From positions 1,426,001-1,490,000 of the forward strand of contig NZ_JAUTBF010000001.1 of the NCBI RefSeq assembly GCF_030818955.1: a stretch of DNA of 64,000 nt, read 5' to 3'. This DNA comes from Microbacterium trichothecenolyticum (GTDB taxonomy: Bacteria; Actinomycetota; Actinomycetes; Actinomycetales; Microbacteriaceae). Within the stretch, counting starts at the first letter, position 1. Each line of letters starts with the position of its first letter. This document shows, in pieces, positions 1-64,000 of this stretch. The position numbers and the translations under genes were made by a program. Under the pieces are notes generated by a model. The model worked only from the letters and a program-made list of their open reading frames with translations, had not been told where the DNA came from and searched no databases.

Positions 1-945
1 CGCGTGCTGGACCCCGAGGATGTCGACGACGAACACGAGGGTCGAGCCCGCCGGGATGCTGCCCTGGGCCTGATCCCCGTAGCCGTCGGCGGGCGGGATC
101 ACGGCGACGACCTGCGAGCCCACCGTCTGTCCTTCGAGCGCCTTCTTGAAGCCGGGCACGACCCCGGTCGTGGCGAACTGCGTGGGAGCGCCCTTGTCCC
201 AGCTGGAGTCGAAGACCGTGCCGCCGTCGTAGAGCACCCCGGTGTACTGCACGATCACGGTGTCGCCGGGGTTGACGACGTCGCCGCCGCCCTGGCGCAG
301 GTTCTCGATGCGCGTCTCGGTGGGGGCGGGGGTGCTGGGCACCGTGATCGTGGGGGCGCCGTTGTCGGCGAAGGTCACCGTCGGCATGCCCTCGACCGGC
401 GCGACCTCCGTGCCGTCGGCGCGCAGCGGCAGCTCCGAGATCGAGTCGGCGACGAGCACGTAGGCGGGCGAGCCCTCGCCGAGGGTGCCGGCGGGGAAGG
501 TCGACACGGTGCGCGAGCCGATGGGAACGCACGACACGGCCGCACCGAAGATCTGCTGCGCGTTGACGATCATGTCCATCCCCGACGGGTCGCTCGTGAG
601 CGAGTCGAGGGCGACCTCACCGGTGCTCGCGTCGATGACCGTGTAGTTCGCCTTGACCAGGTCTCCGGGCTTCACCTCGGCGCCGGTGCCCTCGATGAGG
701 GTGCTGCGCTGGATGCCGGCGGGGGCGAAGCCGTCGGGACGGGTGACCGTGACGGGGCCCTGGAAGTCTCCCGAGACCTCGAGGCCGGCGGGGACGTCGC
801 CCGTGAACGGGGTCTGGCACGCTCCGGCATCCGGGGTCGCGCTGGCATCGGGGGTCTGTGCCTGGTCGGAGGAGCCGGAGCACCCGGCCAGCAGCAGCAC
901 CGCGGCGGCGGCGAGGGACAGGGACGCGATCGGGCGGAAGCGCAC
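1..945 (-). CDS. FKBP-type peptidyl-prolyl isomerase lipoprotein, 3' end missing
   Basis: This gene is read from a GTG at 945 and runs off the left edge of the window, giving 315 codons without a stop. The first 21 residues form a lipoprotein signal peptide (VRFRPIASLS, a hydrophobic Ala/Leu stretch, then LLLAGCS with the lipobox Cys). Two FKBP-like modules follow. The first, around residues 70-140, is degenerate. The second, around 225-315, is canonical (PGDTVIVQYTG, FDSSWDKG, VVPGFKKALEG, IPPADGYG). FKBPs catalyse cis-trans isomerisation of prolyl bonds, here presumably on exported proteins at the outer face of the membrane. A GAGAGG ribosome-binding site lies six bases before the GTG. The gene diverges from the acyltransferase gene at 1079. 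Confidence 0.9.
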   Translation of the reverse strand, partial: MRFRPIASLSLAAAAVLLLAGCSGSSDQAQTPDASATPDAGACQTPFTGDVPAGLEVSGDFQGPVTVTRPDGFAPAGIQRSTLIEGTGAEVKPGDLVKANYTVIDASTGEVALDSLTSDPSGMDMIVNAQQIFGAAVSCVPIGSRTVSTFPAGTLGEGSPAYVLVADSISELPLRADGTEVAPVEGMPTVTFADNGAPTITVPSTPAPTETRIENLRQGGGDVVNPGDTVIVQYTGVLYDGGTVFDSSWDKGAPTQFATTGVVPGFKKALEGQTVGSQVVAVIPPADGYGDQAQGSIPAGSTLVFVVDILGVQHA

Positions 946-1078
946 GGGAGACCTCTCGATGAGAACGGGAAGCGTCCATCCTCGCTCATCCGGCTTTGCC
1001 GCGCCTGGGAGTCGGACCGGTATCGCGCAGGCGGCGGGCATGCACGGTCGGGCATGCGGCGGCTAGTAGCCTCGACGG

Positions 1079-1828
1079 GTGAGTACCGACGCGCCCGCCG
1101 AGCCCCCCGCCGCCGTGCCGCAGCAGATGGGGGCGACGTACGTCCTCGGGCGTTCGCTGATCGCCCCGCTCGCCCGCGCCGTCTATCGGCCCCACGTCGA
1201 GGGCCGCGACAACGTCCCGCGCACGGGCCCGGTCATCTTCGCCAGCAATCACCTGTCGTTCATCGACTCGATCGCCATCCCCGTCGCCGCGCCCCGGCCG
1301 GTGCATTTCATGGCGAAGTCGGCGTACTTCGAGAAGTGGGCGTCGCGGCAGTTCTTCACCGCCATCGGCGCGATCCCCGTCGAGCGAGGGGCCGGCCAGA
1401 AGGCGCTCGACGCCCTCGACCAGCAGCGTGCACTGCTGGAAGACGGTCGCGCGGTCGCCCTGTATCCCGAGGGCACCCGGTCGCTCGACGGCCGACTGTA
1501 CAAGGGCCGCACGGGCGTGGCGTTCCTGGCGCTGCAGACGGGCGCGCCCGTGGTGCCGGTGGGTTTGATCGGCACCGACAAGGTCATGCCGGTGGGCGCG
1601 AAGATCCCGACCACGAAGGAGCGCATCACGGTGCGTTTCGGGGCGCCCCTCGACCTGTCTTCGCACGGCCCGGCCTCGTCGGGACGGGCGCGCCGCGCAG
1701 CGACCGACGAGATCATGGCCGCGATCCACGCCCTCAGCGAGCAGGAGCTCGCGAACGCGTACAACGAGGCGCCCGCTCACGGCACCATCGAGCGCATCAA
1801 GCAGGCGCTCCCGCACGAGCGGCTCTGA
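1079..1828 (+). CDS. 1-acyl-sn-glycerol-3-phosphate acyltransferase family protein (PlsC-like)
   Basis: The protein has 249 residues from a GTG start. It carries the acyltransferase motif I NHLSFIDS (HxxxxD), the GAIPVERG segment and motif III YPEGTRS, which are typical of PlsC/LPLAT enzymes. These enzymes transfer an acyl chain to lysophosphatidate at the membrane during phospholipid synthesis. The exact acceptor cannot be read from the sequence, because actinobacteria carry several paralogues. The gene stands alone, diverges from the FKBP gene and ends 115 bases before dhaK. Confidence 0.88.
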   Translation: MSTDAPAEPPAAVPQQMGATYVLGRSLIAPLARAVYRPHVEGRDNVPRTGPVIFASNHLSFIDSIAIPVAAPRPVHFMAKSAYFEKWASRQFFTAIGAIPVERGAGQKALDALDQQRALLEDGRAVALYPEGTRSLDGRLYKGRTGVAFLALQTGAPVVPVGLIGTDKVMPVGAKIPTTKERITVRFGAPLDLSSHGPASSGRARRAATDEIMAAIHALSEQELANAYNEAPAHGTIERIKQALPHERL

Positions 1829-1943
1829 CCCGCAGCGGCGCCTCCCCGCACCGCCGCCTCCCGCGCTCTTGACGCGGCGACGCGCGACGAGCAGGGTCGG
1901 GTGTGACGGTCGGCGGCCGTCGACGCCACGACGAGGAGGCACC

Positions 1944-2939
1944 GTGAAGAAGTTCGTCAACGATCCGGCAGACGTGCTGGCCGAGGCCCTGCGCGGTATC
2001 GCGGCCGCGTATCCCGACCTGCGAGTGGACGCCGACAACCGTGTCATCCTGAGGGCGCGACCGACGCGCGCGGGCAAGGTCGCCCTGGTATCGGGCGGCG
2101 GGTCGGGCCACGAACCGTTGCACGGCGGTTTCGTCGGGCGCGGCATGCTCGACGCCGCCGCGGCCGGCGAGGTGTTCACCTCGCCCACGCCCGACCAGGT
2201 GCTCGCCGCGACGCGAGCCGTCGATGCCGGTGCCGGCGTGCTGCACATCGTGAAGAACTACACCGGTGACGTGCTGAACTTCGAGATGGCGGCCGAACTC
2301 GCCGCGGCCGAGGGCGTGCAGGTCGAGACGGTCGTCGTCGCCGACGACGTCGCCGTGCAGGACTCCACGTGGACCGCGGGCCGCCGCGGGACCGGTACGA
2401 CGGTGATCCTCGAGAAAGTCGTCGGCGCTCTCGCCGAAGAGGGAGCAGACCTCGCCGCCGTGGCCGGACTCGCCCGCCGGGTGGCCGCCGCCGGACGGTC
2501 GATGGGCGTGGCCCTCAGCAGTTGCACGGTGCCGGCGGCCGGCCGCCCCACCTTCGACCTGCCCGACGACGAGATGGAGGTCGGTGTCGGCATCCACGGC
2601 GAACCGGGTCGCTCGCGCGTGGGCCTGGCATCCGCTCATGAGATCGCGAGGATGCTGGTCGATCCGATCGTCCACGACGTCGGCGAGGCCGTGGGGCCCG
2701 CGATCGTCATGCTGTCGGGTCTCGGCGGCACGCCGCTCATCGAGCAGTACCTGCTGTACGGCGAGATCGCGCCGCTACTGGCGGAGGCGGGCGTCGAGGT
2801 GCGGCGCGTGCTCGTCGGCGACTACATCACGAGCCTCGACATGGCCGGGGCGTCCCTGACGGTCGTGAAGGCCGACGACGAGATCCTGCGCCTGTGGGAC
2901 GCTCCCGTCGTCACGCCGGGACTGAGGTGGGGCGCGTGA
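1944..2939 (+). CDS. dhaK: dihydroxyacetone kinase, DHA-binding subunit DhaK
   Basis: The protein has 331 residues. The GTG at 1944 was chosen because a GAGGAGG ribosome-binding site lies just upstream; the open frame extends further 5' without a better start. It has the DhaK glycine loop GGGSGHEP (51-58) and His218 in GIHGEPG, the residue that binds dihydroxyacetone covalently in the characterised E. coli subunit. DhaK presents dihydroxyacetone to DhaL-ADP for phosphorylation to DHAP. It is the first gene of a translationally coupled dhaK-dhaL-dhaM operon with overlapping stop and start codons, and it lies near the glycerol genes glpD, glpF and glpK. Confidence 0.96.
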   Translation: MKKFVNDPADVLAEALRGIAAAYPDLRVDADNRVILRARPTRAGKVALVSGGGSGHEPLHGGFVGRGMLDAAAAGEVFTSPTPDQVLAATRAVDAGAGVLHIVKNYTGDVLNFEMAAELAAAEGVQVETVVVADDVAVQDSTWTAGRRGTGTTVILEKVVGALAEEGADLAAVAGLARRVAAAGRSMGVALSSCTVPAAGRPTFDLPDDEMEVGVGIHGEPGRSRVGLASAHEIARMLVDPIVHDVGEAVGPAIVMLSGLGGTPLIEQYLLYGEIAPLLAEAGVEVRRVLVGDYITSLDMAGASLTVVKADDEILRLWDAPVVTPGLRWGA

Positions 2940-3574
2940 GCGGCTTGATCTCGATCGACGACCTCGTCAGGTGGATCCGGGCGTTCCGCGACGCCGTGCA
3001 GCAGCACAAAGACGAGCTCACCCGCCTGGACTCCGAGATCGGCGACGCCGACCACGGCTCGAACATGGCGCGGGGTCTCGACGCGGTCGTCGCCACGCTC
3101 GACCCGGCGCCGGCGAGCCCGGCCGAACTGTTCAAGACGGTCGGGATGACGCTCGTGTCGTCGGTGGGAGGTGCGAGCGGTCCGCTCTATGGCACGTTCT
3201 TCCTCCGGATGGGGCCGGCCCTGTCGGCGGGGAACGTGGATGCCGCGGCGGTGGGCGCGGCTCTGCGCGCCGGCCTCGAGGGGGTCGTCTCCCGGGGCAA
3301 GGCCGAGCTCGGCGACAAGACGATGATCGACGCCCTCTCTCCCGCCCTCGACGCGTGGGACGCCGCTGTCGCCGCGGGCGCCGGTGCGGCCGAGGCTGCC
3401 CGCGCTGCCGCCGAGGCCGCCGCCCGCGGCCGCGACGGCACCGAGCCGCTCGTCGCCCGCAAGGGTCGCGCGAGCTACCTCGGCGAGCGCAGCGCGGGGC
3501 GCCTCGACCCGGGCGCGACGTCGGCGACCCTGCTGATCGAGGCCCTCCGCGACGCCCTGGAGACCGCCGGATGA
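2936..3574 (+). CDS. dhaL: dihydroxyacetone kinase, ADP-binding subunit DhaL
   Basis: The protein has 212 residues, and its GTG start overlaps the dhaK stop (GTGA). The motif LDSEIGDADHG supplies the aspartates (32, 37, 39) that hold two Mg ions and the ADP in DhaL. In the PTS-type enzyme the bound ADP acts as a cofactor: DhaM recharges it to ATP, which then phosphorylates DHA on DhaK. Length and motif order are normal for the family. Confidence 0.96.
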   Translation: MSGLISIDDLVRWIRAFRDAVQQHKDELTRLDSEIGDADHGSNMARGLDAVVATLDPAPASPAELFKTVGMTLVSSVGGASGPLYGTFFLRMGPALSAGNVDAAAVGAALRAGLEGVVSRGKAELGDKTMIDALSPALDAWDAAVAAGAGAAEAARAAAEAAARGRDGTEPLVARKGRASYLGERSAGRLDPGATSATLLIEALRDALETAG

Positions 3575-4305
3575 TCGGTATCGTCGCGGTCTCGCATTCA
3601 CGTGCCCTCGCCGAGGCGGCGGTGCACCTCGCCCTGCAGATGGGCGAAGACCGACCGCCCGTGGTGCTCGTCGCCGCCGGCGGTCCCGATGGCGATCTGG
3701 GAACGGATGCCGTCGCCATCGCCGCCGCGGTCGACGAGGCCGACGGTGGCGACGGCGTGCTGGTGCTGATGGACCTGGGCTCGGCGATCCTCAGCGCGGA
3801 GACGGCGCTGGATTTCGTCGCCGCGCCGGAGCGCGTGCGTCTGAGTCCGGCACCGTTCGTGGAGGGTCTCGTGGCAGCGGTGGTGACCGCCGCGGGGGGC
3901 GCCGGTCTCGACGAGGTCGCCGGGGAGGCGGCGGGGGTCGACCGAGCTAAGCGAGGTCAGCTCGGCGAGACGACCGACGACAGCGAGGACCTCGGGCCTG
4001 CGATATCCGTCGACACCCCACCGCACGAGGAGCTGGCCTTCGAGGCGGTGGTCATCAATCCGTCGGGCTTGCACGCCCGCCCCGCTGCGACGTTCGTGAA
4101 AGCCGCGTCGCACTACGACGCAGACATCCGCATCGTCGACCTGGACACCGGCGGCGGTGAGGCCTCGGCGCGCAGCTTGCTCGAGCTCATGGCTCTGGGC
4201 GTACGGCAAGGTTCGCGCGTACGAGTGAGCGCCACAGGGCTGCAGGCCGCGCAGGCGCTCGAGGAACTCCGCGCACTGATCGACGACGGGTTCGGCGAGC
4301 GCTGA
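3571..4305 (+). CDS. dhaM: PTS phosphocarrier DhaM with fused HPr domain
   Basis: The protein has 244 residues, and its ATG overlaps the dhaL stop (ATGA). Residues 1-125 are an EIIA-Man-like DhaM domain with the phospho-accepting His9 in VAVSHS. A linker of about 30 residues leads to an HPr domain (about 157-244) with NPSGLHARPA and the active His168. No enzyme I domain is present. The protein would relay phosphate from enzyme I to the ADP held by DhaL. The DhaM-HPr fusion means this operon brings its own phosphocarrier and needs only a general enzyme I encoded elsewhere. Confidence 0.94.
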   Translation: MIGIVAVSHSRALAEAAVHLALQMGEDRPPVVLVAAGGPDGDLGTDAVAIAAAVDEADGGDGVLVLMDLGSAILSAETALDFVAAPERVRLSPAPFVEGLVAAVVTAAGGAGLDEVAGEAAGVDRAKRGQLGETTDDSEDLGPAISVDTPPHEELAFEAVVINPSGLHARPAATFVKAASHYDADIRIVDLDTGGGEASARSLLELMALGVRQGSRVRVSATGLQAAQALEELRALIDDGFGER

Positions 4306-4314
4306 GGCCCTCGG

Positions 4315-4911
4315 CTAATTCACCTGGGATACGTGGACGGGAGTCGACCGCGTCTCACCCGCCCGCGCTCGGTCCTCTCCTACGAGCCACATCAACGGGC
4401 CGAATGCTCCGAGAAGAGCGAGAAACAGACTCGGAGCGAGGTTCTGGAGACGCGAGAAGACCGGCGACAGCCAACTGGTCGCCGAGAAACCGAGCCGGCG
4501 TCGAACGGCACTGACCGCCACGATGCCCACGGCGAGACCTGCCGCCAGCGTTCCCACGGTCCACAAGAACTGGACCGCCGCACCGGCTTGGATGAGGAAC
4601 CCGATCGCGAGGAGAACCGTCGCTCCGGCTCGGCTCAGCCAGGACTCCGTCAGACACGCGCAGAAGGCGATGAACAACCCCAGGGTAGACACGTTGATCA
4701 GCGCGTCGCTTCGTTCTCCGAGCCACGCCTCGACGACCCCCAACCAGTCCGCCGGGATGGCGAGCCACGACAGGAGGCGGGCAGTCTGCTGCAACGGGGT
4801 CACCCCCTCGCTCCCTGCTGAGATTGCAAGGAGGAAGAAGAGGGCGCACACGAAGCGATAGACGTTGTCGAGCGTGAGGCGGAAGAAGTTCTGGACGGTA
4901 TCGAGGCTCAT
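4315..4911 (-). CDS. hypothetical membrane protein
   Basis: I do not recognise this 198-residue protein. It has about four hydrophobic segments (approximately residues 18-40, 75-95, 95-140 as a pair, and 165-180), separated by short polar loops. It is convergent with dhaM, only 9 bases away, and its codon use is slightly less GC-rich than its neighbours, which may point to later acquisition. The ATG at 4911 gives the protein a short N-terminal cytoplasmic helix (MSLDTVQNFF). No conserved motif supports a function. Confidence 0.65.
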   Translation of the reverse strand: MSLDTVQNFFRLTLDNVYRFVCALFFLLAISAGSEGVTPLQQTARLLSWLAIPADWLGVVEAWLGERSDALINVSTLGLFIAFCACLTESWLSRAGATVLLAIGFLIQAGAAVQFLWTVGTLAAGLAVGIVAVSAVRRRLGFSATSWLSPVFSRLQNLAPSLFLALLGAFGPLMWLVGEDRARAGETRSTPVHVSQVN

Positions 4912-4991
4912 ACGCGGACATTAGCGGCAGGTTCCGACACGCTTTTTCGCGGGGCACCCGGACGGCGGAGCGTGGGATCCGGCAATGCCTG

Positions 4992-5957
4992 TCACCGCGT
5001 CACGCTGAGCAACCGCCGCGCGAGCGACTCCTCCACGACGAGCTCGGTGACGAGGTCGGCGGCGAGGGCGCCGCGCAGCCCGTCGAGTTTCGACAGGCTC
5101 GAGACCACGCAGAACCGCCGCGGGATGCGGCGCACCGTGTCGAGGTCGGGTCCGCTGGAGCGGGCGTTGAGCTCGGGGATGTCGTCGGAGCCGTCGGCGC
5201 GATAGAAGACCGTGGCGCAGTCGCCGACGACGCCCTCGCGCTCGATGACCGCGCGGTCGCGCTCGTCGAAGTAGTCGCCGCTGTAGACGTGCGAAGGCAC
5301 GTCCGCGTGGGGCGATCCGAGGCCGAACACGAACAGGCCCACGCGCTGCTGGATCTCCAGGACCGAGCGGACCGAGCGCTCGCGCCACATCGCTCGCTTG
5401 GTGTGCGGGTCGTCGAAGAGCGCGGGCACCGGGAATTGGTGCACCGACGATGACCAGGCCGCGCCGAACTTCGACAGGATCTCGCCCGCGTAGGGGATGC
5501 CGGAGGTACGCACGTTGGCGGCACCGTTCATCTGCACGATGTGCGTGTCGTGCACGTCTTTCTGGGGTACGTGGCGCGCCACAGCCGACAGCGTGGAGCC
5601 CCAGGCGACGCCGATGGTCATCGACGACTCGACGCGTTCGGCGAGGATGCGCGCCGCTGTCAGCGCCGTGCGCTCCAGTCGTTCGGCCTCCGATGTGCGG
5701 GCGGGCGTGGGCACGACGTGCGCGGTGATGCCGAAGCGGTCGGCGATGCGCTGTGCCATCTGGCCGCGGGCGTCGTCGGGCGGGCTGATCGAGATGGTCA
5801 CGAGGCCGACGTCGCGGGCGTGCTGCAGCAGGCGCGACACCGACGAGCGCGAGACGCGCATCTCGTGCGCGATGGCATCCATCGTCAGGTCCTGCAGGTA
5901 GTACAGCTGTGCGGCCCGCAACGCGTCGCGAGAGCGCGCCTCCGCCTGCGTCACCAT
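4992..5957 (-). CDS. SorC/DeoR-family sugar-binding transcriptional regulator of the glycerol genes
   Basis: The protein has 321 residues from the ATG at 5957 (MVTQAEARSR). A longer frame reaches an ATG at 5987, but that codon lies inside the operator described next, so the shorter form is preferred. Residues about 12-50 form a winged helix-turn-helix (MDAIAHEMRVSRSSVSRLLQ). The rest matches the SorC sugar-phosphate-binding domain. Such regulators respond to phosphorylated metabolites. The gene diverges from glpD, with a palindromic site in between, which suggests control of glpD and of itself. The effector is probably a glycerol-derived phosphate, but this is inference. Confidence 0.85.
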   Translation of the reverse strand: MVTQAEARSRDALRAAQLYYLQDLTMDAIAHEMRVSRSSVSRLLQHARDVGLVTISISPPDDARGQMAQRIADRFGITAHVVPTPARTSEAERLERTALTAARILAERVESSMTIGVAWGSTLSAVARHVPQKDVHDTHIVQMNGAANVRTSGIPYAGEILSKFGAAWSSSVHQFPVPALFDDPHTKRAMWRERSVRSVLEIQQRVGLFVFGLGSPHADVPSHVYSGDYFDERDRAVIEREGVVGDCATVFYRADGSDDIPELNARSSGPDLDTVRRIPRRFCVVSSLSKLDGLRGALAADLVTELVVEESLARRLLSVTR

Positions 5958-5980
5958 TCGTTCATCACCACGCGGACCAT

Positions 5981-6019
5981 TGTGCACGTTTGTTCAAGGG
6001 GCTTGCAACAACGTGCACA
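5981..6019. promoter_or_regulatory. 39-bp inverted repeat, probable operator of the SorC-type regulator
   Basis: Two 18-bp arms (5981-5998 and 6002-6019) are separated by GGG. The outer ten bases, TGTGCACGTT, are identical on both arms when read outward, and the inner CAAG/CTTG also pairs. Each arm contains the self-complementary GTGCAC. The site sits between the divergent regulator gene and glpD, 47 bases before the glpD ATG. This is the position and size expected for a tetrameric SorC-family operator. Confidence 0.7.
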
Positions 6020-6065
6020 CAGGCGCATTCTGACTGCGTACCAACAACGAAAGGTCGCAGTCGAC

Positions 6066-7784
6066 ATGTCGTCCCCCGCTACTTCGCTCCGCGCCGATGT
6101 ACAGGCGCTCCGCGACGCCGAAGACCTCGACGTCCTGATCATCGGTGGGGGCATCAACGGCCTCGCCACTTTGCGCGACCTGGCCCTGCAGGGCGTCAGC
6201 GTCGCCCTCGTCGAACGGGGCGACTTCGTCTCCGGCGCCTCGTCCGCTTCGAGTCACATGGTGCACGGCGGTATCCGCTACCTCGAGAACGGCGAGTTCC
6301 GTCTCGTGAAGGAAGCCGTCACCGAGCGCAACGACCTGCTCAAGACCGCCCCGCACTACGTCAAGCCGCTCGAGACGACGATCCCGATCTACAAGACGTT
6401 CTCCGGCATCCTGTCGGCGCCCTTCCGTCTGCTCGTGACCCACGGGCGCGGTAAGCCGAACGAGCGCGGTGCACTGCTGATCAAGGTCGGCCTCATCATG
6501 TACGACACCTTCTCGCGCGACGGCGGAACCGTCCCCCGCCACAAATTCCTGGGGAAGAAGAAGTCGCTCGCCGAGCTCCCCCAGCTCAACCCCGACCTCG
6601 CCTACACCGCCACCTACTTCGACGCGTCGATGCACGATCCCGAGCGGATCGCCCTCGACGTGCTGCGCGACGGCATCGAGGCCGGCGCGGGCCGCGCCCA
6701 CGCCGTCAACTACGTCGCGGCCGTCGGCGCCGACGAGAACGGCGTGCGCGTGCGCGACGAGGTGTCCGGCGAGGAGTTCACCGTCGCGGCCAAGGTCGTG
6801 CTCAACACCGCCGGGCCGTGGACAGACCTCGCCAACGCCGCTATGGGCCTGAAGACGCAGTTCATGGGCGGCACCAAGGGCTCGCACATCGTGCTCGACA
6901 ACCCCGACCTGCTCGCCGCGACCGGAGGCCGCGAGATCTTCTTCGAGCACTCCGACGGCCGCATCGTGCTGATCTACCCGCTGAAAGACCGCGTCCTCGT
7001 CGGAACCACCGACATCGACGCCGACCCCTCGAAGCCGGTCGTGTGCACCGACGACGAGATCGCGTACTTCTTCGACCTCATCGGGCACGTCTTCCCGAAG
7101 ATCGCGGTGGACCGTTCCCAGATCGTCTACACGTTCTCGGGCATCCGCCCCCTCCCCCGCCACGACGACACCGCCCCGGGCTTCGTCTCGCGCGACTACC
7201 GCATCGTCGAGGACGAGATCGCGGGTGTGCCCGCGATGAGCCTGGTCGGCGGCAAGTGGACGACCTTCCGCGCGCTGGCCGAGCACCTGAGCATGAAGAC
7301 GCTGCAGAAGCTGCGTCGCCCGCACCGCATCAGCACGCAGGGCCTGCCCATCGGCGGCGGCGCGGGCTTCCCGACGACGCCCGAGCAGCGACGACGCTGG
7401 GTATCCGCGCGCACGAATGCGCACTCCGCCGAGCTCGTGGATGCCATGCTCGAGCGCTACGGCACGCGCGCCGACGCGATCCTCGCCGCCCTTCCCGCCG
7501 AGCCCACGCCCGTGCCCGATGCTCCCGGCTACTACCGCGAGGAGCTTGCCTGGATCGCCGAGAACGAGCAGGTCGTGCACCTGATCGACGTGCTCCTGCG
7601 CCGCACCCACCTCGCTTTCGTGGGCGGCATGACCGAGCGCACGCTGCGCGAGGTCGCCGAGGCGGTCGCCGGTCCGCTGGGGTGGGACACCGCCACCGTC
7701 GACGCCGAGATCGCCCGCACGACGGAGATCCTGCGCGTCGCTCACCGCGTCGATCTCGCCGAGGCGGGCGTCGCGCGAATCTGA
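6066..7784 (+). CDS. glpD: aerobic glycerol-3-phosphate dehydrogenase
   Basis: The protein has 572 residues. The FAD-binding loop VLIIGGGINGLAT is at 24-36, followed by HGGIRYLE and the DAO fold, with the helical C-terminal GlpD domain at about 420-572. It oxidises glycerol 3-phosphate to DHAP at the inner face of the membrane and passes electrons to the quinone pool. The ATG at 6066 follows GAAAGG. It is the first gene after the operator and is followed by glpF and glpK, so uptake, phosphorylation and oxidation of glycerol are encoded together. Confidence 0.95.
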   Translation: MSSPATSLRADVQALRDAEDLDVLIIGGGINGLATLRDLALQGVSVALVERGDFVSGASSASSHMVHGGIRYLENGEFRLVKEAVTERNDLLKTAPHYVKPLETTIPIYKTFSGILSAPFRLLVTHGRGKPNERGALLIKVGLIMYDTFSRDGGTVPRHKFLGKKKSLAELPQLNPDLAYTATYFDASMHDPERIALDVLRDGIEAGAGRAHAVNYVAAVGADENGVRVRDEVSGEEFTVAAKVVLNTAGPWTDLANAAMGLKTQFMGGTKGSHIVLDNPDLLAATGGREIFFEHSDGRIVLIYPLKDRVLVGTTDIDADPSKPVVCTDDEIAYFFDLIGHVFPKIAVDRSQIVYTFSGIRPLPRHDDTAPGFVSRDYRIVEDEIAGVPAMSLVGGKWTTFRALAEHLSMKTLQKLRRPHRISTQGLPIGGGAGFPTTPEQRRRWVSARTNAHSAELVDAMLERYGTRADAILAALPAEPTPVPDAPGYYREELAWIAENEQVVHLIDVLLRRTHLAFVGGMTERTLREVAEAVAGPLGWDTATVDAEIARTTEILRVAHRVDLAEAGVARI

Positions 7785-7790
7785 GAGAAC

Positions 7791-7822
7791 GTGCGGGCGC
7801 GCCACCTGTCGCGCGCCCGCAC
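7791..7822 (+). terminator. GC-rich hairpin after glpD
   Basis: A perfect 11-bp stem, GTGCGGGCGCG (7791-7801) with CGCGCCCGCAC (7812-7822), closes a 10-base loop six bases after the glpD stop. There is no T tract, so it may be an attenuating or processing structure that lets some transcripts continue into glpF. Confidence 0.55.
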
Positions 7823-7905
7823 GGTCCCCATAGGTTCGGAGCACCGAGCCGCACCACCACCCGAGGCAACGACGTCCGGGGGTCAGAAGAAAGGTCGATG
7901 ACGAC

Positions 7906-8661
7906 ATGCAAGAAGTGAACCTGGGGCTGTACTTCCTTTCGGAGGTCGTCGGCACCGCGATGCTCATCCTGTTGGGCTGCGGCGTGGTCGCCAACGTGGC
8001 TCTGGCCAAGACCAAGGGCAACGCCGGCGGCACCCTGATGGTCAACTGGGGATGGGGGCTGGCGGTCTTCGCCGGCGTGATCGTCTCCGCCTACTCCGGC
8101 GCGCAGCTGAACCCCGCCGTCTCGATCGGTCTGCTCGTGGCCGGCAAGATCGCTCTCGCGCAGTTCTTCGTCGCCGTCGCCGCCCAGATGGTCGGTGCGA
8201 TCATCGGTGCCGTGCTCACGTGGGCCTCGTACAAGCAGCACTTCGACGATGAGCCCGACCCGGCCGCGAAGCTCGGCGTCTTCTCGACCGGCCCGGCGAT
8301 CCGCTCCTACGGCTTCAACTTCCTCACCGAGGTCATCGCGACCTTCGTTCTCGTCTTCGTCATCTTCGGCTTCGGCGACTACGGGGTGGCCGACATCGGC
8401 GTTCCCGGTGGCATCGGCGGACTCGCCGCCGTCCCGGTGGCTCTGCTCGTGGTCGGTATCGGCGCGTCTCTCGGCGGCCCCACCGGCTACGCGATCAACC
8501 CGGCCCGTGACCTCGGCCCCCGCATCGCCCACGCGATCCTCCCGATCAAGGGCAAGGGATCGAGCGACTGGGGCTACGCGTGGGTGCCCGTCGCCGGTCC
8601 CCTCGTCGGTGGCCTCCTGGCGGGTCTGCTGGCGCCGGTCCTGCTCGGCCTCGGAAAGTGA
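7906..8661 (+). CDS. glpF: glycerol uptake facilitator (aquaglyceroporin)
   Basis: The protein has 251 residues with six predicted transmembrane helices and the two MIP half-helix motifs: LNPAVS (Asn69) and INPARD (Asn198). The Asp after the second NPAR is typical of glycerol facilitators rather than water-only aquaporins. It admits glycerol, which GlpK then traps as glycerol 3-phosphate. The ribosome-binding site is AGAAAGG. It lies between glpD and glpK, in an order common in actinobacteria. Confidence 0.94.
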   Translation: MQEVNLGLYFLSEVVGTAMLILLGCGVVANVALAKTKGNAGGTLMVNWGWGLAVFAGVIVSAYSGAQLNPAVSIGLLVAGKIALAQFFVAVAAQMVGAIIGAVLTWASYKQHFDDEPDPAAKLGVFSTGPAIRSYGFNFLTEVIATFVLVFVIFGFGDYGVADIGVPGGIGGLAAVPVALLVVGIGASLGGPTGYAINPARDLGPRIAHAILPIKGKGSSDWGYAWVPVAGPLVGGLLAGLLAPVLLGLGK

Positions 8662-8726
8662 CGCCCCGGGCGCCATCCTCCTCCCCCTTCCTCTCACACC
8701 ACTGAACTAGACAAAGGAGTCCCTCC

Positions 8727-10238
8727 ATGGCCGACTACGTCCTCGCCATCGACCAGGGCACGACCTCGACCCGCGCGATGATCTTCGACAAGTCCGGCGG
8801 CGTCGTCGCCGTCGGGCAGAAGGAGCACGAGCAGATCTTCCCCCGCGCCGGGTGGGTCGAGCACGACCCGCTCGAGATCTGGCGCAACACCCAGGAGGTG
8901 ATCGGCCTGGCCCTCGGCCGCGCCGACATCACCCGCCACGACATCGCCGCCGTCGGCATCACCAACCAGCGCGAGACCGCGGTGGTCTGGGACAAGAACA
9001 CCGGCAAGCCCGTCTACAACGCCATCGTGTGGCAGGACACCCGCACCCAGCCGATCGTCGACCGCCTCGCCGACGGCGACCCCGAGCGCTACAAGAGCGT
9101 CGTCGGCCTGCCGCTGGCGACCTACTTCTCGGGAACCAAGATCGTCTGGATCCTCGAGAACGTCGACGGCGCTCGTGAGAAGGCCGAGGCCGGCGACCTG
9201 CTGTTCGGCACGACCGACACGTGGGTGCTGTGGAACCTCACCGGCGGCATCGACGGCGGCGTGCACGCCACCGACGTCACCAACGCCAGCCGCACGCTCT
9301 TCATGGACCTCGAGACGCTCGAGTGGCGCGACGACATCCTGGCCGACTTCGGCGTGCCGCGCTCGATGCTCCCCGAGATCCGCTCCTCCTCCGAGGTCTA
9401 CGGCACGGTCGAGTCCTCCTCGCTGCTGCGCGAGACCCCGATCGCCGGCATCCTGGGCGACCAGCAGGCAGCGACCTTCGGGCAGGCGGCGTTCGACCCG
9501 GGCGAGAGCAAGAACACCTACGGCACGGGCAACTTCCTCATCTTCCAGACGGGTGAAGAGATCGTCCGCTCCAAGAACGGCCTGCTCACCACGCTGGGCT
9601 ACAAGCTCGGCGACCAGCCCGCGCGCTACGCACTCGAGGGCTCGATCGCGGTGACCGGATCGCTCATCCAGTGGCTGCGCGACCAGCTCGGCATCATCTC
9701 CTCGGCCCCCGAGGTCGAGGCGCTGGCCCGCACCGTCGACGACAACGGCGGCGTGTACTTCGTGCCCGCGTTCTCGGGTCTGTTCGCTCCGTACTGGCGT
9801 CCGGACGCCCGCGGCGCGATCGTCGGTATGACCCGCTTCGTCAACAAGGGCCACATCGCCCGTGCCGCGCTCGAGGCGACCGCGTTCCAGACCCGCGAGG
9901 TGCTCGAGGCCGTCAACGCCGACTCGGGTGTCGACCTGACCGAGCTCAAAGTCGACGGCGGCATGACCGCCAACGACGAGCTCATGCAGTTCCAGGCCGA
10001 CATCCTGGGCGTGCCGGTGGTGCGCCCGGTCGTCGCCGAGACCACCGCGCTGGGCGCCGCGTACGCCGCCGGCCTGGCCGTCGGCTTCTGGGACAACCTC
10101 GACGACCTCCGCGCCAACTGGCAGGAGGACAAGCGCTGGGAGCCCGACATGGAATCCGCGGAACGCGACCGCGAGCTGCGCCTGTGGAAGAAGGCCGTCA
10201 CCAAGTCCATGGACTGGGTCGACGACGACGTGCGCTGA
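8727..10238 (+). CDS. glpK: glycerol kinase
   Basis: The protein has 503 residues of the FGGY kinase family. It starts [18 protein letters not shown] (phosphate-1 region) and carries [34 protein letters not shown] and the C-terminal [16 protein letters not shown] signature. It phosphorylates glycerol to glycerol 3-phosphate with ATP. An AAAGGAG ribosome-binding site precedes the ATG. It is the last gene of the glp run and is followed by a clear terminator. The length is normal for GlpK. Confidence 0.97.
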
Positions 10239-10249
10239 GCGCCGTGCCC

Positions 10250-10284
10250 CGGAACCCCGTCGGCATCATGCCGACGGGGTTCCG
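10250..10284 (+). terminator. strong terminator after glpK
   Basis: The arms from C10250-GGAACCCCGTCGGCAT to ATGCCGACGGGGTTCC-G10284 pair perfectly around a minimal loop, 11 bases after the glpK stop. TCGTCG follows instead of a U tract, as is usual for hairpin terminators in high-GC actinobacteria. Confidence 0.75.
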
Positions 10285-10316
10285 TCGTCGGAGCTTCTGG
10301 TCCGCCGAGGCCGCAC

Positions 10317-10379
10317 GACTCCTGCGATCTGCCGCGTCACGGGCCGAAACCGTCACCGGAGCGCCGCATTGCAGGAGTT
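10317..10379. repeat. 63-bp imperfect palindrome (possible REP-like element)
   Basis: The left arm (10317-10336) and the right arm (10360-10379) match at about 15 of 20 positions when one is reverse complemented. Both contain the core ACTCCTGC/GCAGGAGT. The 23-base centre is itself partly self-complementary around CCGAAACCG. The element lies between the glpK terminator and the end of the next gene, in otherwise empty DNA. I saw no second copy in this window. Confidence 0.4.
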
Positions 10380-10442
10380 GTGCTCGTCACGCGTCCGCGC
10401 CGCGTCGCGGGAGTCGACGTTCGGGATCCGGATGCCGAGGAC

Positions 10443-10922
10443 TCAGCGCTCCGGCTTCGGGTACGCCGCGCGCACCGGGTCGGACTGCAGGTAGTCCGAG
10501 ACGCCGATCAGCAGGATCGCGAAGAGGATCTGCTCGGTCACCACCCAGAACGGGTACAACCCGGGGATGGCGGCGAGCACGAGGGCGACGATCGGGAAGA
10601 TCCGGCTGAACAACTGCAGCCGGCGGAACGCCCAGTACCACCCCGCGTGTGCGCGCCAGAGGAAGTAGAACAACGTGGTGGTGATGGCCAGCACGACGAG
10701 GCAGCGCATCCAGACGGCGAATCCCACGTCGTCGCCGTTCACCGTCATGACGAAGGCGACGGCGACCGTGGCGACGCCGAGTACGAAGCCGATCGCGAGC
10801 AGGAGCGTGACGGCGCGGAACGCCCGTCGCACACGCGGATCCTCGGATGCGGCGACGCGATGATCGGCCTGGCGTCCGCCGGCGATCCGATCGAGGCCGC
10901 GCAGGGCCGGTTCGAGCTGCAT
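10443..10922 (-). CDS. small membrane protein of unknown function
   Basis: The protein has 159 residues from the ATG at 10922 (MQLEPALRG). After an N-terminal polar part of about 35 residues come about four hydrophobic segments (approximately 37-60, 70-88, 105-120, 125-142), ending in a polar tail (YPKPER). It resembles small uncharacterised integral membrane proteins of Microbacteriaceae. No catalytic motif is visible. It is codirectional with the OsmC gene upstream, 41 bases away, so the two may be cotranscribed. Confidence 0.7.
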   Translation of the reverse strand: MQLEPALRGLDRIAGGRQADHRVAASEDPRVRRAFRAVTLLLAIGFVLGVATVAVAFVMTVNGDDVGFAVWMRCLVVLAITTTLFYFLWRAHAGWYWAFRRLQLFSRIFPIVALVLAAIPGLYPFWVVTEQILFAILLIGVSDYLQSDPVRAAYPKPER

Positions 10923-10963
10923 GCGCTCACTGTACGACGCCGAGGAGCCCCGGCGCACACCGG

Positions 10964-11434
10964 TCAGCCCACGGTGATCTCGGGTTCGTGACGCACGGGG
11001 AAGTTCACGGAGTTGGCGATGAAGCACCATTCCCGCGCCTGCCGGTGCGCGGCACGGGCGGCCTCCACCATCGACTCCTCGGCCACGCGCACCCGCGGGC
11101 GCAGCACCACCTCGATGAACGCCCCGCCGCTGTTTCCGTCTTCCTGCATCGTGCCCGACGCGTCGTCCTCGTACGCGGTGACGACGACACCGGTCGTCAC
11201 GCACGCGTGCAGGTACGACAGCAGGTGGCACTCGCTCAGCGCGGCGAGCAACAGCTCCTCGGGGTTCCACTTGACGGGGTCGCCGCGGAAGGGTTTGTCG
11301 GCGGATGCCGCGATGGCGGGTTTGCCGTCGACCTCGAGCGTCACGGAGCGGTCGTAATCGCGGTAACCGCTCGTGCCACTCCCCCGATCGCCGGTCCAGG
11401 TCGAGCGCAGGCGGTAGTGATGCTCTCCATTCAT
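10964..11434 (-). CDS. OsmC family protein (peroxide-reducing thiol protein)
   Basis: The protein has 156 residues from the ATG at 11434. The two conserved redox cysteines of the OsmC/Ohr fold are Cys69 (ALSECHLLSY) and Cys137 (REWCFIANS), and the dimer-swapped N-terminal strands begin GDRGSGTSGYRDY. Proteins of this family reduce organic hydroperoxides with dithiol electron donors. The spacing and second motif differ from the Ohr branch (compare the gene at 29682), so this one is placed in the OsmC/YhfA-like branch. Confidence 0.85.
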   Translation of the reverse strand: MNGEHHYRLRSTWTGDRGSGTSGYRDYDRSVTLEVDGKPAIAASADKPFRGDPVKWNPEELLLAALSECHLLSYLHACVTTGVVVTAYEDDASGTMQEDGNSGGAFIEVVLRPRVRVAEESMVEAARAAHRQAREWCFIANSVNFPVRHEPEITVG

Positions 11435-11505
11435 GCCCCCAGTCTGCCGTTCCTCGCCGCTCACCGGCCCCCGGCAGCCGAGGTCCGCCGGGATACGATG
11501 GAGGG

Positions 11506-12489
11506 ATGGCCGCAACACCCCCCGCCTCCGTCGAACTCGCCGTCGTCGAACGCAGCGGATTCGTCGAATCCCGCCACCACGGCGTCGCCGTCGTCCTCGC
11601 ACCCGACGGTGCCGAGACCCTGACGCTCGGCGAGGCGACGGCCGCCTTCCTCCCCCGCTCGAGCATGAAGCCCCTGCAGGCGCTGGCCTGCCTGTCGGCC
11701 GGAGCCGACCTCGCGGGCGAGCGCCTGGCGATCTCGATGGCGAGCCACTGCGGCACCGAACGGCACGCCGAGGTGGCCCGTGGCATCCTGCAGTCCGCGG
11801 GTCTGACCGAAGACGATCTGGGCTGCCCCGCGGCCTGGCCGAGTGACACCGCCGCGCGCGACGAGCTCGTACGAGACCACGGCACGCCCTCACCGCTGCG
11901 TATGAACTGCTCCGGCAAGCATGCCGCGATGCTTCTGACGTGCGTCTCGAACGGCTGGCCCACCGCGGGTTACCTCGACCCGCAGCACCCGCTGCAGGTC
12001 CACATCCGCGAGGTGATCGAGCGCCTCGTGGGCGAGCGCATGACGACGACCGCGATCGACGGGTGCGGTGCCCCCGTCTACGCGATGAGCCTCGTCGGTC
12101 TCGCCCGGGCCATCCAGCGCATCGCGACGTCGTCGGAGCGTTCCCCCTTCGCCCTGCATCGCAGCGCCGGCACTCTCGTGCGCGCCGTGAAGGAGCACGC
12201 GTGGACGATCGACGGACCCGGTCGCCCCGACACGGTCGTGATCGAGCGCCTCGGAGTGTTCTCCAAGATGGGCGCAGAGGGCGTCCAGGTCATGACGGCT
12301 CCCGACGGGACGACCGTCGCGCTGAAGATGCTCGACGGTTCGAACCGTGCCGGCCACGCTGTCGCACTCCGCCTGCTCGAGCGCGCCGGCGCTCTGACGG
12401 CCGAGGCGGTCGCCGACACTCTGGCGCTGCTGCCGTTGAGCGTCTCGGGCGCCGGGCGCGAGGTCGGCGCCATCCGCTGCGCGGTCTGA
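11506..12489 (+). CDS. asparaginase (Asparaginase_II family)
   Basis: The protein has 327 residues from the ATG at 11506, with GGAGGG just upstream. It matches the thermolabile/Rhizobium-type asparaginase family rather than the E. coli type: FLPRSSMKPLQ near residue 45, MASHCGTERH, PLRMNCSGKHAAML and IDGCGAPVYA. It would hydrolyse L-asparagine to aspartate and ammonia in the cytoplasm; the signal-less N-terminus fits this. It converges on an amino-acid permease gene, a plausible uptake partner. Confidence 0.88.
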   Translation: MAATPPASVELAVVERSGFVESRHHGVAVVLAPDGAETLTLGEATAAFLPRSSMKPLQALACLSAGADLAGERLAISMASHCGTERHAEVARGILQSAGLTEDDLGCPAAWPSDTAARDELVRDHGTPSPLRMNCSGKHAAMLLTCVSNGWPTAGYLDPQHPLQVHIREVIERLVGERMTTTAIDGCGAPVYAMSLVGLARAIQRIATSSERSPFALHRSAGTLVRAVKEHAWTIDGPGRPDTVVIERLGVFSKMGAEGVQVMTAPDGTTVALKMLDGSNRAGHAVALRLLERAGALTAEAVADTLALLPLSVSGAGREVGAIRCAV

Positions 12490-12538
12490 CGCGAACCGCC
12501 ACCGAGAACGCCGACGCGGCGTCTGCGACGGGTCCCCC

Positions 12539-14059
12539 TCAGATGCCCCCGTCGACCGAGCGCGGGTACGCGATCGGCTCCTCGGGGACGAGCACCTCGG
12601 TGTCGCGGTTGAGGCTCTCGCCCCGGAAGAACGCCTTCGCCGCGGGGAAGAGGTACCACAGGAGCATCAGCACGACGCCGAACGCGAGCGAGCCGATGCC
12701 GAGCACGAACGTGCCCCCGACGCCCAGGAGTTCACTGTTGCCGTAGTCGACGGCGAACATGTCGATCGCCGACTGGACGAACGCGTAGGTCAGCATCAAC
12801 GCTCCCAACAGGGGCAGGATGCCGCGATAGACCAGGTTCTTACCCGATGTGAACAGGTCGCGGCGGAAGTACCACACGCATGCGTACCCGGTCATGGCGT
12901 AATAGAACGCGATCGCAAGGCCCAGCGAGGCGATGGAGTCCTGCAGGATGTCGTCGCTGATCAGCGTCATCCCGATGTAATACAGGCTCGCCACCACGCC
13001 CATGACGACGGTCGAGAACGACGGCGTCTGGAATCGCGGGTGCACCGTGGAGAAGCGCTGGGGCAGGGCCTTGTACGCGGCCATCGCGAGGGTGCCTCGA
13101 GCCGTGGGCAGGATGGTGGTCTGCGTCGACGACACCGCCGAGATGATCACGGCCAGCACGAGGAGCCAGCCGAACGGCCCGAAGAGTCCGTCTTTGAGGG
13201 CCAGGAAGACGTCGTCGACGTTGGAGATGGCTCCCTCTTCGCCCACCCCGGCGTACATCATCGCGGCGATGGTCACGGCGACGTAGGTGCCGAGCAGGAT
13301 CACCGTCGTCAACAGCGCGGCTCGCCCCGGAATGCGTGTGGGATCCTTGGTCTCCTCGTTCAGGGCGAGGCAGGTGTCCCAGCCCCAGTAGATGAACAGC
13401 GCGAGCAGCACCGCTTCGGTGAACCCGGCGCGGTCCTCGAAGCCGAACGGGTTCAGCCACTGCAGGTCGAACGGGGTCGGGTTCGGGGCGGTGCCGTCGA
13501 AGAACTTCCACAGCGCCAGCACGACGAACAGCACCAGCACCAGGTACTGCACCCCGAGCAGGACGTTCTGGATCCGCTCGCCGATCTCGACGCCGCGGTA
13601 GCTGACGTAGGTCATCACCGCGATGAAGAAGACGCCCGTCGCGGTCACGAGCGGCACGTTCTCGGCGAGAGATCCGTCCCCCACGAGCGTCCACACGTAA
13701 ATCCCCGCGATCTGCGCGAGATTGGCGAGCACCACGGTGCCGGCCACGGCGACACCCCAGCCGCCCATCCAGCCCACCCAGGGTCCGAAAGCCTTCGTCG
13801 ACCATGTGAAGGTGGTGCCGCAGTCGGGCACGTCGTTGTTCAACTCGCGGTAGGCGAAAGCGATGAGCAGCATCGGAATGAAGGCGATGATGAAGGCGAT
13901 CGGGGCCGAACCGCCGACCGCGGCGACGACGAAACCGAGTGTGGCGACGAGGGAGTAGACGGGGGCGGTGGATGCCAGTCCGATGACGGTCGAACCCCAG
14001 AGTCCGAGCGTTCCGCTGGCCAATCCCTTGCCCGCGGTCCGTTCGGGTGCGGAGGTCAT
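12539..14059 (-). CDS. APC-family amino acid permease
   Basis: The protein has 506 residues from the ATG at 14059 (MTSAPERTAG); an in-frame ATG 36 bases upstream is less likely. It has about twelve transmembrane helices. The first contains GLWGSTVIGLASTAPVYS and the third AYRELNNDVPDCGTTFTW, the pattern of the amino acid-polyamine-organocation family. A short charged C-terminus ends with YPRSVDGGI. The substrate cannot be read from sequence. The convergent asparaginase gene makes asparagine or a related amino acid possible. Confidence 0.87.
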   Translation of the reverse strand: MTSAPERTAGKGLASGTLGLWGSTVIGLASTAPVYSLVATLGFVVAAVGGSAPIAFIIAFIPMLLIAFAYRELNNDVPDCGTTFTWSTKAFGPWVGWMGGWGVAVAGTVVLANLAQIAGIYVWTLVGDGSLAENVPLVTATGVFFIAVMTYVSYRGVEIGERIQNVLLGVQYLVLVLFVVLALWKFFDGTAPNPTPFDLQWLNPFGFEDRAGFTEAVLLALFIYWGWDTCLALNEETKDPTRIPGRAALLTTVILLGTYVAVTIAAMMYAGVGEEGAISNVDDVFLALKDGLFGPFGWLLVLAVIISAVSSTQTTILPTARGTLAMAAYKALPQRFSTVHPRFQTPSFSTVVMGVVASLYYIGMTLISDDILQDSIASLGLAIAFYYAMTGYACVWYFRRDLFTSGKNLVYRGILPLLGALMLTYAFVQSAIDMFAVDYGNSELLGVGGTFVLGIGSLAFGVVLMLLWYLFPAAKAFFRGESLNRDTEVLVPEEPIAYPRSVDGGI

Positions 14060-14105
14060 GTGCCGAACGTAGAATCCGCGGGTCGCCGCGGTCAAGAAGA
14101 GATTC

Positions 14106-14879
14106 TCAGGCGGAGTGGCGAGCGACGTCGAGGACGACGATCGTGATGTTGTCGCGGCCGCCGTTCTCGAGAGCGGCCGCCATCATGGCCTCGACCGCGG
14201 CGGCCGGGTCGGCGTTGGCTTCGAGGAAGTGACGGATACCGAAGTCGGTGAGTTCCTTGGTGAGGCCGTCGGAGCAGATCACGAACCGGTCGCCGTCGAC
14301 CACGTCGAGGCGAAGGTAGTCGGGCTTGACGCTGTCGCTCGGTCCGACGGCGCGCGTGATCACGTTGCCGTACGGGTGGTTCTCGGCCTCTTCGGGGCTG
14401 AGACGGCCGGCGGCGATGAGCTCTTGCACCACCGAGTGATCCGTCGTCACCTGAACGATCTCGTCGTCGCGCAGCAGGTAGACACGCGAGTCGCCGATGT
14501 TCAACGTCACCCAGTGCGGCTCATCGGTATGCGTCTCGAGGTACAGACCCGTGAGAGTCGTCCCCGTGCCCTCGTCGGTGGTCTCGGGGTGGGCCACGAT
14601 GTCTTTGACCGCGCGCGACAGGGCCTTCTCGATGGTCTTCGACGACACCGAGCCACCGGCCACCACGGCACGCAGACGCTCGACCGTGCTCGCGCTGGCA
14701 ATCTCGCCACCCAGGTGTCCGCCCATGCCGTCGGCGACGACGAAGAGCGGGTAGTCGGCGAGCACGGCGTCTTGATTGACCTCGCGACGGCGACCCGTGT
14801 CGGTGCTCGCCGCCCACGACAACTCGATGTCGCCCGCGCCGAGCGGAACGGTACGCGTGTGGGTGGTCACCTCGGGCAC
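14106..14879 (-). CDS. PP2C-family protein serine/threonine phosphatase
   Basis: The protein has 257 residues from a GTG at 14879, chosen because GGAGGA lies eight bases upstream; an ATG 45 bases further out has no such site. It has the metal-binding motifs of bacterial PP2C enzymes: VNQDAV (Asp37), VADGMGGHLGG (Asp50), NIGDSRVYLL, VICSDGLTKEL and GGRDNITIVV. It is soluble, with no membrane segment, unlike the PstP type. It would reverse phosphorylation by Hanks-type kinases such as the one at 62265. It is codirectional with the permease gene. Confidence 0.93.
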   Translation of the reverse strand: MPEVTTHTRTVPLGAGDIELSWAASTDTGRRREVNQDAVLADYPLFVVADGMGGHLGGEIASASTVERLRAVVAGGSVSSKTIEKALSRAVKDIVAHPETTDEGTGTTLTGLYLETHTDEPHWVTLNIGDSRVYLLRDDEIVQVTTDHSVVQELIAAGRLSPEEAENHPYGNVITRAVGPSDSVKPDYLRLDVVDGDRFVICSDGLTKELTDFGIRHFLEANADPAAAVEAMMAAALENGGRDNITIVVLDVARHSA

Positions 14880-14979
14880 GAAAGATCCTCCGGTTGGCCG
14901 ACAGCTGCGCCGGCGGGTCTGCACGGCCCTGTCATCCTAGTCGACCTGCGCCCCCCGCCCGGGGACGCGCCGCGCGGGG

Positions 14980-15960
14980 TCATCCCGCTGCCGGATCGGC
15001 GGGGAGGGCGAAGATCGCGTCGATCTCGGCGATGTCCGCGGCATCCGGGGTCCAGGCCGTCGCCGCCGCGGCGTTCGCGCGCACCTGCTCGGGGCTCGTC
15101 GCTCCGGCGATGACGCTCGACACGTGCGGGTTCGCGAGGAACCAGGCGAACGTCGCCTCGAGCATGCTGATGCCCCGGGCGTCGCAGAACGCGCGGTACC
15201 GCTCGAGGGCGTCCCACGGCGCGTCGCGCCACAGGTGCGGGCGCTGGCGCATGATGCGGCTTCCCTCGGGCCCGCCCTCGCGGGTGAATTTGCCCGTCAG
15301 CAGACCGTTGTGCAGCGGGAAGAACGGCAGCAGGCCGAGTCCGAACCGTGCGGCCGCGGGGATCACCTCCCGCTCCGCGGCGCGCGCGAGCAGGCTGTAC
15401 TGGTTCTGGGTCGACACGAAGCGCACACCGGATGCCGCATACTCGGCCTCGGCGATCTGCCAGCCCGTGAAGTTGGAGTGGCCGATGTAGCGCACCTTGC
15501 CCTCGCGCACGAGGTCGGTGAGAGCGTCGAGGGTCTCGTCGATCGGCGTGGAGGGGTCGGGAGTGTGCAACTGGTAGAGGTCGATCCAGTCGGTACGCAG
15601 ACGCCGTAGCGAGCCTTCGACCGCCCGTCGGATGTGCGCGCGCGAGCCTTTCGCGCCGCCCGGCAGGGCGGGAGCGAGGTCGGCGTGACCGAACTTGGTC
15701 GCCACGACGACCCGATCGCGCCGGCCCTCCAACGCCTCGCCCATGAGCGTCTCGGACAGGCCGAACTCGCGACCGTACACATCTGCGGTGTCGAGGAAGG
15801 TCACGCCGACATCGATCGCGGCGTCGAGCACCGCACGGGTGCCGGCGATCGTCTCGGTCGCGGTTCCGGCCCGACCGAAGTTGTTGCAGCCGAGGCCGAC
15901 GGCAGAGACGCGGAGGCCGGAGCGGCCGACGGGACGAAGGGGAAGAGCGGGGGACGTCAT
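14980..15960 (-). CDS. aldo/keto reductase
   Basis: The protein has 326 residues with the AKR (beta/alpha)8 barrel. The catalytic tetrad is visible as Asp57 and Tyr62 (LDTADVYG), Lys89 (VATKFG) and the His in LYQLHTPD. The C-terminal NADPH-binding part includes SVIAGATSPEQV. These enzymes reduce aldehydes or ketones with NADPH; the substrate is unknown. The gene stands alone, with a hairpin immediately upstream that belongs to the next gene. Confidence 0.92.
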   Translation of the reverse strand: MTSPALPLRPVGRSGLRVSAVGLGCNNFGRAGTATETIAGTRAVLDAAIDVGVTFLDTADVYGREFGLSETLMGEALEGRRDRVVVATKFGHADLAPALPGGAKGSRAHIRRAVEGSLRRLRTDWIDLYQLHTPDPSTPIDETLDALTDLVREGKVRYIGHSNFTGWQIAEAEYAASGVRFVSTQNQYSLLARAAEREVIPAAARFGLGLLPFFPLHNGLLTGKFTREGGPEGSRIMRQRPHLWRDAPWDALERYRAFCDARGISMLEATFAWFLANPHVSSVIAGATSPEQVRANAAAATAWTPDAADIAEIDAIFALPADPAAG

Positions 15961-15981
15961 CCCCCCACGCTAACCCCGACC

Positions 15982-16024
15982 GACACGACGGGCTCCCCGC
16001 GTCAGCGGGAAGCCCCGTCGTGTC
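15982..16024 (-). terminator. terminator hairpin of the membrane-protein gene at 16023
   Basis: GACACGACGGG (15982-15992) pairs with CCCGTCGTGTC (16014-16024), and an inner CCCGC/GCGGG stem extends the pairing. The structure overlaps the stop codon of the gene to its right and ends 22 bases before the start of the aldo/keto reductase gene, so the two genes are probably separate transcripts. Confidence 0.65.
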
Positions 16025-16709
16025 AGACCTGCGGACCGGCCGGGGGTGGAGGGGTGGGACCGCCGGACGGCGGAGCCGCCGGGGGCGCGTAGCCCGGCGC
16101 AGGCGGAGCCGCCGGGGGCGCGTAGCCCGGCGCAGGCGGCGCGTCGGCACCGTACCCGGCGGAGGGGGCGGCGACGTTCTGCGCGGGCTGGGCGGGGATG
16201 CCCTCCCAGAAGGTCTTATCGGCGAGGAAAGAGGAGGCCCAGGGCGACGGCGATGCCGCGGCGGGATTCCAGCGGTTGCCGCTGAACGCGAGAATGCCGA
16301 GCCAGATCCACATGCCAAGGCTGCCGAGGATGTACAGAAACAGAATCGGCCAGTCGCGACCGAACTTCGCGTTGATCCTCACCGAGGCCATGATCACCAG
16401 GACGAACATCGCCGGCACGGCGAGGAAGTTGACGATCGGGATGACCCACGCGACGATCACGAACACGATGGCCCACGGCGTGATGTCGCCGAGCTTGGCG
16501 AAGACCATGACGTTGTAGACCGGCACCCACGCACGCCACTTGCCCTCGACGCCGGCCTGCTCGAAGACCTTCATGAGCAGGAAGGAACCGATGAGGTATC
16601 CGGCGAGGGACAGGACAACCGCGAACACGAAGAAGACCACCCCGAACACGGCCTCGGCCCCCGTCGTCGTCCCGTATTCCGAGTAAGTGAAACTACTGAT
16701 GATATGCAC
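16023..16709 (-). CDS. DUF5684-like membrane protein with proline-rich tail
   Basis: The protein has 228 residues from a GTG at 16709 (VHIISSFTYSEYG), which follows GAGAGGATCGAC. It has four transmembrane helices in the first 160 residues, with the pattern VEGKWRAWVPVYNVMVFAKL between helices 1 and 2. This pattern is seen in DUF5684-type proteins of signal peptidase-like or exoprotein-annotated clusters. The tail from about 185 is Pro/Ala/Gly-rich with APGYAPPAAPP repeated. The function is unknown. Confidence 0.75.
   Translation of the reverse strand: MHIISSFTYSEYGTTTGAEAVFGVVFFVFAVVLSLAGYLIGSFLLMKVFEQAGVEGKWRAWVPVYNVMVFAKLGDITPWAIVFVIVAWVIPIVNFLAVPAMFVLVIMASVRINAKFGRDWPILFLYILGSLGMWIWLGILAFSGNRWNPAAASPSPWASSFLADKTFWEGIPAQPAQNVAAPSAGYGADAPPAPGYAPPAAPPAPGYAPPAAPPSGGPTPPPPAGPQV
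16072..16137. repeat. two tandem 33-bp repeats in the tail of the membrane-protein gene
   Basis: The 33-base unit at 16072-16104 is repeated exactly at 16105-16137. It encodes an 11-residue unit (PAPGYAPPAAP) in the cytoplasmic or surface tail. Being in frame, copy-number change would alter tail length without breaking the gene. Confidence 0.85.
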
Positions 16710-16819
16710 GTCGATCCTCTCGAACGGACCGCCCGCGAACGCGCGCCCCGGCGGGTATCTCCCGTGGGACACATGCTAGCGAGCCTGAGTGTTCGCTGAC
16801 AGCCCCGCGCTCGGAGGGG

Positions 16820-17569
16820 TCAGACGACGAGGTGGAGCTCTTCCCGCACGCCCGGACGAAGCACCCACCCGGTCGTCGCCGCCCACTCCTCGAAGTCTCG
16901 CCGTGTCGCGACACGGCGCCCCGATGTGGCGAGGGCGCGCACGAGGTCTCCCTTGGCGTGCTTGTTGAAGTGATTGAGCGCGCGTACCACTCCCCCCTCA
17001 CCCTCGGTCACCACCCGCACGTAGGCGGCGTCCACCGACGCGGGCACGGGGCCCAGCGCCGCGTAGGCCTCGGAACGGAGGTCGAGCACGAAGGCGGGCG
17101 CCAGCTCGACGAACGCAGCCGTCACGGCATCCGCCCACACGCGCCGCAGTGCGGGCAGGCCGGGAATCGACGTGCCCGCCGCCAGGCGATACGCGGGAAT
17201 GCCGTCGAGCGCACCGATCGGTCCGAACGGCGCCGAGTGGATGACGACGTGCTCCCCCAGCCATGAACGTGCGGCGGCGTCGAGGCTGCCGGCATCCAAC
17301 GCATCGAAGAGGACGCCCGTGTAGCGATCGATCGCGGGCATCGTCGGTGCGCAGCGCAGGGCTGCGTTGTCGGCGATCTCGTGCCGACGCTTCGCACTGA
17401 GCTTGAGCACCCGCGCCGCTTCGTCCTCGTGCGACGACAGCGCGACGAGCGCATCGACGACCGCCTCGCGCTGCGGTCGCAACGTCGGCACTGTCAACGC
17501 TGCGACATCCAGCGGCGGACCGTCGCCGCCGGGACGTTTGGTCTCGGAAGGAGGAAGAAGGACCAGCAT
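16820..17569 (-). CDS. yaaA: peroxide stress protein YaaA (DUF328/UPF0246)
   Basis: The protein has 249 residues. It starts MLVLLPPSETKRPGG, the family signature, and has DRYTGVLFDALD, VIHSAPFGPIGALDGIPAYR and LNHFNKHAKGDLVR, which are typical of YaaA. In E. coli YaaA lowers free iron and DNA damage during peroxide stress and binds DNA. Actinobacterial members are slightly shorter. The gene lies after the end of the ATP synthase operon, separated from atpC by a strong terminator. Confidence 0.9.
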   Translation of the reverse strand: MLVLLPPSETKRPGGDGPPLDVAALTVPTLRPQREAVVDALVALSSHEDEAARVLKLSAKRRHEIADNAALRCAPTMPAIDRYTGVLFDALDAGSLDAAARSWLGEHVVIHSAPFGPIGALDGIPAYRLAAGTSIPGLPALRRVWADAVTAAFVELAPAFVLDLRSEAYAALGPVPASVDAAYVRVVTEGEGGVVRALNHFNKHAKGDLVRALATSGRRVATRRDFEEWAATTGWVLRPGVREELHLVV

Positions 17570-17588
17570 CGATGTCTTTCGGGGAAAG

Positions 17589-17630
17589 CACGACGCGCGC
17601 CTCCCGGAGGACCGGGGGGCGCGCGTCGTG
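17589..17630 (-). terminator. terminator between yaaA and atpC
   Basis: CACGACGCGCGCC (17589-17601) pairs perfectly with GGCGCGCGTCGTG (17618-17630), and an inner CCCGG/CCGGG extends the stem. In the leftward direction it is followed by CTTTCC. Its position 11 bases past the yaaA start side and just downstream of the atpC stop makes it the end of the atp operon. Confidence 0.8.
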
Positions 17631-17640
17631 AAGAAGGCCG

Positions 17641-17901
17641 TCAGGAGACGAGGGCGGCGTTACCGGCGACGATGGTGAGCTCGTCGTCGGCCATCGACAG
17701 GAAGCCGTCTCGGGCGTTGGCCAGGATCTTCGTGCCGTCGGTGCGCGTGATGCGCACCTCACCCTGCGCGAGGATCGCGAGCACCGGCTCGTGTCCCTGC
17801 ATGAAGCCGATCTCGCCCTCGACCGTCTTGGCCACGACGAGGGAGGCCTCCCCCGTCCACACCTCGGCGTCGGCCGAGACCAGGCTCACACGCAGCGACA
17901 T
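17641..17901 (-). CDS. atpC: F1Fo ATP synthase epsilon subunit
   Basis: The protein has 86 residues. It has only the N-terminal beta-sandwich domain of the epsilon subunit (LRVSLVSADAEVWTGEAS, GEIGFMQGHEPVLAIL). The C-terminal helical hairpin that inhibits hydrolysis in E. coli is largely absent, as in many Microbacteriaceae. It joins the rotor to the c-ring. Its ATG is one base from the atpD stop, and it is the last gene of the operon. Confidence 0.95.
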   Translation of the reverse strand: MSLRVSLVSADAEVWTGEASLVVAKTVEGEIGFMQGHEPVLAILAQGEVRITRTDGTKILANARDGFLSMADDELTIVAGNAALVS

Positions 17902-17902
17902 G

Positions 17903-19372
<1,470 letters not shown>

Positions 19373-20269
19373 TTACTTGCCGGATGCCAGAGCATCGGCG
19401 CCGCCGACGATCTCGGCGATCTGCTGCGTGATCTCCGCCTGTCGCGCGTTGTTGCGCAGGCGGGTGTAGTCGGTGATGAGCTTGTCGGCGTTGTCGCTGG
19501 CCGACTTCATGGCCTTCTGCGTGGCGGCGTGCTTGGCGGCCGACGACTGCAGGAGGGCGTTGAAGATGCGGCTCTGGACGTAGACCGGCAGGAGGGCGTC
19601 GAGAACGGTCTCGGCGTCCGGCTCGAACTCGTAGAGCGGGTACACCGTCGCGGAGGCGTCGGTGTCGGCCTCGACCACTTCGAGCGGGAGCAGGCGCACG
19701 GTCTCGGGCGACTGCGTCATCATGCTGACGAAGCGGTTGTAGACCAGGTGGATCTCGTCGACGCCGTCGTTCTCGCCGGAGCGGTGGTACGCCTCCAGCA
19801 CAGCCGCCGAGATCTCTTCGGCGGTCGAGAACTGCGGCGTGTCGGTGTCGCCGGTCCACTGGGCCTTGCTGGCCATGCGACGGAACTGGAAGTACCCGAC
19901 CGCCTTGCGCCCCACGAGGTAGAACTCCACCTCTTTGCCCTGCGAGCGCAGCAGCGCAGCCAGCTCGAGACCCTCACGGAGGATCTGCGAGTTGAACGCG
20001 CCGGCGAGCCCGCGGTCGGAGGTGAAGATCACCACGGCCGAGCGGCGGATGTTCTCGCGCTCGGTGGTCAGCGGGTGGTCGACGCTCGAGTGCGTCGCCA
20101 CCGCCGACACCGCGTTGGTCACGGCGCGCGCGAAGGGCGACGCCGCGCGCACACGCGCCATCGCCTTCTGGATGCGCGACGCAGCGATGAGCTCCATCGC
20201 CTTCGTGATCTTCTTGGTCGTCTGAGCAGAACTGATCTTCTGCTTGTAGACCCGTAGTTGTGCGCCCAT
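19373..20269 (-). CDS. atpG: F1Fo ATP synthase gamma subunit
   Basis: The protein has 298 residues. The conserved N-terminal helix ([20 protein letters not shown]) and C-terminal helix ([15 protein letters not shown]) form the rotor shaft; the central part includes [12 protein letters not shown]. It lies between atpA and atpD in the standard order. The insertion seen in some actinobacterial gamma subunits is present around residues 195-225 as an acidic loop. Confidence 0.97.
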
Positions 20270-20293
20270 GATTCCGTTCTCGTGTCGTCGCTG

Positions 20294-21925
20294 TCAGCGA
20301 CGGCCCTTGACGATCCGCTCCTGGTTGACGTCGTCGGCCTCGGCGGCCTCGACGTTCTCGGTGCCGACGAGACCCTGGTCGTCGCCGGCCTGGAACTCGA
20401 GGATGAACTGGTCGACCTTCTGCTCGAGCTCGGCGACGATGTCGTCACCCAGCACGTTCGTCTCGCGCAGCGAGTCGAGCACGGTGGAGTTACGACGCAG
20501 GTAGTCGAGCAGCTCGCGCTCGAAACGCAGCACGTCGGACACCTCGATCGAGTCGAGCTTGCCGTTCGTACCGGCCCAGATCGACACGACCTGCTCCTCG
20601 ACCGGGTACGGCGAGTACTGCGGCTGCTTGAGCAGCTCGGTCAGACGCGCGCCGCGGGCGAGCTGACGACGCGAGGCCGCGTCGAGGTCGCTCGCGAACA
20701 TCGCGAACGCCTCGAGCGAACGGTACTGCGCGAGCTCGAGCTTGAGCGTTCCCGAGACCTTCTTGATCGACTTGACCTGAGCGTCACCGCCGACGCGCGA
20801 GACCGAGATACCCACGTCGACCGCGGGACGCTGGTTGGCGTTGAAGAGGTCGGACTGCAGGAAGATCTGCCCGTCGGTGATCGAGATCACGTTGGTCGGG
20901 ATGTACGCCGAGACGTCGTTGGCCTTGGTCTCGATGATGGGCAGACCCGTCATGGAACCGGCACCGAGGTCGTCGGACAGCTTCGCGCAACGCTCGAGCA
21001 GACGCGAGTGCAGGTAGAACACGTCGCCGGGGTACGCCTCACGGCCCGGCGGGCGGCGCAGCAGCAGCGACACGGCACGGTAGGCCTCGGCCTGCTTCGA
21101 CAGGTCGTCGAAGATGATCAGGACGTGCTTGCCCTCGTACATCCAGTGCTGACCGATGGCCGAGCCGGTGTAGGGAGCGAGGTACTTGAAGCCCGCGGGG
21201 TCGGAGGCGGGTGCGGCGACGATGGTGGTGTACTCCATCGCGCCGGCGTCTTCGAGGGCGCCCTTCACCGAAGCGATGGTCGAGCCCTTCTGGCCGATGG
21301 CGACGTAGATGCAGCGCACCTGCTTGTTGACGTCGCCCGACTCCCAGTTGGCCTTCTGGTTGATGATCGTGTCGATCGCGATGGCCGTCTTGCCGGTCTG
21401 ACGGTCGCCGATGATGAGCTGACGCTGGCCGCGGCCGACGGGGATCATGGCGTCGATGGCCTTGATGCCGGTCTGCAGGGGCTCGTGCACGCTCTTGCGC
21501 TGCATGACGCCGGGGGCCTGGAGCTCGAGGGCACGACGACCCTCGGTCGCGATCTCGCCGAGACCGTCGATGGGGTTGCCGAGCGGGTCGACGACACGGC
21601 CGAGGTAGCCCTCGCCGACACCGACCGAGAGCACCTCGCCGGTGCGGGTGACCGGCTGGCCCTCTTCGACGCCCGAGAACTCGCCGAGCACGACGACACC
21701 GATCTCGTTCTCGTCGAGGTTCTGCGCGAGGCCGAGCGTGCCGTCTTCGAAGCGCACGAGCTCGTTCGCCATGACACCGGGGAGGCCTTCGACGTGAGCG
21801 ATGCCGTCGGCGGCATCCACGACCGAACCGACCTCGTTCGCCGCGGCGCCAGTGGCCTCGTAGGCGTTGACGAAGTCCTTCAGCGCGTCACGGATGACGT
21901 CGGGGCTGATAGAGAGGTCTGCCAT
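20294..21925 (-). CDS. atpA: F1Fo ATP synthase alpha subunit
   Basis: The protein has 543 residues from the ATG at 21925 ([11 protein letters not shown]). The Walker A motif GDRQTGKT is at 173-180, followed by [10 protein letters not shown] and [13 protein letters not shown]. It is the non-catalytic F1 subunit. The C-terminus carries the long acidic tail ([20 protein letters not shown] and beyond) known in actinobacterial alpha subunits, which in mycobacteria limits ATP hydrolysis. The gap to atpG is 24 bases. Confidence 0.98.
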
Positions 21926-21987
21926 TGTCTTCCTTCGTTCGTGGGGCCATCGGCCCCCAGATCTCCGCCCGTTCCGGGCGGGAAGTC

Positions 21988-22778
21988 TTAGCCTGCGATC
22001 CGCTGCCGCAGGTCGGCGAGACGCGCCGAGACGCTCGCGTCGATGACGTCGTCGGCGATCTGCACGCGCAGCCCGCCCACCACCGTCGGGTCGATGACCG
22101 TGTTCAAGGTCACCGTTGCGCCATAACGCGCGCCGAGGGCGTTCTGCAGGCGCGTGGCCTGCACCTCGCTGAGCGGGGCGACGGCGTGCACCGTCGCCAC
22201 GACGCGTCCGCGCTGCTCGGCGACGAGCTTCTCGGCCCAGCGCAGGAGCGAGCGCACACGACGTTCGCGCGGCTGCTGGACCAGCGACGACGCGACGAGC
22301 ACGGTGGCCTCGCTCACGCGCCCCTGGAGCAGCGAGGTGACGAGGGCCCCCTTGGCCGCCGGCTCGCCCACGCGGCTGCCGAGAGCGAGCTCGAGATCTC
22401 CGTTGGCGGCGACGGTGCGCGAGAACTGGAACAGCTCTCCTTCGATGTCGCTGTGCGTGTCGGCCACGGCCGCTGCACGGATCGCCAGCTCTTCGAGCCC
22501 GTCGATCAGCTCGCTCACGCTCGACCAGCGCTGCTCGACGACGGTGCGCAGCAGCGCGACCGTCGTCGGAGCGAACGACGGGCCGAAGACGGCCGTGACC
22601 ACGTCGGCGCGCGCCGAAGCAGGCGCCGACGAATCGGCCAGCGCGCCGCTCAGGTGCGACGACGAGTCGACGGTGCGCGCCGCGGCGAACAGCTCGCGGG
22701 TGACGTCGAGGTCGACACCGGTCGCGGCGCCGAGGGCGCTCGCGACGGCGGCCCGTGCCTGAGTGGTCGCGCTGCCCA

Positions 22779-22779
<1 letters not shown>
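21988..22779 (-). CDS. atpH: F1Fo ATP synthase delta subunit
   Basis: The protein has 263 residues, longer than the E. coli subunit, as expected for actinobacteria. It has the OSCP-type helical N-domain and the C-terminal motif [20 protein letters not shown]. It links F1 to the peripheral stalk. Its start overlaps the atpF stop by one base, so translation is coupled. Confidence 0.93.
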
Positions 22780-23348
<569 letters not shown>

Positions 23349-23368
23349 TTACTCGGGGATCGGGTGGA

Positions 23369-24458
<1,090 letters not shown>

Positions 24459-24611
24459 CGGGGTGGCTCCAGCTTCTCGAGCCGCAGTGAAGCGGTTCGG
24501 GGAGGGTGGGAAACGTCTCTCCCCGGGGCCTCGGCGTCACCGCCGCACACCGGCCGAGGTGCGTAGGACCACCCTAGCAAAGATCGCCGGGTTTGCGGCA
24601 TCCGGTTGTGG

Positions 24612-25073
24612 TCAGACCTCATTCGGGTCGCTGTGCGTGGGCAGCACCGTCTCGGAGACGGCCGGCAAGCGCATGCGCGAGATCACGATGAGATCGACCA
24701 CGAGCGAGCTCACCGCGGTGGCCAGCAGCGCGAAGAAGAACACGGGTGCGACCACCCAGTCCAGGCGTAGCAGCACCAGGAACGCAACGATCACGAGCAC
24801 GAACTTCAACAGCCAGCCGCCCAGCACGACGCCGAAGAAGATCTGCAACCAGGCGGGGTGGCCGTAGAACCGGTTGGCGACGAGGATGCTCACGGCGGTC
24901 AAGGCGGGGAAGATCGCGCCGACGGCCGCGCCCACTCCCCCGCTCAGTGCGCCGTTGCCGCCGGCCACGAGCGCGCCGACGCCGACAGCGACCACGAGGA
25001 CGACCACGGCCACCACGGCAGACCAGATGAGCGCGGCGCGCAGGACGGGGGTACTGGAGAGCGGGGCGGTCAT
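24612..25073 (-). CDS. atpI: AtpI-like membrane protein
   Basis: The protein has 153 residues with four hydrophobic helices (about 10-33, 42-62, 78-100 and 105-130) and a polar C-terminus ending DPNEV. Sequence conservation of AtpI is low, so the call rests on its size, topology and place immediately upstream of atpB. AtpI helps assemble the c-ring in other bacteria. Its ATG overlaps the stop of wecA (ATGA). Confidence 0.7.
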   Translation of the reverse strand: MTAPLSSTPVLRAALIWSAVVAVVVLVVAVGVGALVAGGNGALSGGVGAAVGAIFPALTAVSILVANRFYGHPAWLQIFFGVVLGGWLLKFVLVIVAFLVLLRLDWVVAPVFFFALLATAVSSLVVDLIVISRMRLPAVSETVLPTHSDPNEV

Positions 25074-26224
25074 GACGTTTCCTCACGGACGGGGCGACGC
25101 GCGAAGCGTCGGGACGGAAGCAGGGTCAGCACCACGCATGCGGCGACGCCGACGACGCCGAACACGATGCCGAAGGCGTAATCGCCGGGCCAGCTCTGCT
25201 GGGTGCCGATGTACATGAGCAGGAAGGCCAGGCTGACCACGGCGGTCCAGCTGTAGAAGATGAGCACCGCGTCGCGGTCGGTGTGCCCCATGTCGAGCAT
25301 CCGGTGATGCAGGTGCTTGCGGTCGGGCGAGAACGGAGAGCGCCCGGCCCACTGGCGACGGGCGACCGCGAGGCCGAAGTCCAGCAGCGGCAGCAGCACG
25401 ATGACGACTGGCAGCAGGATGGGGATGAACGCTCCCAGCAGCTGCGATCGACCGATCTTCTCGGGATCCAGCACCGCCGGGTCGAGCTGGCCCGTGATGG
25501 CCACGGCCGAGCTCGCCATCAACAGGCCCAGCATGAGCGCGCCCGCATCGCCCATGAACAGTTTCGCGGGGGTCCAGTTCATCGGCAGGAAGCCCAGGCA
25601 CGCTCCCACGAGCACGGCGGCGATGAACGAGGCGAGGTTGAAGTAGGTGCTGGCGCCGGTGTCGCGCACGAGCAGATACGAGTAGGCGAAGAACACCCCG
25701 TTGGCGATGAGACACACGCCCGCGACGAGACCGTTCAGCCCGTCGATGAAGTTGACCGCGTTCATGACGACGACCAGCGCGAACACCGTCAGCAGGAAGC
25801 TCACCCAGCTCGACCCGACCGTGAGGGCACCGATCGGCAGCGAAAGGATCTGCAGCTGCCCGAACCAGGCGATCACGCCCGCGGCGATGAACTGTGCGCC
25901 GAGCTTGATCATCCAGTCGAGGTCCCAGAGATCGTCGACGACGCCCACCACCACGATGAGCAGCACCGCCCCGAGTAGCGAGAGGACGGGCACCGGATCG
26001 GTCCAGAAGATCGAGAAGTAGGGGTTTCGGCTCGACAACGCGAACGCGGCGACGACCCCCAGGAACATCGCCACCCCGCCCAGGCGCGGCGTGGGCGTCT
26101 TGTGTACGTCGCGGTCGCGGATCCCGGGGTACAGCTTGAAGCGCAGCGCGAGCTTCCACACCACCCACGACAGCGCCAGCGTCACCGCCGCGGTGAACAG
26201 GATGGTGAGGAGGTACTGGGTCAC
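25070..26224 (-). CDS. wecA: undecaprenyl-phosphate GlcNAc-1-phosphate transferase (WecA/TagO family)
   Basis: The protein has 384 residues from a GTG that overlaps the tsaC stop (GTGA). It has about eleven transmembrane helices. The MraY/WecA catalytic motifs are present: HKTPTPRLGG, VDDLWDLDW, NFIDGLNGL, FMGDAGAL and KHLHHR. It transfers a sugar phosphate from a UDP-sugar to the lipid carrier at the inner face, the first step of teichoic or arabinogalactan-type cell-wall glycopolymer synthesis. Confidence 0.92.
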   Translation of the reverse strand: MTQYLLTILFTAAVTLALSWVVWKLALRFKLYPGIRDRDVHKTPTPRLGGVAMFLGVVAAFALSSRNPYFSIFWTDPVPVLSLLGAVLLIVVVGVVDDLWDLDWMIKLGAQFIAAGVIAWFGQLQILSLPIGALTVGSSWVSFLLTVFALVVVMNAVNFIDGLNGLVAGVCLIANGVFFAYSYLLVRDTGASTYFNLASFIAAVLVGACLGFLPMNWTPAKLFMGDAGALMLGLLMASSAVAITGQLDPAVLDPEKIGRSQLLGAFIPILLPVVIVLLPLLDFGLAVARRQWAGRSPFSPDRKHLHHRMLDMGHTDRDAVLIFYSWTAVVSLAFLLMYIGTQQSWPGDYAFGIVFGVVGVAACVVLTLLPSRRFARRPVREETS

Positions 26225-26964
26225 GGACCCGGGGCCTCGGCATCCGGGGTGTCGCCCACCGGCGCTGACGTCGCAGCGGGGGCGTCGCGGGCGTCGACCG
26301 GGTCGTCCTCGAGCAGATCGCCGAGCACCTCGCGCAGGCGTTCGCGTGAGATGGCGCCTTCGCGCAGCACCCGCACCCGCGGCTCGGTCCCGCCCACCAG
26401 CGTGGTGGCGTCGACGATGGTCGAGGCGATACCGGTCTCGCTCACGCCCGCGTCGAGGTAGGCGGCCACGCTCTCGCCCAGCATGTCGCGGGCCGCGTCG
26501 ATGTCGACCGCGGCGGGCATGCCGGTGAGATTGGCGCTCGAGACGGCGAGGGGGCCGGTCTCTTCCAGCAGTTCGAGGGTGATCTTGTGCGCCGGCATGC
26601 GCACCGCGACCGTGCCGCGGGTCTCGCCGAGGTCCCACGACAGCGACGGCTGGGCGGGGAGCACGATGGTGAGCCCGCCCGGCCAGAACTCGCGAACGAG
26701 ATCGTCGACCGCGGGAGGGATCTCGGCCACGAGGGCGCGGAGCGTGCCGACGCCGGCGACGAGCACCGGCGGCGGCTGCTGGCGCGTGCGCCCCTTCGCC
26801 TCGAGAAGGCCCGCGACGGCGCGCGCGTTGAACGCGTCCGCGGCGATTCCGTAGACGGTGTCGGTGGGGAGCACGACGAGTTCGCCTCGGCCGATCGCCT
26901 GACGCGCGTGGCGCATCCCGGGCAGCAGCTGCGACTCGTCACGGCAGTCGTAGACGGGTGACAT
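26221..26964 (-). CDS. tsaC: L-threonylcarbamoyladenylate synthase (Sua5/YrdC/TsaC)
   Basis: The protein has 247 residues. The YrdC core has LPTDTVYGIAADA, FWPGGLTIVLPA, RMPAHKI and AVSSANLTGMPAA. The last 40 residues are a low-complexity acidic tail, not a Sua5 domain. It makes threonylcarbamoyl-AMP from Thr, bicarbonate and ATP for the t6A37 modification of tRNAs. It follows prmC by 39 bases. Confidence 0.93.
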   Translation of the reverse strand: MSPVYDCRDESQLLPGMRHARQAIGRGELVVLPTDTVYGIAADAFNARAVAGLLEAKGRTRQQPPPVLVAGVGTLRALVAEIPPAVDDLVREFWPGGLTIVLPAQPSLSWDLGETRGTVAVRMPAHKITLELLEETGPLAVSSANLTGMPAAVDIDAARDMLGESVAAYLDAGVSETGIASTIVDATTLVGGTEPRVRVLREGAISRERLREVLGDLLEDDPVDARDAPAATSAPVGDTPDAEAPGP

Positions 26965-27003
26965 GTCGCGCGCCAGTCTAGTCGCGCGACGCCGTGCGCG
27001 TGG

Positions 27004-27915
27004 TCATGGCCGCACGGCCGTGGTCGCGCGGTCCCTCGCGGTGAGGTCGGGATGCGTCGCCGCTGCACGCCAGCCGTCCGCGGCGAGGATCTCGCGGATC
27101 GCCGCCCCCTGCCACTCGCCGTGCTCGATGACGATCGTTCCGCCGGGATGCGCCAACCGCAGTCCGACGCGGCTCAGCTGCCGTACGGCATCCAATCCGT
27201 CGGGTCCGCCGTAGAGCGCCGCCGGCGGGTCGAACAGCCGCACCTCGGGATCGCGCGGGATCGCGTCGTCGGGAACGTAGGGGGGATTGGATGCCACGAC
27301 CGAGACGGTTCCATCGAGCTCGGGGAAGGCGTCGGCGAGGTCGATGAAGGCGAGCGTGACGTTGCGCGCGCCGATACGGGCGACGTTCTCTTTCGTCCAG
27401 ATGAACGCGTCGACGGAGTTCTCCGCCGCGTACACCCGCGCGTGCGGCACCTCGGTCGCCAGGGCCAGGGCGATCGCGCCACTGCCGGTGCCGAGGTCGA
27501 CGGCGATCGGATTCTCGGATGCCACCGAACGCAGCGCGTCGATGGCCAACTGCGCCACCATCTCGGTCTCGGGGCGCGGCACGAACACGCCGGGGCCGAC
27601 GGCGAGCTCCATCGAGCGGAAGGGCGCCAGACCGGTGAGGTGCTGCAGGGGCTCGCGTGCACAACGGCGGTCGACGAGCGGGGTCAGGGCCGCGGCGGCG
27701 GACTCCGGCATCCGGTCTCCGCGGATCGCGGCCGCCTGCACCCCACCGCGAGAGGAGTCGAGCACGTGTGCGACGAGGAGCTCGGCGTCGACGTGAGCAT
27801 CGGGGACACCCGCGCTCGCCAAGCGCGCGGCGACGGCGCGCACGACATCGGCGACGGAGCCGGGGGTCGCGGGTGCGGGCGTCGCGGGAACGGGGGCCGG
27901 GAGGGTCTCACGCAT
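27004..27915 (-). CDS. prmC: peptide chain release factor N5-glutamine methyltransferase
   Basis: The protein has 303 residues from the ATG at 27915 (MRETLPAPV). It has an N-terminal helical domain (about 20-95), a Rossmann methyltransferase domain with VDLGTGSGAIALAL, and the substrate motif SNPPYVP. It methylates the Gln of the GGQ motif in release factors. In related genomes it follows prfA directly. Here about 7.6 kb of other genes lie between them. Confidence 0.95.
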   Translation of the reverse strand: MRETLPAPVPATPAPATPGSVADVVRAVAARLASAGVPDAHVDAELLVAHVLDSSRGGVQAAAIRGDRMPESAAAALTPLVDRRCAREPLQHLTGLAPFRSMELAVGPGVFVPRPETEMVAQLAIDALRSVASENPIAVDLGTGSGAIALALATEVPHARVYAAENSVDAFIWTKENVARIGARNVTLAFIDLADAFPELDGTVSVVASNPPYVPDDAIPRDPEVRLFDPPAALYGGPDGLDAVRQLSRVGLRLAHPGGTIVIEHGEWQGAAIREILAADGWRAAATHPDLTARDRATTAVRP

Positions 27916-27975
27916 GACGGGAGCCCAGTTTAGTCGCGCATCGTCATACGAACGTCGGGTGTCGGTGGGCTCACC

Positions 27976-27981
27976 TAAAAT
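27976..27981 (+). promoter_or_regulatory. possible -10 box of the cysK promoter
   Basis: TAAAAT stands out in a GC-rich 99-base gap between the divergent prmC and cysK genes, 33 bases before the cysK start. I see no good -35 box at the right distance. GAAAGGCGAGCC before the ATG is the ribosome-binding site. Confidence 0.35.
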
Positions 27982-28014
27982 GAGGACGATTCGATCGACG
28001 GCGAAAGGCGAGCC

Positions 28015-28953
28015 ATGCCCGGCATCCACTCCGACATCACCTCTGCGTTCGGCGACACGCCGCTGGTGCGCCTGAACCGCGTCGCGGAGGGGACCGAGGC
28101 GCAGATCCTGGCCAAGCTCGAGTTCTACAATCCCGCCTCCAGCGTGAAGGACCGCCTCGGCATCGCCATCGTCGACGCGGCCGAGGCCTCGGGCGAGCTG
28201 AAGCCGGGCGGCACGATCGTCGAGTCCACGAGCGGCAACACCGGCATCGCGCTGGCCATGGTCGGTGCCGCGCGCGGGTACAAGGTGATCCTGACGATGC
28301 CGGCCTCGATGTCGAAGGAGCGCCGCATCCTGCTGAAGGCGTTCGGCGCCGACCTCGTGCTCACCGACCCCACCAAGGGCATGTCGTACGCCGTCGAAGA
28401 AGCCAAGCGCATCGTGGCCGAGACCCCGGGCGCGGTGTGGGCCCGGCAGTTCGAGAACGAGGCCAACCCGGCCATCCACCGCAAGACCACGGCCGAAGAG
28501 ATCCTCCGTGACACCGACGGCAAAGTCGACTACTTCGTCGCCGGCATCGGCACGGGCGGAACCATCACGGGTGTCGGGCAGGTGCTCAAGGAGCGCGTGC
28601 CCGGCGTGAAGGTGGTCGCGGTCGAACCGGCCGACTCCCCCGTGCTCACCAAGGGCCACCCCGGCCCGCACAAGATCCAGGGCATCGGCCCCAACTTCGT
28701 GCCCGCGATCCTCGACCGCGACATCATCGACGAGGTCATCGACGTCGAGTTCGATGACGCCATCCGCCTCGCGCGCGAGACCGCGGCCAAAGACGGCATC
28801 CTCGTCGGCATGTCGTCGGGCGCCGCGATCTGGGCAGCCCTCGAGGTCGCGAAGCGCCCCGAAGCCGCCGGCAAGAACATCGTCGTGATCATCCCGTCGT
28901 ACGGCGAGCGCTACCTCTCGACCGCGCTCTACGAGCACCTGCGCGAAGACTGA
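28015..28953 (+). CDS. cysK: cysteine synthase A
   Basis: The protein has 312 residues. The PLP lysine is Lys45 (NPASSVKDR), with the substrate loop TSGNTG at 72-77 and the PLP-phosphate loop [10 protein letters not shown]. It converts O-acetylserine and sulfide to cysteine. cysE starts two bases after its stop codon, so the two enzymes of cysteine synthesis are made together. Confidence 0.97.
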
Positions 28954-28955
28954 CG

Positions 28956-29525
28956 GTGGGGGTTCTCTCCCGCATCCGCGAAGACATCTCGTCCGCCAAG
29001 CTCCGCGATCCCGCGGCGCGCGGCGGGATCGAGATCGCCCTGCTGTACCCGGGTCTGCACGCGGTGTGGTCATACCGCGTCGCGAACCGCCTGTGGCAGC
29101 GACGTCTGCGGTTCGCGGCGCGGGCGCTCTCGCAAGCGACGCGATGGCTCACGGGGATCGAGATCCACCCCGGCGCGACGATCGGTCGACGTTTCTTCAT
29201 CGACCACGGCATGGGCGTCGTGATCGGCGAGACCGCGGAAGTCGGCGATGACGTGATGCTGTATCACGGCGTCACCCTCGGCGGCCGGCAGCGCGAGGGC
29301 GGCAAACGGCATCCCACCCTTCACGATGGGGTCGCGGTCGGCGCGGGGGCGAAGATCCTGGGGCCCATCACCGTCGGCGCACGCTCGGTCGTCGGCGCGA
29401 ACGCCGTCGTCACGCGCGACGCGCCCGCCGACAGCGTGCTGGTGGGCGTGCCGGCGAAAACCCGCTCACGTCGAAGCGGCGAAGACACGCGCGCCCTGCT
29501 GACGGCGCCGGAGTACTCGATCTGA
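28956..29525 (+). CDS. cysE: serine O-acetyltransferase
   Basis: The protein has 189 residues from a GTG two bases after the cysK stop. The left-handed beta-helix hexapeptide repeats include [11 protein letters not shown] and [17 protein letters not shown], and the active-site region is YHGVTLGG. It makes O-acetylserine. The N-terminal helical domain is short, as in Gram-positive CysE. The C-terminus ends TAPEYSI, and the final Ile is the residue that docks into CysK in the cysteine synthase complex. Confidence 0.95.
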
Positions 29526-29681
29526 ACGCGGCGGGCTAAACCCCCCGGCTGTCAGGGTGAAAGCCTGCTCCGGCGGGTCAGGGTTCCACGCCGCGGGCGT
29601 TGGTCAGGGCATCCACGGTCGTCGACGCACGCGCACCGCAGCGTCCAGGCGACCGCCGCAGAGTCCCACCGAGGAGAACCC

Positions 29682-30116
29682 ATGAGTCACGCCCGCATCA
29701 CCAAGACGCTGTACCGCACCCGGGTCACCTCGACGAACGACGCGCAGCCGCGCGTCACGAGCGACGACGGCCGCCTCGATCTCGACATCGGCATCCCCGT
29801 CGACCTCGGCGGTCCCGGTGGCGACGGCACCGACCCGCAGCAGCTGTTCGGCGCGGCTCTCGCGAAGTGCTTCGGCGGCATCCTACCGCTCGCCCTCGAC
29901 GACGATTCCGACATCGATCCGACGCGAGCGGTCATCTCCGCGGAGGTGGCGATCGGGCCCAGCGATATCGGGTTCGCGATCGCGGTCCGGCTCGAGGTGC
30001 ATCTGCCCGGGGTCGACCTGGCGACCGCGCAAGAGCTGGTCGAGCGCACGCGTCGCCTGTGCCCGTACTCGCGCCTGTTGGAGGACCGCGTCGACTTCAC
30101 GGCCGTCGCCGTCTGA
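29682..30116 (+). CDS. ohr: organic hydroperoxide resistance protein (Ohr type)
   Basis: The protein has 144 residues. The peroxidatic cysteine is Cys63 (QQLFGAALAKCF) and the resolving cysteine is Cys127 in RLCPYS; both motifs are characteristic of Ohr rather than OsmC. It reduces organic hydroperoxides using lipoylated proteins as donors. No OhrR gene is adjacent. It is followed by a bidirectional terminator and a convergent acyl-CoA dehydrogenase gene. Confidence 0.9.
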   Translation: MSHARITKTLYRTRVTSTNDAQPRVTSDDGRLDLDIGIPVDLGGPGGDGTDPQQLFGAALAKCFGGILPLALDDDSDIDPTRAVISAEVAIGPSDIGFAIAVRLEVHLPGVDLATAQELVERTRRLCPYSRLLEDRVDFTAVAV

Positions 30117-30183
30117 GGTCTCCGCGACGCAGGTCTCCGCGTCCCGTACGGCGGCAGCTCCCCCGGGAAGCCGGACGAACACC

Positions 30184-30220
30184 TCTGTGCGGGCCCACCA
30201 TCGCCGCGGGCCCGCACAGA
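30184..30220. terminator. bidirectional terminator between ohr and the acyl-CoA dehydrogenase gene
   Basis: TCTGTGCGGGCCC (30184-30196) pairs perfectly with GGGCCCGCACAGA (30208-30220) around an 11-base loop, between two convergent genes. Confidence 0.75.
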
Positions 30221-30230
30221 AGCGGCTCGG

Positions 30231-31484
30231 TCAGACCGACAAGCGGTTCTCCGCCGCGGCCAAGTGGTCGTATCCGGGGGTGCGCAGCATCTCGTGCAGG
30301 TGGCGACGCCGCACGCCCATGTTGCCGCCGTCGTAGATCGGCAGGCACAGCACGTCTTGCATGATGTCGCCGAGCGGCACGCGGTCGCCGTAGGAGTCGA
30401 CGCCTACCAGACGCATCGCGTCGTAGACGGTCTGCACGGCGAGCTCCGAGTTGTAGATCTTCGACATGTTCGACAGCTCGCGGTCCAGGCCCCCGGTCTT
30501 GTCGAAGTGGTCGGCGGCCTTCCACGCGAAGTACCGGCCGACCTCGATGCGGGTCTTGATGTCGGCGAGCATGTAGCCGGCGTTCTGGTGGTCGATGACC
30601 GGCACGCTGCCGGAGCGCTTCTCGGTCGAGACGAAGTCGTACGCGATCTCGAAGGCGCGGCGCATCTTTCCGACCGCCGCCGCGGCGATGCTGGAGCACG
30701 TCCACGAGAAGGCACCCTTGGTCAACGCCATCCCGTCGCCGGGGACGCCGATGAGGTTCTCCACGGGCACCCGGACATCGACGAAGTCCACGTACGGCGA
30801 GTTCGTGGCGAGGTGGCCGATCGTGTCGATGATGCCCGAGAACGTGACACCGGGCGTGCCCTTCTCGACGACGATGATCGCGAGCGACTCCGCCGGCGGC
30901 TTGGTCTCGTCGATGCGGCAGACGACGCTGATGATGTCGGCGCCCTCGTCGTCCCAGCCCGAGGCGTTGGTCGTGTACGCCTTCCGGCCGTTGATGACCC
31001 ACTCGTCGCCGTCGCGGACGGCGAAAGTCTGCACGCCGTACTTGGGGTCGGGGTGGTCGAAGTTGGCGCCTCCCGCGGCCTCGGTGAACGCGATCGCCGC
31101 GAGAGCGGGACTGCCGTCGACGAAGGGTGCGAGGAAGCGCTCCTTCTGCTCGGGCGTGCCCGCCGTTATGATCGGGAAGGTGCCGAGACCGGTGCCGAGG
31201 ACGATGGTCGGGGTGTTGATCTCGACGCGCGCGAGCTCCTCGCAGGCGAGGGCGAACTGCAGGTTGCTGAAGCGCTGCCCACCGTTCTCGGCGGGGATGA
31301 GTCCCTTGACGAAGCCGGCATCCACCATCTGCTGGTAGAAGGGCTTGAGGGCGCGGAACCGGTCGAGCGGGTCGGGAATCGGCGCGATGACGTCGGGGAC
31401 CTGGCTGAGCACGGTCTCGGCGAACTCGCGCGCCTGCAGGCGGAGACCGAGCTGCTCGTCGGAGAGGGTGAAGTCGATAGCCAC
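30231..31484 (-). CDS. acyl-CoA dehydrogenase family flavoprotein
   Basis: The protein has 417 residues from a GTG at 31484, with GAGGAG about eight bases upstream. It has the ACAD three-domain layout: an N-terminal helical domain, a middle beta domain with AIAFTEAAGGANFDHP and WVINGRKAYTTNA, and a C-terminal helical domain with the FAD-binding stretch near QTVYDAMRLVGVDSYG. The substrate is unknown; nitroalkane or branched-acyl oxidation are alternatives to fatty-acid oxidation. The divergent AraC-type gene 219 bases away is a likely regulator. Confidence 0.87.
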   Translation of the reverse strand: MAIDFTLSDEQLGLRLQAREFAETVLSQVPDVIAPIPDPLDRFRALKPFYQQMVDAGFVKGLIPAENGGQRFSNLQFALACEELARVEINTPTIVLGTGLGTFPIITAGTPEQKERFLAPFVDGSPALAAIAFTEAAGGANFDHPDPKYGVQTFAVRDGDEWVINGRKAYTTNASGWDDEGADIISVVCRIDETKPPAESLAIIVVEKGTPGVTFSGIIDTIGHLATNSPYVDFVDVRVPVENLIGVPGDGMALTKGAFSWTCSSIAAAAVGKMRRAFEIAYDFVSTEKRSGSVPVIDHQNAGYMLADIKTRIEVGRYFAWKAADHFDKTGGLDRELSNMSKIYNSELAVQTVYDAMRLVGVDSYGDRVPLGDIMQDVLCLPIYDGGNMGVRRRHLHEMLRTPGYDHLAAAENRLSV

Positions 31485-31702
31485 GGGTGTGCTCCTCGTT
31501 CGTTCGGGTGAAGGTCTGGGTAGCGTCGCAGCGCAGCGAACGGCCGAGATTGGATCCGCGTGCACGTCCACGAGGACGACAGTGCACGGCAGAGCGCGGT
31601 GAGCAGTTCGTTACCGGGATGACATGTGGCACGCCGCCCCGGGAAACAGGACGTTGCTCTGCTGTAGTGCGTCGACATCCGTACAGCGTCGAGGAGGAGC
31701 AC

Positions 31703-32689
31703 ATGCAGCGCTGGGACACGCGCGAGAAGCGCCCGTCGGAGCAGTACGCGTACTGGCGCGAGGTCGTGTGCGCGGCCTTCACCCCGCTGCGGCCGGCCGC
31801 GCGCGGCACCCACGACGACTGGACGCGCACCGGGCTCGAGGGGCATGTCGAGAGCCGCCCCTTCGGTCCGGTGAACGGTGCCGAGATCGCCACCTGCGCG
31901 CAGGTCATCCACCACGGCCCCGACGAGGTGAAGCGCGTCGACGACGAGGTCGTCTTCGTCAACCTGATGCTCGACGGGCGCTGCATCGTCGCGCAGGACG
32001 GCCGACGCAGCATGTCGGGTCCGGGGACGTTCTCTATCGTCGACGTCACTCGCCCGTTCTCTCTCGACTACCTCGACCCGTGGCGCACGGTGTCGTTTCG
32101 CGTGCCGGCGCGCGACATCCCCGACGGTCTTCGGGCGAACGCCACCGCGCGCACCTTCTCCGCCGGAAGCGGGCTCGGGGCGGTGATCGCCGACACGGTC
32201 CGCGCCTCGTGGATGCAGGCGTCGCGGATGAGCGCGGGCGAAGCGGATGCCGTGGGCATCGCGGTCGCGTCGCTGACCAGGGCGCTGTCCCACGCGTCGC
32301 CGACGGCGGCCGTCGCCGAGGAGGACGGCGGCGACGAGATTCTGCGGCGGAGCATCGAGCATCACCTCGAGCGCCACATCCGCTTCGTCGACACGTCGCC
32401 TGCCGCGATCGCTCGACATTTCGCCATCTCGGTGCGCAAACTTCACCAGTTGTACGAGAGCGCACCCCTCACCTTCGGGCAGACCGTGATGCGCCTGCGT
32501 GTGCTGGCCTGCGCCGACGACCTGCGTGCCGAGTGCGGGCGTGTCACCATGACGCACCTGGCGGCGAAGTGGGGCTTCAGCGACCTCTCGCACCTGCACC
32601 GTGCGTTCCGCCACCACCTGGGCCAGACTCCGCGCGAGGTGCTCGCGCAGCTCGACACGGGAGATCTCGCGCAGATGCGCGCGGGCTGA
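31703..32689 (+). CDS. AraC-family transcriptional regulator
   Basis: The protein has 328 residues, with the strong ribosome-binding site GAGGAGGAG before the ATG. Residues about 20-190 resemble the AraC-binding-like (cupin) domain of the FeaR/NdhR group. The AraC HTH lies at about 220-318, with VRKLHQLYE and the second helix motif GFSDLSHLHRAFRHHLGQTP. It diverges from the acyl-CoA dehydrogenase gene and probably controls it. The ligand is unknown. Confidence 0.88.
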   Translation: MQRWDTREKRPSEQYAYWREVVCAAFTPLRPAARGTHDDWTRTGLEGHVESRPFGPVNGAEIATCAQVIHHGPDEVKRVDDEVVFVNLMLDGRCIVAQDGRRSMSGPGTFSIVDVTRPFSLDYLDPWRTVSFRVPARDIPDGLRANATARTFSAGSGLGAVIADTVRASWMQASRMSAGEADAVGIAVASLTRALSHASPTAAVAEEDGGDEILRRSIEHHLERHIRFVDTSPAAIARHFAISVRKLHQLYESAPLTFGQTVMRLRVLACADDLRAECGRVTMTHLAAKWGFSDLSHLHRAFRHHLGQTPREVLAQLDTGDLAQMRAG

Positions 32690-32765
32690 CGGTTCTCGAC
32701 GACGCTCGTCACGCGGCGGGCGGTGCGCAGCCGGTCACCAGAAGGGCACGCCGTAGGCTCGAACC

Positions 32766-34167
32766 ATGACGCGCCCGCACGACCTGTCGCTCGTCGCGCA
32801 GGTGGCCGCCCTACGCGACGGCTCGCTCGATCCTCGCGACCTCGCGGCGCACTACCTCGACCGCATCACCCGGTTCACCGATCTGGGCGCGTTCGCCGAG
32901 GTGACCCCGGACGCCGCCCTGCGTCGCGTCTCCGCGCTCGTCCGACCCGCGCGCGGGTCGCTGTGGGGCGTCCCCCTCGCCGACAAAGACCTCGTCGCCC
33001 GCGCCGGCGTGCCCACCCGCTATGGCTCCCGCTCCCGAGCGCACCTCGTGCCCACGGCATCCGATCCGCTCGCCGAGGCCCTCGACGCCGCCGGCGCCGT
33101 CAACGTGGGAAAGACGAGCACGTCCGAGTTCGGGCTCACCGGGTTCACCGAGCCGCTCATCCACGCACCGGCGCGCGACCCGTGGAGGCTGTCCGCCGGG
33201 GCGGGCGGGTCCAGCGGCGGCGCTGCGGTCGCGGTCGCGGCGGGCCTGCTGCCCGCGGCGGTGGGCTCCGACGGCGGCGGGTCCATCCGCATCCCGTCCG
33301 CCACGGTCGGCGTCGTCGGGCTCAAGCCTTCGCGCGGCCGCCTGCCGATCGGTTCGGGCTTCGACTCTCCCGACGGTCTCTCGGTCACGGGCCCGATCGC
33401 GCGGACCGCCGAGGACGCAGGGCTGCTGCTCGACGCGCTCGTCGGGCTCGCACCGTTCACGTATGCCACCGCCGCCGCCGGTTCCGGTCCGTTCGTCGAC
33501 GCCGCTCGGCGCCCGCCCGGACTCTTGCGGGTCGGTGTCACGACCGTGTCGCCGTGGGACGACGACGAAAACATCGTGCTGGACCCCGACGCGCGCGCCG
33601 CGTTCGAGACGGCCGGCGCCTGGCTGAGCGACGCGGGACACGACGTGACCGCTGCCGACTGGCATCCCTTCGGCTACGCCTCGCTCTTCCACGTGCTGTG
33701 GCGCGCGAGCGCGGCGAGGATTCCGTTGAGCGACGACGACATGACCCTCGTCGAGCCGCTGACGGCGTGGCTCGTCGCCGAGGGGCGCCGCCTGTCGGCG
33801 CTCGATCTGCTCGGCGGCCTCTCCTCCGCGCGGGCCTTCGAACGGCGCACGATCGCCGACTTCGCCGCTTTCGACGCGGTGCTCACGCCCGCCCTGGCGC
33901 AGAAGCCGCAGCCGGTGGGCGCGTACGCCGGGCACAGTCCCGAGCGCACGTTCGCGATGCAGGTCGAGTACGCGCCAGTATTCGAGCTTCGTCAACGTCG
34001 CCGGGCTTCCCGCCCTGACGCTGCCGGTGACCACCGATGCCATGGGACACCCCGTGTCGGTACAGCTCATCGGCCGTCCCGGCGGCGAGGCGACGCTGCT
34101 GTCGCTCGCCGCCCAGCTCGAGCACCGCCGCGGCCCTCTCCCCCACCCGCCCGTCTGGGACGCCTGA
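32766..34167 (+). pseudogene. amidase-signature enzyme, interrupted by a +1 frameshift
   Basis: Residues 1-404 are a normal amidase-signature protein with Lys74 (LADKDLV), the cis-Ser region GGSSGGAA (about 149) and Ser173 in GSDGGGSIRIPS. After EYAP at about 33973 the reading frame is lost. One base later the alternative frame continues perfectly as YSSFVNVAGLPALTLPV and on to a TGA at 34167. A single extra base near 33977 explains both parts. Without the shift the product would be about 466 residues, normal for the family. This may be a real disruption or a sequencing error. It would hydrolyse an unidentified amide. Confidence 0.85.
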
Positions 34168-34173
34168 CTTTCG

Positions 34174-34235
34174 CGCTGACTTCGGCCATACGCGCGCCTG
34201 TGACCTCCCGCGGCGTACGGAAGCCGGAAGTCATC
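34174..34235. repeat. 62-bp imperfect palindrome, copy A
   Basis: The left arm starts CGCTGACTTCGGCC and the right arm ends AAGCCGGAAGTCATCG, with matching GTACGC/GCGTAC inner stems. It is related to the copies at 35294 and 35397. It overlaps the stop codon of the DUF559-like gene and starts seven bases after the end of the amidase frame. Confidence 0.75.
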
Positions 34236-35172
34236 GAGCCCGCGCGTCGCCGACGAGTCTCACGAGGAGATCGGGGCGACGGAAGAGCATGGCTCGCGTC
34301 ACCCTCACGATCCGCCACCCCGCCGCCGCCAGACGTTCGTAGCGTTCCAGGTCGCGTTGCCACTGCGCGGGATCCGTCCGATGCTGGTCGCCCTCGTACT
34401 CCACGCCGACGCGCACGTCCGGATAGGCCAGGTCGATGCAACCGACGAAGCCGTCGACGTCGTACACGTCATGATTCAGAACGGGTTCGGGCAGGCCGCC
34501 GTCCACGAGTGTCAGCCGAGTCCAGGACTCGGTCCGAGACGCCGAGCCGACACGAACCCGAGGGAGCGCATCTCGCACCGCGACGATGCCACGTCGCTTT
34601 GGCGCGGCATCCACAGCCGCTTGCAGCTCCTCGATCGTCACCAGCGGATCACGGATGACGCGACCCCGCGGCCCCGCCACGCGGACGCTCGTCACGGCGG
34701 CGTCGGCCGCGGCGACGAGGTCGTACGGATGCCGAAGCTCTGACCCGAGCAGGGCCCAGGTCGTGGCGGGGTCAGTGAGGAGAGCACCGCTCGAGGAGGT
34801 CCGCACACCCACCCCGTGCGGCTTCAACTGATGTCCACGGACGCCTCGCCCTTCCGGCGCGCGCGCGGGTGCGACAACGGAGACGTGCACGACATCGTCC
34901 GTCAGAGGGGGAAGGGGCATGGCCCACAGGAGAGCCGCGGTGGAGTGGGAGAAGAAGGCGTGGGATCCGATGATCGCGCGATACGCCTCGACCCGGGTGA
35001 GAATTCTGCGCTCGCGCTGCGTCGCGGGGTGTACGTCGGTGTCTTCTCCGCTCGGCGACATCCGCACACCGTGGAACGGTCGCGCCCACTGTCGGGAGTC
35101 GACGAAGCGCCGCGTGGCGCCCTCGCGGAGCGCGTCGCCGGTGGTGAAGACGTGAACGGAAGGCGATGTCAT
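34231..35172 (-). CDS. AbiEi-like / DUF559 nuclease-fold protein
   Basis: The protein has 313 residues from the ATG at 35172 (MTSPSVHVFTTG). The N-terminal third resembles the winged-helix and antitoxin-like region of AbiEi-type proteins (AYRAIIGSHAFFSHSTAALLW). The C-terminus (about 240-313) has the DUF559/Vsr-like pattern GCIDLAYPDVRVGVEYEGDQ, in which Asp and the Glu-x-Glu pair fit a PD-(D/E)XK active site. No partner toxin gene is adjacent. It is flanked by three copies of a palindromic repeat. The role is unknown. Such genes are common single-gene cargo in Microbacteriaceae. Confidence 0.7.
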   Translation of the reverse strand: MTSPSVHVFTTGDALREGATRRFVDSRQWARPFHGVRMSPSGEDTDVHPATQRERRILTRVEAYRAIIGSHAFFSHSTAALLWAMPLPPLTDDVVHVSVVAPARAPEGRGVRGHQLKPHGVGVRTSSSGALLTDPATTWALLGSELRHPYDLVAAADAAVTSVRVAGPRGRVIRDPLVTIEELQAAVDAAPKRRGIVAVRDALPRVRVGSASRTESWTRLTLVDGGLPEPVLNHDVYDVDGFVGCIDLAYPDVRVGVEYEGDQHRTDPAQWQRDLERYERLAAAGWRIVRVTRAMLFRRPDLLVRLVGDARAR

Positions 35173-35293
35173 CCCGACATCCTGCCGCCCTGGGAGGCGT
35201 CGCCCCGTGCGTTGTCCACAAGCCGCCACGCCCGCCCGACACCGCTGCCGCTAGGTCGCGCGGCCCATCCTGCGCGCCCCGCCGAGCCCCCCG

Positions 35294-35355
35294 GCTGACT
35301 TCGGCCAAACGCGCGCAATCCCCCGCCTCCGCCGTACAAAAGCCCCAAGTCAGCG
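35294..35355. repeat. 62-bp imperfect palindrome, copy B
   Basis: It begins GCTGACTTCGGCCAAACGCG and ends GCCCCAAGTCAGCG. The arms pair over GCTGACTT/AAGTCAGC and again over GGC/GCC. The arm sequence is shared with copies A and C, while the centre differs. Confidence 0.75.
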
Positions 35356-35396
35356 TCCTGCGTCACGCCCCTGGCTCGTCCCGTGCCTCGCGACGA

Positions 35397-35457
35397 CGCT
35401 GACTTCGGCCGAACGCACGCCCCGGCGGCGTCTTGGCGGGCGTTTGCCCGAAGTCAC
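35397..35457. repeat. 61-bp imperfect palindrome, copy C
   Basis: It begins CGCTGACTTCGGCCGAACGC and ends GCGTTTGCCCGAAGTCACG. It lies 36 bases from the prfA stop on its downstream side, where it could act as a transcription terminator or mRNA-stabilising structure. Confidence 0.75.
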
Positions 35458-35492
35458 GCGCCTGTGACTCACCCCTCGGACGCGCCGGGGGC

Positions 35493-36599
35493 TCACTCGC
35501 CGGCGAGAGCCGCCAGACGTGCCTCTTCGTCGGCGGTGATCGCCGACTCGATGATCGGGCCGAGGGCGCCGTCCATCACCTGGTCGAGGTTGTAGGCCTT
35601 GTAGCCGGTGCGGTGGTCCGCAATGCGGTTCTCGGGGAAGTTGTAGGTGCGGATGCGCTCCGAGCGATCCATGCCGCGGATCTGCGAGCGGCGCGCGTCG
35701 GCCGCCACGGCATCCCGTTCTTCCTGCTGCTTGGCGAGCAGGCGGGCGCGCAGCACGCGCATGCCGGCCTCGCGGTTCTGCAGCTGCGACTTCTCGTTCT
35801 GCATCGACACGACGATCCCGGTGGGCACGTGCGTGATGCGCACGGCCGAGTCGGTCGTGTTCACCGACTGGCCGCCGGGGCCCGACGAGCGGAAGACGTC
35901 GATCTTGAGGTCGTTGGGGTCGATCGCGACCTCTTCGGGCTCGTCGACCTCGGGGAACACCAGCACGCCCGTCGTCGAGGTGTGGATACGCCCCTGCGAC
36001 TCGGTCGCCGGCACGCGCTGCACGCGGTGCACGCCGCCCTCGTACTTCAGGTGCGCCCACACGCCCTGAGCCGGGTCGCTGGACGAGCCCTTGATCGCGA
36101 CCTGGACGTCCTTGTAGCCGCCGAGGTCGGACTCGGTGCGCTCGAGCAGCTCGGTCTTCCACCCCATGGATGCCGCGTACTGCAGGTACATGCGCAGCAG
36201 ATCGGCCGCGAACAGGGCGCTCTCGGCCCCGCCCTCGCCGCCCTTGATCTCCATGATCACGTCGCGCGCGTCGTCGGGGTCGCGCGGGATGAGCAGGCGC
36301 CGCAGACGCTCCTGCGTCTCGGCGACCCGTTCCTCCAGGGCCGGCACCTCGTCGGCGAACGCCGCGTCTTCGCGAGCGAGCTCGCGCGCGGCATCCAGAT
36401 CGTCGGATGCCGAGACCCAGGCCCCGTACGCGTGCACGATGCGGTTCAGCTCGGCGTATCGCCGGTTGACCCGCTTCGCGCGCGCCGCGTCGGCGTGGAC
36501 CGCCGGGTCGTTGAGCTCGAGCTCGACCGCGCGGTGCTCATCGAGCAGCCCGCGGACGGACTCGAAGATGCCGGACGCTTCGGCAGGCTCAGCGCCCAC
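35493..36599 (-). CDS. prfA: peptide chain release factor 1
   Basis: The protein has 368 residues. GGQ is at 242-244 ([10 protein letters not shown]), and the RF1-type stop-codon anticodon motif PAT is at 197-199, which identifies RF1 (UAG/UAA) rather than RF2. The GTG start lies three bases after the rho stop (TGA TCC GTG), suggesting coupled translation. The usual start MFESV is here IFESV, preceded by eleven extra residues ([11 protein letters not shown]). These extra residues come from a repeat-like sequence, discussed in the findings. Confidence 0.96.
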
Positions 36600-36602
36600 G
36601 GA

Positions 36603-38858
36603 TCAGCGGATGCTGTTGTCGTCACCGCCGCGCGCGGGCGCCGGGATCGACTTCTGCATCTGCACGAGGAACTCGACGTTCGACTGCGTCTCTTTGAGCT
36701 TGCCGAGCACGACCTCGAGGGCCTGCTGGGGCTCGAGACCGGCCAGCGCACGGCGGAGCTTCCAGGTGATCTTGACCTCGTCGTTCGACAGCAGCATCTC
36801 TTCGCGACGGGTGCTCGAGGCGTTGACGTCGACGGCGGGGAAGATGCGCTTGTCGGCGAGCTGGCGGTTCAGGCGCAGCTCGCTGTTGCCGGTGCCCTTG
36901 AACTCCTCGAAGATCACGTCGTCCATCTTGGAGCCGGTCTCCACCAGCGCGGTCGCGAGGATCGTGAGCGATCCGCCGTTCTCGATGTTGCGCGCGGCAC
37001 CGAAGAAGCGCTTCGGCGGGTACAGCGCCGAGGCGTCGACACCGCCCGAGAGCACGCGGCCCGAGGTGGGCGCCGCCAGGTTGTAGGCGCGGCCGAGGCG
37101 GGTGATCGAGTCGAGCAGCACGACGACGTCGCGGCCGAGCTCGACCAGACGCTTCGCACGCTCGATCGCGAGCTCCGCGACCGTGGTGTGGTCTTCGGCC
37201 GGGCGGTCGAACGTCGAGGCGATGACCTCGCCGCGCACGGTGCGCTGCATGTCGGTGACCTCTTCGGGGCGCTCGTCGACGAGCACGACCATGAGGTGGA
37301 CCTCGGGGTTGTTCGTCGCGATCGCGTTCGCGATCTGCTGCAGCACGATCGTCTTGCCGGCCTTGGGGGGCGCGACGATCAGGCCGCGCTGGCCCTTGCC
37401 GACCGGGGCGACCAGGTCGATGATGCGCTGCGTGAGCTTCTCGGGGCCGGTCTCGAGGCGCAGGCGCTCCTGGGGGTAGAGCGGCGTGAGGTTGTTGAAC
37501 TCGACGCGGGCGGCGGCGTCGTCGACGGACAGGCCGTTGATCGAGTCGACCTGAACGAGAGCGTTGTACTTCTGACGCCCCTGCTGCTCGCCCTCGCGCG
37601 GCTGCTTGATCGAGCCGACGACGGCGTCGCCCTTGCGGAGGTTGTACTTCTTCACCTGGCCGAGCGAGACGTACACGTCGCTCGGGCCGGGGAGGTATCC
37701 GGTGGTGCGGACGAACGCGTAGTTGTCGAGCACGTCGAGCACACCGGCGATCGGTACGAGCACGTCGTCTTCGCCGATCTCGGTCTCGAACTCGTCGCCC
37801 GTGGTGTTCTGACCACGGCGCTTGTTGCGCTGGCGGTTGCGGCTGTTGGCGCCGCCCTGCTGCTGGTTCTGCTGACCGTTCTGCTGCGCGTCGCGCTGGT
37901 TGCCGGCCTGCTGGCCGCCCTGCTGCGGCGCCTCGGCGTCGTCGGCGGTGGGCTGCGCGGCGGCATCAGCGGGCGCGTCGGCCTTGTTGCGGTTGCGGTT
38001 GCGCGAGCGGCTGCGGCCACGGCCTCGGCTGGGGGTCTCGTCGGCCTGTTCGGCGGCGGGGCTCTCGGCGTCGGGCGTCTCGGATGCCGAGTCCTCGGCC
38101 GCGGAGTCGGCTGCCTGCTCGGCGGGCGCGGCACCATCGACGGGTGCGTCGGTGTCGGCGGTTTCCGCGTCGGCCGTGGGCGCCTCGGTGATGGGCGCTT
38201 CGTTCTCGGGCGCGTCGGCCGCGGGCGTGGCTGCTGCGGCGTCGGTGGCGGTCTGCGCTGCGGCATCGTCGGCGACATCGGCGGCGGTCGTCGCGGGGGT
38301 GGTCGCGGTCGCGTCCGACGCAGCGGCAGCGTCGGACGCGGCGGCGGCCTCGGCTGCGGCCTCCGCGGCGGCGGCCTTCTCTTTCGCGCTGGCGGTCGTC
38401 GCACGGCGAGGTGCTCGCTTGCGCGGCGCGCGGGCGGGCTTGTCGGCGGGCGCGGCCTCCTCAGCGGCGGGGGCGGGCGCGGCCTCGTCGGCGGTGGTGG
38501 CCGGCGCGGCCTCCTCCGCGACGACAACGGTCTCGGCGGCGACGGGCTCGGCTGCCGTCGCCGCAGCCGAAGCGTCGTCGGCCGCAGCCGCGTCGGCGAC
38601 GGGGGCTGCCGCGGCCAGTGTGTCGTCGGTGAACAGCGCCTCGGGCTGCTCGTCGGCGACAGGCTCGGCGTCGACAGTGGCGGCCGGGGTCTCGGCGTCC
38701 GCGCTATCGGACTCCGCGGCGGCGTCGGCCGGCTCGGTGACGGGGGTGTCGGTAGCCGTGTCCTCGGCAGCCTGCGAGTCAGCGGTGGGCTGCTCGTCGG
38801 CGGGGGTCTCGACGGCCTCGAGCGCGTCGACGGGCTGGGTCTCGGAGATGGACTCCAC
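36603..38858 (-). CDS. rho: transcription termination factor Rho with long disordered N-terminus
   Basis: The protein has 751 residues. The ATPase core has PPKAGKT at 497-503, [24 protein letters not shown] and the Q/R-loop region. The RNA-binding cold-shock-like domain is at about 368-435. The first 350 residues are low complexity: an acidic Ala/Glu part (1-270), a basic patch [12 protein letters not shown] (141-152), an Arg/Asn run [16 protein letters not shown] (277-292) and a Gln/Asn-rich stretch (311-351). The SAP-like Rho_N domain of E. coli Rho is not seen. Extra N-terminal RNA-binding regions are known for actinobacterial Rho. It is followed by prfA. Confidence 0.97.
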
Positions 38859-39011
38859 GAGTGCTCCTCAGAAAATGAAACGTGATCAGATCGCGCTTCG
38901 CCATGCAGAACGCAGACGAAGAGACACCAGCGGTTCGGGAGACTGCAGCCGAGACCGGGTTCGCGATGTGTTGCGGATTTCGCAGGTGGTGCAGAGGCTC
39001 AGATTCGCGAC

Positions 39012-39944
39012 TTACGCGGAACCCTCTGCGTTTTTCACTGTACCACCCTTGACGTCGACGGCGAGCATGAGCGCCTGCCACGGGGTGTCGACCACGGATG
39101 CCATGAGATCTGCAGCGGCAAGTCGCTGCCCCGGCCCGTCGGCGAGCACGAGCACGCTCGGCCCCGCACCCGAGACGACAGCCGCGTATCCCTCGGCGCG
39201 GAGCGCCCGCACGAGGCGGTCGGTCTCGGGCATCGCCTGGGCGCGGTAGTTCTGATGCAGCTTGTCTTCGGTCGCGGCCATCAGCAGCTCGGGGCTCTGG
39301 GTCATCGCGGCGATCAGCAGGGCCGAGCGCGAGACGTTGAACACCGCGTCCTCGCGCGGCACCTGCAGCGGCTGAAGGCTCCGCGCGACGGCGGTCGACA
39401 TCGTGAAGCTCGGCACGAAGACCAGCGGCGACACACCGCGGTGCACGATGAGCTGCTTGTGCTGGGGGCCCTCGGCATCCATCCAGGCGATCGTGAGTCC
39501 GCCGAACAGGCCGGGCGCGACGTTGTCGGGGTGTCCCTCCAGCTCGGTGGCCAGACGCAGCAGGTCGACGTCGCTGAAGACGACCTCACCCTCGAGCAGG
39601 CCCTTGGCAGCCAGGATGCCGGCTACCACCGCCGCGCCCGAGGACCCCATGCCCCGCCCGTGCGGGATCACGTTGTGCGCGGTCAGCCGGAGCCCCGGCA
39701 GGGTGCGCCCCACCGAGGCGTATGTGTGCGCCATGGCGCGCACGACGAGGTGCGACGCGTCGCGGGGCACGTCGTCCGTGCCTTCGCCCGAGACCTCGAT
39801 CTCGAGGCGGTCGCCGTCGAGCTGCTCGACGACGAGCTCGTCGTAAACGCTCAGCGCGAGGCCGAGGGTGTCGAAGCCGGGTCCGAGGTTCGCGCTCGTG
39901 GCAGGAACGCGCACCGCGACCCGACGGCCGGGGCCTGTGGTCAC
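39012..39944 (-). CDS. thrB: homoserine kinase
   Basis: The protein has 310 residues of the GHMP kinase family, with the ATP loop [16 protein letters not shown] at 94-109 and the N-terminal [19 protein letters not shown]. It phosphorylates homoserine for threonine synthesis. Its start overlaps the thrC stop, and it is the last gene of the lysA-hom-thrC-thrB run. The 153 bases to rho probably hold the rho promoter. Confidence 0.96.
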
Positions 39945-41023
39945 GCGGTCACCGGCTGCAGGTCGAGCACCGAGGCGACCTCCGAGGTGGTCGCGTCGAC
40001 GACGGTGGGCTCGACGGTCGTGCCGTCAGCCTGGCGCAGGGCCCACTGGGGGTCCTTGAGGCCGTGACCGGTGACGGTGAGCACGACCTTGGCGCCGGCG
40101 GGGACGACCCCGGCCTCGGCCCGGTCAAGCAGACCCGCGACGCTGATCGCCGAGGCGGGCTCGACGAAGATGCCGACCTCGCCGGCGAGGATCTTCTGCG
40201 CCTCGAGGATGCGGGCGTCGTCGATCGCGCCGAAGTACCCGTCGGTGGCGTCGCGCGCTTCGAGCGCGAGCTCCCACGAGGCGGGGTTGCCGATGCGGAT
40301 CGCGCTGGCGATCGTCTCGGGGTTCTTCACGACCTCGCCGCGCACGAGCGGGGCGGAGCCGGCCGCCTGGAAGCCGAACATACGGGGCACCGTGGTGGCG
40401 ACGCCGCGCGCGGCCTCTTCGCGATAACCACGCGAATACGCGGTGTAGTTGCCGGCGTTGCCGACGGGGATGAAGTGGAAGTCGGGAGCGTCGCCCAACA
40501 CCTCGACGACCTCGTACGCGGCGGTCTTCTGGCCTTCGATGCGGTCGGGGTTGACCGAGTTGACCAGGTGCACCGGGTAGTGGTCGGCGAGCTCACGGGC
40601 GATCTCGAGGCAGTCGTCGAAGTTGCCGCGGATCTGGATGAGCCGGCCGTTGTGGGCGACGGCCTGGCTGAGCTTGCCCATCGCGATCTTGCCCTCGGGC
40701 ACGAGGACCGCGGCGGTGATGCCGGCGTGCGCGGCGTAGGCCGCGGCCGAGGCCGAGGTGTTGCCCGTCGAGGCGCAGATGACGGCCTTGGCGCCGTGCT
40801 CGACGGCGCGCGAGAGCGCGACGGTCATGCCGCGGTCCTTGAAGGAGCCGGTGGGGTTCATGCCCTCGAACTTCACCCACACGTCGGCGCCGGTGCGGCG
40901 CGACAGCGACGGGGCGGGCAGCAGCGGCGTGCCGCCCTCGCCGAGGGTGACGACGGTGGAGGCGTCGGTCACGCCCAGACGGTCGGCGTATTCGCGGAGG
41001 ACTCCGCGCCAGAGGTGTGCCAT
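39941..41023 (-). CDS. thrC: threonine synthase
   Basis: The protein has 360 residues from the ATG at 41023, two bases after the hom stop. The PLP lysine is Lys62 ([10 protein letters not shown]), and [10 protein letters not shown] and PVGNAGN bind PLP and phosphate. It converts O-phosphohomoserine to threonine. An open frame continues upstream into hom in this assembly, but only because of the hom frameshift. Confidence 0.96.
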
Positions 41024-41025
41024 GT

Positions 41026-42424
41026 TCAGTTCCCTTCCACGCGCAGCACGGAGACCACGCGCTCGACGACGCCGCTCGCGGCGAGACGCTCGACGGTCTC
41101 GCTCAGGTCCTGCTCGCGGGCTTTGTGTGTTCCGATGACCAGACGCGCGGATCCCGCGCCGGTCGCTGAGCCTTCTGCTTCGGTCGCTGAACCTTCCGCT
41201 TTGGTCGCTGAACCTTCCGCTTTGGTCGCTGAGCTCGTCGAAGCGGCGGATGCCTCGATGACCGTCTGCTCGACGGTGGCGATCGAGACGCGACCCTCGC
41301 TGAGGATGCCGGCGACCGTGGCGAGCACGCCCGGCTTGTCGTCGACCTCGAGCGTGATCTGGTAGCGCGTGATGACGTGTCCGATGGGCACGGCGGGGAG
41401 GTTCGCACGCGTCGACTCGCCCACGCCGACTCCCCCGGCGATGTGGCGCCGCGCGGCGGACACGACGTCGCCGAGCACCCGCCGACGCGGTCTGCACGCC
41501 GCCCGCACCCGCGCCGTAGAACATGAGGTCACCCGCAGCCTCGGCCTGCACGAAGACGGCGTTGTTGGCGCCGTGGACGCTGGCCAGCGGGTGCGAACGG
41601 TCGACGAGGGCGGGGTAGACGCGCACCGAGATGGACTCCGAGGCGTCCTCGGCCGTCAGGCGCTCGCACACGGCGAGCAGCTTGATGACGTATCCCGCGT
41701 GACGCGCCGACTCGATCATGGTGGCGTCGACGGAGGTGATGCCCTCGCGGTGGACGGCATCCAGGGGCACGGTGGTGTGGAAGGCGAGGCTGGCCAGGAT
41801 CGCGGCCTTCTGCGCGGCGTCGTAGCCCTCGACGTCGGCCGTCGGGTCGGCCTCGGCGTACCCGAGCTCCTGCGCCTGGGCGAGCACGTCGGCGAAGTCG
41901 GCGCCCTCGGTGTCCATGCGGTCGAGGATGTAGTTCGTCGTGCCGTTGACGATGCCCATGATGCGCACCACACGGTCGCCGGCGAGCGAGTCGCGCAGCG
42001 GCCGGATGATCGGGATGGCGCCGGCGGCGGCGGCCTCGTAGTACACCTCGGCGCCGACCTGATCGGCGGCCTCGAAGACCTCCGAGCCGTGGGTGGCCAG
42101 CAGCGCCTTGTTGGCGGTGACGACGTCGGCGCCCGAGGCGATCGCGTGCAGCACCTGCGTGCGGGCGGGCTCGATGCCGCCCATCAGCTCGATGACGATG
42201 TCGGAGCCGACGATGAGGGTCTCGGCATCCGTCGTGAAGAGTTCGCGCGGGAGGTCGGCGTCGCGCTTGGAGTCGACGTTGCGGACGGCGATGCCGGCGA
42301 GTTCGAGCTTGGCGCCCGCGCGGTCGGCGAGCTCGTCGCCGTGCTTGAGCAGCAGGTCGGCGACCTGCGAGCCGACGGCGCCGGCGCCGAGGAGCGCCAC
42401 GCGAAGCGTGCGGTAGTCGGTCAT
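41026..42424 (-). pseudogene. hom: homoserine dehydrogenase, frameshifted in this sequence
   Basis: The N-terminal part ([23 protein letters not shown](P)-binding; [30 protein letters not shown]) is intact to [14 protein letters not shown] at about residue 314. One extra base within CCC at 41478-41480 then shifts the frame. The correct frame resumes as [18 protein letters not shown] and continues through the ACT domain ([19 protein letters not shown]) to a stop at 41026. The ACT domain carries a 28-residue repeat insert. The enzyme is needed for Thr and Met synthesis, so the frameshift is more likely an assembly error than a real defect. Its start overlaps the lysA stop. Confidence 0.9.
41161..41244. 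repeat. four tandem 21-bp repeats inside hom
   Basis: The units start with GGTCGCTGA at 41161, 41182, 41203 and 41224. Units 2 and 3 are identical, and unit 1 differs at a few bases. The last unit reads GGTCGCTGAGCTCGTCGAAG, close to a motif that also appears at the prfA start. In hom the array encodes the seven-residue unit SATKAEG and variants, within the ACT domain. Confidence 0.9.
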
Positions 42425-43851
42425 TCGGTGTCTCCGTGGGGTGTTGCGGTGGGGGCGGATGCCGGGATCCCGGCGTCGCGCGAAAGGAGGTCGGCCACGG
42501 TCTCGCCGCGCACGATCACGCGGGCCTCGCCGTTGCGAACCGCGACGACGGGAGGGCGCGGCGTGTAGTTGTAGTTGCTCGCCAGCGAGAAGCAGTAGGC
42601 GCCGGTGGCGGGCACGGCCAGCAGATCGCCGGGCGTGACGTCGGCGGGGAGGTACTCGGCATCCACGACGATGTCACCCGACTCGCAGTGATGCCCGACC
42701 ACGCGCGAGAGCGCCGGAGTCGCCGAGCTGGTGCGCGACACGATGCGCGCCGAGAAGTCCGCGCCGTAGAGCGCGGGGCGGGCGTTGTCGCTCATGCCGC
42801 CGTCGACGCTCACGTAGGTGCGCTCCAGGTTCTCGGCCGCGGTGACGGTCTTGACGGTGCCGACCTCGTAGAGGGTGACCCCTGCCTGGCCGACGATCAC
42901 GCGGCCGGGCTCGGTGGCGACGTCGGGCATCGGGATGCCGCGCACCGCGCACTCGTCGGCGATGGCATCCAGGATGCCGTCGGCGATCTCCTCGATGGGC
43001 CTCGGGTCGTCGACCGCGGTGTACGAGATGCCGAAGCCGCCGCCGACGTTCAGCAGCGGGATCTCTCCCCCGGCGAGCAGGTCGGCGTGCAGGTCGACCA
43101 GACGCGCGGCCGACTCGCGGAAGCCGCTGGAGTCGAAGATCTGCGAGCCGATGTGCGCGTGCAGACCCACGAAGCGCAGGCTCGGCAGCTCTCGGATGCG
43201 GGCGACGGCCTCGGCCGCACCCTCAAGCGAGAAGCCGAACTTCTGGTCCTCGTGAGCGGTGGCGAGGAAGGCGTGGGTCTCGGCATGCACACCGGTACGC
43301 ACGCGCACGAGCACCGGTTGGACGACGCCCTGCCGGTCCGCGATGGCGGCGAGTCGCTCGATCTCGATGGGGCTGTCCACGACGACCGAGCCGATGCCCA
43401 CCTCGACGGCACGCTGCAGTTCGCCGACGCTCTTGTTGTTGCCGTGGAAGCCCAGCCGCGCGGGGTCCGCACCCCCGGCGAGGGCGACTTCGAGCTCACC
43501 GCGCGTGCAGACGTCGACCGAGAGACCCTCGTCGACGACCCAGCGCACGACCTCGGTCGACAAGAAGGCCTTGCCCGCGTAGTACACGCGCGCCTGGATG
43601 CCGTGACGCGCGGCCGCGGCCGCGAAGGCGTTCTTCGCGCGACGCGCGTGCTGGCGCACCTCGTCCTCGTCGAGCACGTACAGAGGAGTGCCGAAACGAT
43701 CGCGCAAGTCGAAGACTGAGACCCCGCCGATCTCGACGGAACCGTCGTCGACGCGGTGGGCGGACGACGGCCAGATGGGCGCGACGAGCTCATTCGCTTC
43801 GGCCGGGGCAACGAGCCACTCGGGCACGAGCGCAGAGTGCGAGGCGGACAC
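42421..43851 (-). CDS. lysA: diaminopimelate decarboxylase
   Basis: The protein has 476 residues. The PLP lysine is in YYAGKAFLS, with [35 protein letters not shown] and the C-terminal [17 protein letters not shown]. It makes lysine from meso-diaminopimelate. The ATGA overlap with hom shows an operon that feeds aspartate-family amino acid synthesis. In related genomes argS lies just upstream; here it is 15 kb away. Confidence 0.96.
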
Positions 43852-43998
43852 AGAGGAACCAATCGGGTTTTGCGGCGACGCGACGGCCGCGGATCACGGC
43901 TGCTGCCCCCGCGGAGAGTCACGCGGTGACAACCCCGCAAGTCTAGAGCACGGCGTATGCCGCTCCCTTCCCGGGGCGCTCGAGGATTGACACATAGC

Positions 43999-44029
43999 TG
44001 AGGGGCGGCGCATCCAGCGCCGCCCCTCA
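43999..44029 (-). terminator. terminator of the RCC1 gene at 44103
   Basis: TGAGGGGCGGCGC (43999-44011) pairs perfectly with GCGCCGCCCCTCA (44017-44029) around a five-base loop, 74 bases after the stop codon in the leftward direction. It separates the surface-protein island from lysA. Confidence 0.8.
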
Positions 44030-44102
44030 TACCCGCTGACCATGATCAGACCGACAGGTTCCCTCGCACCGTCGCGACCGCAAGGGAACCCGTCGTTGGC
44101 GT

Positions 44103-47100
44103 TCACGCCGTGATGTAGTACTGGTTCCAGTTGCGCATGCCCTCACCGATCGCGGTGATCGCCCGGCCGGAGAGTCCTATAACGGAGACCGGGGTAGTAC
44201 GCGTGGTCGTCGTTCCGTCTCCAAGGCCGCCAGTGCTGTTGGCTCCCCATGCCTTGACCGTTCCATCGGTAAGCAGTGCGTATGCGGATGCCGCCCCACC
44301 GGAGACGACCGACACTCCCGACAAACCAGTCACCGAGACAGGCGTCCACCGGTCGGTCGTCGAACCATCGCCGAGTTGCCCGGAGTCGTTCTTGCCCCAC
44401 GCCACCACGGTGCCGTCCGAACGAAGGGCGTACGCGGAATCGTTCGAACCCGAGATCTGCTTCACGCTGGAAAGACCGGGCACAGCGATTGCCGTCCAGC
44501 TATCCGTCGTCGAGTTGTTCCCCAGCCGGCCATTGCCGTTGTATCCCCACGCCCGGACCGTACCGTCGGTCAGCAGAACATAAGCGCTCGCACCGCCACC
44601 CGACACCTGCGCGACGGTCACGTTATCGAGACCCTGCACTTTCACGGGCGTGTACTGGTCCGTCGCAGAGTTGTTGCCGACCGCTCCACCCCAGCTGTTC
44701 TCTCCCCACGCCCAGACGGTCCCGTCCGCCAACAGGGCGTATCCGTTCCACGAACCCGCGGCAATCTGCGCCACGTTCGTAAGGTTCCTCACCGCAACGG
44801 GAATAGCGCTGTCCGTGGTCGTCCCATCTCCGAGGTTCCCGTACCAGTTCGGACCCCACGCCTTCAGGGTTTTATCCGACATCAACGCGTAGAAGTGATT
44901 GCGCCCTGCCGCGAGCTGGGTCACACCCGACAAGCCCGGAACCTTGCCCCATGCATTCCGCGAGCTGACACCGGACCCGTCACCCAATTGGCCGTAACCG
45001 TTATCGCCCGCGGTCCAGACAGTCCCATCCTTCAGAAGTGCCGCCAGCGACGCGTCACCGCCGACGATTTGCTTGACGGGCGACGGGAACAACGTCAAAC
45101 CCTGCGTCGGAGTAGACGTCCAGTTGACTCCCGCAGCCCCGCCCTGCTGACGACCCGACGCCAGATAATTCGCACCCAACACCGAGAAGGCAGCCCTCGC
45201 AGAATTGGGGCCGCTCACGGCGCTTACGCTCAGCACAGTTCCTGGGCGCGTCCACGCTTCGGGCGTGACAGTTGTCTGAAAGACGCCGGAGGATGCTGTG
45301 GCCCCCGAGGATGCGCCAAGAACCGCGCTCCCCGTCGCAGACAGGGAAATTGAAGCACCGCCGACTCCGGTAGACCCCGCCATTACCTTGGCCTGTACCG
45401 AGCCGGCTTGTCCTGCGGAAACGAAAGCATCGACGTTGACTGCGAGCGTCGAGTCTCCTGTGATGTAGTACTGGTTCCAGTTGCGCATGCCCTCACCGAT
45501 CGCGGTGATCACGTGACCGGACAGTCCGATCACGGAAACCGGCGCGCTCCTGTTGGTGGAGGAGCCGTCGCCGAGAGCGCCGATGCTGTTGCTTCCCCAT
45601 GCCTTGACCGTGCCGTCGGCCAGAAGCGCGTATGCAGACGCGGCACCGCCGGAGATGACGGACACGTTGGCCAATCCGGTCACGGAAACGGGCGTCCAGC
45701 GATCAGTGGTCGACCCGTCTCCCACCTGCCCGGAGTCGTTCTTGCCCCACGCTTTCACCGTCCCGTCCGTCAGCAGCGCGTAGACGGCGTCGCTCGAGCC
45801 AGACACCTGCTTCACCCCTGACAGCCCGGGGACAGTGACGGCCGTCCACCGGTCGGTGGTCGTGTTGTCGCCGAGTCGACCGTTTCCGTTGTATCCCCAT
45901 GCCCGGACGCTTCCGTCCGACAGCAGGGCGTAGCCGCTCGCACCGCCACCGGTGACCTGCGTCACCGTCACGTTGTTCAGGCCCTGGACGCGGACTGCCG
46001 TGTACTGGTCCGTCGACGAGTTGTTCCCGACGGCACCGCCCCAACTGTTCTCCCCCCATCCCCAGACCGTTCCATCCGCCAGCAGCGCGTAACCGTTCCA
46101 CGACCCCGAAGCGATCTGCACGACATTCGACAGGTTCGCCACTGCCACCGGCGTCGGGCGATCCGTCGCTGTGCCGTCGCCGAGATTCCCGTACCAGTTC
46201 GGCCCCCACGCACGCAGAGTCTTGTCCGCCATCAACGCGAAGAAGTGGTTCCGACCGGCAGCAAGCTGCGTCACGCCCGACAACCCCGGAACTTTCCCCC
46301 AGGCGTTACGCGAGCTGACCCCCGAACCATCACCCAACTGGCCGTAGCCGTTGTCGCCCGCCGTCCACACGGTCCCGTCCTGCAAGAGAGCCGCCAACGA
46401 CGCATCACCACCGACAAGTTGCTTCACCGGCGACGGGAGCAACGTCAAGCCCTGCGTCGGCGTGTCGGTCCACTGGCTTCCAGTGGCAGGACCACCAACC
46501 TGACGCCCCGACGCCAAATAATTCGCACCCAACACCGAGAAGAAGTCCGCACTCGAGGCGGCATCCGTCGATCCACTCACTTTGAGCTGGGCACCCGGCC
46601 TCGTCCACGCATCGGGTGTGACAGTTGTCTGAAAAACACCTGACGAATCTGTCGCTCCCGAGGTCACACCGAGGACAGCGTTGCCTGTGGCTGTGAGGGA
46701 TACCGTCGCCCCGGCTACCCCGGTCGATCCGGTGGACACTTTGGCCTGTACCGTTCCGGCCGATCCGGCCGACACCTGCGTCTGGACCACGTCGACATTG
46801 AGCGTCAGGGCGCCCGCGATCGCGAAACGCGCGTCGACACTGCTACTCCCACCCAGCGATGTGACAGGGATACCCGCCGGAAGGTTCGCCTGCACGGGAA
46901 CGTTGGAGGGGTTTCCGGTGTACCCGTTGCCGATCTGGCCGTGGTCGTTCACACCCCACGTCCACACCGTGCCGTCGTTCTTCAGAGCGAAACCGGCGGC
47001 GACCTCCGCGACATTGGACAGTCCCTGAACGGCCACCGGCGTCGCCGAGGCGGCCGACGCCCCGTTTCCGAGCTCCCCGTTCTCGCCATCGCCCCACGCC

Positions 47101-48335
47101 ATCACCGTCTTGTCGGCCATCAACGCGTACCCGGTCTGACCGGCGGCCGCGATCTTCACCGCGTTCGAGATGTTGACCACGGGAGCAGCGGTGTAACGGT
47201 TGCCGGACTGGGTCGAACCGTCGCCCATCTGGCCCTTCCAGTTACCGCCCCACGCCATGATGGTGCCATCGGTCCGCAGGGCATACCCCGCCACCGACGT
47301 CGCCGCGATCTGCGTCACCCCCGACACCCCGACGACCTGCACCGCCGACGTCCTTTCGGTACTCGTCGTATCCCCCAACTGACCGAACCCGTTGCGACCC
47401 CACCCGATCACGGTGCCATCACTACGTAACGCCAGACCGAACCACGACCCGCCCGCAACCTTCACCACACCACTGGCGCCCTGGACAGTCACGACCGACG
47501 TGGAGAAACTCTGCGTGTTGTAGTCGTTGCCGTTCCCCAATGCCGAGAACGCGTTCACACCCCACGACCGCACCGTCCCGTCAGCCAGCGCGGCATACCC
47601 GGTCTGATACCCGGCCGCAATGTCGACCACATTCGACAGGTTCGGGATCCGCTGCGGCGGCCAATACCGGTCCGTCGTCGTCCCATCAGCGAGTTGGCCC
47701 TGACTGTTGCGCCCGACGCCCCAGACATCGCCGTTGTCGAGACGGAACAGCGTGAAGTTGTTCCCGCCCTGCGCCACCTGCACCACCGGCGACGGGAAGA
47801 CCTTCATCACCTGAGACGGAGTCGGCGTGTTGTCACCGGTGCCAAGACCGCTCATGCCGAACACTCCCGAACCCCAGGCGATCAGGTTCGCACCCAACAC
47901 GGCGAACGACTGCGTCGCATTCGCGTTCGCCGACACCGCCGAAACGCTCACCGTCGAGCCCGGAGTGGCCCACGGCTTGTTCAGGTTGAAATTCGCGGTG
48001 TACTGACCCGCACCGTTGGTCACGCCATCAGCCGCATCGAAGCTCGAGCCATCGGGACCGCTGAACGACACCGGCTGACCCGCCTGCGGCTGCCCCTGCG
48101 CGTCTTTCACGGTCACCGTCATCGGCACCGCGCCCGACGCCGGCACACCTGACGACGGACCGGCGATGGTCAGGTTCGACGCCTGCGACGCATTCGCGAA
48201 AGCCGGCGTCGCCGACGCGATCGACAGCGCAGGAACACTCCACGCCGCCGCAGCGACGACGGTGCGGCGTGAAAGAGGCGAGCCGAGGCCCTCCTCGACA
48301 CGCTCATCGGGGGGAAGGATACGAGCAGACGACAC
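44103..48335 (-). CDS. giant Tat-exported protein with Ig-like domains and RCC1 beta-propellers (RCC1 protein 1)
   Basis: The protein has 1410 residues from a GTG at 48335 with GAGGAG upstream. The twin-arginine signal peptide contains SPLSRRTVVAAAAW (Arg23-Arg24), with cleavage probably after ATPAFA (about 49). The mature protein repeats one plan three times: an Ig-like domain (such as GSAGTVQAKVSTGSTGVAGA), then an RCC1-type beta-propeller of six to seven blades, each with the signature ALLADGTVKAWG. Copies 2 and 3 are closely similar. There is no LPXTG, membrane anchor or catalytic motif, so it is probably secreted. RCC1 propellers bind proteins or glycans; the target here is unknown. It is the last gene of the four-gene island. 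Confidence 0.88.
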   Translation of the reverse strand: MSSARILPPDERVEEGLGSPLSRRTVVAAAAWSVPALSIASATPAFANASQASNLTIAGPSSGVPASGAVPMTVTVKDAQGQPQAGQPVSFSGPDGSSFDAADGVTNGAGQYTANFNLNKPWATPGSTVSVSAVSANANATQSFAVLGANLIAWGSGVFGMSGLGTGDNTPTPSQVMKVFPSPVVQVAQGGNNFTLFRLDNGDVWGVGRNSQGQLADGTTTDRYWPPQRIPNLSNVVDIAAGYQTGYAALADGTVRSWGVNAFSALGNGNDYNTQSFSTSVVTVQGASGVVKVAGGSWFGLALRSDGTVIGWGRNGFGQLGDTTSTERTSAVQVVGVSGVTQIAATSVAGYALRTDGTIMAWGGNWKGQMGDGSTQSGNRYTAAPVVNISNAVKIAAAGQTGYALMADKTVMAWGDGENGELGNGASAASATPVAVQGLSNVAEVAAGFALKNDGTVWTWGVNDHGQIGNGYTGNPSNVPVQANLPAGIPVTSLGGSSSVDARFAIAGALTLNVDVVQTQVSAGSAGTVQAKVSTGSTGVAGATVSLTATGNAVLGVTSGATDSSGVFQTTVTPDAWTRPGAQLKVSGSTDAASSADFFSVLGANYLASGRQVGGPATGSQWTDTPTQGLTLLPSPVKQLVGGDASLAALLQDGTVWTAGDNGYGQLGDGSGVSSRNAWGKVPGLSGVTQLAAGRNHFFALMADKTLRAWGPNWYGNLGDGTATDRPTPVAVANLSNVVQIASGSWNGYALLADGTVWGWGENSWGGAVGNNSSTDQYTAVRVQGLNNVTVTQVTGGGASGYALLSDGSVRAWGYNGNGRLGDNTTTDRWTAVTVPGLSGVKQVSGSSDAVYALLTDGTVKAWGKNDSGQVGDGSTTDRWTPVSVTGLANVSVISGGAASAYALLADGTVKAWGSNSIGALGDGSSTNRSAPVSVIGLSGHVITAIGEGMRNWNQYYITGDSTLAVNVDAFVSAGQAGSVQAKVMAGSTGVGGASISLSATGSAVLGASSGATASSGVFQTTVTPEAWTRPGTVLSVSAVSGPNSARAAFSVLGANYLASGRQQGGAAGVNWTSTPTQGLTLFPSPVKQIVGGDASLAALLKDGTVWTAGDNGYGQLGDGSGVSSRNAWGKVPGLSGVTQLAAGRNHFYALMSDKTLKAWGPNWYGNLGDGTTTDSAIPVAVRNLTNVAQIAAGSWNGYALLADGTVWAWGENSWGGAVGNNSATDQYTPVKVQGLDNVTVAQVSGGGASAYVLLTDGTVRAWGYNGNGRLGNNSTTDSWTAIAVPGLSSVKQISGSNDSAYALRSDGTVVAWGKNDSGQLGDGSTTDRWTPVSVTGLSGVSVVSGGAASAYALLTDGTVKAWGANSTGGLGDGTTTTRTTPVSVIGLSGRAITAIGEGMRNWNQYYITA
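44110..46810. repeat. two 1350-bp module copies in RCC1 gene 1
   Basis: Sequence from 44110 recurs from 45460 at an offset of 1350 bases, exactly 450 codons. The first 50 bases (encoding EGMRNWNQYYIT) are almost identical. Similarity elsewhere is high but interrupted by many synonymous changes. Each copy is one Ig-plus-propeller module. Confidence 0.8.
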
Positions 48336-48670
48336 GGGCAGACTCCTCAGGTCTCGAGCGAACAGGTGCGGCCAGCGATCGGCTCCGCATGCCCGAAAGT
48401 ACGACGGCTCGTGCACGCGCCGAACGAAGTCGCTCCGTGAGACTCGCCGGGTGATTCAGAGCGCCACGAGCGCGCGTGCGCCCAGAATCCGCTGAGTACG
48501 GCACATGTATAAATGCATGACCCGGGAGCGGCCAGACACCTGCGTCACCATCACCGAAGCGATCTCGCTCAAAGTTTCACCCGCCTCTGGCGAGGCGGTC
48601 ACCCACGCCGCGAGACCTCCAGACATCACCACGTCGGAGCGCTCCACACACCGCTCACCAGGCATCCCGA
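48336..48670. other. 335-bp intergenic region between RCC1 gene 1 and M60 gene 1
   Basis: There is no convincing gene here. A short hairpin, CCGCCTC (48581-48587) with GAGGCGG (48592-48598), followed leftwards by CTTT, may end the M60 transcript. The AT-rich spot around 48500-48520 (CATGTATAAATGCATG) is the only promoter-like sequence for the RCC1 gene. RCC1 gene 1 may therefore have its own promoter. Confidence 0.45.
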
Positions 48671-50968
48671 TCAGAACCGGAACCGACCTCCGCGCATCGT
48701 CAGCGTGCGCGGCGATGTCGACAGCGACCCGACCTTTTGGCTATCGGTGTAGGTCCGCACCCGCACCGGCTCGGCCGCCCGCACCCGAAGGCGGTAGCCG
48801 TCGCCGCAGGCGACACCATTCAACGCGCGGACCACCTTGTCATGCGTCTCGTCGCCGTTCACGCTCACCGTGGCGACCGTCGCGCCGCGAGCGTTGAGCA
48901 GCGTGAGCTCGTAGTAGAGCTTGCCCTGGAAGTAGTAGTCGTGCGGGGCGAAGCCCGTCGAGGTGGCGACGAGATGAGTACCGTCTCGGCTGATTCCCAC
49001 CCAGCCCGCGCGGATGTCGTAGATTCCCACGAACTCCAAAGCCGAGTTGACGGTCACGTCGACGGCCTGGATGAGGAGCTCGGGAGTGCGGTCATCGGCC
49101 TCGAGGACGGCGAAAAGGTGCCCCTGGCCGGGACCGACGTTGATCGCCGCCGACCCGCGCGACACCAATCGACTCGGCGTTCCCGCCAGACTCGTCAGCC
49201 CCGTCACCTCACCGCCCGTCGCCTGATTGTCACCCAGGTCCAACGTCATCCCCTCGCCCGAAAGGTTTCCGAGCGGCACGTTGTATCCGACCCGTCGTTC
49301 CACGAACGCGTCGCGCGAGTCGATCGCCGCCGCGATCTGGTGCTCCAAGGAAGGATAGGCAGCCGTCGATGAGATGACGGATGCCGACAGCGATAGGCCC
49401 CACTCGGCGAAGAACGGAGCCAGATCACGATCTGCCACCTCGGATGCGACCTGCGCGAACATGTCGATCTTCTCCTGGTCTGCGTAGGGCATCGTCATCC
49501 CCTGGCCTCGTCGCACCCGGTACCTCTGATCGACCGCCGGATAGAAGCCCTCGCCGAATGACTGGCGCAACTGATCGAAGAAGAAGAGCGGATAAAACGG
49601 GTTCTCGTTGATCAGATCCCAGAACCGGCGATCTGTCACGGGTTGATCGAAGTACCGCGCGATGCGATCTTTGGCCTCGGGCCACTCGTCGAGGCGATGC
49701 GCGCCCGTGAGCCGCTGCTGCAGGGCGAGCGATGAGATGTTGACGGTCACCTCGCCGAGCCCACCCCAGGTGTACGACGGTGTCTGGAAGGTGTGGCCCA
49801 CTTCATGCCACGTCCCCCAGTTGTCGGGGGTGGTCAGAAGCGTCTCGCTCGCGCCTGTGTTGATCTGGAAACACAGCCACTGATTCGTCGCGAACGCCCA
49901 GCCCGCGCCCGAGTCGGCGCCCGAGAAGTAGACACGGCCCGGGTGCTTGCGCGCGACACCCACCGCCGCGTAGGTGAGCCCGTACACATCGCAGGTGTAC
50001 TCCAGCACGCGGTCGAGGCGCATGACCACGTCGGCCGGGTCCCACGAAACTCCGCGGGAGCGCAGATCTTCGACGAGGCGTCTCTGAACATCGACGAAGA
50101 CACGTTCCCCGACCAGCGACACCACCGGCGCCGCGGAAAAGTCCGCCAGCTGCGCCGCGAACTCATCCGCTCTCGTGCGATTCTTCACCCACACCGGGTG
50201 CGCACGCCCTCCCGAGATGGTCGCGGTGGCGACTTTCTCGGTCGAGGAGTTCGACACGAAGACGATGCCGTCACGCGGTGCCGTGATCTGTTGCCGGCCG
50301 GCAGTCAGGCTGATGCTGGTCACATCGACGTTCTGCCCGCCGTTGAGATCCTGCCAGGGGCCCCGCGCCCCGAACCACAGCAGCACAGACTCCACCGGGC
50401 CTGCCGTCACGTCGACGTCGAGCACGTCGTTGGCGCGCACCCACCGGCCGGTCGGCTGCAAGTCGCTGTGCGTGAACCCTCGGTTCTCGATGTCGCGCAC
50501 GGCATCCTGGTTGCCATGCGGCAGAACCATCACCGTCGTGGAGGCACCCGTCGCGTCGTGCATGATCACCGACACCTCGCGCACCTCTAGGGACGCCGTC
50601 GCCGTCGCACCCGATGATGACACCGTCACGGTGGTCGTCGCGGCAGCTGCACCCGTCAGCACACGCAGCGATGTCGAGAAGACACCGGCGGCGTCCGTCA
50701 CTCCCGACGGCTGCTCTATCCGCACCAGCCCCGCGTCGGCCACCCCCACCCAGACGGGTTCACCCGCCAGGGGGCGCCCCGCCTCATCGGCGCGCGTGAC
50801 ACGAACCGTCGTCATCTCGTCGGGGTAGAGACGTGAACGATCCAGTGTGAGAGTCGCCGCCCCTCCGGTGCTGGTTGCGTATGCAGGCACCGCGGTGGTC
50901 AGCACGAGCGCTGGTGTGGACCAGACGCCGGCAGTGACGATCGTGCGACGCGACAGGGGGCTAGGCAT
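48671..50968 (-). CDS. secreted M60-family (enhancin-like) metallopeptidase 1
   Basis: The protein has 765 residues from the ATG at 50968, with GGAG six bases upstream. The Tat-type signal has PLSRRTIVTAG (Arg6-Arg7), with cleavage near VPAYA (about 31). An Ig-like domain (about 35-130) precedes the M60 catalytic region. The zinc site is HEVGH at 388-392, and Glu406 (GLGEVTVN) fits the gluzincin-type extended M60 signature HExxH(8-28)E. M60 peptidases of other bacteria cut O-glycosylated mucin-like proteins. A C-terminal beta domain (about 600-765) follows. The paralogue next to it has the same residue numbering at the active site. Confidence 0.9.
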   Translation of the reverse strand: MPSPLSRRTIVTAGVWSTPALVLTTAVPAYATSTGGAATLTLDRSRLYPDEMTTVRVTRADEAGRPLAGEPVWVGVADAGLVRIEQPSGVTDAAGVFSTSLRVLTGAAAATTTVTVSSSGATATASLEVREVSVIMHDATGASTTVMVLPHGNQDAVRDIENRGFTHSDLQPTGRWVRANDVLDVDVTAGPVESVLLWFGARGPWQDLNGGQNVDVTSISLTAGRQQITAPRDGIVFVSNSSTEKVATATISGGRAHPVWVKNRTRADEFAAQLADFSAAPVVSLVGERVFVDVQRRLVEDLRSRGVSWDPADVVMRLDRVLEYTCDVYGLTYAAVGVARKHPGRVYFSGADSGAGWAFATNQWLCFQINTGASETLLTTPDNWGTWHEVGHTFQTPSYTWGGLGEVTVNISSLALQQRLTGAHRLDEWPEAKDRIARYFDQPVTDRRFWDLINENPFYPLFFFDQLRQSFGEGFYPAVDQRYRVRRGQGMTMPYADQEKIDMFAQVASEVADRDLAPFFAEWGLSLSASVISSTAAYPSLEHQIAAAIDSRDAFVERRVGYNVPLGNLSGEGMTLDLGDNQATGGEVTGLTSLAGTPSRLVSRGSAAINVGPGQGHLFAVLEADDRTPELLIQAVDVTVNSALEFVGIYDIRAGWVGISRDGTHLVATSTGFAPHDYYFQGKLYYELTLLNARGATVATVSVNGDETHDKVVRALNGVACGDGYRLRVRAAEPVRVRTYTDSQKVGSLSTSPRTLTMRGGRFRF

Positions 50969-51108
50969 GGAGGTCTCCGTTCCACGCCCCTGGGCCCACC
51001 TCGGGCACAGAAGCGTCCGACCCTGACGGTAAGACATCCCACGCAGACCACGGCCGGCATTCTGATCGCGCGAGGCGGGGTGAACACCTGGCACCGGCGC
51101 CGGCGCGA

Positions 51109-53403
51109 TCACACGACGAAACATCCGCCGACGATCTGCAGAGCTGTGGTCGTGAGAGTGAGCGTCGTGGTCCAGGCGCTGTCTCGGTAGACGCGCACCC
51201 GCCCCGGCTCGGCCGCGGTGACTCGCACCACATCGCCCTCGCCGCAGGGTATCCCGTGCAGTGCGCGTACGACGGGCTCGGCGGTGTCTTCTCCGCGAAC
51301 GGTTGCCGAGGCCCGAACGATCCCGTCGGCGTTGCTGAGCTCGACGGTGTAGTACTCGACTCCCGCGAAGTAGATGGGGTGCGCCTGATTGCCGAGCGAC
51401 GTCGCCACCAGATGCGTCCCCTCAGCACTGATCGCGATCGACCCGATCATGACGTCGTAGAAGCCGACGAACTCCAGCGCCGAGACCGCTGTCACCGCCA
51501 CGACGCGCTGCAGAACCTCCTGCGTGCCTTCGGGCGATTGCAGCACCGCGTACACCCGTCCCGCACCGGGTCCGATCTGCGCAGCGACCACCCCACGGGC
51601 GACGACCGTGCTGGGCGCGCCGGAGATGCTGAAGGTGTCGTCCACCGAGACGGATGCCGTGGCATCGCCGAGATACACCGAGGTCACTCCCGACGTCAGC
51701 GACCCCGTCGGAGGGTTGTACGGAACATCCCGTTCGATCGGAGCGTCGGTCGAGAGGACGTACGTCCAGATGTCGTGCGTGAGCGCCGGAAGCCGAGCGA
51801 TCTCGGCGAGGATCTCCTCCGAGACGGTGAGCCCCCACGCCTGAAAGAACGGTCCAAGGTCGCGGTCGGAGACGGTCGAGGCCGCCGTCGCGAAAGCGTC
51901 GATCTTCTGTCGATCGGACTGCGCGCGAGCGATGCCCTTCGCTCGACGTACGCGGTAGTACTGGCTGAGCGCCGGGTAGAAGTCGTCGCCGAACGACCGA
52001 CGCAGTTGATCGAAGAGAAAGAGTGGGAAGAACGGGCTCTCCGCCGTCAGCGCCCCGAAGTCTCGATCCGCGACCGGTTGGGAGAAGTAGCGCGCAATCC
52101 GATCCTGGATGTCGGGTGACTTGTCGAGCATGTTCTCACCGGTCATCCGCTTCTGTAGAGCCAGGGACGAGATGTTCACCGTCACCTCGCCGAGGCCCGA
52201 CCAGGTGTAGTCGGGCGTCTGGTACGTGTGGCCCATCTCATGCCACAGCACCCAAAGATCGGAGCCCGTCACCAGCGCTTTGCTCGCACCGGAGCTGACG
52301 TGCAGCGACAGCCACTGCGTCGTCGCGAACGCATAGGCTCCGCCCGAGTCGGGACCCGCGATGTAGATGCGGCCGGGGTGCTTGCGCGCGACGCCGACCG
52401 CGTCGTAACTGAGCCCGTATACCCCGTCGGTGAGCAGGCGGATCTCGTCGAGACGCGAGATCACGGCGGCGGGATCGTAGACGGATGCCACGTCGGGGGC
52501 GTCGATCACGCGTCGCTGGACATCGGCGAAGACTCGATCCGCGACATGGGTCACGATGGGAGCGTCGCTCCAGTCGTTCATCTGCCCATCGAACTCGGTG
52601 CGGTCCGTGAAACCGTCGATCCAGACGGGATTCGGACTTCCGCCGCTGATCGTGGCGTCGACGGCAGACCATTCGCTGTAGTTGACGATGAAGACCAGAC
52701 CCGACCGGTCCGCCGTGACCGTGTTCGTCCCCCCGTGCAGCACCGTCCGCGACAGCTCGACGCTTCCGTCGCTGTCGAAGACCGCCATGGGTCCGCGCGA
52801 TCCGATGGCCAGTTCGAGCCACCACGACGGAGAGGCGTCGACGTCGACCGTCAGCACGTCTCCTGCACGCACCCATCGCCCGGTCGGCTGAGGGTCGCTG
52901 TGCGGCATCCCACGATTCTCCGGAGCGACGATGGCATCCTGACTTCCGTGCGGCAGGGCGACGACGACGGTGGAGCTCCCGTCGACGCTATGCCGGATCA
53001 CAGCTCGGCGCACCACCGAGAATGAGGCCATCCCGCCGTTGTCGCCGACACTCGCCGCAACGAGCCCCGTGCCAGGAGTGCAGGTCGTGCGCACGCGCAT
53101 GACCGTCGAGAAGGAGCCGTCCGCATCGGTGGTTCCCACCGCCTCATCGAAGAAGGCGGGGATGCCGCTGACGCTGAGCGCGACGGGAGCACCGGGCGCC
53201 GGTCGCCCGTCTTGCGCACGGACATCGACCTGGATGCCGGACACCTCCCCCGCCAACAGGCTGGACCTCCAGACGGTGACGGTCACCGTCTGGGAACCAC
53301 TGACCGCGTAAGCCGGGCTGGACGCGAGGAGGACCACGACAGGTGCCGACCATGCGGCGCCGGCGAGAACGGCGCGGCGGCCGAGAGACGGAGCGTCAGT
53401 CAT
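51109..53403 (-). CDS. secreted M60-family (enhancin-like) metallopeptidase 2
   Basis: The protein has 764 residues from the ATG at 53403, with GGAGG nine bases upstream. The Tat-type signal is SLGRRAVLAGAAW (Arg9-Arg10), with cleavage near SPAYA. The domain order matches peptidase 1: Ig-like, M60 core with HEMGH at 388-392 and Glu406, then a C-terminal beta domain ending VGGCFVV. The two peptidases are clearly paralogous but divergent over most of their length, so the duplication is not recent. The 140-base gap between them has no terminator, which supports one transcript. Confidence 0.9.
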   Translation of the reverse strand: MTDAPSLGRRAVLAGAAWSAPVVVLLASSPAYAVSGSQTVTVTVWRSSLLAGEVSGIQVDVRAQDGRPAPGAPVALSVSGIPAFFDEAVGTTDADGSFSTVMRVRTTCTPGTGLVAASVGDNGGMASFSVVRRAVIRHSVDGSSTVVVALPHGSQDAIVAPENRGMPHSDPQPTGRWVRAGDVLTVDVDASPSWWLELAIGSRGPMAVFDSDGSVELSRTVLHGGTNTVTADRSGLVFIVNYSEWSAVDATISGGSPNPVWIDGFTDRTEFDGQMNDWSDAPIVTHVADRVFADVQRRVIDAPDVASVYDPAAVISRLDEIRLLTDGVYGLSYDAVGVARKHPGRIYIAGPDSGGAYAFATTQWLSLHVSSGASKALVTGSDLWVLWHEMGHTYQTPDYTWSGLGEVTVNISSLALQKRMTGENMLDKSPDIQDRIARYFSQPVADRDFGALTAESPFFPLFLFDQLRRSFGDDFYPALSQYYRVRRAKGIARAQSDRQKIDAFATAASTVSDRDLGPFFQAWGLTVSEEILAEIARLPALTHDIWTYVLSTDAPIERDVPYNPPTGSLTSGVTSVYLGDATASVSVDDTFSISGAPSTVVARGVVAAQIGPGAGRVYAVLQSPEGTQEVLQRVVAVTAVSALEFVGFYDVMIGSIAISAEGTHLVATSLGNQAHPIYFAGVEYYTVELSNADGIVRASATVRGEDTAEPVVRALHGIPCGEGDVVRVTAAEPGRVRVYRDSAWTTTLTLTTTALQIVGGCFVV

Positions 53404-53437
53404 CGAAGTACCTCCCAACATCGGATTCGGGCGAAGA

Positions 53438-53474
53438 CCGTGTCGGCGGACGCGGGTGCCGCCCGCCGACACGG
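53438..53474 (-). terminator. hairpin after RCC1 gene 2
   Basis: CCGTGTCGGCGG (53438-53449) pairs perfectly with CCGCCGACACGG (53463-53474) ten bases after the RCC1 gene 2 stop and 35 bases before the M60 gene 2 start. It may end or attenuate the transcript between the two genes. Confidence 0.7.
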
Positions 53475-53499
53475 CTCGCTTGGTCACGGCGCGGTGTAG

Positions 53500-56112
53500 A
53501 GGTACATGCGGTTGGTGGAGGGTGAGTTGGTCATGAACCCCGTGATGGGCAGCCCGGACAGGCCGCTGACGGCGACCGGCGTGGTGGCGTTGGTGGTGTT
53601 ACCCGTACCGAGCTGACCGGTGGAGTTGTCACCCCAGGCGATGACGGAGCCGTCCGACTTGATCGCGTAGGCCGAGTTGCCCGACGCCGTCACCCGCGCG
53701 ACGCCCGAGGTCAGCCCAGATACCGCCGTCGCGCTCGAGCGCGATGTCGTCGTGCCATCGCCGACGAACCCGGAGGCATTGTCGCCCCACGCGTACACCG
53801 CCCCGTCAGAGGTCCGCACCACGCCGCCGGCGAAGCTGCCCGCGACCTGCACCACCGTCTTGCCCGACAGCCCCTGCACCTGCACCGGCGTCGACGACGC
53901 ATACACGGCCGCACTCGCCGACCACTGCGGGGGAACCGGTGTCGTGCCCTTGCCCAACGCGCCCGCGTAATCACTGCCCCACGACCACACCGTGCCATCG
54001 GACTTCACCGCATACCCGCCCTGCGCGAAACCAGCGATCTGCGTCACATTCGACAACCCCGACACCTGCACCGGCGACGCCGACTGCGACACACTCGACC
54101 CGTCACCCAACGCCGCACCGAACGTATTCCGCCCGATCGCGCGCACCGTGCCATCCGTCAGCAAGAAGAAGCACTGCTGCGTCCCCGAACTGACCTGCGC
54201 GACATTCGACAACCCCGCCACCTGCACCGGCGTCGACGCCGACCCGCCGGAGACATTCGCCCCCAACTGCCCGAACGAGTTATCGCCCCACGCCATCACC
54301 GTCTTGTCCGCCAGCAACGCGTACACCGACTCGTTGCCCGCTGAAATCTGCTGCACACCGGAAACGCCTGTGACGCGAGCCCAGGTCGTTCGCGAGTTGC
54401 CGCCGGTGCCCAGCTGGCCGAAACCGTTGCCGCCCACAGACCAGACGGTCCCGTCATCCAGCAACGCGATCGTCGCGTGATTCGCGCCCCCGCCCGTTCC
54501 CGCACCGACGGAGACGACCTGCTTCACCGGTGACGGAAAGGCCCGAAGAAGCTGCGACGGCGTCGTGCGCGCGACACCGCTACCCGCGGCATCGCCACCC
54601 GCCGCTCCCCCATCGCCCAATTCCGCCCACTGGTTCAGACCGAAACCCAGAGCATTCGCACCGAGGCTGACGAAAGTGTCGCTGCCCGCGCTCGTTCCGC
54701 TGGCGGCGGTGACCTTGGTGACCAGTCCCGGCGTCGTCCACCGGTTCAGCTGAACGGTGGTCTGGTACGTGCCGCTCGCACCCGTCGAGCCCGAACTCGC
54801 GCCCAGCTGCGCGTTGTTCGACGCGGACAATGTCAACGCGGCGCCCGTCACGGGGACCGAACCGGCCGTGACCTTCGCGACCACCGCCCCGGCCGTGCCC
54901 GCCGGAACCTGTGCATCGACATCGACCGTCACCGTCGCCGTGCCGACATAGAGGTACATGCGGTTGGTGGAGGGTGAGTTGGTCATGAACCCCGTGATGG
55001 GCAGCCCGGACAGGCCGCTGACGTTCACCGGAGTGGTGGCGTTGGTGGTGTTACCCGTACCGAGCTGACCGGTGGAGTTGTCACCCCAGGCGATGACGGA
55101 GCCGTCCGACTTGATCGCGTAGGCCGAGTTGCCCGACGCCGTCACCCGCGCGACGCCCGAGGTCAGCCCAGATACCGCCGTCGCGCTCGAGCGCGATGTC
55201 GTCGTGCCATCGCCGACGAACCCGGAGGTATTGTCGCCCCACGCGTACACCGCCCCGTCAGAGGTCCGCACCACGCCGCCGGCGAAGCTGCCCGCGACCT
55301 GCACCACCGTCTTGCCCGACAGCCCCTGCACCTGCACCGGCGTCGACGACGCATACACGGCCGCACTCGCCGACCACTGCGGGGGAACCGGTGTCGTGCC
55401 CTTGCCCAACGCGCCCGCGTAATCACTGCCCCACGACCACACCGTGCCATCGGACTTCACCGCATACCCGCCCTGCGCGAAACCGGCGATCTGCGTCACA
55501 TTCGACAACCCCGACACCTGCACCGGCGACGCCGACTGCGACACACTCGACCCGTCACCCAACGCCGCACCGAACGTATTCCGCCCGATCGCGCGCACCG
55601 TGCCATCCGTCAGCAAGAAGAAGCACTGCTGCGTCCCCGAACTGACCTGCGCGACATTCGACAACCCCGCCACCTGCACCGGCGTCGACGCCGACCCGCC
55701 GGAGACATTCGCCCCCAACTGCCCGAACGAGTTATCGCCCCACGCCATCACCGTCTTATCCGCCAGCAACGCGTACACCGACTCGTTGCCCGCTGAAATC
55801 TGCTGCACACCAGAGAGCCCAGCGATCTGCATCCACTGCGACCGCGAGTTGCCGCCCGTGCCCAGCTGGCCGAAACCGTTGCCGCCCACAGACCAGACGG
55901 TCCCGTCATCCAGCAACGCGATCGTCGCGTGATTCGCGCCCCCGCCCGTTCCCGCACCGACGGAGACGACCTGCTTCACCGGCGACGGAAACACCCGCAA
56001 CAACTGCGCGGGCGTCGTGCGCGCGACACCGCTACCCGCGGCATCCCCACCCGCCTGACCACCGTCGCCCAGCTCAGCCCACTGATTCAGACCGAAACCC
56101 AGAGCATTCGCA
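53500..56112. repeat. near-identical 1452-bp tandem module copies in RCC1 gene 2
   Basis: DNA from about 53500-54355 recurs at 54952-55807 with only a few mismatches (offset 1452 bases, 484 codons). The match resumes after a short variable patch (54361-54400 against 55813-55852) and continues to about 54660/56112. The variable patch encodes blade residues VTGVSG-type versus IAGLSG-type. Confidence 0.92.
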
Positions 56113-57972
56113 CCGAGGATGGGGGCCGACGTCGTCGCCGTACCGAATGGGCAGCTTGCGGTGACCGTCAGTGACGAACCGGGCATGGCCCAGGTGTTCA
56201 GGCTCGCGATGGCTGTCACGAATCCCGACGAGTTCGTCGTTCCCGACGAGGTCGACAGTGGTGCATTGTCGGATGCCGACAGCTGAACCGCGACGCCGGA
56301 GACACCCGTGGATCCTGTGGTCACTCGCGCACCGACCGAGGCGTTCTCGCCCGCGCGCACCGGATTCGGCGACAAGGCTGTGATCTGCGGATTCGCCGTG
56401 ACGACGAACATGCGCGAGGAATTCGGCGCCAGTGTCATGAGCCCCGAGACCGACAGTCCGCTCAAGCCGCTGACGGAGGACGGGCGCGGACCGGTTCGTG
56501 GTCGTCGTGTCGCCGAGCTCACCTTTGGTGTTCTGACCCCACGCCTTCACCGATCCGTCCGAAACGACCGCGTATGCCGACGAACCGCTCGCTGCCACCT
56601 GAGTGGCGTCGGTCACGCCCGTGACAGCGACAGGAACGGACCGGTTCACCGTGGTCCCGTCTCCCAACTGACCGACGGTGTTCTTGCCCCATGCGGCAAT
56701 GGCTCCACTGGCACGGAGAGCGTAGGCGGAGGCGAGGTTGGCCGCCAGGGCCGCGGCATCCAGCAACGAGCCGCTCACCGTCACCGGAACAGCACTGCTG
56801 GTGGTCGTGCCATTGCCGAGCTGGCCCGACGAGTTGTTGCCCCATGCCCGCACGGAGCCGTCGCCCATGAGAGCGAGGCCGAATGACGAACCGCCCGCAA
56901 TCTGCGTCACATTCGCCAGGTTCGACACCACCACGGGGACGGTCGAGACGTCACTCGTCGTGTTGCCGTTGCCCAACGCACCGCGACCGTCAGGCGCGTT
57001 CTCAGGACCCCACGCATTGCGACCGAGCGCTCGGACCGTGCGGTCGGAGAGAAGGAAGTACACCTGCTGCGAAGCGGCGGCGATCTGGGTCACGTTCGAC
57101 AGGCCCGGGATGACCGCCGGTGAGGTCACGGAGTTCTGCGTCCCCCCGGTGCCGAGCTGACCGAACCAGTTGTCACCCCACGCGGCGACCGTGTTGTCGG
57201 AGAGCAAGGCATAGACCGACTCGGCACCAGCGGACAACTGCTGCACACCGGACAGGCCGGAAATCTGAATCCACGTGGTGCTCGGCGAGTAGGAGCCGTT
57301 GCCGAGTTGCCCGAACCCGTTACCGCCGATAGACCAGACGGAGCCGTCTAAGAGCAAGGCGAAGGTCGATTGATTGGATCCCTGGCCCGTCGCCGTCCCA
57401 CAGGAGACGAGCTGCTTGATCGGAGACGGAAACACCGTCGTCAGCTGCCCCGCCGACGAACGGACCGCGCCCGATCCCGCACTGTCGCCACCGGCTTGGC
57501 CGCCGTCGCCCATCTCGGACCACGCGTTGTATCCCCATCCCAGGGCGTTGGCACCGAGGATGGGGAACGACTGAGCTGTCGCGACTCCACCGACGACGGC
57601 AGAGATGATGACGGTTGCACCGCCCTTGGCCCACCGGGAGCCCAGCGTGAAGGTCGTGGTGTATGTACCAGTTCCGTCGGTGACGCCGTCGGCAGCGGCG
57701 AAAGTGCCGGGAGAAGGAGCGGTGAGCGACACCGACTGACCCGACAGCGGCTGCCCCTGCGCACTCTGAGCGACGACGGTGACCGGAACGGAACCCGATG
57801 CGGGAACGGCGTTCGAGGGCGTCGCGATCGTGACGACCGGCGCGTTCGAAGCGGACGCCATGGCCGGCGACGCGGAGAGGAGCGAGACCGCCGGAATCGC
57901 CCAGGCGGCACCCACGACGACCGACCGGCGGGGAATGCCGCCTCCCGCCGTCAGACGCGAGTCAAGGCTTAC

Positions 57973-57993
57973 GGGGGGGGGGGGGGGGGGGGG
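57973..57993. repeat. 21-base poly-G/poly-C tract, probable phase-variation switch
   Basis: Twenty-one consecutive G residues (C on the coding strand) begin 17 bases after the first base of the ATG of RCC1 gene 2. Run lengths of 19 or 22 would place the ATG in frame with the Tat signal peptide and the rest of the protein; 21, as written, ends in TAA right after the tract. Confidence 0.9.
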
Positions 57994-58010
57994 ACCGAAC
58001 CTCTCGACAT

Positions 58011-58330
58011 GAGAATCTCCTCTGTATGTGCCACACCGGTCGCCTGATGCGCCGGTCGCCCGATGCGTTTGGCGCGCCCCACGGTAAGGGTCGACGCCGA
58101 GCGGATCGCGGTGAGGAGCGCGTATCCGTCGTGGGTGAAGTCGACACGATTGCCGCGCAGATCATTCCCCCCGAAGACGGCGAGACGCGGGCGCCTGCCC
58201 GCGAAACCGACCAGCACCGTGCCCAGGATTCACCCGCGTCGGTGTCTCGCTCACCCGGCCATGTGGCCGACAAGCCCACACACCACCGGCTACACCCGCG
58301 AACGAACGCGGGGGAACGCTGCGATGTCCG
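58011..58330. other. 320-bp region upstream of RCC1 gene 2
   Basis: No convincing gene is present. Short open frames here read into the homopolymer tract but lack conserved features. The stretch should hold the promoter of the island operon, in leftward direction; AGAGGAGA just before the ATG is the ribosome-binding site. It also contains the 3' side of the LmeA-like gene transcript, which reads in the same direction, and I see no terminator between them. Confidence 0.5.
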
Positions 58331-59104
58331 TCAGCCGCAGGATCCGTCGCGCCGCAGCGCGGGGTCGTTCAGAACGCCGCCGGCGATGCTGAACGCCGCG
58401 ACCAGGTTCTGGCCCTGAACGGTAGCCGAGGTCAGCGTGAGCGCCGCGGGAAGTCGATCGGCGATGCACAGGCTCTGGGTGCGCAAGACCGAATCGGCCA
58501 CTCCCCCGAACTGCGTGCGCAGCGTGTCGGCGTCGATGCTGTTGCCGCCCAGCTCGAACGCCGACGGCGTGAGCGTGAGGTCACCCTCTGAGGCGCCCGG
58601 CGTGACCGAGACGCCCACCGGGATGCCGACACCGAGTACCGACAGCTGATTGGTGAACGTCAGATCCGGCGCCGCCATCGTGATCGTGCCCGCCGGAAAA
58701 TCGGGAATCTGGGCCAACAGCGTTCGCACCTGCTGCTCGTCGAGGCGCACCGACGCGCTGCCGCCCTGAGCCGCCTCGCCGCCGGACACGGGCACGCCCT
58801 GCATCTCGACGAGCACGTCGCCGGTGAGGGGCCCCAGCGTCACGTCGTTCGAGCTGATCGTCACGTCGTCCAGATGCCCGCCGATCACCTGCGCGAGCAC
58901 GACACCGGCGACGGTCACATCGACGTTCTGGTTGTCGGGCAACCCCAGGTGCTTCACGACGAGCGAACGCACCGTGCTCGTGACGACGGAACGCGCGATG
59001 AACTCCGCTGCCACCACCGCCCCCGCCAGCAGCAGGACGAGCACGACGAGCACCGCGATCCAGCGCCCGGACCTGCGGCGCGAGGGCGCGGCATCCGTCG
59101 TCAT
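58331..59104 (-). CDS. LmeA-like (DUF2993) phospholipid-binding protein
   Basis: The protein has 257 residues. An N-terminal signal anchor (RWIAVLVVLVLLLAGAVVAA) is followed by a beta-rich DUF2993 domain with VTVAGVVLAQVIGGHLDDVT and the final Cys pair (SLCIADRL, DGSCG). In mycobacteria the related LmeA binds phospholipid and helps maintain mannan elongation in the envelope. Here the role is inferred. The ATG lies three bases after the argS stop, so the two are probably cotranscribed. Confidence 0.82.
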   Translation of the reverse strand: MTTDAAPSRRRSGRWIAVLVVLVLLLAGAVVAAEFIARSVVTSTVRSLVVKHLGLPDNQNVDVTVAGVVLAQVIGGHLDDVTISSNDVTLGPLTGDVLVEMQGVPVSGGEAAQGGSASVRLDEQQVRTLLAQIPDFPAGTITMAAPDLTFTNQLSVLGVGIPVGVSVTPGASEGDLTLTPSAFELGGNSIDADTLRTQFGGVADSVLRTQSLCIADRLPAALTLTSATVQGQNLVAAFSIAGGVLNDPALRRDGSCG

Positions 59105-59107
59105 GGG

Positions 59108-60772
59108 TTACATCCGCTCCGGCGCGCTGACGCCGAGCAGCGTCAGGCCGTTGCGCAGCACCTGACCCGTCGCGTCGTTCAGCCACAGGCGGGTGCGGTG
59201 CACCGACTCGACCGGTGCGTCGCCCTGCGGGATGACGCGGCAGTTGTCGTACCAGCGGTGGTACAGACCCGCCAGCTCTTCGAGGTAGCGCGCGACGCGG
59301 TGCGGCTCACGTACCTCGGCGGCGTACGCCACGATGCGCGGGTACTCCTGCAGCGCGCCGAGCAGCGCCGACTCGGTCTCGTGGTCGAGCAGCTCGGGGG
59401 CGAACTCGGAGCGGTCGACGCCCGAGTCGGCCGCGTTGCGGGCGACGTTGTGCGTGCGGGCATGGGCGTACTGCACGTAGAACACCGGGTTGTCGTTCGT
59501 GCGCTTCTGCAGCACGTCGAGGTCGATGTCGAGGTTCGAGTCGGCGGAGCTGCGCGTGAGGGCGTAGCGGGCGGCATCCACTCCGACGATCTCGACGAGG
59601 TCTTCGAGGGTCACCACGGTGCCGGCGCGCTTGGACATGCGCATCGGCTGGCCGTCGCGAACGAGGTTGACCATCTGCCCGATGAGCACCTGCAGGTTGA
59701 CGTTCGGCTCGTCGCCGAAGGCGGCGCACATCGCCATGAGGCGCTGGACGTACCCGTGGTGGTCGGCGCCGAGCATGATGATGCAGCGGTTGAAGCCGCG
59801 CTCGCGCTTGTCGAGGTAGTACGCCAGATCGCCCGAGATGTAGGCGGGCTGCCCGTCGGACTTGATGATGACGCGGTCTTTGTCGTCGCCGAACTCGGTG
59901 GAGCGCAGCCAGGTGGCGCCGTCGGCCTCGAAGATGTGGCCGAGCTCGCGAAGCCGCGCGACGGCGCGCTCGACCGCACCGGAGTTGTGCAGGTCGTTCT
60001 CGTGGAAGTACACGTCGAAGTCGACGCCGAACTCGTGCAGCGACTGCTTGATCTCGTCGAACATGAAGTTCACGCCGAGCTCACGGAAGGCCTCTTGCTC
60101 GGCGTCCGCGTCGAGGGCGTCGATGTCGCCGTCGTAGGCCTCGGCCACGCGCTTGGCGATGTCGTGGATGTACGCACCGCCGTACCCGTCTTCGGGCGTC
60201 GGGTCACCCTGGTGAGCGGCGACGAGGCTGCGGGCGAACCGATCGATCTGCGCGCCGTGGTCGTTGAAGTAGTACTCGCGGGTGACCTGGGCGCCCTGCG
60301 ACGACAGGATCCGCGCGAGGGCGTCACCGAGGGCGGCCCAACGGGTGCCGCCGAGGTGGATGGGGCCCGTGGGGTTGGCGCTGACGAACTCGAGGTTGAT
60401 GATCTCGTCGGTACGGGAGTCGTTCGTGCCGAACGCCGCCCCCTGCTCGACGATCGTCTTCGCCAGGGCGCCGGCTGCGGCGGCATCCAGTCGGATGTTG
60501 ATGAAGCCCGGGCCCGCGACCTCGACGCTCGCGATGCCATCGACGGCTTCGAGGCCCGCGGCGATCTCGGCGGCGAACTCGCGCGGGTTGGCGCCGACGA
60601 CCTTCGACAGCTTCAGGGCGGCGTTGGACGCCCAGTCACCGTGGTCGCGGTTCTTCGGCCGCTCGAGTGGCAGGTCGTCGGCGGTGATACCCGCCGAGGA
60701 CCCCTCTCGTCGCGCCTCGGCGAGCGGGGCGATGACGGCGAGCAGGGCAGCGGAGAGGGCAGCGGGATCCAT
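59108..60772 (-). CDS. argS: arginyl-tRNA synthetase
   Basis: The protein has 554 residues of the class I synthetase. The HIGH-type motif is [12 protein letters not shown], and the KMSKS-like site is MSKRAGT. The Arg-tRNA anticodon-binding DALR domain is at about 435-554. Its ribosome-binding site is GAGGGG. In related genomes argS and lysA are neighbours; here the DUF2993 gene and the RCC1/M60 island intervene. Confidence 0.97.
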
Positions 60773-60811
60773 AGCCCCTCAATCCTAGGGCGCGGCGCCT
60801 GAGAGGCCGTG

Positions 60812-61621
60812 TCAGGCGATCTGCACCAGAGCTTCGTGGTCGTCGGGGATATCGGCATCCCACGTCTCGTCGTCGACCACCGCGTCGACGTACATGCGCT
60901 CGAGACCGACGTAGCCGCCGTGGTAGCTGAGGAAGGCGCAGTCGGCTGCGTCGCGTCCGGTCGCGATGCGCACCAGCGAGCGGCGATCGGCGAGCCGCGT
61001 GGCGTCGACGACGTACCACGCGCCGTCGAGGTACGCCTCGGCTACCGCGTGGAAGTCCATCGGATCGAGCCCCGGAGCGTAGCAGGCGGCGTAGCGCGCG
61101 GGCATGTCCATCGCGCGCAACAGCGAGATGACGACGTGTGCGTAGTCGCGGCACACGCCCTGGCCGGTCATGAGGGTGGTCACCGCACTGTCGGTGCCGA
61201 GGCTGAGCCCGGGGGTGTAGGTGACGGTGGATGCCACGAAGTCCGATACCGCGGCGAGCAGGTCCGCCCCCGCGAGAGCGCGGAACTGACGGCGCGCCTG
61301 CGAGAACACCTCGTCGGACTGGCAGTAGCGACTCGGCCGCAGGTAGGTGATGGTCTCGAGGTCACTCGTGTGCGGGGTCTGGGACGCGCCCGGCACGACG
61401 GCGTCGTACCGCACCGCGAGGGGGCCCGGCTCGGCCGTGAGACGGTGCAGACGGCTTCCCGACTGATCGACGATCTCGGTCGGGGTGTAGTGCCGGTCGC
61501 CCTGCGAGAACGTCAGATTCTCGGTCGCCAGGGGCACGCCCTGGGCAGCGGTGATCTGGAAGATGAGGTCGACGGACGCCCCCAGATCGAGGTCGAGTTC
61601 AGCGGTCACCCGGCGCGGCAC
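60812..61621 (-). CDS. transglutaminase-like cysteine protease family protein
   Basis: The protein has 269 residues. The triad of the bacterial transglutaminase-like fold is visible: Cys in GQGVCRDYAHV, His in MDFHAVAEAYL and Asp in YVVDATRLADR. An N-terminal beta domain (about 1-110) precedes it. Such proteins act as proteases or peptide crosslinkers; the partner is unknown. There is no signal peptide. It is codirectional with argS, 39 bases away. Confidence 0.88.
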   Translation of the reverse strand: MPRRVTAELDLDLGASVDLIFQITAAQGVPLATENLTFSQGDRHYTPTEIVDQSGSRLHRLTAEPGPLAVRYDAVVPGASQTPHTSDLETITYLRPSRYCQSDEVFSQARRQFRALAGADLLAAVSDFVASTVTYTPGLSLGTDSAVTTLMTGQGVCRDYAHVVISLLRAMDMPARYAACYAPGLDPMDFHAVAEAYLDGAWYVVDATRLADRRSLVRIATGRDAADCAFLSYHGGYVGLERMYVDAVVDDETWDADIPDDHEALVQIA

Positions 61622-61758
61622 CGAGCAATCCTCGCACGCCGCAGAGGGGGTGTGGCTCGTTGCGACCGAACGGGTTCGAACGGATGCCGTCGGTCGCCCC
61701 GCAGGACCCCACCGGGCCGACTGTCCGGGACTTTCACCCCTCGCGCGAGACGGGGCGC

Positions 61759-62268
61759 TCAGTCGTCTTTCTTGCCGGGGTCGCCCTTGCCCCTGCCGTT
61801 GCCCTTGTCGCCCGGCTGCTGATCCGACGGCTGCTTACCGGTGCCCGGGCCGTTGTTGTCATCCGTGCCGTCGTCGGCGTTCTCATCCGGAGCGGCCGGC
61901 TGCTGCGGCACGGGGTCGGCGGACTGCACCGGTGCGCTGGTCTGCGTGGGCTCAGCGTTCTGCACGGGCTGCGGGGACGGCGTGGGAGAGGGCACCAGCG
62001 CGGTGAGATCGGCGCGCACGGTCGCGATACGGCTCAAGACGGCCTCGGCTTCGTCCGCCGGTGTCTCACCGGCGTCACGCGCCGTGACGACCTGGGCTTC
62101 GAGCCCGTCGAGGCTCGCCAGAGCCGAGGCGTAATCACCGGCCGCCGCCTGCGACGCGACGGCCTCGACCGTGGACTGCCACACGGTGGGAGACGGCGTC
62201 GCGCACGAAGCGAGCATCAGCGCTCCCGCGACGAGCAGCCCCGCCAGCGGGGCGGTACGGCGGATCAC
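61759..62268 (-). CDS. small lipoprotein coupled to a Ser/Thr kinase gene
   Basis: The protein has 169 residues from a GTG that overlaps the kinase stop (GTGA). It has a lipoprotein signal ending MLASCATPS, one helical domain (about 30-95) and a disordered tail rich in Pro, Gln, Asp and Gly (GKQPSDQQPGDKGNGRGKGD). I do not recognise the family. The tight coupling suggests that it works with the membrane-bound kinase, perhaps as an external sensor or substrate. Confidence 0.75.
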   Translation of the reverse strand: MIRRTAPLAGLLVAGALMLASCATPSPTVWQSTVEAVASQAAAGDYASALASLDGLEAQVVTARDAGETPADEAEAVLSRIATVRADLTALVPSPTPSPQPVQNAEPTQTSAPVQSADPVPQQPAAPDENADDGTDDNNGPGTGKQPSDQQPGDKGNGRGKGDPGKKDD

Positions 62269-63380
62269 GGACCGACCTCCTTCCACAGGTCGTCGATGTG
62301 CTGGTCAAGCGGTTGAGGCAGCGACGGGAGAGCCGGCTGGGCGCTCTGATCGGCGGTGGCGACTGCTACCGACACACACCCGCCGATGAGCAGCGCGGCG
62401 ACGACGGATGCCACGATCACGACCCGCCGCGACGGACGGCGCCGGCGCGGTGATGTCGGCACGTCGAGCACGCGAGTGGGACCGGTGGCGCCGGGGAGCA
62501 CGGCGACTCGCGACGACGGGGACACGAGGGCGACGTCGGCGAGCGGGCGCAGCGCGACGATGAGGTCCGCGGCATCCGGACGTTCCGCCGGATCGACGGC
62601 GGTCATGCGTTCGAGGACATCGCGCCAGGGTGCAGGGATCGCGGGTGGAATCTCGGGCGCCGCGACCAGCCGTGCGGCCAGGGACTCGTGCGGAGTTCGC
62701 CCCGCGAAGGCGCGCGTACCGGTGAGGGCTTCGAGCAGAACGAGGCCGAGTGCATAGACGTCACTGGCGGGAACGGCGGGCATTCCCCGGGCCTGCTCGG
62801 GGCTGAGGTAGGCGGCCGTACCGACCACTGCCCCGGCGCGGGTGACGCGCGTCGCGCCGACCAGCGAGGCGATCCCGAAGTCGGCGAGGGTGGCCCGCGG
62901 CGACTCACCATGGTGCGCGGCGGGTCGCACGAGGATGTTGGAGGGTTTGACGTCGCGGTGGACGATGCCGCGCCCGTGAATGACCGCGAGCGCCTCGGCG
63001 ATCTCACGACCCGCGCGGGCGACCTCTTCGCCCGCGAGAGGCCCTCGAGCGATCAGGTCGCTGAGGGTGGGGCCGGCGATGAGCTCCATCGACAGATATG
63101 CCGGGGCGGAAGACAGCCGGGCGTCGTAGAGCGTGACGAGGGAGGGGTGGGCGAGCGACGCCAGCAGGCGGATCTCCGATCGCACGCGCGCCGCGTCGTC
63201 GGGATCCGCGCCGTCGCCGTCGATGACCTTGAGCGCGACGGTACGACCCAGTGAGGTGTCCTCGGCTTCGTAGACGCGGGCGTAGCCTCCGCGGCCGATC
63301 ACGCGGCCCAGACGGTACCGCCCGTCGAAGAGGTCGTCGACGGCGGGGTCGTATGGAACGGTGGGGGTGGGTTCGGTCAT
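62265..63380 (-). CDS. membrane-anchored Hanks-type Ser/Thr protein kinase
   Basis: The protein has 371 residues from the ATG at 63380. It has the glycine loop GRGGYARVYEAED, Lys51, HRDVKPSN, DFGIAS and the SPEQARG activation end. A single transmembrane helix follows the basic stretch RRRRPSRR (about 325-350), with a short external tail ending WKEVGP. No PASTA domain is present. It could be opposed by the PP2C phosphatase at 14106. It is the first gene of a two-gene unit with the lipoprotein. Confidence 0.92.
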   Translation of the reverse strand: MTEPTPTVPYDPAVDDLFDGRYRLGRVIGRGGYARVYEAEDTSLGRTVALKVIDGDGADPDDAARVRSEIRLLASLAHPSLVTLYDARLSSAPAYLSMELIAGPTLSDLIARGPLAGEEVARAGREIAEALAVIHGRGIVHRDVKPSNILVRPAAHHGESPRATLADFGIASLVGATRVTRAGAVVGTAAYLSPEQARGMPAVPASDVYALGLVLLEALTGTRAFAGRTPHESLAARLVAAPEIPPAIPAPWRDVLERMTAVDPAERPDAADLIVALRPLADVALVSPSSRVAVLPGATGPTRVLDVPTSPRRRRPSRRVVIVASVVAALLIGGCVSVAVATADQSAQPALPSLPQPLDQHIDDLWKEVGP

Positions 63381-63414
63381 GACGGTTCCCTCGGGCCGGT
63401 GACCCCGAGAGTAA

Positions 63415-63669
63415 TCAGACGAGGTCGTCGTTCGACGAGCGTGTCGTCGAGCGGGTGATCCGCGCGTCCCCAACCCCCTCGGTGCGGGTGACGGTATCGG
63501 TTTGGCGACGACGAGCGAGCAGCACGACGCCGATCAGGAAAACGACGACGCCCGCCCCCATCATGATGTACCCGATCAGGCTGAGGTTAACGAAGTCGTT
63601 GGGCAGGTTCACCGCGAAGGCGAGGATGGCGCCGATGACGAACAGCGCGATTCCGGCTCCGATGCTCAT
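63415..63669 (-). CDS. DUF6458-like small membrane protein
   Basis: The protein has 84 residues from the ATG at 63669 (MSIGAGIALFVIGAILAFAV). Two transmembrane helices (about 3-22 and 31-51) are separated by NLPNDFVNLSLIGY. The C-terminal tail is polar and Arg/Thr-rich. This matches the small DUF6458-type proteins common in Microbacteriaceae; the function is unknown. It ends 35 bases before the kinase start. Confidence 0.75.
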   Translation of the reverse strand: MSIGAGIALFVIGAILAFAVNLPNDFVNLSLIGYIMMGAGVVVFLIGVVLLARRRQTDTVTRTEGVGDARITRSTTRSSNDDLV

Positions 63670-63868
63670 GGGGGGGATCCTTTCGGTCGTGCTCCCTAGC
63701 ATCGCAATCGCCCTCGAATGGCTCGACGGTCTTGACATCGATCGCCATGTCGCGGCGACTCTCGTCGGTTTCACCCGCCGACCGCGACAAATCCAGCGCG
63801 CTCGTGGGGTGTGGCATCCCTTCAGACTGGTGGCGATGTCGCCCCCGGGGCGGCACGAGGAAGGCCAC

Positions 63869-64000
63869 ATGACCGCGCACGCCACCAGCGACCACCATCT
63901 CGACATCGATGCCCTCGGCGTCACGGTGCGCATCGATGTCGGTGGCCTGCCCCCCGTAGATCGTGACCTGCTCTCCGATGCCTGGTCCGGTGCGCGAACC
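63869..64000 (+). CDS. unrecognised protein, 5' end only
   Basis: Forty-four codons are visible from the ATG at 63869, which follows GAGGAAGG. The sequence (MTAHATSDHHLDIDALGVTV, then RIDVGGLPPVDRDLLSDAWS) is not enough to name a family. It diverges from the small membrane-protein gene and continues past the right edge. Confidence 0.6.
   Translation, partial: MTAHATSDHHLDIDALGVTVRIDVGGLPPVDRDLLSDAWSGART

Follow-up and report, generated by a model that had tools for sequence, protein, structure and literature searches.

A 21-base poly-C tract between start codon and signal peptide of an RCC1-repeat protein gene in Microbacterium trichothecenolyticum is probably a translational contingency locus

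In Microbacterium trichothecenolyticum a run of 21 C stands between the start codon of a gene for an RCC1-repeat protein and the region encoding its signal peptide. We consider it probable that this run is a translational contingency locus, by which the gene would be phase variable. The proposal is supported by the finding that related exported-protein genes across the genus have this N-terminal layout too, with runs of differing length, and it is better supported by these relatives than by the window itself. (The window is the whole stretch of DNA that was analysed, 64,000 nucleotides corresponding to positions 1426001-1490000 of genome G000, which consists of one contig of 3,735,270 bases.)

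An initial reading of the window from its letters (the sequence-only reading) had pointed to a homopolymer of 21 bases between a ribosome-binding site with ATG and a signal peptide. The run is there to the base, as C21 on the minus strand, and it has these neighbors (Table 1). On the C strand the order is AGGAG, six bases, ATG, 14 bases, C21, GTAAGCCTTGAC... and the signal peptide (...IPRRSVVVGAAWAIPAVSLLSASPAMASA), whose twin-arginine motif and hydrophobic core (PRRSVVVGAAWAIPAV) were read by eye. In the window (69% G+C, no N) the C/G runs besides the tract are one of 7 and 17 of 6 bases; no other C/G run of at least 8 bases was found there. The whole genome has only six C/G runs of at least 10 bases (21, 21, 21, 20, 23 and 12 bases, the second being the window tract). 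A chance run is ruled out by these numbers, the window being without runs of 8-20 bases.

Table 1. Features of the tract gene, poly-G runs in regulator genes and run lengths in the nine genes readable through the run (positions are those of the window unless a locus is named)
Feature	Position	Strand	Remark
Poly-C tract (C21 on the coding strand; 21 G on the plus strand)	57973..57993	-	candidate slipped-strand switch
Ribosome-binding site AGGAG	58017..58021	-	read from the sequence and by pattern match
ATG start codon	58008..58010	-	14 bases between codon end and tract
Twin-arginine-type signal peptide region (VSLDSRLTAGGGIPRRSVVVGAAWAIPAVSLLSASPAMASA)	57850..57972	-	signal type by eye; not joined to the ATG at length 21
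N-terminal part: sub-threshold Big_1 Ig-like match and RCC1 repeats	56077..57972	-	Pfam; out of frame past the break near 56480
C-terminal part, other frame, RCC1 repeats	53484..56522	-	Pfam; contains two 300-nt copies
Poly-G runs of 14, 22, 14 and 19 in AraC-type regulator genes	L152, 2499 and 5315; L174, 2499; L127, 2502
Window gene, C21			out of frame
Own LamG gene, C20			out of frame
SLBN-146, two genes, C19 and C21			both out of frame
FXH-28, C16			out of frame
RURRCA19A, three genes, C26, C14 and C9			C26 in frame; C14 and C9 out of frame
Syntenic RCC1 gene of G006, G9			out of frame

It was computed that at a tract length of 21 the ATG opens a frame of 13 codons followed by a stop, and that the ATG joins the frame of the signal peptide only at lengths that are a multiple of three plus one, e.g., 19 or 22. 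In the signal-peptide frame there is no ATG, GTG or TTG upstream of the GTG at 57915, which lies inside the hydrophobic core and is the first possible start; an alternative start making the C21 allele ON is thereby ruled out. P0007, the publicly recorded protein for this genome, is annotated from about 57513 on, past the signal peptide. Two marks of a contingency locus are found here, namely a long simple repeat in the 5' region of the coding sequence (C21 between ATG and signal peptide) and a frame that is shifted by the change of a single unit without an alternative start. Of the window gene one allele is known; the syntenic gene in a related genome (G006) has G9.

The mechanism that we propose begins with replication slippage in C21, which would alter the length by single bases. 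One length class in three would link the ribosome-binding site and ATG to the signal-peptide frame; in the other classes translation would end after about 12-16 codons, leaving an intact signal peptide without a start codon. Since no start codon would remain for the intact signal peptide, the RCC1 protein would not be exported in these OFF classes. We infer, further, that length changes would be frequent enough in a population to be useful, that the ON state would yield protein and that selection would maintain the switch.

The repair background of the organism bears on the first of these steps. A search for NucS gave a match in the genome (control: 7 of 14), and a search for MutS domain V (PF00488; control: 11 of 14 genomes) gave none. 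According to excerpts of two papers, NucS of M. smegmatis does not repair indels of 1-2 bases (PMC11551767), and mycobacterial runs of 7-9 bases undergo frameshifts at 1e-5 to 1e-2 per CFU (PMC10159617). Because NucS was found without MutS and mycobacterial NucS leaves small indels, long C runs are expected to be unstable here, and by analogy the 21-base run would be unstable in its Microbacterium host.

The RCC1 gene lies in two frames (56074-57915 and 53484-56522), separated by a single-base break near 56480; RCC1 repeats (PF00415 and PF25390) are above the Pfam cut-off in both parts, and the sub-threshold Big_1 Ig-like domain follows the signal peptide. At the C-terminus (...MYLYTAP) no LPXTG-type motif or anchor was seen by eye, and there was no wall-binding Pfam match. 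We therefore prefer "exported" to "surface" protein, the term of the sequence-only reading, which is not established. Should the second frame break be real, the gene would be a pseudogene. Upstream of it are an LmeA-like gene and argS (the latter named by eye).

The claim that lengths of 19 or 22 put the gene ON and a length of 21 puts it OFF holds as frame arithmetic, but the OFF state itself is read from just one assembly, in which there are further one-base breaks; the OFF state is therefore insecure, and so is the length of 21 to one base. In the window, hom has a single-base frame break at 41480, making a fused frame of 910 codons. Of the 12 genomes searched, 11 have the gene, this one among them; in the ten relatives the open frame spans 430-512 codons, one of these frames covering only part of the query, and none of the ten shows the break. 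The break was located at a short G run by alignment to G006, in which the N-terminal part of hom is 96% identical to that in the window; argS aligned to the same genome shows no frame break. Inspection of ORF lists by eye suggested further one-base breaks, in an amidase-like ORF of the window as well as in genes that flank two other runs of the genome. The single-base breaks in hom and in the RCC1 gene are likely assembly errors.

An assembly so prone to indels raises the question whether the long run, or its length, is itself a sequencing error. The breaks just described speak for this, but assemblies of other species have runs of comparable length at the corresponding positions, proline runs occur in protein records of further assemblies, and an artefact would not pick the same codon. 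We regard an artefact as very improbable, although the exact figure of 21 may still be wrong.

The layout of a start codon, a few codons, C9-C26 and a signal peptide was also found in FXH-28, RURRCA19A, SLBN-146 and at a second locus of the own genome (relatives were assigned to Microbacterium by the names returned from the searches). Nine genes can be read through the run; with the frames computed together, one is in frame and eight are out of frame, which is not remarkable against a chance of one in three. Three further genes are cut off by a contig end within the run, with 9 C remaining in T32, 28 C in G054 and 11 G in G227.

The FXH-28-type protein is encoded behind a flank, ...AACTCCGCTATTA-Cn, that is common to FXH-28 (n = 16) and RURRCA19A (n = 14), the two proteins being 58% identical. 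In CSI-V, whose protein is 92% identical to that of FXH-28, n is 7 and the gene is in frame. Homologues of this type thus retain the N-terminus (...AIT) and the signal peptide while the run is 7, 14 or 16. Two protein records, ...AITPPPVDLNRR (P0015) and ...AITPPPPPADLNRR (P0011), have 3 and 5 prolines, which implies C11 and C17, both of the in-frame class; these are lengths deduced from proteins, and proline may have been encoded by other codons. In P0021 (SLBN-111) there are nine prolines. P0009 matches FXH-28 at 280 of 291 aligned residues and has six prolines, but its upstream sequence differs and it carries little weight.

In G006 an RCC1 gene lies between argS and lysA, in the same order as in the window. 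Its ribosome-binding site and ATG are followed by G9 and then by a signal peptide in another frame, after which a frame of 968 codons is open. With G9 between ribosome-binding site-ATG and signal peptide, G006 is a second species in which this position is taken by a homopolymer, of another kind and likewise out of frame. On phase-variable export, as claimed in the sequence-only reading, the result is divided: the tract gates export by frame and the layout recurs in the genus with differing lengths, as a contingency locus would lead one to expect, but the OFF state is insecure.

How widespread the layout is was estimated by several searches. Among homologues of the window protein, 26 of the 29 loci examined are without a run of more than 7 at the start; the run-bearing ones are L076 (C16), L061 (G11, at a contig end) and L058 (G9, the G006 gene). 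This scarcity counts against the contingency reading. A pattern scan that included the ribosome-binding site matched 14 of 366 genomes, a number that mixes true cases, low-complexity stretches and contig ends; at the places found (L188-L200) a signal peptide lies behind the run only in G000, G112 and G340, and in G052 (L190) the contig ends at the run. L199 was added by this pattern search, and a later protein search added two more genes with the layout in the strain of L199 plus two contig-end cases. In a collection of 84,980 species, C9 or longer precedes this type of signal peptide in 14 stretches, a lower bound, as the scan covered one signal-peptide type and one distance range and perhaps omitted records very near the own genome. 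Three are from Microbacterium with clear signal peptides and one is from an Actinomyces MAG; the remaining ten were set aside as chance-like after their frames had been read. In the Actinomyces MAG (L215) a possible GTG start is separated by C9 from a plausible signal peptide of the same type.

Long C/G runs are common beyond this layout. A run of at least 14 bases is present in 90 of 198 genomes searched. In the own genome two of the six runs stand between start codon and signal peptide, the window tract and the run at 2082894 in the gene of a secreted LamG-domain protein; the other four are between genes or at gene ends. From fetched loci around runs, 104 isolated interior runs of at least 11 bases were kept, a sample of chosen regions (listed isolated interior runs, own-genome loci and search loci, L076 having entered via a protein search) rather than of every run in the genomes. 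The sample had been limited beforehand to runs standing alone and away from contig ends; in reading the layout, runs beside gaps were skipped. Start codon, run and signal peptide follow each other in 5 of the 104 (window, L023, L076, L132 and L133), and 8 lie inside a called ORF, the LamG run L023 being counted in both classes. The majority appear intergenic and frequently follow directly on the 3' end of a gene whose coding strand carries the C. These tallies are approximate, the ORF caller being crude (codon-position G+C only) and having missed the window gene itself. Because the N-terminal cases were recognized through their signal peptide, their link to export is partly one of selection. 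C/G runs also arise in places where nothing is gated, and the idea that every long run is a switch is ruled out by the many isolated runs that look intergenic. Several draft contigs of Microbacterium begin or end within poly-G/C, and such runs are probably undercounted in drafts.

These observations have to be weighed in favor of neutral slippage, according to which NucS-type repair without MutS would let runs grow anywhere, here in a decaying, dispensable gene in which OFF is simply loss of function. Besides the intergenic majority among the 104 runs and the frequency of runs of at least 14 bases, the eight of nine readable N-terminal loci that are out of frame, the second frame break within the window gene and the further stops in the C9 copy of RURRCA19A fit this explanation. 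It does not account well for the fact that close homologues from different species carry the run at one and the same codon, ahead of long intact frames, for in-frame alleles (C7, C26 and the implied C11 and C17), or for the syntenic gene of G006, where a different homopolymer is in place and is followed by an open frame. We judge neutral slippage unlikely to be the explanation. A gate could also be leaky, slippage of RNA polymerase or ribosome mixing the frames so that some protein would appear whatever the genomic length and the run would set a level rather than ON or OFF; the idea comes from general knowledge of homopolymer slippage, and we give it a very small probability. A translational contingency locus remains the reading that we prefer.

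Runs were also seen in regulators. Poly-G runs were found in the linker of four AraC-type regulator genes (two in G328, one each in G103 and G197; Table 1), all transcribed away from a gene for an exported protein of the same family. Of the four, only the G103 gene is in frame. In that gene and in two pieces of one G328 gene, HTH_18 is above and Cupin_6 below the Pfam cut-off; the other two genes were assigned to the AraC type by likeness. We tentatively suggest, without leaning towards it, that Microbacterium might have a two-level contingency system of exported-protein starts and AraC-regulator linkers, in several species, made workable by the lack of MutS.

Neisseria and Campylobacter turn genes ON and OFF by frame via replication slippage in poly-G/C runs of coding sequences. 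Many of these loci have been tested experimentally, and hosts and proteins are others, whereas the Microbacterium locus is known from sequence alone. For Actinobacteria such loci had been called rare in the sequence-only reading, which is too strong in view of variable or frameshift-prone homopolymer tracts described in excerpts of papers on Cutibacterium acnes (PMC4746626, PMC3224659), Gardnerella (PMC11287997) and mycobacteria (PMC10159617, PMC11551767). By structure the Microbacterium tract appears to resemble these known systems. One close likeness is to C. acnes, also an Actinobacterium, where PPA2127/PA-25957 and other adhesins combine a 5' poly-C, an exported protein and a frame shift by length; in one adhesin gene poly-C stands in the 5' end and a change in length breaks the frame (PMC3224659). 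The same species is reported, in the portion of PMC4746626 consulted, to have 54 polymorphic tracts, 96% of them G/C and 72% between genes, so that there, too, most C/G tracts of the genome are intergenic; their lengths track clades, which suggests slow drift over active switching and counts against the contingency reading. As far as these excerpts go, C. acnes differs in that its length differences come from sequencing strains within a single species and were set against whether the protein appears in the secretome, and in that its proteins are PT-repeat adhesins as against RCC1-repeat and other exported proteins.

Gardnerella, according to the passages available of PMC11287997, is likewise an Actinobacterium with long tracts near putative surface-protein genes, one of which varied in vitro by Sanger sequencing, but most of its G/C tracts are upstream of genes, its proteins are different and its niche is human-associated. 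In mycobacterial glpK a C-run frameshift silences the gene in an organism with NucS, but the runs are shorter (7-10 C) and the gene is metabolic, not one of export (cited in an excerpt of PMC10159617). No report of a phase-variable homopolymer locus in Microbacterium was found in the literature searched, as judged on titles and the openings of abstracts.

Microbacterium is a large genus of mostly environmental Actinobacteria. If the contingency reading is true, clones of these bacteria would combine cells that have particular exported proteins with cells that lack them, for which phages, grazers and the choice of surfaces are obvious candidate pressures. Automated annotation could then lose the signal peptides of such genes, and exported proteins would perhaps be undercounted; the records P0007, P0016 and P0045 start within the signal or beyond it. 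As NucS was found in this organism and MutS was not, the locus is also a clean place to study the stability of long C runs.

Some minor observations were made along the way. In 46 of 60 adjacencies within 100 nt, C is on the coding strand of the gene next to the run, 34 of them just 3' of the gene (the count derives from crude ORF calls, and one run may count twice); a link of this bias to Rho-type termination or to mutation bias is possible. In the window, hom has an in-gene tandem repeat insert at 41174-41241, which encodes SATKAEG-like repeats and shows gaps adding up to 45 nt when aligned to G006. The window RCC1 gene contains two 300-nt repeats (53497-53796 and 54949-55248), 98% identical and 1,452 nt apart, a possible substrate for recombination. 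A second RCC1 gene, at 44103-48416, is without a run, and between the two RCC1 genes, at 48671-53487, two peptidase M60 paralogues stand in tandem; of their two mucin-binding-like modules one is below the Pfam cut-off.
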